Assembly: GCA_030533235.1 (NCBI GenBank)
Contig: JAUNJN010000023.1
Coordinates: forward strand, 1 to 37,796
Length of the DNA stretch: 37,796 nt
Direction of reading: 5' to 3'
Source: Eubacteriales bacterium
GTDB lineage: Bacteria > Bacillota > Clostridia > Lachnospirales > Lachnospiraceae
Part shown: positions 1 to 37,796 of the stretch, piece after piece
How positions within the stretch are numbered: position 1 is the stretch's first letter
Layout: each line of letters begins with the position of its first letter
Position numbers and translations under genes: made by a program
The notes under the pieces: generated by a model
Seen by the model: the letters and a program-made list of their open reading frames with translations, nothing else
Database searches by the model: none
Told to the model about the DNA's origin: nothing

Positions 1-602
1 ATTTCTGTAACTTCGTCAATATCCAAAGCCGCATCCAATTCAATAACACCTATCTGACGATTGGCAATTCCCTTCAATGCAGTTACAGCCTTATTCACTT
101 CATTGGGTTTAATACCTTCATTCACTTCGCAATATTTCATTGCAAAATCAAAAGAATCAAATTCTGTATCAAACACAACCGAAATATCCTGTATCCAACG
201 CTTATCTTTTAAATGAGAAGCATCCTGCACAGCAAAACACTTTGTCTCATCCTCCGCTAACGGATTAAACGCTATCTTTATTCTGTCCTTGTTAAAATCA
301 TCATCTAAAACTTCTTTTCCGGCAATGGCAGCCATTAATGCAGTAACTCTTTGTTGACCATCAATCAGCACTTTCTTTCCGTTTGCTTTACCGCCATCCT
401 TTGTCTTAACATCAGGATTTTTCCAAGTGATAATATATCCGGTTGGATAACCATTGTACAATGAGTCAATTAAATCTCTTACCTGACTTCTCTTCCACAC
501 AAATGGTCTTTGAATTTCAGGAATAACAAAATCCTCTGCATCAATCAAACCAAGGATTGCACTAACTGAGTATTGCATTAATGTAAACTTTTCACCTGTC
601 AT
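1..602 (-). CDS. DUF262 domain protein, N-terminal part, cut by window edge
   Basis: This is a partial gene: 200 codons are visible from an ATG at 602 and the frame is still open at base 1. The N-terminal half matches DUF262, the ParB/sulfiredoxin-like fold found in GmrSD-type enzymes and other defence proteins. Visible marks are PEIQRPFVWKRSQVRDLIDS at about residues 28-47, an SLYNGYPTG segment just after it, and the hallmark DGQQRVTAL at about residues 82-90. In GmrSD-type proteins the DGQQR motif lies in a nucleotide-binding, nuclease-linked site. A GAGG sequence lies about 7 nt before the ATG. It is the third gene of a minus-strand cassette, 23 nt after the 164-aa gene. Family assignment is firm. 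A restriction or abortive-infection role is inference, because the C-terminal half (for example DUF1524 HNH) lies outside the window. Confidence 0.88.
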   Translation of the reverse strand, partial: MTGEKFTLMQYSVSAILGLIDAEDFVIPEIQRPFVWKRSQVRDLIDSLYNGYPTGYIITWKNPDVKTKDGGKANGKKVLIDGQQRVTALMAAIAGKEVLDDDFNKDRIKIAFNPLAEDETKCFAVQDASHLKDKRWIQDISVVFDTEFDSFDFAMKYCEVNEGIKPNEVNKAVTALKGIANRQIGVIELDAALDIDEVTE

Positions 603-625
603 ATGTATAACCTCGATTCTTAAAT

Positions 626-1120
626 CTATTTATTATCGACTTCGTTAATAACTTTCAAATAATCAATCTTACTGTTTATATTATCAAAAGCTTGTCTATC
701 TACATAATACTTCTTCGGCACCTGTTCTTTTATAATTGAATTCAACATATCCGCTATTTCACATTGAATGTCTTGACTACTCATACTTTCATTCACCCGA
801 AAATGTGTACCATTCGAATGTATATCATACAAAAAAGTCTTTTTAGAAGTTCTCCACATATACCTTTGTTTTTGTGGTGTAGGGAGATATACCTTGAACA
901 ATATATCATCAAATTCATAACCAATAACAATATAACCAACTATATGATTATACTCCCATATTCTTTTAGGATAAGTTTCTATTTCTAAACATCTTTGGAA
1001 TGTTTCTTCTTTTATGTCTGGAAATATATCACAACGCAGAGTTTCCACATATTTTTCATACCTTACACGTAATGTGTTTTTATCTAACGCATATATTGGT
1101 ATTTCAATAAATTTGTGCAT
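626..1120 (-). CDS. Hypothetical protein between XRE regulator and DUF262 gene
   Basis: I do not recognise this 164-aa protein. It has no signal peptide or membrane segment. It is rich in aromatic and charged residues, with a probable beta-rich core (about residues 58-105, including IVGYIVIGYEFDDILFKVYL) and a helical C-terminus. The start codon directly abuts the stop of the upstream XRE gene, and its ribosome binding site (AAGGTG) lies inside that gene's last codons, so translation is probably coupled. The next gene, DUF262, follows after 23 nt. The tight three-gene arrangement suggests a dedicated partner of the DUF262 protein, as toxin accessory, specificity or inhibitory subunit. That role is inferred from context only. 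Confidence 0.75.
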   Translation of the reverse strand: MHKFIEIPIYALDKNTLRVRYEKYVETLRCDIFPDIKEETFQRCLEIETYPKRIWEYNHIVGYIVIGYEFDDILFKVYLPTPQKQRYMWRTSKKTFLYDIHSNGTHFRVNESMSSQDIQCEIADMLNSIIKEQVPKKYYVDRQAFDNINSKIDYLKVINEVDNK

Positions 1121-1339
1121 TCACTTATTCACCTTACTTTCAGGAATAATATCCAAAATATCATCAAACTTACAATCTAACGCCAAACAAATCTTCTCCA
1201 ATACCCCTACTCGAACATCTTCATTTCTACCAAGCTTCGCCATCGCATTTGTACTGATTTTAGCTTCTTTTATTAGCTCCGTCTTCATCATTCCACGCTC
1301 ATTTAAAATGTCCCATAATTTATCATAGTTAACCGCCAT
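1121..1339 (-). CDS. XRE/Cro-type HTH regulator
   Basis: A 72-aa DNA-binding protein of the small Cro/C1 (HTH_26-like) type. Residues 1-65 form the whole domain: MAVNYDKLWDILNERGMMKT, then the recognition region KEAKISTNAMAKLGRNEDV, then LEKICLALDCKFDDILDI, the typical end of the fold. The open frame extends 15 codons upstream, but the ATG at 1339 has a strong GGAGG 7 nt before it and is the usual start of this family. It is the first gene of the cassette and is preceded by a good promoter overlapped by repeats, so autoregulation and control of the two genes behind it is likely (inference). A similar arrangement is seen in controller proteins of restriction and toxin systems. Confidence 0.85.
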   Translation of the reverse strand: MAVNYDKLWDILNERGMMKTELIKEAKISTNAMAKLGRNEDVRVGVLEKICLALDCKFDDILDIIPESKVNK

Positions 1340-1387
1340 ATTAATCCTCCAATTCCGATGAACAATCTGACATTTATACTGCATAAT

Positions 1388-1416
1388 ATTATAGCACTTT
1401 TTGTCATGCTTCTCAA
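1388..1416 (-). promoter_or_regulatory. Predicted sigma-A promoter of the XRE-DUF262 cassette
   Basis: On the minus strand, TTGAGA (1416-1411) and TATAAT (1393-1388) are separated by exactly 17 nt, close to the housekeeping consensus. The start codon of the regulator gene is about 50 nt downstream. An inverted repeat, TCAAT-CTGAA-ATTGA (1413-1427), overlaps the -35 box. CAATCTGA occurs twice, at 1363-1370 and 1414-1421. Confidence 0.6.
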
Positions 1417-1555
1417 TCTGAAATTGAAGTTTGCAATTTGCAAAAGCGCACCACCTGCACTTCTACATTTTCATTATGTCAAACCCACCTGTCCAGTAAT
1501 CTTCCCACGAAAAAATGCCGACCAGATTTCTCCAACCGACACTTCTATCGTTATT

Positions 1556-1801
1556 CTAATTCAACTCATTCCACACATCCACATAATCCTGCAGTCCGCC
1601 CGGACGCATTGCAATACTTACATAACTTGCAGGCTCTTTCCTTGCAAGTCTAGCAAGGATTCCTATATCTTCCGGCTCCTCCAACACAACCTGTGCTTCT
1701 GCCTTATCGCAGTCAATCACAAGTTCCTTGCCATCCATATCTGTCATAACAACTGTATTCCTGCTGCCGTCATATTGATATACCATATAGTTTAATGCCA
1801 T
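1556..1801 (-). CDS. Small DUF6061-like protein
   Basis: An 81-aa acidic soluble protein with no membrane segment. The pattern of a short N-terminal beta-hairpin, a DMDGKELVIDC strand and a C-terminal helix ending in a conserved-looking EPASYVSIAMRPGGLQDYV segment resembles DUF6061 proteins, which are small, numerous in Lachnospiraceae and of unknown function. It lies 12 nt downstream of rlmD on the same strand, with a GAGGTGAG-like ribosome binding site just before the ATG, so it is probably co-transcribed. No function can be read from the sequence. The family match is from memory of the pattern and is moderate. Confidence 0.7.
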   Translation of the reverse strand: MALNYMVYQYDGSRNTVVMTDMDGKELVIDCDKAEAQVVLEEPEDIGILARLARKEPASYVSIAMRPGGLQDYVDVWNELN

Positions 1802-1813
1802 GCACTCACCTCT

Positions 1814-3646
1814 CTACACCATCCCAAAATGTCTCAACGCATCCCTTATCGCCTTCTCCTTCTCCACCGGACACTGCGGTTGCCTACTATCTTCCGACTT
1901 CGGCAGGTTATAATTCTCCCCAACCTCTATTCCACATTTCCTCTTTACCTGTGAAATATAGAGATTAGACACCTTCAACCCATGTTCTTTTAACACGTAG
2001 TCCTTAATCTCCGCATAAGTCGCCTTACTCTCTGCGGATGTAACATCCAGCTCATCCAACTCAAGTTCCACCTCAACATAATCATCCGCTTTTTGTTGGG
2101 ACAATAGAACTACTGTCTCAACATGTGTACTCCACGGAAATTGATCCACCGGGCAGATTTTTTCTACAGAAAACCCCTTTTCGACAAGTATTTTTACATC
2201 ACGCGCAAGAGTGGCCGGATCGCAGCTTACATATACCATACGCCTTGGATTCATTTGTGCGATTGTCTCAAGCAAAACACTGTCGCACCCCTTTCGCGGC
2301 GGGTCTACGATGACAACATCCGGATGACACCCTTCAGTATCTTCTGCTTCAGCATAAAACCGAGGTACGACTTCCTCTGCTTTGCCGCAGAAAAACTCGG
2401 TATTCGTAACCCCGTTCATTTTTGCATTTTCCTTCGCATCCTCAATTGCCTGCGGAACGATTTCGACACCGTATACTTTTTTTGCGTGCAAGGCAAGACT
2501 AATCGAAATAGTCCCGATGCCGCAGTACATATCCCAAACCAGCTCGTTTCCGGATAACCCTGCGTATTCAATCGCCTTGTCATAAAGCACCTTTGTCTGC
2601 AATGGATTGACCTGATAAAACGACATTGGTGAAATCGAAAATTTGACCTCCCCGATTGTGTCGGTAATCGTATCTCTGCCCCAAAGTGTCTTACATGTAT
2701 CTCCCAATATGCGATTTGTCTTATCTTTATTTATATTGATACTGACGCTTGTCAGCTTTATTTTCATATGACTATGGGACGGTTCATCGTCACTTGCCGT
2801 AATGCAGTGCGCCGTACGATTGTCTTCCGTCCGAGCCTTAGCCGGCTGACAGCATGCCACATTATATGCTTCAACCGCCTCCACAAGCACAGAAACAATC
2901 CGTTCTGTCGGTATCGATAGCTTATTCGCATTTACGACAAAGCAAACCATAAGCTCTCCGGTCGAAAAACCGACGCGAGTTAAAATATGGCGCAACACGC
3001 CCGTGTGCGCCTCCTCATGATAAATGAATTTTCCGGTTTGATTCTGATATTCTGCAAGCAACGGTCGTAGTGCCCGTACAATATAATCATTAACCGGATG
3101 ACCGATTGCACATGTATCCATATCGATAATGGAATGTGTGCGTCCCGCATAAAATCCGATTTCGATAGTTCCGTCCTTTGACACACCGACCGGAAACTGC
3201 ATTTTGTTACGATAATAAAACGGTTCCTTCATACCGCAAATCGGCTCCATATAGGATGCAGCATTTGCGATTCCTCCTATGCGCTCCATGCAGCTACGTA
3301 CCTTGTTCCATTTATAATCAAGCTGCTTTTCATAGGACATATGCATAAGAGAACATCCTCCACACCGTCTGGCATTTGCACAGCGTGGCTCCTCGCGGTA
3401 GGAAGACGGCTCAATCACTTCGATCACTCTTCCGTATGCATATGTCTTTTTTATCTTTGTTATCCCGATGCGTACGACATCTCCGACAACCGTATCCTTG
3501 ACAAACACTGCAGGTCCTTGCGCGCATGACACATCCGACTCATTATCATCCTCCCGCACGCACGCTTCTGCCGGCAGATGTCCGATTCCTTCCCCGTCGT
3601 TGCCGATATCTTCAATTGTAACTATATATTCATCATTTTTTTTCAT
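1814..3646 (-). CDS. rlmD: 23S rRNA (uracil-C5)-methyltransferase RlmD/RumA family, with C-terminal extension
   Basis: Predicted SAM-dependent uridine-C5 methyltransferase acting on 23S rRNA. Numbering below counts from a TTG one codon upstream of the chosen ATG. A TRAM domain occupies the first 80 residues. Iron-sulfur ligands are Cys90, Cys96, Cys99 and Cys180. The SAM site is DMYCGIGT at 373-380, followed by VDPPRKG at 448-454, the catalytic Cys476 in VYVSCDPAT, and the general base Glu511 in STHVETVVLL. At 610 aa it is about 150 residues longer than E. coli RlmD. The extra length comes from an acidic insert in the TRAM domain (about 28-46), an insert near 264-294, and a C-terminal module (about 540-611) common in clostridial members. 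It is followed closely by the DUF6061-like gene and preceded by the YhaM-type gene. Which uridine is modified (RlmD versus RlmCD type) cannot be decided here. Confidence 0.92.
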   Translation of the reverse strand: MKKNDEYIVTIEDIGNDGEGIGHLPAEACVREDDNESDVSCAQGPAVFVKDTVVGDVVRIGITKIKKTYAYGRVIEVIEPSSYREEPRCANARRCGGCSLMHMSYEKQLDYKWNKVRSCMERIGGIANAASYMEPICGMKEPFYYRNKMQFPVGVSKDGTIEIGFYAGRTHSIIDMDTCAIGHPVNDYIVRALRPLLAEYQNQTGKFIYHEEAHTGVLRHILTRVGFSTGELMVCFVVNANKLSIPTERIVSVLVEAVEAYNVACCQPAKARTEDNRTAHCITASDDEPSHSHMKIKLTSVSININKDKTNRILGDTCKTLWGRDTITDTIGEVKFSISPMSFYQVNPLQTKVLYDKAIEYAGLSGNELVWDMYCGIGTISISLALHAKKVYGVEIVPQAIEDAKENAKMNGVTNTEFFCGKAEEVVPRFYAEAEDTEGCHPDVVIVDPPRKGCDSVLLETIAQMNPRRMVYVSCDPATLARDVKILVEKGFSVEKICPVDQFPWSTHVETVVLLSQQKADDYVEVELELDELDVTSAESKATYAEIKDYVLKEHGLKVSNLYISQVKRKCGIEVGENYNLPKSEDSRQPQCPVEKEKAIRDALRHFGMV

Positions 3647-3665
3647 CAATTACAATACTCTTTTC

Positions 3666-4619
3666 TTACTCTTCGTCATGCCTGCTTGTAAGTCTTACAT
3701 TGGACTCAAACATCTTATTATAGCCAAGCCATTCTGTCTTATCCTCGTTTGCATTCAAAAGCTCTGTAAATGTCTGAAGCTTAGCATCCAGGTTATCCGC
3801 ATGGGCAAGCGCGAGAGCCTCAATAAGGGCCGGTTTCTTAGGTGAACCAAACTCAAGCTCTCCGTGATGTGACAAAATACAATGCTTTAACTCATTTGCA
3901 AGTGTCTTATCAAAGCCCGGAATATCCTTTATCTTCTCGGAAATCATAATCGTTCCCATCACGATATGACCAACCAGCTGTCCCTCGTCGGTATAATCAT
4001 TTTCCGGAAATCCGGATAGCTCCTCTACCTTTCCGATATCATGGAAAATAGCAGCCGTAATCAACAAATCACGATTGATTGCCGCATAGTTTTCCGCAAT
4101 ATAATCGCAAAGCTTTGCAACGGAGAGCGTATGCTCAAGTAACCCTCCGATAAATCCATGATGGATAGACTTTGCGGCCGAATGATTTTTGAACTTTGTA
4201 ATAAACGCGGCATCCTCCACAAAAAAGCTCTGCAAAAGCTTTTTCAAATGTGGTTGCCTAATACTGTCAATGATGGAAAGCAAATCACTGTACATGCCGT
4301 CGATACTCTTTGTTGAGCAAGGCATATAATCTGCCGGGTCAAACTCGCCTTCATCCGCAACACGAACTCTCTTTACATTTAACTGCAATGCTCCGTTAAA
4401 GCTTGTTACCTGTGCATCCACGCGAATGTAGTCCATCGGATCAAAGTGTGCGATTGCGTTGGATAACTCCCACACCTTTGCATCGATAATGCCTGTTTTA
4501 TCCTGCAACTGCATGGAATAATAGCTTTTTCCTGCCTTTGTCTTTGCAACTACCTTGTTCTTGCATAGGTAGACCTCTGATATCATTTCCCCGTCTCGTA
4601 ATGTATGAATATAATTCAT
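3666..4619 (-). CDS. yhaM: YhaM-type 3'-5' exoribonuclease (OB fold plus HD domain)
   Basis: A 317-aa cytoplasmic protein with the YhaM/CbfA layout: an N-terminal OB-fold nucleic-acid-binding domain (about 1-90, with KAGKSYYSMQLQDKTG and VWELSN) and a C-terminal HD phosphohydrolase domain. The metal-binding HD residues are visible: His163 in LEHT, His193-Asp194 in FHDIGK, His218, His251/His252 in LSHHGELEFG, and Asp275 in HADNLDAK. B. subtilis YhaM is 314 aa and degrades RNA and single-stranded DNA from the 3' end. It sits 18 nt after the HD-GYP gene and 16 nt before rlmD, which suggests one transcript. The C-terminus is typical, with no truncation. Family assignment is firm. The exact physiological substrate is inferred from the family. 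Confidence 0.9.
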   Translation of the reverse strand: MNYIHTLRDGEMISEVYLCKNKVVAKTKAGKSYYSMQLQDKTGIIDAKVWELSNAIAHFDPMDYIRVDAQVTSFNGALQLNVKRVRVADEGEFDPADYMPCSTKSIDGMYSDLLSIIDSIRQPHLKKLLQSFFVEDAAFITKFKNHSAAKSIHHGFIGGLLEHTLSVAKLCDYIAENYAAINRDLLITAAIFHDIGKVEELSGFPENDYTDEGQLVGHIVMGTIMISEKIKDIPGFDKTLANELKHCILSHHGELEFGSPKKPALIEALALAHADNLDAKLQTFTELLNANEDKTEWLGYNKMFESNVRLTSRHDEE

Positions 4620-4636
4620 GATTTCTATATCCTTTC

Positions 4637-6262
4637 TTAATGCTCTGTCGCCTCATAATATTCGATTAACTCATTGCGACAATCCAAAAAATGCCTGCCG
4701 AGCTCTTCATCAAAATGACTGCCAAGCGATTCCTCAATAATCTGAAATGCCTTTTCATACGGCATACTGTCCTTGTAACAGCGTTTACTTACCAGCGCGT
4801 CAAACACATCAGCCAGTGCCATAATACGCGCTTCGTATGGTATATCTTCACCCTTTCGTCCGGTTGGATAACCGGTGCCATCCCATTTTTCATGATGAAA
4901 ATGTGCGATATTGGTCGCAATCTTTAAGAATTCATCATCTTCGATTCCGCGCAGTACCTGCTCAACGATACGCGCACCCTTTTGCGCATGCGTCTTCATC
5001 TGCGCATAATCCTTATCGATAAACTTTCCCGGTTTACGCAAAACCGCATCATCGACCGCGATTTTTCCGAGATCATGCATAGGTGCCGCCATAATGACAT
5101 CGTTGTAAAACGAATCCGGATATGAACGGTCAGCATTGCATGTCTCACAACGTTTTAACTCTTCTACAAGAATTTTGACAACTTCACTCGTTCGTTTTAC
5201 ATGGCCACCGGTACTACTGTCACGGCTTTCTATCATGTCTGCCATACCAAGCGTTGTTTTGCGCTGAATCGTTCGAATATGTTTTGTTTTTTCTTCTACC
5301 ATCCTTTCAAGACGTTCTGTGTCATTGTAGCTGTCGGTGACATCGGAAATTACATACATCATCCCAAACCGTACGCCCTTTTTTTCTACCGGCTGCACAA
5401 CCACGCGATATGCACGGTCACGCCTGAAAAACAATTCTCCGGAGTCCGCAAGCTCCTTTACTTTACTTTCAATATTTAAGAACTTTGCCTGACCGTTTTG
5501 ATAAATCAAATTCCAGGAATTATCATATACGACAATTCCGGTATCGATATGTTCAACGACCTGTTCCTGCGCAAGCGTCGTAACATCAAACAAGCCCAAT
5601 CGAATATAGGAAAATGAAAGAATAAAGGTTACATATAAATAGCCAAGCAATGTACAGTCGTATCCTCGAAGGACACCTGTCATATATACAAGCAAAGCTA
5701 CAAAGCAGGCAATTGTTCCGGAAGCAAACAGCGCAAGCTGTCTTTTTTCACGCTCCGTTTTCACTCTTTTGCTTTTCCATATACAGACTCCGAGCATCGA
5801 GATGGTATACCCGAAGACCACTACAATATACAAATGGTATAAAATTCCATGTCCTAATACGACGTGTGGAAATAACCCATCCTCAGTAAAACTCACCGAA
5901 CTGTAAAACAGTTTTGTCTTTTCATAAAAGAACACGGAAAATGAAATCCCGGTCTGTATCGTAAACAATAAAGCATAAACCAGCTTCGGTAACACAATAC
6001 TGCAATAATCAAGAATCATAATGAACGTACTTAACACGACAAAAGGTTTTCCGAGATAATTGATCTTTATTGCCATCATTGCTTCTTTTAGATTCGTTGC
6101 CTGTAGTTCTAACGTATACCCGACAAACGTAAGCAGCATACTGATGATAAGAAGCGTCATTGTCTTTTGTATTTTGGATGGTCTTTGCGCGATTACATAG
6201 ACAAGATCCGCCAGCAATACAGCCATGCCAATGTATTGAATTGTCAACAAACTCTGAAGCAT
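4637..6262 (-). CDS. Membrane-bound HD-GYP domain protein (putative c-di-GMP phosphodiesterase)
   Basis: A 541-aa protein whose first 225 residues contain about seven membrane segments, like the N-terminal sensor region of some clostridial histidine kinases. A PAS-like segment (about 235-310, HIDTGIVVYDNSWNLIYQNG) and a coiled linker come next. The HD-GYP domain spans about 335-535, with His396-Asp397 in HDLGK, His425, HFHHEKWDGTGYP (454-466) and DVFDAL near 485. HD-GYP proteins usually hydrolyse cyclic di-GMP, and all core metal ligands appear present. The sensed signal is unknown. The gene is divergent from mutS2 and is the first gene of the minus-strand group with yhaM and rlmD. A ribosome binding site AGGTGA lies 6 nt before the ATG. 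No GGDEF domain is present. Confidence 0.9.
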   Translation of the reverse strand: MLQSLLTIQYIGMAVLLADLVYVIAQRPSKIQKTMTLLIISMLLTFVGYTLELQATNLKEAMMAIKINYLGKPFVVLSTFIMILDYCSIVLPKLVYALLFTIQTGISFSVFFYEKTKLFYSSVSFTEDGLFPHVVLGHGILYHLYIVVVFGYTISMLGVCIWKSKRVKTEREKRQLALFASGTIACFVALLVYMTGVLRGYDCTLLGYLYVTFILSFSYIRLGLFDVTTLAQEQVVEHIDTGIVVYDNSWNLIYQNGQAKFLNIESKVKELADSGELFFRRDRAYRVVVQPVEKKGVRFGMMYVISDVTDSYNDTERLERMVEEKTKHIRTIQRKTTLGMADMIESRDSSTGGHVKRTSEVVKILVEELKRCETCNADRSYPDSFYNDVIMAAPMHDLGKIAVDDAVLRKPGKFIDKDYAQMKTHAQKGARIVEQVLRGIEDDEFLKIATNIAHFHHEKWDGTGYPTGRKGEDIPYEARIMALADVFDALVSKRCYKDSMPYEKAFQIIEESLGSHFDEELGRHFLDCRNELIEYYEATEH

Positions 6263-6513
6263 CTAATTTCACCTGTCCCTTTTTTATAATACAAATGTAC
6301 GATTCCTTCAAAATGTTACACATAATTACTTAAAAATTAGCACAATCCCAATGTATAATCAAGTGTTCCGGCATATTTCCTCTTTATCTTTCGTGAAAAA
6401 TGCTTTATTATAGAAGCATATACACCCACGTTTTTCTTTCTGATTTGATTTCGTTTTCAAAGGCTTCGACCCGAATCCGAATTAACATCTATCGTGGGCA
6501 GAGAGGATATGAC

Positions 6514-8904
6514 ATGAACAAACGTAGCTTACGCATACTTGAATATAATAAAATACTTAGCCTTTTGGCAGAGCACGCGGGCTCTTCCATGGCAAAAAAG
6601 CGTTGTGAACGCATGAAGCCGCAACGCGAACCGGAACGTATCAACACCCTGCAGGAGGAGACACGCGATGCACTTTTACGCCTGCATCGTCAGGGAAATC
6701 TGTCCTTTCTCGGACTGACGGATATCGGTGCCTCCATCAAGCGATTGGAAGTAAACGGTACACTTACGGCACGCGAATTGTTAGATGTTGCAGCATTACT
6801 TCAAATTGCAGCAAATGCCAAGGCTTACGGCGAAGGCACGGATCTTTTGGATGCCACAAATATTACACAGTACGACTGCCTGACCGAACGATTTAACAGT
6901 CTTGTTCCGTTAGAGCATCTTTCCGGCGAAATTCACAGGTGTATAATTTCTGAAAACGAAATTGCCGACGATGCATCTTCTCACCTAAAGAGTATCCGTC
7001 GCAGCATTACACTTGCAAACGAAAAAATACGTCAACAGCTTGCCAAGCTCGTTTCCAGCGACGCACATAAGGACAAGCTGCAGGACAGCCTTGTCACAAT
7101 GCGAAACGGACGATATTGTATCCCGGTAAAGCAGGAGTATCGTTCCCAGTTTCCGGGCATGATTCATGATCGCTCCGGTTCCGGTTCGACACTGTTTATC
7201 GAACCGATGTCTGTCGTCAATCTCAATAACGAAATCAAAGAGCTTGCGGATGAGGAGCTTATCGAAATCGAGAAAATACTTACGGACCTGAGTCTCCTTG
7301 CTGCGCAATCCGTCGAAGATATCGCATATGACATGGAAACGCTGGTGTCTTTGGATTTCATTTTCGCAAGAGCCAAATTTGCACGCTCCTACAACGGTAT
7401 CCAGCCGATTTTCAACACAGACGGTATTATTGACATACGCGCGGGACGTCATCCGTTGCTTGAAAAGCATACGGTTGTTCCGGTGGATATTCGACTTGGT
7501 GAGGAATTCAACCTACTTATCGTAACGGGGCCAAACACCGGCGGTAAAACCGTATCACTTAAAACACTTGGACTTTTTACATTGATGGGGCAGGCAGGTC
7601 TTCATATTCCGGCTCGCGAAGGCTCAAGGCTTACCGTTGTCGACGACGTATTTGCAGATATCGGAGACGAGCAAAGCATTGAGCAAAGTCTCTCTACCTT
7701 CTCCTCTCACATGAGCAACATTGTATACATTGTCAATCATGCCACGCCAAACACCTTATGTCTGTTTGACGAATTAGGCGGAGGTACTGATCCGACAGAG
7801 GGTGCAGCACTTGCCATTTCCATCTTGAATCATCTGAAAAATATGGGTGCCCGTTGCATGGCAACAACCCACTACAGTGAATTAAAAACCTATGCGTTAT
7901 CGACCGACGGTGTAGAAAATGCCTCGTGCGAATTTGATGTTGCCTCCCTTCGTCCAACCTACAAGCTTATGATTGGTGTACCGGGCAAATCCAACGCGTT
8001 TGCAATTTCAAAAAAGCTTGGTTTACCCGAATATATCATTGATGCTGCGGCAGAACAGATTGACAGCACCGCCGTTGACATGGAGTCTCTCATTGCAGAG
8101 CTTGAACACAACAAGCTTGCAATCGAAGCGGACAAACAATCCATCGAGCAATACAAGCAGGAAATCGAAGCATTGAAGATAAGTCTTGCTGAAAAAGAAG
8201 CCGAACTAAATACAAAAAAAGCAGATATCCTACGAAAGGCAAGAGAGGAAGCCAGAGATTTAATCGATGAGGCGAAGGAACTTGCCGACCGCACGATTCG
8301 TGATTACAACAAGTGGCGCAGTAACCCGCAAAAAGCCGATATGCAAGCAATGGAGAAAAAGCGTGGCGAACTTCGTGACCGCCTGAAGAATTTCGAACAA
8401 GCGGATATCGGTGCATCCAAGCACCGTACATCCAATCACAAGGCGAAGGATTTCCACATTGGTGACAGTGTAGAGGTCTTAAGCCTCGGGGTCAAAGGAA
8501 CCATTACCGGATTGCCGGATAACAAAGGAATTGCTACTGTGCAAATGGGCATCTTATCTTCGCGTCTTCCTATCAGTGATCTGGTAATTATCGCAGATGA
8601 GGCTCCAAAGCAAACGACCGTGCAACGCACAAAAAGTAAAGACATTACCGGCAAAGCGATGTATATCTCTCCGGAGCTTAATGTCATGGGTAAAACTGTT
8701 TTAGAAGCCACACAGGAGATTGATAAATATTTGGATGACGCTGTACTCGCACATCTTTCGAAGGTCACGATTATACACGGAAAAGGTACCGGTACCCTTC
8801 GAAACGGGATACATGAATATTTACGCAGACACCCTCTCGTTTCATCTTTTCGTCCGGGTGAATTCGGCGAAGGCGAATATGGTGTCACAATTGTTGAATT
8901 ATAA
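6514..8904 (+). CDS. mutS2: Endonuclease MutS2
   Basis: A 796-aa MutS-family ATPase without the mismatch-recognition domain, close to the 785 aa of B. subtilis MutS2. Features in order: helical core (about 1-300), Walker A GPNTGGKT near residue 340, Walker B LFDELGGGTDP near 418, a long coiled coil (about 500-610), a KOW-like segment, and a C-terminal Smr nuclease domain (about 722-796) beginning LNVMGKT and containing HGKGTGTLR. MutS2 suppresses recombination in some bacteria and splits collided ribosomes in B. subtilis. The open frame continues 38 codons upstream, but the ATG at 6514 has AGAGG 8 nt before it and begins the conserved MNKRSLRILEYNK. The two-component genes follow 19 nt downstream on the same strand and may be co-transcribed. 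Confidence 0.96.
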   Translation: MNKRSLRILEYNKILSLLAEHAGSSMAKKRCERMKPQREPERINTLQEETRDALLRLHRQGNLSFLGLTDIGASIKRLEVNGTLTARELLDVAALLQIAANAKAYGEGTDLLDATNITQYDCLTERFNSLVPLEHLSGEIHRCIISENEIADDASSHLKSIRRSITLANEKIRQQLAKLVSSDAHKDKLQDSLVTMRNGRYCIPVKQEYRSQFPGMIHDRSGSGSTLFIEPMSVVNLNNEIKELADEELIEIEKILTDLSLLAAQSVEDIAYDMETLVSLDFIFARAKFARSYNGIQPIFNTDGIIDIRAGRHPLLEKHTVVPVDIRLGEEFNLLIVTGPNTGGKTVSLKTLGLFTLMGQAGLHIPAREGSRLTVVDDVFADIGDEQSIEQSLSTFSSHMSNIVYIVNHATPNTLCLFDELGGGTDPTEGAALAISILNHLKNMGARCMATTHYSELKTYALSTDGVENASCEFDVASLRPTYKLMIGVPGKSNAFAISKKLGLPEYIIDAAAEQIDSTAVDMESLIAELEHNKLAIEADKQSIEQYKQEIEALKISLAEKEAELNTKKADILRKAREEARDLIDEAKELADRTIRDYNKWRSNPQKADMQAMEKKRGELRDRLKNFEQADIGASKHRTSNHKAKDFHIGDSVEVLSLGVKGTITGLPDNKGIATVQMGILSSRLPISDLVIIADEAPKQTTVQRTKSKDITGKAMYISPELNVMGKTVLEATQEIDKYLDDAVLAHLSKVTIIHGKGTGTLRNGIHEYLRRHPLVSSFRPGEFGEGEYGVTIVEL

Positions 8905-8923
8905 AAACGGAGGAATTTGATAC

Positions 8924-9634
8924 ATGGACAAACAACGTATTTTGATTGTGGATGATGACGAAAACATCGCCGAGCTTATCTCCCTTTACTTAATCAAGGA
9001 ATGCTTTGCAACCGAAATTGCCTATAACGGCCGCGACGCTCTGGCACTCGTCGAATCCTTTGACCCTCATCTTATCCTGCTTGACATCATGCTGCCGGAT
9101 ATCGATGGCTACGAAATATGTACAGAGGTTCGAAAAACAAGACAGACACCGATTATCATGCTTTCTGCAAAGGGTGAAGTGTTTGATAAGGTGCTGGGGC
9201 TTAAAATAGGTGCAGACGATTACATGATAAAGCCGTTTGACTCCAACGAGCTCGTTGCACGCGTCAAGGCTGTTCTAAGACGTACAGCCATTTTGCCTAA
9301 TCCAATGACAGTTGCGCAAAAAACCGATCATCAGGGTGATTTTGTTGAATATGACGGCTTACTTGTCAACATTACAAACTACCTGGTTCTCTTCGAAGAA
9401 CACCAGATTGAAATGCCTCCAAAGGAGCTTGAACTGCTCTATTTTCTCGCCAGCAAGCCAAATCAGGTATTTACTCGAGACCAGCTTCTTGACCGCGTGT
9501 GGGGATACGATTATATCGGTGACTCCAGAACTGTGGATGTTCATGTTAAAAGACTGCGCGAAAAATTAAACGATGACCATAATTGGTCGATTGCAACTGT
9601 TTGGGGAAAAGGATATAAATTCGAGGTACGATAA
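8924..9634 (+). CDS. OmpR/PhoB-type response regulator
   Basis: A 236-aa transcription regulator. The receiver domain (1-120) has the acidic pocket Asp10-Asp11-Asp12, phospho-acceptor Asp54 in LLDIMLPD, Ser81 and Lys103 in IKPF. A winged-helix DNA-binding domain (about 140-236) ends in DVHVKRLREKLNDDHNW and WGKGYKFEVR. A GGAGG ribosome binding site lies 9 nt before the ATG. The kinase gene overlaps its stop by one base (TAATG), so the two form a cognate pair with coupled translation. Regulated targets cannot be read from the sequence. The position behind mutS2 gives no clear hint of the stimulus. Confidence 0.94.
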   Translation: MDKQRILIVDDDENIAELISLYLIKECFATEIAYNGRDALALVESFDPHLILLDIMLPDIDGYEICTEVRKTRQTPIIMLSAKGEVFDKVLGLKIGADDYMIKPFDSNELVARVKAVLRRTAILPNPMTVAQKTDHQGDFVEYDGLLVNITNYLVLFEEHQIEMPPKELELLYFLASKPNQVFTRDQLLDRVWGYDYIGDSRTVDVHVKRLREKLNDDHNWSIATVWGKGYKFEVR

Positions 9635-11088
9635 TGAAACATTCTTTCTTTGATAAAATTTTTTTAGGTTTTTTGTTCTTGTTTCTTGCCGTCTTCTTTG
9701 TCATCGTTCTCTACTCGGCAAATGCGACACGTCGTGTGCTGATCAAAGAACGTGCGGACAATTTGACCAATGAAACCTTTTTGATTGAACCAACGATTTC
9801 AGGTTATGTACGCGGCCTGTATACCAAAGAGGATTTACAGAACAATTTAGCCTACTATGCAAGTACATTGAATGCAAGTATTTGGTTCGTAGATACAACC
9901 GGCGCTCCGATTGCTTATGCGACAGCAAAGGGACATCCGGACTGTCCTGATAATATTTATCTATTAAATTGGAACTTTGATTTGACAACGGACCAAACCT
10001 TTACCGGCAATTTTTACGGGTTGTTTGACACGGATGTCATCACAGTTGCAATTCCGGTTATTGCAAATAACAATCTCCCGCAGGGTATGGTATTTTTGCA
10101 TTCAACAATTTCACAGCTTATGGAGCTGCAAAGGGACATTATTCAAATGATTTATGTTCCTTTCCTTATCATGGTAATTATTTCGTTTACACTTTTAGGT
10201 GTCATTTCCCGTAAGATTATGCGACCGATCAAACGAATCAATACCATTGCGGAGGAATATGCGACCGGTAACTTTGACTCCAAATTAAATATCACTTCCA
10301 AAGATGAAATTGGTCAGCTTGCTTCTACATTGGAATTTATGGCTTCCGAGCTTTCAAAGCTGGATGAATATCGTCGCGCGTTTATTTCCAACATTTCACA
10401 TGACTTCCGTTCGCCGCTCACCTCCATCAAAGGTTACATTGAGGCGATTTTGGATGGTACAATTCCACAGGAAAAGCAGGAACGGTATCTCAAAATTGTT
10501 GTTGATGAGACAAAGCACCTGTCAAAGCTTACGTCGAGTCTTTTGGAATTAAATGATTTTGATTCCTATGGTATATGGCTGATGTATAAGGAATTTGATG
10601 TCGTTGATCTTATCCGCGTTGCTCTTAACACATTCGAAGGAAAGTGTGCAGATAAGGGTATCACTCTTGTCCTAAACAACCATACGGAAAACTCTGTTGT
10701 AAATGCAGATAAGACAAAAATCCAACAGGTTATTTACAACTTATTAGACAATGCAATCAAATTTACGCCTTCCGGCAAGAGTATCTATGTAACACTCACG
10801 GAGCGAAACGACAAAATCTTTATCTCCATCAAGGATGAGGGTTGCGGTATTCCTGCTGATTCATTAAGCAAAATATGGGTTCGTTTCTACAAAGCGGATG
10901 TATCCCGCGGTAAAGACAAACAGGGTACCGGTCTCGGTCTTGCAATCACAAAAGAGATCATCAAGGCCCACAATGAAAATATCAATGTCGTAAGTACGGA
11001 AGGTGTCGGCAGTGAGTTTACATTCTCCCTGCAAAAGGTCGCTCCGGATAAAACCGAATCTCTTATTTCCCAGGACACGCAAGGCTAG
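9634..11088 (+). CDS. Membrane sensor histidine kinase
   Basis: A 484-aa kinase partner of the upstream regulator. It has a membrane segment at about 9-28, an extracytoplasmic sensor domain of about 145 residues, a second membrane segment at about 171-192, and a HAMP linker (about 193-246). The phosphorylated His256 lies in ISNISHDFRSPLTSIKGYIE. The ATP-binding domain shows the N box NLLDNAIKF (369-377), G1 DEGCGI (401-406) and G2 GTGLGLAI (431-438). All catalytic motifs look intact. The extracytoplasmic part has no sequence I can tie to a ligand. The stop codon lies inside a hairpin shared with the convergent aspS gene. Confidence 0.94.
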   Translation: MKHSFFDKIFLGFLFLFLAVFFVIVLYSANATRRVLIKERADNLTNETFLIEPTISGYVRGLYTKEDLQNNLAYYASTLNASIWFVDTTGAPIAYATAKGHPDCPDNIYLLNWNFDLTTDQTFTGNFYGLFDTDVITVAIPVIANNNLPQGMVFLHSTISQLMELQRDIIQMIYVPFLIMVIISFTLLGVISRKIMRPIKRINTIAEEYATGNFDSKLNITSKDEIGQLASTLEFMASELSKLDEYRRAFISNISHDFRSPLTSIKGYIEAILDGTIPQEKQERYLKIVVDETKHLSKLTSSLLELNDFDSYGIWLMYKEFDVVDLIRVALNTFEGKCADKGITLVLNNHTENSVVNADKTKIQQVIYNLLDNAIKFTPSGKSIYVTLTERNDKIFISIKDEGCGIPADSLSKIWVRFYKADVSRGKDKQGTGLGLAITKEIIKAHNENINVVSTEGVGSEFTFSLQKVAPDKTESLISQDTQG

Positions 11089-11109
11089 CAATAGATTATG
11101 GCTAGCCTT
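11081..11109. terminator. Hairpin shared by convergent histidine kinase and aspS genes
   Basis: A perfect 9-bp inverted repeat, AAGGCTAGC (11081-11089) and GCTAGCCTT (11101-11109), with an 11-nt loop. It contains the stop codons of both convergent genes, which are separated by only 13 nt. Neither side has a run of T, so it is a poor classical intrinsic terminator and may act as a transcript 3' end or a processing structure. Confidence 0.45.
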
Positions 11110-12904
11110 CTGCTATTTCCTCTTCCCTCGCAATTGCGATACCGAGTTCCTCAAGTTGCTTTATGTCAACAACATTCGGAGCCTCACTCATCAGACAGGA
11201 AGCATCCTTTACCTTCGGGAACGCAATAACGTCACGGATGGAATCCTCTTTAGCCATAAGCATCACAAGACGATCAAGACCGTATGCAAGTCCTGCATGA
11301 GGCGGAACACCGTACTTGAATGCATTTAATAAGAATCCAAACTGCTCATATGCCTGCTCCATTGTAAATCCAAGCGCCGCAAACATCTTTTCCTGAATAT
11401 CATTCTGGTGGATACGTACGCTTCCTCCACCGATTTCATTTCCGTTTAATACGATATCATATGCTTTTGCACGCACTTTGCCCGGATCGGTATCAATAAA
11501 TTCCAAATCCTCTTCCATCGGCATTGTAAACGGATGATGCATTGCCTGATATCTTCCCAAATCCTCATTCCACTCAAGAAGCGGAAACTCTGTAATCCAT
11601 ACAAAACGATACTCATTTTTGTCGAGAAGCCCCATCTGGTTCGCAAGCTCCAAACGAAGTGCACCGAGCACATCATACACAAGCTTGGTCTTATCCGCAG
11701 CAAACAAAAGCAAATCGCCCGGCTTGCCCTGCATTCTTTCAACAATCGCAACCATCTCTTCCTCTGTCATAAACTTCGCAAACGATGATTTATATGTGCC
11801 ATCCTCATTGATTGCGATATATGCAAGTCCCTTTGCGCCGTAGCCCTTTGCAAAGTCAACAAGCGCATCAATCTTCTTACGAGGCATCGCACCCTGTCCG
11901 TTTGCATTGATACCACGCACACTACCGCCATTTTCAATCGCACCTTTAAATACAACGAACTCTGAATCCTTTACAACATCTGTGATGTCGCAAAGCTCCA
12001 TACCAAAGCGAAGATCCGGCTTGTCGGAACCAAAACGTTCCATTGCCTCCTTGTATGTCATACGCTGTATCGGAAGCTTCACATCAACATCCAGCGTCTC
12101 CTTGAAAAGCTTTGCCAAAAGTCTTTCATTGACATCGATAACATCATCTACATCCACAAACGAAAGTTCCATATCCATCTGTGTGAACTCCGGCTGTCTG
12201 TCTGCTCGCAAATCCTCATCACGATAGCATCTGGCAATCTGGAAATAACGATCATAACCGGAACACATCAAAAGCTGCTTGTAAATCTGTGGTGACTGCG
12301 GCAATGCATAAAACGTACCCGGATGCACACGGCTTGGTACAAGATAGTCTCTTGCGCCTTCCGGTGTTGACTTGCAAAGGGTCGGTGTCTCTATCTCGAT
12401 GAACCCTTCTTCTGCAAGGAATGCACGTGTAAGCGTTGCAACCTTACTACGAAGCATAATATTTTTCTGAAGGTCCGGACGACGAAGATCGAGATAACGG
12501 TACTTCAAACGAAGCTCTTCCTTTGTCTTGCTGTTTTCCTCGATTGGGAAAGGTGGCGTATCCGCCTCTGACAAAATACGAATATCACTAGCGATAACTT
12601 CAATATCGCCAGTCGCAAGATTTTCATTAACGGCACCACCACGCTTTGCAACCTTACCGGTAATTGCAACTACAAACTCTGCACGAAGCTTCTCTGCCTT
12701 TGCAAAGCTCTCTGCTCCGCAATTTGCCTCCTCAAAAATCACCTGCAAAATACCGCTTCGGTCGCGCAAATCTACGAAAATGATACCGCCCTTGTTACGA
12801 CTCTTCTGCACCCAACCCATAACAGTTACGGTCTGGTCAACCAAAGCATTACTGACCTCTGTACATCTATGACTTCTCTTAAGTCCTTTCATTGATTCTG
12901 CCAT
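11102..12904 (-). CDS. aspS: Aspartyl-tRNA synthetase
   Basis: A 600-aa class IIb synthetase of the bacterial type that charges tRNA-Asp (or tRNA-Asp and tRNA-Asn if non-discriminating). The N-terminal OB anticodon-binding domain (about 1-105) includes VMGWVQKSRNKGGIIFVDLR. The catalytic domain shows motif 2 CYRDEDLRADRQPEFTQMD, a GAD insertion (about 300-410), and motif 3 GLAYGLDRLVMLM. The start has AAGGAG 9 nt upstream. It is the last gene of the long minus-strand block, 3 nt behind hisS, and the hisS-aspS order is common in Firmicutes. No T-box can be fitted in front of it because hisS abuts. Specificity for Asp only versus Asp/Asn cannot be settled here. Confidence 0.97.
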   Translation of the reverse strand: MAESMKGLKRSHRCTEVSNALVDQTVTVMGWVQKSRNKGGIIFVDLRDRSGILQVIFEEANCGAESFAKAEKLRAEFVVAITGKVAKRGGAVNENLATGDIEVIASDIRILSEADTPPFPIEENSKTKEELRLKYRYLDLRRPDLQKNIMLRSKVATLTRAFLAEEGFIEIETPTLCKSTPEGARDYLVPSRVHPGTFYALPQSPQIYKQLLMCSGYDRYFQIARCYRDEDLRADRQPEFTQMDMELSFVDVDDVIDVNERLLAKLFKETLDVDVKLPIQRMTYKEAMERFGSDKPDLRFGMELCDITDVVKDSEFVVFKGAIENGGSVRGINANGQGAMPRKKIDALVDFAKGYGAKGLAYIAINEDGTYKSSFAKFMTEEEMVAIVERMQGKPGDLLLFAADKTKLVYDVLGALRLELANQMGLLDKNEYRFVWITEFPLLEWNEDLGRYQAMHHPFTMPMEEDLEFIDTDPGKVRAKAYDIVLNGNEIGGGSVRIHQNDIQEKMFAALGFTMEQAYEQFGFLLNAFKYGVPPHAGLAYGLDRLVMLMAKEDSIRDVIAFPKVKDASCLMSEAPNVVDIKQLEELGIAIAREEEIAEG

Positions 12905-12907
12905 GTT

Positions 12908-14167
12908 CTATATCTCCTTATCGCTAAAAAATTCTACAAACTCCGTATATCCTTCGGCCTCCATTTGTTCCTTTTGGAATTTCTTGTTCTTCTTCATAAT
13001 CGCAAGATTTACGATCTTACCATCTGCCCGCTCCCGCTTTGCCTTGTCAAGGATTAAAAGCAGCTTGTCCTGTGGCATATTTTTTTCAATGAGATATGCC
13101 ACCTTGTTGCCGGTGCCCGGCACCTGAAAGTCACGTTCCAGCAACAGCATAACAATCCGCTCAAATCCGATTGAAAATCCACATGCCGGAGTTGACTGAC
13201 CGGTAAACTTGCCAATCATCTCATCATAACGTCCGCCACCGCCGACCGATCCGCCAAACTCATCCATGGAGATTTCAAAAATCGGACCGGTGTAGTATGA
13301 CATTCCACGTACAAGTGTCGGATCAAATGCCATTTTAAACTGTGCACTCTTTGTACTGTCAACACTCCTGATAATTGTCTCCAAATTATCAGCAACCTCC
13401 TTATCCAAGAAGTCGCCCAACGTGTCCTTCAAATACTTAACCCCCGCGATATCGGATGTGATTTCCTTAAACATCGCCAGATACTTTTCTACAGAATCCT
13501 CTGCGTAGCCCTCACCAAGAAGTTCTTCCTTTACGCCATCCAACCCGATCTTATCCATCTTGTCCAGGATGATAAATACGGTATCATAATCAGCTTCTGC
13601 AAATCCACTGTATGCTGCCATCGCCTTCAAAATACGACGGTCATTGATCCTGATTGTGAAATTCTTAAAATCAAGCTTTCCGAGCAAGGTTGTGGTTGCC
13701 AAAATAAGTTCGATTTCTGCCATAATCGTCGGCTCACCGAGAATATCGATATCACACTGCATAAACTGACGATAACGTCCGCGCTGTGGTCTGTCCGCTC
13801 TCCATACATTGCCCATCTGCAATGCCTTAAACGGACTCGGCAAGTCATTTGCATTGTTGGAGTAATATCTGCAAAGCGGAACGGTCAAATCATAACGAAG
13901 ACCACCATCCACAAGATCGATTTCTTCCTTTGCTTCCGCAAGCTTTAACTTCTCTCCGCGCTTTAAAATCTTGAAAATGAGCTTTTCATTTTCTCCGCCC
14001 TGCTTACTGTTTAAGTTTTCGATATGCTCAACGCACGGAGTCTCAACCGAACAAAATCCAAACTGTTTATAGGTTTCCTTAATCAGACTGATACAGTAAT
14101 CTCGGATTGCCATTTCTCTTGGTAAAATATCCTTCATACCGGTTACCGGTTTTTTCTTCATTGCCAT
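12908..14167 (-). CDS. hisS: Histidyl-tRNA synthetase
   Basis: A 419-aa class II synthetase that charges tRNA-His. It starts with the family signature GMKDILPREM after a short lysine-rich lead. Motif 2 is RADRPQRGRYRQFMQCDIDI, the histidine-specific segment is LVRGMSYYTGPIFEI, and SVGGGGRYDEMIG and GFSIGFERI complete the core. The C-terminal anticodon-binding domain (about 330-419) seems complete. A GGAGG site is correctly placed before the ATG at 14167, inside the end of hemZ. The gene abuts hemZ and aspS with 0 and 3 nt between, so all three are surely co-transcribed. HisZ-type regulatory paralogues lack the catalytic loops, which are present here. Confidence 0.96.
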   Translation of the reverse strand: MAMKKKPVTGMKDILPREMAIRDYCISLIKETYKQFGFCSVETPCVEHIENLNSKQGGENEKLIFKILKRGEKLKLAEAKEEIDLVDGGLRYDLTVPLCRYYSNNANDLPSPFKALQMGNVWRADRPQRGRYRQFMQCDIDILGEPTIMAEIELILATTTLLGKLDFKNFTIRINDRRILKAMAAYSGFAEADYDTVFIILDKMDKIGLDGVKEELLGEGYAEDSVEKYLAMFKEITSDIAGVKYLKDTLGDFLDKEVADNLETIIRSVDSTKSAQFKMAFDPTLVRGMSYYTGPIFEISMDEFGGSVGGGGRYDEMIGKFTGQSTPACGFSIGFERIVMLLLERDFQVPGTGNKVAYLIEKNMPQDKLLLILDKAKRERADGKIVNLAIMKKNKKFQKEQMEAEGYTEFVEFFSDKEI

Positions 14168-15697
14168 CTAAAACATCCTCCTCTTTCTGTCAAGCATCTC
14201 TTCGAAGCGGTTAATATAATCATCAACTGACTTGCAGTTTTCAACTCTCTCAACCCGATTATCCTCATGGAAAACGAGCTTTGTGGATGCTCCGGCACCC
14301 GCGGCTATTATATCAGTTAACTCTTCCATAATCAACACATTGTAAAGGCATTCAAACCCAGCCTTTGCATATCCGACATTTTCCAGGTTGCCACCAATAT
14401 TTTTTTGCCGATACAAATAATACGGTTCCATGGAAAGCTCTTTGGCAACCTCTGACACCAGTTCAAGCATCGCATCCATATCCTGATTCATAGACTCTTC
14501 ATACCGTCCAAGCTCCTGCTTCAGGTTTGCGGCACGCTTAATTGCGAGTGAGTGAACCGTCAGGCTCTCCGGTTGAAGCTTCTTTATCTGATTCAGTGTA
14601 TTTCGCATACTGTCTAAGTTTTCTCCCGGCAAACCCGCAATAAGATCCATATTGATATTGTCAAACCCACAAGCTCTTGCAAGCACAAATGCATCCTTTG
14701 TCTGCGAAGACGTATGCGCACGTCCGATTGTGCGAAGTGTTTCATCATTCATCGTCTGCGGATTAATACTGATTCGACTGACCCCGTGCTTTTTCATAAC
14801 CTGAAGCTTCAAATCCGTAATACTGTCCGGTCTTCCCGCCTCCACGGTAAATTCCTTTAAGCAAGCCTTTCGGGTCGGATCCTGCAACCCAAATTCAGTC
14901 TCAATTGCGGTAAGTAGCTTATCTAACAATTCATGTGATATCGATGTAGGAGTACCGCCTCCGATATAAATGGAAACAAGCTCCTTATTGCGATATGTAT
15001 CCGCCAAATAAGCAAGCTCTTTGCACAGGGTATCAATATAGTTTTCCGCAATCATTTGATATCGCGCGATCGGATATGACGTAAAGGAACAATATAAGCA
15101 CCGACTTGGACAAAACGGAATACCAACGTACAGGCAATACGAGTTCTCAATGTCAATTGCATGAACCAGTGAACGTTCTTTCTTCGCAACCGTCGTTGCG
15201 AGTTCCGCTTTTTTATCCGACACCGCATACACCTGTTTGTAGTAATCCTGTATGGCATCGAAGGTCATCCCCTCGGCAAAATGCTTCAGTGCAATCTTTG
15301 TCGGTCGAACACCTGTCATATCACCCCAAGGAAGTCTTCGGTCATTTAATTGACCGAGCAAACGGTACGCTGCCATCTTAAGCACATTTCGAAATATCGC
15401 CTTATCGCGGTAATTAAGATTAATCCTCGCACGATAACCACAGGTCGAAATCAATAATACATCCTTATAAAACGGTAATTCCTCAACCTCTTTCAGATCC
15501 TCCGGCTTATCACAAGTATCTCCTTGTCCACATACGGTCAATATCGTGTGACTCTCCTCATACCAAATGCGAACCGTAAGCTCGAAGCTCTCGGATACAG
15601 TCGCATCCTCCACGATCTTTACCCCCGGATAAAACGCCATAATCATGGCACGTAAATCATTATTATATTCCTGCCTGTCCTGTAGCAGAAGTATCAT
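14168..15697 (-). CDS. hemZ: Coproporphyrinogen dehydrogenase-like radical SAM protein HemZ
   Basis: A 509-aa protein with a HemZ-specific N-terminal domain (about 1-185) followed by a radical SAM core. The 4Fe-4S ligands are Cys196, Cys200 and Cys203 in FCPSRCLYCSF. SAM-binding elements include SIYIGGGTPTS and the GRAHTS and DLIAGLPGE segments typical of the HemN/HemW/HemZ group. B. subtilis HemZ is linked to oxygen-independent coproporphyrinogen oxidation. Whether clostridial HemZ makes haem or has another role is unclear, since many hosts lack a full haem pathway. It lies between the MBL-fold gene (18 nt) and hisS (0 nt), the usual clostridial order. The start has GAGAGG upstream. Confidence 0.92.
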   Translation of the reverse strand: MILLLQDRQEYNNDLRAMIMAFYPGVKIVEDATVSESFELTVRIWYEESHTILTVCGQGDTCDKPEDLKEVEELPFYKDVLLISTCGYRARINLNYRDKAIFRNVLKMAAYRLLGQLNDRRLPWGDMTGVRPTKIALKHFAEGMTFDAIQDYYKQVYAVSDKKAELATTVAKKERSLVHAIDIENSYCLYVGIPFCPSRCLYCSFTSYPIARYQMIAENYIDTLCKELAYLADTYRNKELVSIYIGGGTPTSISHELLDKLLTAIETEFGLQDPTRKACLKEFTVEAGRPDSITDLKLQVMKKHGVSRISINPQTMNDETLRTIGRAHTSSQTKDAFVLARACGFDNINMDLIAGLPGENLDSMRNTLNQIKKLQPESLTVHSLAIKRAANLKQELGRYEESMNQDMDAMLELVSEVAKELSMEPYYLYRQKNIGGNLENVGYAKAGFECLYNVLIMEELTDIIAAGAGASTKLVFHEDNRVERVENCKSVDDYINRFEEMLDRKRRMF

Positions 15698-15715
15698 AGC
15701 ATCTATCCTCTCCCA

Positions 15716-16348
15716 TTAAAAATATGGGTTTTCTCTCTTTTCTTTTCCAATTGTTGTGCGACTGTCATGTCCCGGATATACCATAACATTCTCCGGAAGT
15801 ACAAACAGCTTTTTCTCAATATTTTCAGTCAATGCATTTGCATCTCCGGTTGGGAAATCCGACCTTCCGATGCTTCTGCAAAACAGAGTATCCCCGGAAA
15901 ACAGCATTGCATCCGCCTCAAAATAATAGCATGTTCCACCCTTTGTATGTCCCGGTACGTGAATACACGTAATCTCGGTATCCAGCAAATTAATTTTTTC
16001 TCCGTCTGCTACATAAACATCTGCTGACTCCCTTGTCGGGAACCCAAACATCTCAGAGAGATTAAGCTTTGGACGCTCCAACACATCCTTCTCCTCAACC
16101 CCTGCATAAACCTTAATATCCGGAAATGCCTTCCGAAGTCCTGCCAACGCCCCGATATGATCAAGGTGTCCGTGTGTAAGCAATACAGCTACCGGCTGAA
16201 GCTTTTGATTTTCATACATGGAAATCAGATACTCCGGACGGTCTGCCGGATCAATTACGATTGCCTCACGCGTTTTTGTATTGGCGACTGTATAGCAGTT
16301 CGTTGCGAATGAACCGAGTACATTCGTAATCGTTATAATATTTGACAT
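15716..16348 (-). CDS. MBL-fold metallo-hydrolase (glyoxalase II-like)
   Basis: A 210-aa cytoplasmic metallo-beta-lactamase-fold hydrolase. The metal-binding motif HGHLDH is at residues 59-64, followed by HVPGHTKGGTCYYF, LFSGDTLF and VYPGHDSRTTIG, giving all expected zinc ligands. The short form without the C-terminal glyoxalase II domain is a common clostridial hydroxyacylglutathione hydrolase-like protein whose true substrate is unknown. The open frame extends 29 codons upstream into the relA end, but the ATG at 16348 has AAGGAG about 7 nt before it. It lies 31 nt behind relA and 18 nt before hemZ, in one transcript with both. Confidence 0.9.
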   Translation of the reverse strand: MSNIITITNVLGSFATNCYTVANTKTREAIVIDPADRPEYLISMYENQKLQPVAVLLTHGHLDHIGALAGLRKAFPDIKVYAGVEEKDVLERPKLNLSEMFGFPTRESADVYVADGEKINLLDTEITCIHVPGHTKGGTCYYFEADAMLFSGDTLFCRSIGRSDFPTGDANALTENIEKKLFVLPENVMVYPGHDSRTTIGKEKRENPYF

Positions 16349-16379
16349 GTGTAACTCCTTTCCTGTTGCAAGCTGTCCG

Positions 16380-18638
16380 TTAGCCGGTTGTTCGCTCGAT
16401 ATCAATAATCGACTCAATACTCCGAATTTTTGCAATCAGCTTATTTAATTGTTCCTTTGAATGAATCTCAAATTTAACGGATATGGTTGCTTTTCCCTGC
16501 TTGCTTGTACGAACATTCATGCCTGTCAGGTTGATATTTTCCTCGTTAAAAATTTTTGATAATGCAAACACAAGCCCCTGACTTTCGCTCGCATAAATAT
16601 TGATTTCGGTATTGTACAGATTGCTGCTTTGTACCGGACTCTCCGCCCAGTCAGCTTCAATCAGACGTGCGCGGTCAAACTCATCCATACAAAGCACATT
16701 GACACAATCTGTACGGTGAATCGAAATACCACGACCTCTTGTAATATACCCTACGATCTCATCTCCCGGAACCGGTGCACAGCACTTTGAAAAACGAACC
16801 GCCATATCATCCATACCCTGTACGATGATACCGCCCTTCTGACTACCTTTTCCGCGTCCCGGCAAATTAATTTTATCTACGATTTGAGATTCAGTTACCT
16901 TGTTTGCCTCTTCTCGCTTAAATTCTTCCAATAAACGATTGACAATCTGTCCTTCCTTAAGTCCGCCATGTCCAATCGACGCCATCAGTGCATCCCAGCT
17001 TGCAAAGTTATATTTTTGCAAAACCTTATCCATAAGCTCCGGCTTCATAATATCAGATAAAATAATGCCCTTCGTCTTACAATATGCCGTTACGGCATCC
17101 TTACCGCGCTGAATGTTGTCGGTCTTGTTTTCCTGTCGGAACCACTGATTAATCTTTGTTTTTGCCTGCTGACTCTTTACAACCGATAACCAGTCACGAC
17201 TCGGTCCCTTAGAGTTTTGTGATGTAATAATCTCGACACGGTCTCCGTTGTGAAGCTCCGTCTCAATCGGTACCTGACGACCATTTACGCGTGCCCCGAT
17301 CATCTTATTACCAACTGCCGTATGAATGATATACGCAAAATCAATCGGCGTAGAGCCTTGCGGCAAACTCTTGACATCCCCGGCCGGTGTAAAGCAATAA
17401 ACCTGATCGCCAAACAAATCGAGATCGGTCTTTACAACACTCATAAACTCCTTATTATCCTTTGTGTCGGTCTGCCATTCCAAAATCTGGCGCAGCCAGC
17501 TCATTTTCTGCTCTTCGTTATTCTTTGTGTTTCCTTCTTTGTATTTCCAGTGCGCTGCAATACCATATTCAGCAGTTTTATGCATCTCAAATGTACGAAT
17601 CTGAATCTCAAACGGACGACCGGCAGGACCAATCAATGTCGTATGCAGGGACTGATACATATTTGTCTTCGGCATCGCAATATAATCCTTGAAACGTCCC
17701 GGAATAGGCTTATACTTTGCATGAATAATACCGAGTGCCGCATAACAATCCCGGACTGTATCAACCTTGATACGAATCGCATGTACATCATAGATCTGGT
17801 CTAGCGTCTTGTTCTGCGTAATCATCTTTTTATAGATACTGAACAAATGCTTTACACGACCGTCAACCTCCGCCCGGATGTCTGCTTCCTTCATGTACTC
17901 ACCTATCTCAGCAACTGTTTTCTTAATAAAATCCTCACTCGCATGCAGTCTCGTTGTGACCTCTTCCTTGAGCGACTTATACACATCCGGATACAAATAC
18001 TGCATAGAAAGATCATCCAGCTCAATCTTAATTCTAGAAATACCGAGTCTGTGCGCAATCGGCGCATAAATATCCATTGTCTCACGCGCCTTTTCAATCT
18101 GCTTTTGCGGAGACTGATATTGCAATGTACGCAAATTATGCAGACGGTCAGCAAGTTTAATCAAAATAACACGAATATCCTTTGCCATGGCAAGAAACAT
18201 TTTACGAAGGTTCTCTGCCTGAAGCTCGATTTTGTCCTGTGATAAATCGAGCTGTGTCAGTTTTGTAACCCCCTCTACAAGAAGCGCAATCTCCTCGGAA
18301 AACTCTTCTGTAATCTGCTCCGTTGTAAGCACGGTATCCTCGACGACATCATGCAAAATCCCTGCCACAATTGTTTCCTTATCAAGCTCTAACTCCGCCA
18401 GAATAATCGCAACACATAGCGGATGAATAATATAAGGTTCTCCGGACTTACGTTTCTGATCCTTATGCGCTTCTGCCGCAATCGCATATGCCTTATCCAC
18501 CATAGACACATCCGAAGACGGGTGATATTTCTGAATCGTATCAATCAGCTGCGCATAAAGTATATCCGGTGCAGTAAAATCATTTGGCTTGCTCAATTCT
18601 TTTTTTAAGGTTTCTGATACTCTCGTTTCTTCTGACAT
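16380..18638 (-). CDS. relA: Bifunctional (p)ppGpp synthetase/hydrolase (Rel)
   Basis: A 752-aa stringent-response enzyme of the long Rel type. Order of domains: HD hydrolase (about 40-190, with HKDQKRKSGEPYIIHP, ILHDVVEDT and KLADRLHNLRTL), synthetase (about 230-345, with KDYIAMPKTNMYQSLHTT and EIQIRTFEMH), TGS (about 390-455), a central helical and zinc-finger region with CCAPVPGDEIVGY, and a C-terminal ACT domain. Both catalytic halves keep their key motifs, so it should make and degrade (p)ppGpp. A TTG ten codons upstream is possible, but the ATG at 18638 begins the usual MSEE-type N-terminus. Placement between apt and the MBL-fold gene is standard in Clostridia and links purine salvage to the alarmone. 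Confidence 0.95.
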   Translation of the reverse strand: MSEETRVSETLKKELSKPNDFTAPDILYAQLIDTIQKYHPSSDVSMVDKAYAIAAEAHKDQKRKSGEPYIIHPLCVAIILAELELDKETIVAGILHDVVEDTVLTTEQITEEFSEEIALLVEGVTKLTQLDLSQDKIELQAENLRKMFLAMAKDIRVILIKLADRLHNLRTLQYQSPQKQIEKARETMDIYAPIAHRLGISRIKIELDDLSMQYLYPDVYKSLKEEVTTRLHASEDFIKKTVAEIGEYMKEADIRAEVDGRVKHLFSIYKKMITQNKTLDQIYDVHAIRIKVDTVRDCYAALGIIHAKYKPIPGRFKDYIAMPKTNMYQSLHTTLIGPAGRPFEIQIRTFEMHKTAEYGIAAHWKYKEGNTKNNEEQKMSWLRQILEWQTDTKDNKEFMSVVKTDLDLFGDQVYCFTPAGDVKSLPQGSTPIDFAYIIHTAVGNKMIGARVNGRQVPIETELHNGDRVEIITSQNSKGPSRDWLSVVKSQQAKTKINQWFRQENKTDNIQRGKDAVTAYCKTKGIILSDIMKPELMDKVLQKYNFASWDALMASIGHGGLKEGQIVNRLLEEFKREEANKVTESQIVDKINLPGRGKGSQKGGIIVQGMDDMAVRFSKCCAPVPGDEIVGYITRGRGISIHRTDCVNVLCMDEFDRARLIEADWAESPVQSSNLYNTEINIYASESQGLVFALSKIFNEENINLTGMNVRTSKQGKATISVKFEIHSKEQLNKLIAKIRSIESIIDIERTTG

Positions 18639-18691
18639 ATCAATCACTTCTTTCCGCCGTAATCTCAAATCCCCTAAACATAATCTGTTAT

Positions 18692-19216
18692 TTATTCTCC
18701 CTCATACTGAATAACAGATGCGATATCATATCCTTCTAACAGCTTGCGTCCGCCAAGATCCGTAAGCTCAATCAAGAAAATCATCTTCACAACCTCTCCA
18801 CCAAGCTCCTCGATAAGCTTTGCTGCAGCCTCAATCGTACCTCCAGTTGCAATCAGATCGTCGACAAGTACAACCCGCGTCCCCGGCTTGATTGCATCCT
18901 TGTGAATTTCAATTGTCGCAGAACCATATTCCAAATCGTAGCTGCGCTCAATTGTCTCTCTCGGGAGCTTTCCCTTTTTCCGAACAAGGACAAGACCTTT
19001 GTTATTCTTATATGCAAGTGGTGCACCAAATATGAACCCACGTGATTCCGTGCCGGCAATGATGTCATAATCCACACCATCTAACTGCGCATCCAATGCC
19101 TCGATGGCAAGATGAAAACCTTCCGCATTCTCTGTTACTCCCGTTACATCTCGAAATATTATGCCCTCTTTCGGAAAATCCGGGATGCTTATCACATAGT
19201 CCTTTACATTTTTCAT
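18692..19216 (-). CDS. apt: Adenine phosphoribosyltransferase
   Basis: A 174-aa enzyme converting adenine and PRPP to AMP in purine salvage. Diagnostic segments are SIPDFPKEGIIFRDVTG near the N-terminus, IAGTESRGFIFGAPLAY, and the PRPP-binding loop VVLVDDLIATGGTIEAA. Length fits the family (170-183 aa). Seven extra codons lie upstream in frame, but the ATG at 19216 has GGAG 7 nt before it. The gene follows recJ by 37 nt and precedes relA by 53 nt in the same direction, the conserved recJ-apt-relA order of Firmicutes. Confidence 0.96.
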   Translation of the reverse strand: MKNVKDYVISIPDFPKEGIIFRDVTGVTENAEGFHLAIEALDAQLDGVDYDIIAGTESRGFIFGAPLAYKNNKGLVLVRKKGKLPRETIERSYDLEYGSATIEIHKDAIKPGTRVVLVDDLIATGGTIEAAAKLIEELGGEVVKMIFLIELTDLGGRKLLEGYDIASVIQYEGE

Positions 19217-19253
19217 ATGCATGCTCCTCTCTGTCAAATCAAAATCATCGTCC

Positions 19254-21074
19254 TCAGACTTGCGATTTGCGATAACAAATCGGCTTCACCTGTAAAATAT
19301 TTCTCCCCCGATACGAATTAATCGCAGGATAATACGCAACATCCAAACATACATTGTTTGGTAAACCTTTTAACATTCTATCACATTCTTCGTCGTTAAA
19401 CCACATTTTTATATTGCAAAGAAACTCTTTTGCATGAAAATCGACACCTTCCGTCGTAAACCCCTGTTCATCCATAAATTGCAGTCTGATATACTGCCCA
19501 TCTGAGCCGAACTGCTCTGCTGACTTGATTCGAAGCCTTGCCTGACCAAAGGTCGGTTTTTCATTTGCTTTTCCAAACGGTTCCAACTGTTCCAGATCTC
19601 GTACAAGCTTCGTTGATATATAAGACATCGGCATCGCAACATCCAGCTGTACAACCGGTGTGAAAACATCTGCATCGGCATGAAGCTTCGCATTTAACTG
19701 ACTACGTAACGCATCGACATCCTGCTTTCGTAACGTAACACCGGCAGCAAGTGCGTGACCACCGAATTTTATAAGAAGCTCGCTGCATTCCTGCAATGCA
19801 TCATAAAGGTGATAACCTTCAATGGAGCGTCCGGAACCTTTCACATGCGCCATTTCACTCTCTGACGAGCGTGTATCAGCATCTTCCTCGGTCTCTTCTC
19901 TTGCATCCGTCAGCACGATTGCAGGACGGTAATATTTTTCCTTCAGTTTCCCTGCGACTATTCCGGCAAGGCTCTCATGCAGCTTTGGCATATAAACAAC
20001 CAGGATTTTGTCATCATCATAGTGCTCTTCCACAAGGGCAATCGCCTGAGAAGCCCCCTCCTCGGTCATCGCCTTGCGTATTGTATTTTGTTCCACCATC
20101 CGACACGCCATCCGGTATGCCTCTGCCGGATCCTCCGAGAAAAATAGCGCCAGACTATCATTTGCATCACCAAGACGTCCCATTGCATTGATGCACGGTC
20201 CCAGAATAAATCCAAAATGATAGGAGCTTATTTCTTTGTCAACAAGCTCGGTTGCGCGAAGCAGGGCTCTCATTCCTATATTATTGGTCTGTTTGATTGT
20301 TGCTAATCCATGTCGCACAAAAATACGGTTTTCGTCGGTCAGATCCATAATGTCACACACTGTTGCAAGTGCAACAAACGGTACATACATTTCATCCGCA
20401 TCAAACGTCTTTTCCATACGCTCGTACAACGCCTGCAAAAACTTATACGCAACTGCAGTACCGCACAGCCCCTTAAACGGATAGCTGCAATCCTTCCGGT
20501 GAATGTCAACCACCGCATCCGCCGGCACAAGATGATATGTATGGGTTCCATCCTCTGCTGTCTCATACGGAACCATATGGTGATCCGTCACAATGACCGT
20601 CATGTCATAGCTTTTTGCAAGCGCAACTGCATCAAATGCCGAAATGCCGTTATCGCAGGTGATTATCGTTTGGACGCCGTCTTCATGCGCCTCCTCAATC
20701 AATCTCGTATTCATGCCATATCCATCTTTTACCCGATGCGGAATTTTGCACGAAACATTGGCACCCAGTCGTCTTAATCCATCGGTCAGGACAAAGCCGG
20801 ACATCACACCATCCACATCATAATCCGCAATCACTCGAATCTTTTCTCCATGCGCAATTGCCTTCTGCATAAGGTATGTTCCCTTATCCATATCTGCCAT
20901 AAGCCTTGGACTATGCAAATCGGACATCGTTCCGTTTAGATATCGATAAATATCTGCATCCTCTATAATATCCCGATTACGAATCACACGCGCGACAACC
21001 GGATCGATATGATATTTCTCTGCAATCGCGTTAAAATCTGCCCGTTTTGCATACACAGACCACTTCGTTTCCAT
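19254..21074 (-). CDS. recJ: Single-stranded-DNA-specific exonuclease RecJ
   Basis: A 606-aa DHH-family nuclease that digests single-stranded DNA 5' to 3' in recombination and repair. The DHH domain carries IADYDVDGVMSG near residue 81, TCDNGISAFDAV and VTDHHMVPYE. The DHHA1 domain contains GSGRSIEGYHLYDALQEC and IKFGGHALAAGVTL, and an OB-type domain follows to the end. Length is similar to E. coli RecJ (577) and shorter than B. subtilis RecJ (786), so it lacks the long C-terminal extension of the latter. An AAGGAG site lies 7 nt before the ATG. A 20-residue acidic stretch (EETEEDADTRSSESE) near residue 390 looks like a surface insert. Confidence 0.94.
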   Translation of the reverse strand: METKWSVYAKRADFNAIAEKYHIDPVVARVIRNRDIIEDADIYRYLNGTMSDLHSPRLMADMDKGTYLMQKAIAHGEKIRVIADYDVDGVMSGFVLTDGLRRLGANVSCKIPHRVKDGYGMNTRLIEEAHEDGVQTIITCDNGISAFDAVALAKSYDMTVIVTDHHMVPYETAEDGTHTYHLVPADAVVDIHRKDCSYPFKGLCGTAVAYKFLQALYERMEKTFDADEMYVPFVALATVCDIMDLTDENRIFVRHGLATIKQTNNIGMRALLRATELVDKEISSYHFGFILGPCINAMGRLGDANDSLALFFSEDPAEAYRMACRMVEQNTIRKAMTEEGASQAIALVEEHYDDDKILVVYMPKLHESLAGIVAGKLKEKYYRPAIVLTDAREETEEDADTRSSESEMAHVKGSGRSIEGYHLYDALQECSELLIKFGGHALAAGVTLRKQDVDALRSQLNAKLHADADVFTPVVQLDVAMPMSYISTKLVRDLEQLEPFGKANEKPTFGQARLRIKSAEQFGSDGQYIRLQFMDEQGFTTEGVDFHAKEFLCNIKMWFNDEECDRMLKGLPNNVCLDVAYYPAINSYRGRNILQVKPICYRKSQV

Positions 21075-21097
21075 TCAAATCTCCTTTTACGCAGAAA

Positions 21098-21121
21098 GCG
21101 GTCATCCGTCAGGACAACCGC
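21098..21121 (-). terminator. Stem-loop between secDF and recJ
   Basis: On the minus strand GCGGTTGTCC and GGATGACCGC can form a 10-bp stem with two G-U pairs and a TGAC tetraloop. Only three T follow. It sits in the 71-nt gap between secDF and recJ and may be a weak terminator or an mRNA-stabilising 3' structure. Confidence 0.35.
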
Positions 21122-21145
21122 CATCTACTTATATGTGTAAGTTTT

Positions 21146-23344
21146 TTATGCTTCTTTTTTCTTTGTAAGCTTTCTCATATAGAACCACAACGGACCTGTA
21201 ATACATACCGAAGAATATGCACCACAAACAATACCTGCCATCAGAGTAAATGTAAACTCCTTCAAAGAAGCTACACCCATGATAAACAATACGAGTACCA
21301 TGACAAATGTTGTAAGAGATGTATAAATCGTTCTCGTAAATGTCTGCGCAATACTTGTATTTACAATCTTTTCAACACCATCACGCTTGTCCATAGTCTT
21401 AAGGTTCTCACGAATACGATCAAAGATAATAATCGTCGCGTTGATGGAATAACCAACGATTGTAAGCATACATGCGATGAATGTATTACCAACGGAAAGT
21501 CTTGCAATCGCATAAATCGCAAATACCACCATAACGTCATGTACCAATGCAATCACCGCAGATGCACCGAACTTTACATCAGAGAATCGAACTGCAATGT
21601 AAATCAACATAAGAACTGATGCAATGATAATCGCAATTATCGCATCCTTACGCATCTCATTACTGATCGTTGAACTGATACTCTGAGAAGAAATCTCAGA
21701 CACCTCAAAATTATCACGAATTGCATTTTCAAAGTTTGCAGCCTCACCGGACTCCTCATTTAACTGTCTTGTCTTAAAGATAACCTGATTTGTTCCTTCA
21801 ACCGTCTGAATCTGAATCTCAGAAGCAGAAATATCGGTTGCGTCTGTAATTACCGGTATAATTTCCTTTTCAGCCTGCTCTAAATTATATTCCCTGTCAA
21901 AGGTTACGGTTGTCGAAGTACCGCCTGTAAACTCCAGACTGTAATTGAGCGCACTGCCCTTGCCTGACTTGTTAATTGGAAGGAATACAAGACCGGCGAT
22001 AATGACTGCAAGCGATACGAAAAAGCAAACCTTTGCATTTTTAACAAAATTGTGAACCTTCGGTTCCTTTGCCTTTCCAAAGAATTTTGGATTCACAATT
22101 CCCAAATCAACGACTGCATTCAAAAGAACCTTTGTGATGACAAGTGCTGTGAACATGGAAAGAACAATACCAATCATGAGTGTTGTTGCAAAGCCCTTGA
22201 TACTACCTGTTCCAAGCTTCATTAAAACAAATGCAGCAATCAGGGTCGTGATATTACCATCTAAAATTGCGGAAAGTGCCTTCTTGAAGCCGGCTGTTAC
22301 GGCATTACGCACACCGCTTCCTGCTCCGATTTCTTCCTTGATACGTGTAAAGATAATAACGTTAGCGTCAACCGCCATACCGATGGAAAGGATAATACCT
22401 GCAAGTCCCGGTAATGTAAGTGTAATACTGCGAACACTTAAGATTAATAACAATAAGATAATATATGCGGCAAGTGCAACTGCTGCAACAAATCCCGGTA
22501 CAAGATAAATCACAATCATGAGTACGCATACAATTGCAAGACCGATGGCACCCGCCTTAAGGGAAGTAGAAACCGCTTCCTGACCAAGCTTTGCTCCTAC
22601 AATGTTGTACTGGAGAAGCTCCATCTCAAGAGGAAGTGCACCAATCTTGATTGTGCTTGCCAAGCGCTCCGCCTCTTCATATGTGCTAATCTTATTGATG
22701 ACTGCATCACCACCGGAAATCTTATCCTGTACTTCCGGAGCACTCGCGATTTCGCCATCATAGATAATATAAATCGGTTTACCGATATTGGCACCGGTTG
22801 CCTCCTCAAACTTCTTTGCACCCTCATCCGTAAATACAAGCTGTACGACATTATCCTTCACTGTCCCGCTGTTATCAACACCTGCAGATGCATCCTTAAC
22901 ATCTGCACCGGTCAGGATAACCTCATATGGGAGCCCCTGTTCACGCAAGGTTTCATTCTCGACATCGATAAACTCCAAAGTACCCTGCATACCGAGCTGT
23001 TCCAAAATCTCATATGCATCATTTTTAGATGTATCAAGCGGAATCTCGATAGTGATACGCTCATCATTTTTGCCCTCTGTGTAAACTTCACCCTCTGAGC
23101 TGATCGCATCAACTCTTCGCTGCAGCTTATCGAGTGTTGCATTAATCTCTTCCTTGGATGGATTTGGTGTTGTTATCTCGTAAGTAACAGACAAACCACC
23201 TTGCAAATCAAGACCAAGCGGAATGTTCTTCGCCTTACCTACGTGCTCCTTGTCTACACCGTTCATTGCCATGAAAATGCCGCCTGCCATAAGCAAAACG
23301 AATACGAGTAATGACAATATAGCTTTTCTTTTTGCTTCTTTCAT
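21146..23344 (-). CDS. secDF: Fused protein translocase subunits SecD and SecF
   Basis: A 732-aa single-chain SecDF, an RND-type partner of SecYEG that uses the proton gradient to assist late stages of export. The SecD half begins with a membrane segment (about 8-27) and the D1 motif LGLDLQGG, followed by a large extracellular domain and a block of five membrane helices with GMAVDANVIIFTRIKEE. The SecF half starts with another helix (about 440-460), carries YSLEFTGGTSTTVTF, and ends with five helices including VGYSINATIIIFDRIREN. The fused form is typical of Bacilli and many Clostridia. An AAGGAGAG site precedes the ATG. The scfB stop is only 2 nt upstream. Confidence 0.96.
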   Translation of the reverse strand: MKEAKRKAILSLLVFVLLMAGGIFMAMNGVDKEHVGKAKNIPLGLDLQGGLSVTYEITTPNPSKEEINATLDKLQRRVDAISSEGEVYTEGKNDERITIEIPLDTSKNDAYEILEQLGMQGTLEFIDVENETLREQGLPYEVILTGADVKDASAGVDNSGTVKDNVVQLVFTDEGAKKFEEATGANIGKPIYIIYDGEIASAPEVQDKISGGDAVINKISTYEEAERLASTIKIGALPLEMELLQYNIVGAKLGQEAVSTSLKAGAIGLAIVCVLMIVIYLVPGFVAAVALAAYIILLLLILSVRSITLTLPGLAGIILSIGMAVDANVIIFTRIKEEIGAGSGVRNAVTAGFKKALSAILDGNITTLIAAFVLMKLGTGSIKGFATTLMIGIVLSMFTALVITKVLLNAVVDLGIVNPKFFGKAKEPKVHNFVKNAKVCFFVSLAVIIAGLVFLPINKSGKGSALNYSLEFTGGTSTTVTFDREYNLEQAEKEIIPVITDATDISASEIQIQTVEGTNQVIFKTRQLNEESGEAANFENAIRDNFEVSEISSQSISSTISNEMRKDAIIAIIIASVLMLIYIAVRFSDVKFGASAVIALVHDVMVVFAIYAIARLSVGNTFIACMLTIVGYSINATIIIFDRIRENLKTMDKRDGVEKIVNTSIAQTFTRTIYTSLTTFVMVLVLFIMGVASLKEFTFTLMAGIVCGAYSSVCITGPLWFYMRKLTKKKEA

Positions 23345-23346
23345 AA

Positions 23347-24729
23347 CTACTCTCCTTCTTCAATGTCGGCCAACGCCGCTTTTATCATAATTGCGCATTC
23401 TACACGTTTCTGCTGCAATTTGCATCCGATATCATAGGCATCATTAATCGTGCCATGGAACTGATAGGAATTTGCCGCACAACCGCCACTGCAATAAAAT
23501 CTTGCAAAGCAATCCTTGCATTTGTCCTTTGCATAAACGTTGCAAAGCTTAAATTCATCCACGATATCCGTACGCTTAATGCCGTTATATATATCTCCGA
23601 GCTTGAATTCCTCTGTACCGACAAACTGATGACACGGATACAACTCTCCTGTCGGCGTAACTGCCAGATACTCTGTGCCGGAGCCACATCCTGATAATCG
23701 TTTGTACACACACGGTCCGCCGTTTAAGTCTAACATATAGTGGAAAAATGTAACCGGTTTACCATGCTTATGACGCTCGATAATATCAAGTGCAAGCTTG
23801 TCATATTCTTCGCAGATACGATCAATGTCCTCCTCCCGTATCGCATAAGAATTACAGTCCGGAGTAACAACCGGCTCAATGGAAATCTCTTTAAATCCAA
23901 GATCCGCCATATGCTTGAAATCCTCTGTAAAGTCGAGGTTGTTGCGGGTAAAAGTACCTCTTACGTAATAGCTTTTGTCCCCACGCCTTGAAACAAACTC
24001 CTGAAACTTCGGGACAACCACATCATAGCTGCCCTTACCGTTTCGAGTCGGGCGCATCAAATCATGAATTTCCTTACGTCCATCCAAACTAAGCACAACA
24101 TTGGAAATCTCACGATTGCAAAACTCAATCACATCGTCATTTAACAACACCCCGTTTGTTGTCAACGTAAATCGGAAGTTTTTTCCGGCTTCCTTTTCGC
24201 GCATACGACCATATGCCACGATTTCCTTTACAACGTCGAAATTCATCAACGGCTCTCCGCCAAAGAAATCAACCTCGAGGTTTACACGATTACCGGAGTT
24301 CTCTATCAAAAAGTCAAGGGCGCGCTTACCAACCTCAAGGGTCATCAGCTCACGCTTTTGTCCATGATATTCACCCTCATCCGCAAAGCAGTACTGACAG
24401 GCAAGATTGCAATCATGTGCAATATGAAGACACAACGCCTTGACAACTGTTTTTCTTTTTTTGAAATCAATAATAATATCCTTGTAGACATCTTCCGTAA
24501 AAAGCTGACCACTCTCGGCAAGCTCCTTAATATCCGAATAAGCATCCTCGATGTCCGCATCCGAATACAAATCCTTGTACTTGCTTCTGATTGCTGCCGC
24601 AATCTCTGATTTGTCGTGCTCCTCATACATGGCGATCATGTCATAAACCAAATCGTCAACAACATGCACGGAACCACTGCATACATCAAGTACAATGTTA
24701 TATCCATTGTTTTTATACTGGTGTACCAC
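23347..24729 (-). CDS. scfB: SCIFF peptide radical SAM maturase
   Basis: A 460-aa radical SAM/SPASM enzyme that installs a thioether crosslink in the SCIFF peptide encoded just upstream. A RiPP-recognition-type region occupies about 1-85 (MVHQYKNNGYNIVLDV). The 4Fe-4S cluster ligands are Cys107, Cys111 and Cys114 in CNLACQYC. The C-terminal SPASM region shows CGSGTEYLAVTPTGELYPC and a cysteine-rich stretch ending DCFARFYCSGGC for two auxiliary clusters. The open frame runs 35 codons further upstream, but the GTG at 24729 has AAGGAG 10 nt before it and matches the family's N-terminus. The homologue from Clostridium thermocellum (CteB) forms a Cys-Thr thioether, so the same chemistry is expected. 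Confidence 0.95.
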   Translation of the reverse strand: MVHQYKNNGYNIVLDVCSGSVHVVDDLVYDMIAMYEEHDKSEIAAAIRSKYKDLYSDADIEDAYSDIKELAESGQLFTEDVYKDIIIDFKKRKTVVKALCLHIAHDCNLACQYCFADEGEYHGQKRELMTLEVGKRALDFLIENSGNRVNLEVDFFGGEPLMNFDVVKEIVAYGRMREKEAGKNFRFTLTTNGVLLNDDVIEFCNREISNVVLSLDGRKEIHDLMRPTRNGKGSYDVVVPKFQEFVSRRGDKSYYVRGTFTRNNLDFTEDFKHMADLGFKEISIEPVVTPDCNSYAIREEDIDRICEEYDKLALDIIERHKHGKPVTFFHYMLDLNGGPCVYKRLSGCGSGTEYLAVTPTGELYPCHQFVGTEEFKLGDIYNGIKRTDIVDEFKLCNVYAKDKCKDCFARFYCSGGCAANSYQFHGTINDAYDIGCKLQQKRVECAIMIKAALADIEEGE

Positions 24730-24758
24730 GATAAATATGCTCCTTTTAATAACGCAAC

Positions 24759-24792
24759 AAAAGAGGACTATCTGAGGATGGTCCCCTTTTTT
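24759..24792 (-). terminator. Hairpin between scfA and scfB (attenuator or mRNA-processing stem)
   Basis: On the minus strand AAAAGGGGAC (24790-24781) pairs with GTCCTCTTTT (24768-24759), a 10-bp stem with one G-U pair and a 12-nt loop. It lies between the short peptide gene and its maturase. Only four T end the stem on the minus strand, so partial read-through is likely. On the plus strand it is followed by six T. Confidence 0.55.
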
Positions 24793-24863
24793 CTTTGCAT
24801 TATGTATAAAATACGATACTGCACTGTGTAACACAGTTTACATAAAATGTAATTCAAATGAAA

Positions 24864-25004
24864 TTACTTCTGCTCGCAGCTCTGATTACCAACTGTACAA
24901 GAAGTCTTGCAAGCTGACTGACAAGAAGTCTGGCACTCGCCACATCCACCCTTAACTACTGTGTTCTTTAATGTCTTCTGTGTTAAAGTCTTAATTCTCT
25001 TCAT
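24864..25004 (-). CDS. scfA: SCIFF (six-cysteine) ranthipeptide precursor
   Basis: A 46-aa peptide with a basic leader, MKRIKTLTQKTLKNTVV, and a core with exactly six cysteines in the last 26 residues, including the highly conserved CQTSCQSACKTSCTVGNQSC. This is the near-universal clostridial SCIFF signature (SCIFF: six cysteines in forty-five residues). The ATG at 25004 gives the right leader and lies 9 nt behind GGAG. A second ATG two codons upstream is too close to that site. The radical SAM maturase follows about 135 nt downstream. The product is a ranthipeptide. A quorum-sensing-like signalling role has been reported in some clostridia, but none can be shown from this sequence. Confidence 0.95.
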   Translation of the reverse strand: MKRIKTLTQKTLKNTVVKGGCGECQTSCQSACKTSCTVGNQSCEQK

Positions 25005-25040
25005 CGTCATCTTCTCCGTTCTTAAAATTCTACTTATCGC

Positions 25041-25049
25041 ATTATAGCA
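25041..25049 (-). promoter_or_regulatory. Extended -10 promoter of scfA
   Basis: On the minus strand TGCTATAAT forms an extended -10 element about 37 nt before the scfA start codon. No convincing -35 box is seen at 17 nt, as is usual for extended -10 promoters. It separates scfA transcription from the upstream TIGR04086 gene. Confidence 0.5.
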
Positions 25050-25077
25050 TACTTCTTTAGGAAATAAAAGCATTTTT

Positions 25078-25440
25078 TCAACGAATCATACCGCCGAACA
25101 TACCGCCACCGAGACAAAGGAAAAATGTGGATATTCCATTATCGACAAGTCCTGCGCAGCCCTTGTTTACAATGATGGAGATTGTGAACAAAAGCAGCGC
25201 ATAGAGTGCCCCTGAAAGACATCCCCACAAATACTTCTTTGACTGCATATGTCCGCCCGCCACAAACCCGGAAACTGCAGACGCAACTATGTACAAAATC
25301 GTGATTCCGAATTCAACCGTTCGCACCTTCCAGCCGAACTTATACATACATAATGCCAATATCAGGAGCAAAATCCCGGTCACTGCATAAGCAACAATCA
25401 GAGCCATGAGTAGCCCTGCCATATGTCTTGTACCCGACAA
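25078..25440 (-). CDS. TIGR04086-type four-helix membrane protein
   Basis: A 120-aa integral membrane protein with four predicted helices and glycine-rich turns (SAVSGFVAGGHMQSKK, GGGMFGGMIR at the end). Size, topology and location next to SCIFF and SecDF fit the TIGR04086 family, which is of unknown function. Start choice is uncertain. The TTG at 25440 has GGAGGG at an ideal 8 nt. The open frame could instead begin at a GTG (25458), or at an ATG (25422) without a visible ribosome binding site. The stop is 73 nt before the scfA start. A role in export or handling of the SCIFF peptide is only a guess from neighbourhood. Confidence 0.82.
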   Translation of the reverse strand: MSGTRHMAGLLMALIVAYAVTGILLLILALCMYKFGWKVRTVEFGITILYIVASAVSGFVAGGHMQSKKYLWGCLSGALYALLLFTISIIVNKGCAGLVDNGISTFFLCLGGGMFGGMIR

Positions 25441-25493
25441 AAACAAAACCCTCCACACAGGCTTTTTACTATCCTATGTCGGAGGACTTCATT

Positions 25494-26666
25494 TTATCCC
25501 TGTATTTCTCCGGCTTTTTTCAACGCCGTCTTTGTAATAATCGGACCAATTAACTCATATACTACAACACCGCAAAGGACAATCGTGCGAATCTTGGATC
25601 CATATTCCGGCAACGAGCTTGCTGCCGAGGTTGCAAGACCAATCGCAACACCCTCCTGCGGAACAAGTGTGAATCCGAGCCATTTGCTGACAATTTTCGG
25701 TGCCTTTGAAATCCTTGCTCCAAGCCAGGAGCCGACCCACTTGCCTATTACACGACCAATTACATAAACAACACCTACCACTCCAACGGACGTAATAATT
25801 GTCACGTCCAAGGATGCACCCGAAATAATAAAGAACATCATATAAATCGGAGGTGTGATACGATCAAGCGGTTCATATATTTTCTCACGATACCGTGACA
25901 AATTGACAAACACAAGACTTTGCATCATGCATGCAAGCAAGGATGAAAACCCAAGCAGATCCGATACGCCGACACAAAGACAAATCATCATGATTGTGAT
26001 AGCCAGCCGGTTCCCGCGTCCGGTATAAAACTTTACGGCATATACCATAACAAGGCCCAGTATTGCGCCAAACGCAAGACCTCCGATAATTTCAATAAAC
26101 GGATCCATCAAAAGCTTTCCTATCGGAGCGCTCCCGTGAGAGCTTATGACATTCGCTGCCGCCATGGAAAGTCCAAACGCGAGGAGCGCCACCGCATCAT
26201 CAAGTGCCACAACCGGCAAAAGTGTTCTTGTTACCGGACCCTTTGCCTTGTACTGTTTTACAATCATAAGCGTCGATGCAGCAGCTGTCGCGGACGCAAT
26301 CGCTCCCATTGCAAGTGCAAACGTCACATCATAGCCAAGCAAGAGCAAAATTGTATCAACAACCATTACCGCGCCAAGACCTTCCAGTACACCAATAACA
26401 ATCGGTGCCTTACCGACCTTTCGCAGGAAGCTTATTTTAAATTCCGCACCTATCGAAAACGCAATACATCCAAGTGCAAATTCCGTGATAATGGACATGC
26501 TGTTTAACAAATCCTCCGAAAACACTTTAAGGCAATGCGGTCCGAGAAGTAAGCCAATTACGAGATAGCCCGTAACATTTGGCAGCTTTAGTACTTTAAC
26601 AACCTTGCCCGCAAGAAGCGCCGCAACGAGCATGATTGCAATATATGTTAGTGTATTCAACTCCAT
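25494..26666 (-). CDS. Cation:proton antiporter, CPA2 family
   Basis: A 390-aa membrane protein with roughly 11-12 helices and the layout of KefB/NapA-like sodium or potassium/proton exchangers. It starts LTYIAIMLVAALLAGKVVKV and has GYLVIGLLLGPH and the core-helix segment PVVALDDAVALLAFGLSMA, whose Asp-Asp pair is the expected ion-binding site. The C-terminal half contains GFTLVPQEGVAIGLATSAA. It stops right after the membrane domain, so it lacks the cytoplasmic TrkA-N/RCK domain of Kef systems. The PII-like gene ends 2 nt before this start, suggesting that the small protein takes the regulatory part. Ion specificity (Na+ or K+) cannot be told. Confidence 0.92.
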   Translation of the reverse strand: MELNTLTYIAIMLVAALLAGKVVKVLKLPNVTGYLVIGLLLGPHCLKVFSEDLLNSMSIITEFALGCIAFSIGAEFKISFLRKVGKAPIVIGVLEGLGAVMVVDTILLLLGYDVTFALAMGAIASATAAASTLMIVKQYKAKGPVTRTLLPVVALDDAVALLAFGLSMAAANVISSHGSAPIGKLLMDPFIEIIGGLAFGAILGLVMVYAVKFYTGRGNRLAITIMMICLCVGVSDLLGFSSLLACMMQSLVFVNLSRYREKIYEPLDRITPPIYMMFFIISGASLDVTIITSVGVVGVVYVIGRVIGKWVGSWLGARISKAPKIVSKWLGFTLVPQEGVAIGLATSAASSLPEYGSKIRTIVLCGVVVYELIGPIITKTALKKAGEIQG

Positions 26667-26668
26667 CT

Positions 26669-27007
26669 CTATGCCCCCAAGCCCTCAACAAATGTAACCG
26701 GCACGGCAAACATAATACCTGTGTTTGGCTGCTCCAATCCCACGATTTCATGAATCACTTTTTTTGCGCGTTCCATTTCCTCATCGCTCATAACAAACAA
26801 CATCGTTTTGACAACCTCATTGTCGTCATCGTCAGCCAGAATTGACTTCAACATGCCAAATATCGGAAGGTCATCCATCTTCTCAATCACACTCGCCATG
26901 CCAACACCATCTAAAATGGTTCCGCCATGAACACCTTCCTCAGCAAGACCTTTACAAATATCAGCTACAAGCTCTGCTTTTTTTAAAATCACAACCAATA
27001 AATTCAT
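26669..27007 (-). CDS. PII-like small regulatory protein paired with antiporter
   Basis: A 112-aa soluble protein with PII-like features: a first strand MNLLVVILKK, a helix, a VHGGTILDGVGMAS segment, a long loop region (about 45-68) with an acidic patch ADDDDNE, and a strand KTMLFVMSD, helix and GIMFAVPVTFVEG at the end. Length equals GlnB/GlnK (112 aa), but the uridylylation Tyr and the canonical GlnB signatures are absent, so it belongs with PII-like proteins rather than true nitrogen PII. The ATG at 27007 has GGAGG upstream within the end of the HAD gene. It sits directly before the antiporter, so control of that transporter by a bound small ligand is plausible (inference). Confidence 0.75.
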   Translation of the reverse strand: MNLLVVILKKAELVADICKGLAEEGVHGGTILDGVGMASVIEKMDDLPIFGMLKSILADDDDNEVVKTMLFVMSDEEMERAKKVIHEIVGLEQPNTGIMFAVPVTFVEGLGA

Positions 27008-27008
27008 T

Positions 27009-27671
27009 TTATGATTCCTCCTCAAACAATTCCCACATCTGCGTCATATTATCATATACCTTTTTTAAATAAGGTTTTATCTCGTCGTTTGGCTGTATCA
27101 AATCAATCACCATAACCGGATACATACCTGCCTCTCCTGCGGAACGAATGCCGTTTCTGGAATCCTCCACGGCTACCGCATTGGAAGGCTCTACGCCAAG
27201 CCTGTCACATGCTTTCAGGTAAATATCCGGAGCCGGCTTGCCGTTTGCAACCATATCTCCAAAGATCAGTGCATCGAAATATGAATCAATTTCGTGATCC
27301 TTCAAATATCCGATGGCACGTTCACGTACCGTCGAGGTTGCCAACGCGATCTTGATTCCTTTGTTCTTTAGTAGCTGTAAGGTTTCTTTGACTCCGGCTT
27401 TTAACTCCACACCATGCTCTTTTGTGTAGGCATCCATACTTGCAATCATGCAATCGCGATACTCAAAATAGTCGATTCCGCGCCCGACAATCGATTCAAA
27501 CACTTTTTTGTTGGAATATTTATTACCTCCGGCGATTCCCTCACAGGCACGAAGCATGACATCCTCCGGGATCCCCCGTTTCATGCCCTCCTCCATCTCA
27601 AATCTTCGGTATAGCTTTTCGGTGTCTGTGATGACTCCATCCATATCAAATACAACCGCTTCAAACATCAT
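27009..27671 (-). CDS. HAD-family phosphatase (beta-phosphoglucomutase-like)
   Basis: A 220-aa haloacid-dehalogenase-superfamily enzyme. Motif I is FDMDGVITDTEKLY with the nucleophile Asp9 and acid/base Asp11. A helical C1 cap covers about 17-85. Motif II is ALATSTVRERA, motif III is the lysine in GKPAPDIYL, and motif IV is AVEDSRNGIRSA. This layout matches the beta-phosphoglucomutase and phosphoglycolate phosphatase-like subgroup. The substrate cannot be named. AGGAGG lies 3 nt before the first ATG and 6 nt before the second (27668), so the second may be used. It is followed after one base by the PII-like gene and probably heads that small operon. Confidence 0.9.
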   Translation of the reverse strand: MMFEAVVFDMDGVITDTEKLYRRFEMEEGMKRGIPEDVMLRACEGIAGGNKYSNKKVFESIVGRGIDYFEYRDCMIASMDAYTKEHGVELKAGVKETLQLLKNKGIKIALATSTVRERAIGYLKDHEIDSYFDALIFGDMVANGKPAPDIYLKACDRLGVEPSNAVAVEDSRNGIRSAGEAGMYPVMVIDLIQPNDEIKPYLKKVYDNMTQMWELFEEES

Positions 27672-27683
27672 TTGCCTCCTATA

Positions 27684-28412
27684 TTAAGATACCCTCACAC
27701 AAATCGCAGAATAGTTATCGGTTTTCGTCATATCCGCACGCGCAAGTACATATTGCTCCATGGCATCGGACCATTCCTGCGCCGTCTTTGTGTGCCGCAG
27801 CGTATCCATCATTTCCTGTTCGTAAACATACTCCCAAAAACCATCTGTCATAAGTGCAAAGGCTTGTTCTCCGGAACACTCCAGTACAGCACTTTTATCA
27901 TAAGATTTTCTGCCCCATTCGGCGCCCATGACACGCAGCACCTTGTTGCGTTCCTCATGCGTACGTATCGCAGCCTCGTCGATTTCCCCCATGTTAACCA
28001 GCATCTGAACAACACTGTGATCCTTTGTACGCTCATATTTTGTTCCATTATTATAAAAACGATACAGTCGGCTGTCTCCAATATGCGCCCAGCAAATATG
28101 CTCCTCCGTCACAACCAAAACAACCATCGTCGTCTTCATGGCATTTTTCATCCCACGCTCCTTCTGCAACGCAAGAAGCTTTTCCTGTGCAGAAGAAAAC
28201 GCACAGTCAAGAAAATCCGGCGTAGCACCTTGCCGCCGAAACAGCTCTGCTACATGCTCCGCCACACACGAGGATGCATCCTCCCCACAGTCATGTCCGC
28301 CCAATCCGTCACAAAGGACAAAACACATATCCTCCCCATGTGTTGCATATGCTACATAATCCTCATTATTTTCTCTGCCACCCGGCATTGTACGTAAAGA
28401 AAAATCGATCAT
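27684..28412 (-). CDS. PP2C-family Ser/Thr protein phosphatase
   Basis: A 242-aa metal-dependent phosphatase of the bacterial Stp type. Motifs in order: GGRENNEDYV near the N-terminus, the metal-binding CDGLGGHDCGE (34-44), HIGDSRLYRF, the TKDHSVVQMLVNMGEID segment, MTDGFWEYV, and the closing TKTDNYSAICVRV. All metal-coordinating aspartates appear present. These enzymes reverse Hanks-type kinase phosphorylation of threonine or serine. No kinase is in the window. The partner may be the usual stp-prkC pair elsewhere or a kinase in the surface/secretion locus extending to the right. AAGGAG lies 7 nt before the ATG. A strong terminator separates it from the upstream gene. Confidence 0.93.
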   Translation of the reverse strand: MIDFSLRTMPGGRENNEDYVAYATHGEDMCFVLCDGLGGHDCGEDASSCVAEHVAELFRRQGATPDFLDCAFSSAQEKLLALQKERGMKNAMKTTMVVLVVTEEHICWAHIGDSRLYRFYNNGTKYERTKDHSVVQMLVNMGEIDEAAIRTHEERNKVLRVMGAEWGRKSYDKSAVLECSGEQAFALMTDGFWEYVYEQEMMDTLRHTKTAQEWSDAMEQYVLARADMTKTDNYSAICVRVS

Positions 28413-28506
28413 TCATTTCTCCTTGCTTTTCCCATTTATCTTCTTTTATTTTCATCTTTCATATTAACATTTTCCCGCAAAGATGCAACTATTTTTATCA
28501 CAACGG

Positions 28507-28536
28507 AAAAAAAGCACACTCATATGGTGTGCTTTT
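28507..28536 (-). terminator. Intrinsic terminator after the membrane propeller gene
   Basis: AAAAGCACAC (28510-28519) and GTGTGCTTTT (28527-28536) form a perfect 10-bp stem with a 7-nt loop. On the minus strand the stem continues into seven T, a good Rho-independent terminator 56 nt after the stop codon at 28592. It isolates the PP2C gene from the surface-protein operon. Confidence 0.85.
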
Positions 28537-28591
28537 CACTACTATCATACGATCTTTTCTGTATATATAATCCTCAAGCAGATCTTGGAGC

Positions 28592-29650
28592 TTATAATTC
28601 TACAATCTGAACAAGCTCATTATTATCTGTATAGACAAACAAAACATCCTTGCTCATTTCAAATATAAGTGACGTATATTTTTTCTCTAAGGTACATATA
28701 TTTGTCTGTTGGTTGGTATCAAGATTAAGCTCATTGATCTGATACTTGTCCACATCATATACGTACACAGCATTTTTTTCACTATCAAAGCCAACGATCC
28801 TTGTCCGGTTGTTTTCTGTTTTATAAACTTCACTTGCCTGATTTGCATCAAAATCCAATGAATATATCACATCACACACTATGCGATTTTGTTCCTCGCT
28901 GTATTTAATAGATGCACTATATTCTCTGCATAAAACATAGACCATACCATTTTTAACAGATAGGTTGTTGTTTGCAAAATGGTATGACTGCTTTATATCC
29001 ACCCATTTTGCATCCGCTTCCGGATTATCTACTGTCGTCGAAACAACATTGCTGCCAACATGCGAATCAAATCCGGCATAATAATATACTCCATGATCAC
29101 CATAGACATAGTGATCCATATTTTGTTTGCCTTCAAGCTTTTCCATAAGTTCAAAGTCAGTCACTTTATCATCTTTTATAATCGATGCTTCGTCAATACA
29201 TAATATACCAAATCCCTTATCGGTACTTAAATATATATTTTGGCCATCATACTCCACATCTGTGACATTCATTGCTTCATATGTATTCATTGTGTTCATA
29301 TCAACAATATAAAACACGCATTTCTCATCCAACACATACAGATACATATCTGAATAAATCATCTTTTTAATCTGCACATCATCTAAAATAATCTGACCGT
29401 CCGAGTATCGATAAAGCCTTGTACCGTCAACATATACAACATCTGTATCATTATGTGCAGTGTATTTGTAATCACTCTTGCAGTCTTCACTAAAGTGGTC
29501 GGTGATATATTCATCTTCAGACATATCTCGATCACGGTTTTCATCCTTATTTCTATTGAATTGCTTTAATACGATACCCATACATACGATTAATAGTATC
29601 AAGACTGATATAACAAAACTAAAAAACACTGTTTTTTTCTTTTTATTCAT
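28592..29650 (-). CDS. Membrane-anchored, propeller-like protein of unknown function
   Basis: A 352-aa protein with a short basic N-terminus, one membrane helix (about 8-28) and a large extracytoplasmic part. After a charged linker, the sequence shows about seven short beta-rich repeats of the form tyrosine-aspartate-x-hydrophobic strand (for example GTRLYRYSDG, MYLYVLDEK, NIYLSTDKGFGILCID, GVYYYAGFD, GMVYVLCRE, NAVYVYDVDK, DVLFVYTDN), which suggests a beta-propeller such as DUF5050. No catalytic motif is seen. Its ATG overlaps the end of the upstream gene by 8 nt and its AGGAG site lies within that gene, so the two are translationally coupled. It could be a receptor, a tether or an immunity partner of that protein. 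None of these can be proven here. Confidence 0.75.
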   Translation of the reverse strand: MNKKKKTVFFSFVISVLILLIVCMGIVLKQFNRNKDENRDRDMSEDEYITDHFSEDCKSDYKYTAHNDTDVVYVDGTRLYRYSDGQIILDDVQIKKMIYSDMYLYVLDEKCVFYIVDMNTMNTYEAMNVTDVEYDGQNIYLSTDKGFGILCIDEASIIKDDKVTDFELMEKLEGKQNMDHYVYGDHGVYYYAGFDSHVGSNVVSTTVDNPEADAKWVDIKQSYHFANNNLSVKNGMVYVLCREYSASIKYSEEQNRIVCDVIYSLDFDANQASEVYKTENNRTRIVGFDSEKNAVYVYDVDKYQINELNLDTNQQTNICTLEKKYTSLIFEMSKDVLFVYTDNNELVQIVEL

Positions 29651-31022
29651 TTGTACTTACTCCTAATATCTCCAAAACTCCTAAATCCGGTTTTCCCGGC
29701 CGGGCATCCATATCAATTAGAAAATCTCCCACGGAATCATAATATTTACCTTCCGACGCAACATAAGAATTATGCGCAACATAACACAAATCTCCGGTAA
29801 CCGGATTTATCTCTGCAGTCAAAGTATATGTATGTATCTGATCAAATACGTTATCTTGATTATTCATTGTGCTGATAATAACAACCGGTTCTGTGTCCGG
29901 TGTTACAATACCCGCAGCTGCAGTAGGATAATTTGTCGTCGAATAACCATAGTGCTCCATTGTACCAGGAATCGTATATGGATCTGTTCCAAGTGCACCA
30001 AATCCCATCAAATTACCGTTTTCCGTGTTATATTGTACAATTTCTGACAAAGTCACATTACTATCAGGATTCCAATATTCCATTGCATTATATATGGCAA
30101 TATTTTCGCAAAATGTTGCACCTGCGCTTGTTCCTTCAGGATTCATTCCATTGAAATACATTCCACTCAATGCTGTCCCTTCCTGGTCATTAATATATGT
30201 ATGAACACCATCTGTACAAATCAAACCATTCGAGCCGGATGTATCTACCAAATTACTCCAATTACTTTCAATAGCAGAGTTATGATTGTACACCGATGAA
30301 TCTGTTAATTCTCCGATAATTCCTCCAAGTCCTCCTGGTGTATCCTGATGTAAAAGAGAAAATATGAAATTCCACTTGTTATAGCTCTGATTTCCAAATG
30401 ACAGAAAATCTTCTAACCCAAAGGAACAATCATTAGTAGCAAAATCATCTGTATTCAATTCTAACATATTATATGTAAATTCATCCACAACTCCAGTTGG
30501 ATTTGCTCCTAATAGTAATTGAAGTAACTGTACCTTAGGATTCGGGTTATCCTCAGAAAATCCTTCTCTTAGTGCATCGATGTCAATTCGACCATTTAAC
30601 AATTCTTTATACAATTTCTTATACGCTTCAATCAATTTACTTTTATCTCTGTACCACCCTTCACAGAAGTATGTATCATCATTCCAAAAATCATCTATAC
30701 TCGGTTCTCCGGTATTACTTGACTTTGTTACATCTCCCGGGGTTGCACCCTTTGCATTTCCAACAATACTTTCTTCCGCCTGAATGTACCTTTTTACAAT
30801 TTGACCTAATGTCTCTGAAAAACACTGAATGTTTTTATTTTGCTTATTCAACTGCTCTCTAATTGTCTCAACAGTCGGGTCTAATTCCCCAAGTCCTATT
30901 CCACATAAATCCGAAGCAACGTTATCAACGATTGATGTCTGTTGCTGGATTAAATTGCAAATCACTGTAAATCGCTGTCCGCATTGCGCTATATTAGCGG
31001 TATTAATCATAAAATCACTCAT
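29643..31022 (-). CDS. Putative type VII-like substrate with ESX-like N-terminus and papain-like C-terminal domain
   Basis: A 459-aa protein with no signal peptide. Residues 1-88 form two amphipathic helices around a GIGLGELD turn and end in LGQIVKRYIQAEESI, the pattern of clostridial WXG100-like/ESX proteins (helical hairpin with a Y-x3-E type end). There is no classical WXG. Residues 110-190 look like a linker or peptidoglycan-binding-like segment (VQLLQLLLGANPTGVVDEFTYNML). The C-terminal part (about 295-440) resembles a papain/C39-like cysteine peptidase: Cys305 in GATFCENIAIYNAMEYW, GFGALGTDPYTIPGTMEHYG, His397 in DQIHTYTL, and Asn418 in VAHNSYV as a possible triad. It overlaps the membrane propeller gene by 8 nt. 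Function is inferred. Confidence 0.8.
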   Translation of the reverse strand: MSDFMINTANIAQCGQRFTVICNLIQQQTSIVDNVASDLCGIGLGELDPTVETIREQLNKQNKNIQCFSETLGQIVKRYIQAEESIVGNAKGATPGDVTKSSNTGEPSIDDFWNDDTYFCEGWYRDKSKLIEAYKKLYKELLNGRIDIDALREGFSEDNPNPKVQLLQLLLGANPTGVVDEFTYNMLELNTDDFATNDCSFGLEDFLSFGNQSYNKWNFIFSLLHQDTPGGLGGIIGELTDSSVYNHNSAIESNWSNLVDTSGSNGLICTDGVHTYINDQEGTALSGMYFNGMNPEGTSAGATFCENIAIYNAMEYWNPDSNVTLSEIVQYNTENGNLMGFGALGTDPYTIPGTMEHYGYSTTNYPTAAAGIVTPDTEPVVIISTMNNQDNVFDQIHTYTLTAEINPVTGDLCYVAHNSYVASEGKYYDSVGDFLIDMDARPGKPDLGVLEILGVSTNE

Positions 31023-31116
31023 TTTGTTTTAGCCCCCCAATCATAATATATATAAGATACGAATCAACAAAACCTTTTTGTGGAAAAATTCCCAAAAAGA
31101 TTACTCAAAATTTAAA

Positions 31117-31156
31117 GGTGTCCGGTCTCTGTTTTAACCCATCGAGACCGAACACC
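31117..31156 (-). terminator. Intrinsic terminator after the cell-wall-binding repeat gene
   Basis: GGTGTCCGGTCTC (31117-31129) and GAGACCGAACACC (31144-31156) form a 13-bp stem with one G-U pair on the minus strand. A 14-nt loop separates the arms, and TTTAAATTTT follows on the minus strand. It lies 19 nt after the stop of the cell-wall-binding gene. Confidence 0.8.
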
Positions 31157-31174
31157 CAATTTTAATTTTTCGAT

Positions 31175-32755
31175 TTAATTATATACATAAGTTAAGTCGA
31201 CGGTCTTTCCATCCCATACACCGTTTTCATCAACATAATACTTTACGTTAATGTATGTGTCATGATACATATATCCGTCATCAAAATAATACCAGTTACC
31301 ATCGATCTGCTTCCAACCATATGCCGCAGATCCGTCTGACTCGAAATAACACCAATCATTTGTGTGATAAATATTATCATCAAATTCAGACATCCGCACC
31401 CAGCCGGTCAGCATATATCCTTCCTTATCAAATGCATATATTTTTCCATCAATCGTACACTTTTGGAATACAGGATAGCTTCCATCTTCATATTCATACC
31501 ACCAACGGGAGCCATCTGTCTTCCAGCCCCATGTCGCATCATTTTTCTGCTCACATGGCTTGTATCCGCCATTCCTGTCAAATTCATATCCATCAAAAGT
31601 ACCATTTCGCATCATCCATCCGTTTGCATACGGGAAAAAATACCATTGTCCGTCTATCATATGCCATCCCTGGCTGATCGGTTTTCCATCCTCATCCATG
31701 TAATACCATCCTGTCATCCAATATCCACCAGGATGTTCCAGCTGGTTGCTATCAACCCAGCCGGTCATCATGTAGCCGTTTTCATCAAAGAAATACATAA
31801 TCCCATCCACTTGCCAGGTTGTTTTTTGAGGATACTTTATCTCCACTTCATTGCCATTTTCATCATATGTGATAATCGGCTCTGCAAATTCATACCACCA
31901 GCCGGTCGTATCCTTCTTCCACTGTCCGGCCGCACTGATCATGGCTCCATCCGCTCCAACCTTGTAGCCATCGACTATGGTATCTTTATACATTTCACCC
32001 TTACTCTTATCAAAGTAATACCACTTGCCATCGATTTCATTCCATCCACCGGCAAGTCTGCCATCTGCATATGCATAATACCAGTCATCCGTACCTTTTG
32101 CGAAGACATCATGAATCCATCCGGTCATCATATAGCCGTCTCCATCAAAGGCATAGCAATATCTTCCAATTCTTCTCGTAGTGTTTTTTGGATAATTCCG
32201 GTATGTATAAGTCTTGCTTGCCTCATCATAATCCTTATAGTACTTTGGATTTCCGTGTTCATACCACCAGCGGGAGCCGTCAGTCTTCCACTGGTCCTTT
32301 CCCTGATACACACCATTTTCATCTACATAGTATTTTTCATCAATGTAAGTTTGACACGCCATAAGACCATTTCCGTAGAAATAGTACTCTTTTCCGTCAA
32401 TTTTCTGCCAGCCGGTTGCAAGCACACCATCTTCCCCTGCATAGACTCTATAGCTGCTAAGAATGGTCGTCCAACCACTCCAACCTCCGGTTACCATATA
32501 TCCATCTTTGAACGCATATGGTTTTCCATCAATGATTCTGATTCCGTTATCAATGGTCCATTCTCTGCCGGAGGCATTTCGGCATGTATATTTCCATCCC
32601 TTCTCATCCTGCGACCAAGTACCCGGGTACGCCACCTCTTCCGTATACCCTAAAGCACTGGCTGCCTTTGCAGCCATCGGTGCTTTCAGTCCTGTAGCCA
32701 CTGTCGCACAAATACCAAGCGCAAGCAGCCATTTTGACAATTTTCTTTTTTTCAT
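31175..32755 (-). CDS. Secreted cell-wall-binding repeat protein
   Basis: A 526-aa exported protein. The signal peptide MKKRKLSKWLLALGICATVA continues to a likely cleavage site in MAAKAASA near residue 33. The rest is made almost entirely of aromatic and glycine-rich cell-wall-binding (choline-binding-type) repeats such as GWNEIDGKWYYF, GWHMIDGQWYFF, GWKQIDGNWYYF and GYMMTGW. They are grouped in four larger units of about 110-130 residues, each beginning with a WWYE-like or WKYT-like block. No enzyme domain is seen, so it may be a wall-bound scaffold or adhesin. The ATG at 32755 has AAGGGG 9 nt before it. An earlier in-frame ATG overlaps that site and is unlikely. Terminators at both ends suggest a single-gene transcript. 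Confidence 0.88.
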   Translation of the reverse strand: MKKRKLSKWLLALGICATVATGLKAPMAAKAASALGYTEEVAYPGTWSQDEKGWKYTCRNASGREWTIDNGIRIIDGKPYAFKDGYMVTGGWSGWTTILSSYRVYAGEDGVLATGWQKIDGKEYYFYGNGLMACQTYIDEKYYVDENGVYQGKDQWKTDGSRWWYEHGNPKYYKDYDEASKTYTYRNYPKNTTRRIGRYCYAFDGDGYMMTGWIHDVFAKGTDDWYYAYADGRLAGGWNEIDGKWYYFDKSKGEMYKDTIVDGYKVGADGAMISAAGQWKKDTTGWWYEFAEPIITYDENGNEVEIKYPQKTTWQVDGIMYFFDENGYMMTGWVDSNQLEHPGGYWMTGWYYMDEDGKPISQGWHMIDGQWYFFPYANGWMMRNGTFDGYEFDRNGGYKPCEQKNDATWGWKTDGSRWWYEYEDGSYPVFQKCTIDGKIYAFDKEGYMLTGWVRMSEFDDNIYHTNDWCYFESDGSAAYGWKQIDGNWYYFDDGYMYHDTYINVKYYVDENGVWDGKTVDLTYVYN

Positions 32756-32805
32756 CTTTTTATTCCCCTTTTCCAATTATTGTGTGTACCCCAAGATTAT
32801 TCTCC

Positions 32806-32834
32806 GTTTCATGAAACACACTAGGATAATTATA
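32806..32834 (-). promoter_or_regulatory. Promoter region with perfect palindrome before the cell-wall-binding gene
   Basis: On the minus strand TATAAT (32834-32829) is followed 11 nt later by the perfect 12-bp palindrome GTTTCATGAAAC (32806-32817), which would lie near the transcription start. No good -35 box is visible, so an activator or operator is possible. The start codon is about 50 nt downstream. Confidence 0.4.
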
Positions 32835-32910
32835 CCATAATTTTCATATGCACTCTATACATATTTACGAAATTATCTACTTATTTTCATCAAAATTTGC
32901 TCATATAAAA

Positions 32911-32954
32911 ACGTCCGGCTTCAGCATTACTTTGCTGAAGTCGGACGCCTTTTT
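32911..32954 (-). terminator. Intrinsic terminator after the Ig-repeat surface protein gene
   Basis: CGTCCGGCTTCAGC (32912-32925) and GCTGAAGTCGGACG (32934-32947) form a 14-bp stem with one mismatch on the minus strand (G-U on the plus) and an 8-nt loop. The minus-strand stem is followed by five T. The plus-strand stem is followed by a T-rich tract. It lies about 28 nt after the stop at 32975. Confidence 0.85.
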
Positions 32955-32974
32955 TCTTTTATACCTTTAATTCA

Positions 32975-35900
32975 TTATCTTGATTTTTTCTTTGCCACAA
33001 TCAGGAAGAATGCACCACCGCCGACCAAAACAACTGCGCCACCGGCAATCATGAAGTAAATCCATGTATTTGCTTTCTTTTTAACTCCGTATGTAAAGGA
33101 AATCGTCTGGCTCGCCTTGTTTCCTGCCTCATCCGTAGCAAACAATGTGAGTTCATAGTCACCCTGTGTTGTAACATCGATATGTGCCGTATTATTTTCG
33201 TTCACTGTAATCGGTGAACCGTTTAACTGAACCGACTGAAGCACATCCTCATCCAACTGAAGTGAAATATCAATCGAATAAGACTCATTCTTCACTTCTC
33301 CATCCTCAACACCGGTCACAATAAACACTGGTGCCTTTGTATCCAGTGAGAAGGTAACTGTTTTTTCTGATTTGTGCCCAAGCTCATCCACAGCCGTAAT
33401 GAGCAATGTATAGACGCCATCTTCAATCTCTGACACTCCGTCATATTCACTACCATTTAAATACATATGTACGTCACAGACTGTAAGGTCGGATACCAGT
33501 TCATCCAGGTCGATATCCCAATGGAACTCCGTAAAGATTTTACCATCATAATCATCAAGGCTGCCAATCACCGGTGCTTCCTTATCAATAATGAAATGTA
33601 CATTGTTGCTCTTTTCATTTCCGGCTGCATCTCGTACATACACGGTAATATCATAAATTCCGTCCTGATCAAACACATTCTCGAAAATTGTCGGATTTGC
33701 ATTCTGCTTGATGTTCGGGAACTGCAGTGTCTCAACCTTTCCGGTCTCATCAGTCTTGGTTCCGCTGATTGTAACCGTCTTGGTGCTAAAGAATTCCTCG
33801 TGAATCTCCACATAGAATTTCACGGACTCACTCGTCTTGTCATAGTTATTTACACCTGTCAGAGAAACGACCGGTACACTTTTATCCATCGTAAATGTCT
33901 GACTCAGGTTTGTCGTATGACCAATCTGATCTCTCGCACTAAACTCAATTCGGTAAGTACCTGTTTCCACGAGCGATTCCGTAATGCGAGTTTCCGCAGC
34001 ACTCGGTTTGATTGCGATTGTCTTGTAAACAAGCTCTTCCTGTCCATCTCCGGGACGTCGATAGATGGTTGCCTCTCCCGAAGCATCCTGCCACATCGTC
34101 TCATTCATCACGAGCGTAACCGTTGTATCGGTTGTCGTCATGGCGTTTGCACCTAAAATCTGAAGCTGTGGTGCGTTTTTATCAATTCGAAATTGTGCGG
34201 TTCTGACATCACTTGTATTGCCGGCTCTGTCAATCGCATAAAAGCTTACACTATAATCTCCATCCTCCGAAAATGCATATGACGACTTAGAGGTTGGCAT
34301 ATATGTCTGAACCGAATCAGACTGTCCCGGAACCTGATGTACAACTCTACAGTAATAATCATTATAGTCCGGATTGGCATCCGATACATCAAAGTTCACC
34401 GTAACGTCATTCATCTGGTTGATGCGACCTCTTGATTCACTATAATCCTGTCCATTCAGTCGGATCCCAACATCCGGCTTATCATTATCCATGATGAAAT
34501 ATAATGTTTGCTTATCGCCCGGATTGCCTGCCTGATCGCTTCCCTCAAAGGCAATCGTATGTCCGCCATCTCCCGAAACGGAAAGCACACCGATTTTACC
34601 ATACCAGGTCACAGACTGAACCTCATTGTTATCCGTAACCTTTAATTTACTCGTATCCACATTCTCATCATCAATTGTAAACTGAACTGTCACGTAATCA
34701 GACTTGTAGTACTGATCGGTTCCGTCACCGTTTGGTGCCTTACCACCTACAGTTCCCTCTGTAATCTTCGATGTAAGAATCGGCTTTGTGTTATCCAACT
34801 CAAAGCGGACAGTCCATTGTGCTGAAGGATTCTGCGCTTTATCAAACGCCTGTATCTTAACACTGTATGCTCCATCCGAAAGGCTTGACTTTCCATCTAA
34901 AACCGGAATATCCATAGAAACAGTCTGCGAAATATCCACTGCTTCTCCGGAAATATTCTTATGATAGGTCTTCGTTTCATTTCCATCCGGATACGCTACG
35001 GTATAAACCAAATTATCCAAGGTTAAGTTATCTTCTACCGCTGCACTTACACTCACGGTGTTACCATGAGCAATGTTGTTTCCACTGATGTAACCGGAAT
35101 CTTTATTGAACTGATAACTATCTTTGTCCGTATTAAGATATACCTTATCGGTATTAATCTGTGGTGCTGTTGCATCAACCTTGATATATTGCACGAGATT
35201 TGTACCGATAATCTCATTGCCGGATTTATCCTTGGCATAGAACTTTATCTTTGTACCAAAAGGAGTCTTCGATTCCGGAACATTGATATTTATATCGGCA
35301 CTCAATAAATTACTGCTAGCATTTGCAAGCGTATTTGTCGTTGTTCCCTCTCCCGTTTCATCCCCACTCGGAGCAATTGTATATTTTGCCTCCTCAAAGC
35401 ATGTTTCTTCGGTTTGAGCACCCGAATAGATGGTTCCCTTTAATTCATATGAATTATGCCACATCGTCGTATCGCCGGTATCAATTAGCTCAAGGTATGG
35501 TGGCGTCTTATCATAAATAATGCTGCCTACATTAACTTCGTTGTCCTGTGATGCTGTTTTTACAACGATTTTCAACTGCTCTAAACAAGCATTCACATCT
35601 TGGGATGGTGGAATTACAAAATCCCACTCCACCGAATAAGAAAACAAGTCATATGATTCACTAACCGGATCAACCTTGTTTGCAAAATGCGTCTCATCAA
35701 CAACATAGCTGAATGGATCCGGTATGGTTTCCCCTTTTTCAACAGTGCAGTATATATCTTCTGAACCATTCTTCATACGTTTCAAAGATATTTCCTCAAT
35801 TTCTTCTCCTGAACTCACAATTACATGAATCGTAACCGGGGTATCTTCATATCGGTATTCATTTTCGTCCATTTCCTGACCATTCAGGAAGCATTTCACA

Positions 35901-37570
35901 TCTAATATATTCGCAAACCTTTGAACCGTCGGAGCTATCACAATACCGCCTTCTGAATTACCTAATATATCCTTTACATCAATATTCATAGTTGTCGGAG
36001 GTGCAATATCAGACCAAAATGAAGCTTCGTTCAAATCATTATAATTTATTTCTGTATAATATAATGTACCTTCAATACTATCATACAGACCAAATCCAAA
36101 ATTAGCCTTCTCTGCATCTGAAATCTTTGTAAAATCGATATTTTCTTTTCTCGGAAATGATCCTTTAACCTTGTCTACCGCAGTCGCATCCGAAACAGCC
36201 AAAACATAACAATATGCTTTATTCTCATTAAGCATGTAGTTAGCTCCGGTTGTCAAATGCTCCCATGTCCCATCCGATTTTTTACGATACAATCCCTTGC
36301 ATGTTACTTTCGGCGCATCACCGTCAATTTCTACCGGAGCCGTTTTGTCAAGCAGAGAAATGAATGTACCATCACTTTTAAAATAACCGACACATCCATA
36401 ATTATGTCCTGACTTTTCCGTAGTCGGAGGATCTTGACTCCATACCTCATCTCCGTTGAGTGTCAAATCACCGGTTACAGCTTGATCCATTGTGACAATC
36501 GCATATTGTAGTTTTCCTACGTAGATATCATTGCCACTAATGTGAGTACCATCATATTTATTATCTGAAACAGCTTTCAAATTGGCTTTGTTGTATATTG
36601 TTTTTATTATGCTGTTATCGGCATTCTTAACATCAAAATGATTAGCTCCCGAGTAATCCCACGGATCGGTCCATGAAATCGGGTCCACGAAATATTTATA
36701 AAGATATTGCAAACTATACGCATACTCTACATCCATTATACTCAACTTAAATGCCATAAAGTCAAACCCTGCCGCAGCCTGCGTCTGGTAGTCCTCATAA
36801 TATCCTCGCAGCTCATTATATAAGGCTATTTCATTTGAATACCAATCTGGATGAACATCCCAATCTGGGTTGTAATATGGCTCTGTTGTCTGTGCAATAT
36901 ATTGAGTTATATCATATTCAAAATCATATCGGACAAGTTCAACGTCCGTAACCACAGGTTTTACATATACACCTATAGGATAATCCGTAGCTGGGTCAGA
37001 CGCCATTTTTAACAAGTAATTATTTGTATATGTAGCATCGATATCCGTCATAAATAATTTGCTATCGGCTGCAAATGGCATACATTTAACATCAATTTCA
37101 TATGTTATCTTATACACTGGCGTTACGTTTGCCTCAAAAGAAATCGATTCTGTTGGATTTGATTTCTTTACACCACTTATCTGCATAGGAAAACTGCTAG
37201 CATTCTTTTCCCCATCTAACGAGCTACACTCTACCGAATAGTTTGTCTCCAACTGTATCTGTAGCTTTCCATCAGCCACATGCAGATTTCTTACAAGAAC
37301 CTCCGCTTTTGCATCATACCCCTGAACAACTTTATATATATTGGGAGTCTCTGCTGTACCAAAATTATAATCCTTTAACGCTCTATTCAGTGTCTCGGTC
37401 GCTTGATACGTCTCCACGATTGGATCCGGAGTTCCTCCGCCTCCGCCTTCTCCTTCTGCCTTTGCGCCATATTCAGCCCCCATGCCTGTGTGAAGAGGAA
37501 CAAAGAGCATAAGTGCACTAAGGCCAACGGCGATTGTTCTTTTTACTACGCTTGTATGTTGTTTTTTCAC
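32975..37570 (-). CDS. Large surface protein with tandem Ig-like domains and C-terminal membrane anchor
   Basis: A 1531-aa exported protein. The signal peptide begins VKKQHTSVVKRTIAVGLSAL and ends near AEYGAKAEG, with a glycine-rich hinge after it. The first 680 residues are a unique region. From about 690 on, eight Ig-like/fibronectin-like modules follow, each with a boundary of the form D-(K/N/T)-x-(A/V/K)-P (DKTPP, DATAPQ, DNTKPI, DNDKPDV, DKNAPQ, DKSVPVV, DKEAPV, DTKAPVF), at residues of about 687, 800, 927, 1029, 1131, 1230, 1329 and 1409. A membrane helix (about 1505-1525, WIYFMIAGGAVVLVGGGAFF) and KKKSR form the end; no LPXTG sortase motif. The GTG at 37570 has AAGGAGG 8 nt upstream, which favours it over an ATG 16 codons earlier. 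It follows the upstream gene by 13 nt. Likely a cell-surface scaffold or adhesin. Confidence 0.88.
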   Translation of the reverse strand: MKKQHTSVVKRTIAVGLSALMLFVPLHTGMGAEYGAKAEGEGGGGGTPDPIVETYQATETLNRALKDYNFGTAETPNIYKVVQGYDAKAEVLVRNLHVADGKLQIQLETNYSVECSSLDGEKNASSFPMQISGVKKSNPTESISFEANVTPVYKITYEIDVKCMPFAADSKLFMTDIDATYTNNYLLKMASDPATDYPIGVYVKPVVTDVELVRYDFEYDITQYIAQTTEPYYNPDWDVHPDWYSNEIALYNELRGYYEDYQTQAAAGFDFMAFKLSIMDVEYAYSLQYLYKYFVDPISWTDPWDYSGANHFDVKNADNSIIKTIYNKANLKAVSDNKYDGTHISGNDIYVGKLQYAIVTMDQAVTGDLTLNGDEVWSQDPPTTEKSGHNYGCVGYFKSDGTFISLLDKTAPVEIDGDAPKVTCKGLYRKKSDGTWEHLTTGANYMLNENKAYCYVLAVSDATAVDKVKGSFPRKENIDFTKISDAEKANFGFGLYDSIEGTLYYTEINYNDLNEASFWSDIAPPTTMNIDVKDILGNSEGGIVIAPTVQRFANILDVKCFLNGQEMDENEYRYEDTPVTIHVIVSSGEEIEEISLKRMKNGSEDIYCTVEKGETIPDPFSYVVDETHFANKVDPVSESYDLFSYSVEWDFVIPPSQDVNACLEQLKIVVKTASQDNEVNVGSIIYDKTPPYLELIDTGDTTMWHNSYELKGTIYSGAQTEETCFEEAKYTIAPSGDETGEGTTTNTLANASSNLLSADININVPESKTPFGTKIKFYAKDKSGNEIIGTNLVQYIKVDATAPQINTDKVYLNTDKDSYQFNKDSGYISGNNIAHGNTVSVSAAVEDNLTLDNLVYTVAYPDGNETKTYHKNISGEAVDISQTVSMDIPVLDGKSSLSDGAYSVKIQAFDKAQNPSAQWTVRFELDNTKPILTSKITEGTVGGKAPNGDGTDQYYKSDYVTVQFTIDDENVDTSKLKVTDNNEVQSVTWYGKIGVLSVSGDGGHTIAFEGSDQAGNPGDKQTLYFIMDNDKPDVGIRLNGQDYSESRGRINQMNDVTVNFDVSDANPDYNDYYCRVVHQVPGQSDSVQTYMPTSKSSYAFSEDGDYSVSFYAIDRAGNTSDVRTAQFRIDKNAPQLQILGANAMTTTDTTVTLVMNETMWQDASGEATIYRRPGDGQEELVYKTIAIKPSAAETRITESLVETGTYRIEFSARDQIGHTTNLSQTFTMDKSVPVVSLTGVNNYDKTSESVKFYVEIHEEFFSTKTVTISGTKTDETGKVETLQFPNIKQNANPTIFENVFDQDGIYDITVYVRDAAGNEKSNNVHFIIDKEAPVIGSLDDYDGKIFTEFHWDIDLDELVSDLTVCDVHMYLNGSEYDGVSEIEDGVYTLLITAVDELGHKSEKTVTFSLDTKAPVFIVTGVEDGEVKNESYSIDISLQLDEDVLQSVQLNGSPITVNENNTAHIDVTTQGDYELTLFATDEAGNKASQTISFTYGVKKKANTWIYFMIAGGAVVLVGGGAFFLIVAKKKSR

Positions 37571-37583
37571 TTGCTTATCCTCC

Positions 37584-37796
37584 TTATAAACTCTCTGATG
37601 AATGTACTTCCAATACATTATATAGTACCGTATATCCCTTATTTATATTTTGTACCGTTTGATTAGTAAGTACGCTTGTCTCTCCGAAATCCCCATTTCC
37701 GACTAACACATCCGTTGCTTCTTCATCCCAATCAGCGCCGAGTACTTCGGTCGGTGCTTCATCCGGATCACTTCCAAGCACCTCGGTCGGTGCATA
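37584..37796 (-). CDS. C-terminal end of acidic protein with 12-residue TxVL repeats, cut by window edge
   Basis: Only the last 70 codons are in the window and the frame is open to the right edge, so the start is unknown. The visible end is acidic. It carries four threonines spaced exactly 12 residues apart, each followed by x-Val-Leu: PTEVLG, PTEVLG, ATDVL and ETSVL. The rest (TNQTVQNINKGYTVLYNVLE) is uncharged-to-basic. Thr with Leu at +3 is a classical recognition pattern for FHA domains once the Thr is phosphorylated, and similar repeated sites occur in secretion-linked phosphoproteins of clostridia (recalled, not searched). It is 13 nt before the Ig-repeat gene and in the same operon. 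No more can be said about the protein without the sequence to the right. Confidence 0.75.
   Translation of the reverse strand, partial: YAPTEVLGSDPDEAPTEVLGADWDEEATDVLVGNGDFGETSVLTNQTVQNINKGYTVLYNVLEVHSSESL

What the first reader, a model, noticed from the sequence alone, without database searches (positions are those of the whole stretch)
29643..31022. Candidate type VII-like secreted cysteine peptidase with ESX-like N-terminus
The protein has no signal peptide. Its N-terminal 88 residues read as a two-helix hairpin ending in a Y-x3-E pattern typical of clostridial WXG100-like proteins. The last 160 residues look like a papain/C39-type domain with Cys305, His397 and Asn418 in the expected order. 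Such a combination would be a polymorphic toxin or wall-modifying effector. The middle region (about 160-190) also has a weak peptidoglycan-binding-like helix. I do not recognise it as a described family.
Basis: partly seen in the sequence, partly recalled or inferred. Interest (0 to 1): 0.7.

Follow-up and report, generated by a model that had tools for sequence, protein, structure and literature searches.

The report
Type VII secreted cysteine-peptidase-like toxin candidate
A gut-type bacterium encodes a protein with an export hairpin for the type VII secretion machine joined to a papain-like enzyme domain of an unnamed family, followed at once by a membrane-anchored partner that probably protects the producer, so the pair looks like an undescribed bacterial weapon and its antidote.

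Summary
The 459-aa ORF (29643-31022, minus) has three parts. (1) Residues 1-98: an ESX-like helical hairpin. It heads 11 proteins in this genome, with 8 C-terminal types by blastp, one an RHS protein. It aligns end to end with the genome's own WXG100-type proteins (hhalign E 1.1e-5) and co-occurs with EssC in 15 of 16 kept genomes. (2) Residues 111-187 resemble sequence after the LXG domain of two LXG proteins; no peptidoglycan-binding match. (3) Residues ~268-459 model as a papain-like fold (Foldseek: staphopains, Josephin; best E 2.9e-3). C305, H397, N418: 53, 52, 53 of 53. Pfam and NCBIfam name neither (1) nor (3). The next gene (28592-29650, 8-nt overlap) encodes a membrane-anchored protein. 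Homologues follow this C-domain in 6 of 6 fusions with other N-termini and in 0 of 57 stand-alone loci. Best reading: T7SSb effector plus extracytoplasmic immunity protein. Conservation, predicted fold and gene pairing are shown; export, catalysis, toxicity and immunity are inferred. A new variant of a known kind.

The parts
29643..31022 (-). P0001, 459-aa candidate T7SSb effector
   Evidence: two paralogues on contig C46 of the same genome, 50-51% identical over the matched parts
30729..31022 (-). residues 1-98: ESX/WXG100-like helical hairpin with IGLGE in place of WXG in the turn and Y79-x3-E83
30453..30704 (-). residues 107-190: linker; 111-187 resembles sequence after the LXG domain of two LXG proteins
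   Evidence: LXG by Pfam
29646..30221 (-). residues 268-459: papain-like C-terminal domain of an unnamed family
   Evidence: no Pfam/NCBIfam model
30183..30185 (-). Q280 codon, possible oxyanion-hole Gln (inference)
   Evidence: 53 of 53
30108..30110 (-). C305 codon, predicted nucleophile
   Evidence: 53 of 53, biased by the scan pattern; start of helix 301-317
29832..29834 (-). H397 codon, predicted catalytic His
   Evidence: 52 of 53
29769..29771 (-). N418 codon, predicted third residue
   Evidence: 53 of 53
28592..29650 (-). P0002, 352-aa membrane-anchored partner and candidate immunity protein; ORF overlaps P0001 by 8 nt (29643-29650)
   Evidence: low-confidence model with helix 3-35 then beta strands
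27684..28412 (-). P0003, PP2C phosphatase, 43% identical to one in the C46 T7SSb locus; association with the effector inferred from this resemblance

Best explanation
P0001 is a substrate of a type VIIb secretion system: its hairpin (1-98) docks on the EssC-centred machine, probably with small WXG100-like helper proteins, and the C-terminal papain-like domain (about 268-459) is the toxin. It acts outside the cytoplasm of a neighbouring cell, where C305/H397/N418 most likely cut a peptide or amide bond in an exposed membrane or wall component. P0002, made from the overlapping next gene and held on the outer face of the membrane, binds the domain and protects the producer and its kin. Shown here: domain layout, conservation, predicted fold, modularity, co-occurrence with EssC, gene pairing. 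Inferred: export, catalysis, target compartment, toxicity, immunity.
For: Hairpin: a profile of 9 own-genome copies finds those 9, two further strong copies, and a true WXG100 protein at E 1.5e-4; hhalign to 7 own WXG100-type proteins E 1.1e-5, 82%, 86 collinear columns; Foldseek CFP10-ESAT6 TMt 0.70, though E 1.7. The genome has two T7SSb loci with EssC over cut-off, YukD-like and WXG100 proteins; two P0001 paralogues lie on the same contig and strand, about 12 kb downstream of EssC in one of them. In G143 hairpin proteins sit among YukD, WXG100, DUF4176 and PP2C genes (L151; the EssC of that genome is on another contig). Co-occurrence: 15 of 16 kept hairpin-fusion genomes have EssC over cut-off against 50 of 283 others; without the own genome 14 of 15. 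Enzyme. The same C-domain sits on three other long N-termini, L037, L102 and L104, not detectably similar to each other or to P0001 by blastp (best E 0.02); G099, source of L037, has EssC over cut-off, and a neighbour in L102 is YwqH-like, just below cut-off. Partner: homologous anchored proteins follow the C-domain in 6 of 6 fusions (4 with a lipobox, 2 with a TM anchor) and in 0 of 57 stand-alone loci, 52 of which have at least 1 kb downstream. Precedent: TslA with immunity lipoprotein TilA (PMC10730906, passages).
Against: No hairpin member reaches a Pfam or NCBIfam cut-off (best ESAT-6-type hit NF035934 at 0.0026, in 4 of 9 members). Designed coiled coils outscore EsxB in the PDB profile search, so coiled-coil composition contributes. 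No Foldseek match reaches E 0.001. Catalytic distances not measured. The N-termini of L037, L102 and L104 have no Pfam match and score weakly with the hairpin profile (E 0.0038-0.14 in a search of four sequences); calling them T7-type rests on context and on reading by eye, and for L104 on reading alone. The window contig carries no T7SS machinery gene that I recognised. P0002's fold is uncertain (pLDDT 47). The same-genus genome G180 lacks both the hairpin and EssC over cut-off, so the trait is accessory.
Confidence: 0.64

Rival explanations
1. A self-directed, T7SS-exported envelope enzyme (wall remodelling or processing of surface proteins, as EssH serves S. aureus T7SSb); P0002 is its surface receptor or regulator, not an antidote.
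For: Surface proteins lie next door (P0004 choline-binding repeats, P0005 Ig-like); EssH shows that a T7SSb locus uses a CHAP-type cysteine amidase/peptidase (PMC13059805, passages).
Against: Three diverging copies in one genome, one of them displaced, and a hairpin shared with RHS and lipase-like proteins look like polymorphic toxins; EssH has a Sec signal peptide.
Confidence: 0.15
2. A T7SS-exported cysteine enzyme that is not a peptidase: transferase, deamidase or glycan/lipid amidase on the same fold; delivery and immunity as in the best explanation (this rival overlaps it).
For: Papain-like folds serve many reactions (recalled); Foldseek also lists the Tae1/Tse1 amidase, weakly (E 0.14, probability 0.23).
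Against: The top seven Foldseek matches are staphopains and Josephin peptidases, but at weak E-values (2.9e-3 to 7.9e-3).
Confidence: 0.25
3. A host-directed (animal gut) protease effector, with P0002 preventing damage to the producer's own surface.
For: The window's genome belongs to a family whose named records include rumen and gut isolates (titles); exported proteases can act on host proteins (general knowledge).
Against: Pairing with a partner in 6 of 6 fusions and cassette-like recombination are typical of interbacterial toxins; nothing found points to host targeting.
Confidence: 0.06
4. The hairpin is a generic coiled coil and P0001 is not a T7SS substrate.
For: Designed coiled coils outscore EsxB; some profile hits are spurious (G022 coiled coil, G249 flagellin).
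Against: Conserved Y-x3-E, collinear WXG100 alignment, placement among T7SSb genes, EssC co-occurrence.
Confidence: 0.08

Closest known systems
TslA-TilA (S. aureus T7SSb lipase toxin and immunity lipoprotein; PMC10730906, passages)
   Same: T7SSb helical export domain on an enzyme that acts outside the cytoplasm, with a lipoprotein immunity gene beside it
   Different: TslA is a phospholipase with the domains in reverse order; the sequences were not compared directly here, but P0001 and P0002 show no lipase or DUF576 match in Pfam
Tox-PL1 and other papain-like toxin domains of polymorphic toxins (Zhang et al. 2012, PMC3482391, passages and section 12)
   Same: papain-like C-terminal domain behind a T7SS N-terminal domain
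   Different: signature NC-H-DxQ for Tox-PL1 against C-HT-HN here; no papain-like toxin model of Pfam matched P0001 at E up to 5 (that Pfam holds such models is recalled)
LXG polymorphic toxins (PF04740)
   Same: N-terminal helical T7SSb domain plus variable toxin tip; a post-LXG stretch resembles P0001 residues 111-187
   Different: the LXG model is 202 positions long; P0001 has a 98-aa hairpin and no LXG match
WXG100/ESAT-6 proteins (PF06013)
   Same: hairpin, length, Y-x3-E, alignment to own WXG100-type proteins
   Different: no WXG in the turn, no Pfam match, fused to a long C-terminus
Staphopains (C47) and C39 peptidases
   Same: predicted fold and Cys-His-Asn/Asp order (residue order of the known families recalled)
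   Different: no signal peptide; 8-14% identity in the Foldseek alignments; Peptidase_C39_2 only at 0.077 in 1 of 11 members

Membership tests
WXG100 (PF06013) | helix-turn-helix hairpin of about 100 aa | tested here: met
   helices 2-41 and 49-92 at modest confidence; CFP10-ESAT6 match TMt 0.70, E 1.7
WXG100 (PF06013) | WxG motif in the turn | tested here: not met
   IGLGE in the turn
WXG100 (PF06013) | score over the Pfam/NCBIfam cut-off | tested here: not met
   no PF06013 hit for P0001 or 9 members; TIGR03930 at 0.08 in 1 of 9 members
T7SSb substrate | Y-x3-[DE] after the hairpin | tested here: met
   Y79/E83 in P0001; 2 of 9 own paralogues have F at 79
T7SSb substrate | T7SSb machinery in the genome | tested here: met
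   EssC over cut-off on C46 and C15
T7SSb substrate | EssC-dependent export | not testable with these tools
   needs an experiment
LXG toxin (PF04740) | LXG domain | tested here: not met
   no match at E up to 5
Papain-like (clan CA) cysteine peptidase | Cys, His, Asn in order, conserved | tested here: met
   53, 52, 53 of 53
Papain-like (clan CA) cysteine peptidase | papain-like fold | tested here: met
   predicted model only; top seven Foldseek hits are staphopains and Josephins, probability 0.92-1.00, E 2.9e-3 to 7.9e-3, none at 0.001 or better
Papain-like (clan CA) cysteine peptidase | catalytic residues in contact | not testable with these tools
   no coordinates returned
Papain-like (clan CA) cysteine peptidase | peptide-bond cleavage | not testable with these tools
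   needs an assay
Peptidase C39 (PF13529) | Pfam score over cut-off | tested here: not met
   0.077 in 1 of 11 members
Tox-PL1 and kin | Pfam model match / NC-H-DxQ signature | tested here: not met
   no match; signature read
Polymorphic toxin system | one N-terminal domain on many unrelated C-termini | tested here: met
   11 proteins, 8 C-terminal types by blastp at 1e-3 in this genome
Polymorphic toxin system | adjacent cognate immunity gene | tested here: inconclusive
   genetic pairing 6 of 6; neutralisation not testable

The most novel reading that the evidence does not exclude
Lachnospiraceae carry an undescribed class of T7SSb polymorphic toxins headed by a single 98-aa WXG-less ESX hairpin and matched to a subtype of EssC. 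One of its warheads is a new papain-like enzyme family acting outside the cytoplasm with its own membrane-anchored immunity family. The warhead was recruited from a stand-alone, mostly signal-less protein that recurs across Lachnospiraceae and was moved onto at least four different secretion N-termini.
Probability: 0.52. Interest if true: 0.68.

Novelty: new variant of a known kind. Interest (0 to 1): 0.56.

Why it matters
Lachnospiraceae are abundant gut and rumen bacteria (general knowledge), and library searches combining that name with type VII secretion terms showed no paper whose title concerns their T7SS effectors (0 papers; 3 listed; the library lacks most subscription papers and all preprints). 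This pair gives a concrete, testable toxin-immunity couple; a profile that finds further effectors (hits in 23 of 299 genomes of the family, 16 kept as fusions); a candidate link between a hairpin class and an EssC subtype; and a case where a stand-alone enzyme family seems to be the source or relative of a toxin.

Tried and rejected
Peptidoglycan-binding domain at 160-190: no Pfam or NCBIfam support. LXG membership: no match. Phage origin: in viral contigs 3 stretches matched a pattern and none was confirmed (reaches close relatives only); no PHROG match for P0001. PDB sequence search with P0001: no hit. PDB search with a C-domain profile: 5 hits, best 0.022, ferritins and designed proteins, taken as chance. 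Relation of the C-domain to the 419-aa cargo in the C46 T7SSb locus, which looked C39-like by eye: hhalign E 0.13, probability 0.4%, not supported, and no Pfam match for it. Association of P0001-like sequence with EssC: none (3 of 12 genomes, p 0.50), because most matches are stand-alone C-domain proteins.

The first N-domain count (20 of 23 genomes with EssC) was tightened. I dropped G022 (coiled coil), G126 (no clear ORF) and G249 (flagellin) as spurious, and G058, G076, G137 and G142 as plain WXG100 or stop-interrupted hits, leaving 16. Most of the 16 were read; G166 and G202 were kept on open-frame length alone. The 17 genomes with the two-piece EssC match were picked by eye from the list. 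Fisher values ignore phylogeny. From the 60 loci I left 8 out of the conservation count: six that looked like near-duplicates (L056, L058, L065, L073, L088, L089), the fusion L112 and the truncated L113.

P0002: Pfam gave only a sub-threshold YxzE hit (0.005) over its N-terminal anchor region and two weaker ones. Its fold search gave beta-propellers at weak E-values from a poor model; a hint only.

After the request to recheck I ran and mended: the N-termini of L037, L102 and L104 are now called T7-type only with caveats; the Y79 counts include the two Phe; eight, not seven, loci were left out; confidence of the best explanation was lowered from 0.66 to 0.64, the novel case from 0.55 to 0.52, and the coiled-coil rival raised from 0.07 to 0.08 for the weaker N-terminus evidence.

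Full report
WHAT IS THERE. The ORF at 29643-31022 (-) encodes 459 aa. The window is a whole 37.8-kb contig (C27) of a 2.28-Mb, 67-contig draft genome, 87% complete. Contigs of same-family genomes reappear, with the same lengths, as named Lachnospiraceae records (G041:C33, 215,772 bases = L054; G049:C16, 69,775 bases = L099), so the family is Lachnospiraceae.

NO KNOWN FAMILY. Pfam and NCBIfam gave no hit near a cut-off for P0001, for 9 hairpin members (the best relevant hit is the ESAT-6-type NF035934, 0.0026, matched by 4 of 9) or for 11 C-domain members. PDB by sequence: none.

HAIRPIN. Searching the own genome with P0001 gave two near paralogues on contig C46 and several proteins that share only the N-terminal part. 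A profile of nine such N-termini finds those nine, two further strong copies and, more weakly, a true WXG100 protein (E 1.5e-4). The 11 proteins fall into 8 C-terminal types by blastp at 1e-3, including an RHS protein with DUF6531. In other genomes the hairpin heads proteins of 240-590 aa and in one case lies at the C-terminus of a lipase-like protein, the order reported for TslA. hhalign against seven own WXG100-type proteins (4 of 7 over the Pfam cut-off, 2 below it, 1 without a hit): E 1.1e-5, 81.7%, 86 collinear columns. Residues 79 and 83 are Y/F and E/D (7 Y and 2 F, 8 E and 1 D of 9); the WXG turn reads IGLGE here. The model shows helices 2-41 and 49-92, and Foldseek lists CFP10-ESAT6 (TMt 0.70, probability 0.87, E 1.7). 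Against this: designed coiled coils outscore EsxB in the PDB profile search.

MACHINERY. The genome has two T7SSb loci, on C46 and C15, with EssC over the TIGR03928 cut-off, YukD-like proteins (one just over and one just under the Pfam cut-off) and WXG100 proteins. Two P0001 paralogues with their partners lie on the same strand, about 12 kb downstream of EssC on C46. In G143 hairpin proteins sit among YukD, WXG100, DUF4176 and PP2C genes; EssC of that genome is on another contig. P0003 of the window is 43% identical to a PP2C of the C46 locus. Of 299 family genomes, own included, 23 have a hairpin hit; after dropping 7 spurious or plain-WXG100 genomes, 15 of 16 have EssC over cut-off against 50 of 283 others, and 11 of 16 have the EssC type that matches the profile in two pieces, against 6 of 283 (14 of 15 and 10 of 15 without the own genome). 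In the class sample, 2 of 390 other genomes had hairpin hits at 1e-5, in two other families.

MIDDLE. Residues 111-170 and 111-187 match, at 39% and 37% identity, the region after the LXG domain of two LXG proteins, one of which ends in a ribonuclease domain.

C-DOMAIN. A scan of genome contigs with four stand-alone relatives gave 60 loci. P0001 aligned with 52 of them shows C305 53/53, H397 52/53, N418 53/53, Q280 53/53. The Cys was part of the scan pattern; H397 and N418 were not. The model is confident over most of 301-459 and Foldseek's first seven matches are staphopains and Josephin domains, E 2.9e-3 to 7.9e-3; the C39-bearing transporter PCAT1 follows at 0.17. Fifty-seven of the 60 loci carry a stand-alone ORF (203-327 aa, median 231) with no partner gene found; 4 of 57 have a strongly hydrophobic N-terminal stretch. 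L102 and L104 are fusions to long N-termini, L112 a fusion to an acyltransferase-like protein (name by eye). A further fusion, L037, came from G099. These N-termini have no Pfam match and are not detectably similar to P0001's or to each other.

PARTNER. P0002 starts inside the end of P0001 (8-nt overlap). blastp and an HMM over 1535 ORFs of the loci fetched by then show homologues only beside fused C-domains: window, C46a, C46b, L037 (two full copies and two partial ORFs), L102, L104. That is 6 of 6 fusions (L112 not counted; it has none) and 0 of 57 stand-alone loci, 52 of them with at least 1 kb downstream. The HMM was built from the partners first seen beside fusions, so the negative side is the informative one. 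Four have a lipobox; P0002 and the C46a partner have an uncleaved-looking anchor. P0002 modelled poorly (pLDDT 47) as a TM helix plus beta strands with weak beta-propeller matches.

CASSETTE BEHAVIOUR. On C46 the two effector copies share a 548-bp block at 98.9% identity, and the two partner genes a 441-bp block at 84%; the only other block listed is 80 bp at 81%. The downstream copy matches P0001 only from residue 18, as a displaced cassette would. The upstream copy has a frame change before its tail and was left as pieces.

MECHANISM. An effector delivered by T7SSb whose enzyme domain acts on the outside of a neighbour, with an outward-facing antidote, fits all of this. Precedent: TslA/TilA (PMC10730906, passages). 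Zhang et al. 2012 (PMC3482391, passages and section 12) describe papain-like domains behind T7SS N-termini, and the review PMC10765036 (passages) describes WXG100-like proteins without the motif, so the kind is known while the hairpin and C-domain families are not named in the libraries searched. The target, and whether the reaction is proteolysis, are open.

Noticed in passing
L025:8655-13505 (own genome C47): A 1616-aa RHS protein with DUF6531 headed by the same hairpin, a probable T7SS RHS toxin; compare LrhA of Listeria (PMC10327511, passages).
   Followed up: partly
L136; L149:7920-9536 (G147): Lipase-like protein (Mbeg1-like, GHSKGG) with the hairpin at its C-terminus, reverse order as in TslA.
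   Followed up: partly
L021:1370-5954 (own genome C46): Two P0001-like copies with a 548-bp near-identical block; one lacks the start of the hairpin, the other has a frame change; an IstB-like ORF (name by eye) lies between.
   Followed up: partly
57 of the 60 loci L054-L113: A recurrent stand-alone C-domain protein of Lachnospiraceae and a few Clostridiales-labelled records, ORFs of 203-327 aa, function unknown.
   Followed up: partly
L112:8771-10402: C-domain fused to an acyltransferase-3-like membrane protein (name recalled from sequence).
   Followed up: no
G003, G013, G029, G076, G088, G111, G134, G137, G142, G143, G147, G166, G188, G200, G239, G253, own C15: An EssC type that matches TIGR03928 in two pieces, enriched in hairpin genomes.
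   Followed up: partly
window 37584-37796: Tail of an ORF with TEVL/TDVL/TSVL repeats at the contig end, possibly FHA-binding phosphothreonine motifs (recalled).
   Followed up: no
window 32975-37618: 1547-aa Ig-like surface protein with a C-terminal TM-like stretch; a similar one lies beside hairpin proteins in L149:572-6199.
   Followed up: partly
window 23347-25073: Probable SCIFF-like cysteine-rich peptide (24864-25073) with a radical-SAM-type maturase (23347-24834); names recalled, not tested.
   Followed up: no
L026:3745-4050; L151:3019-3330: DUF4176 genes next to hairpin effectors; similar short ORFs follow several hairpin proteins with a recurrent glycine/alanine-rich C-terminus (by eye).
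   Followed up: no
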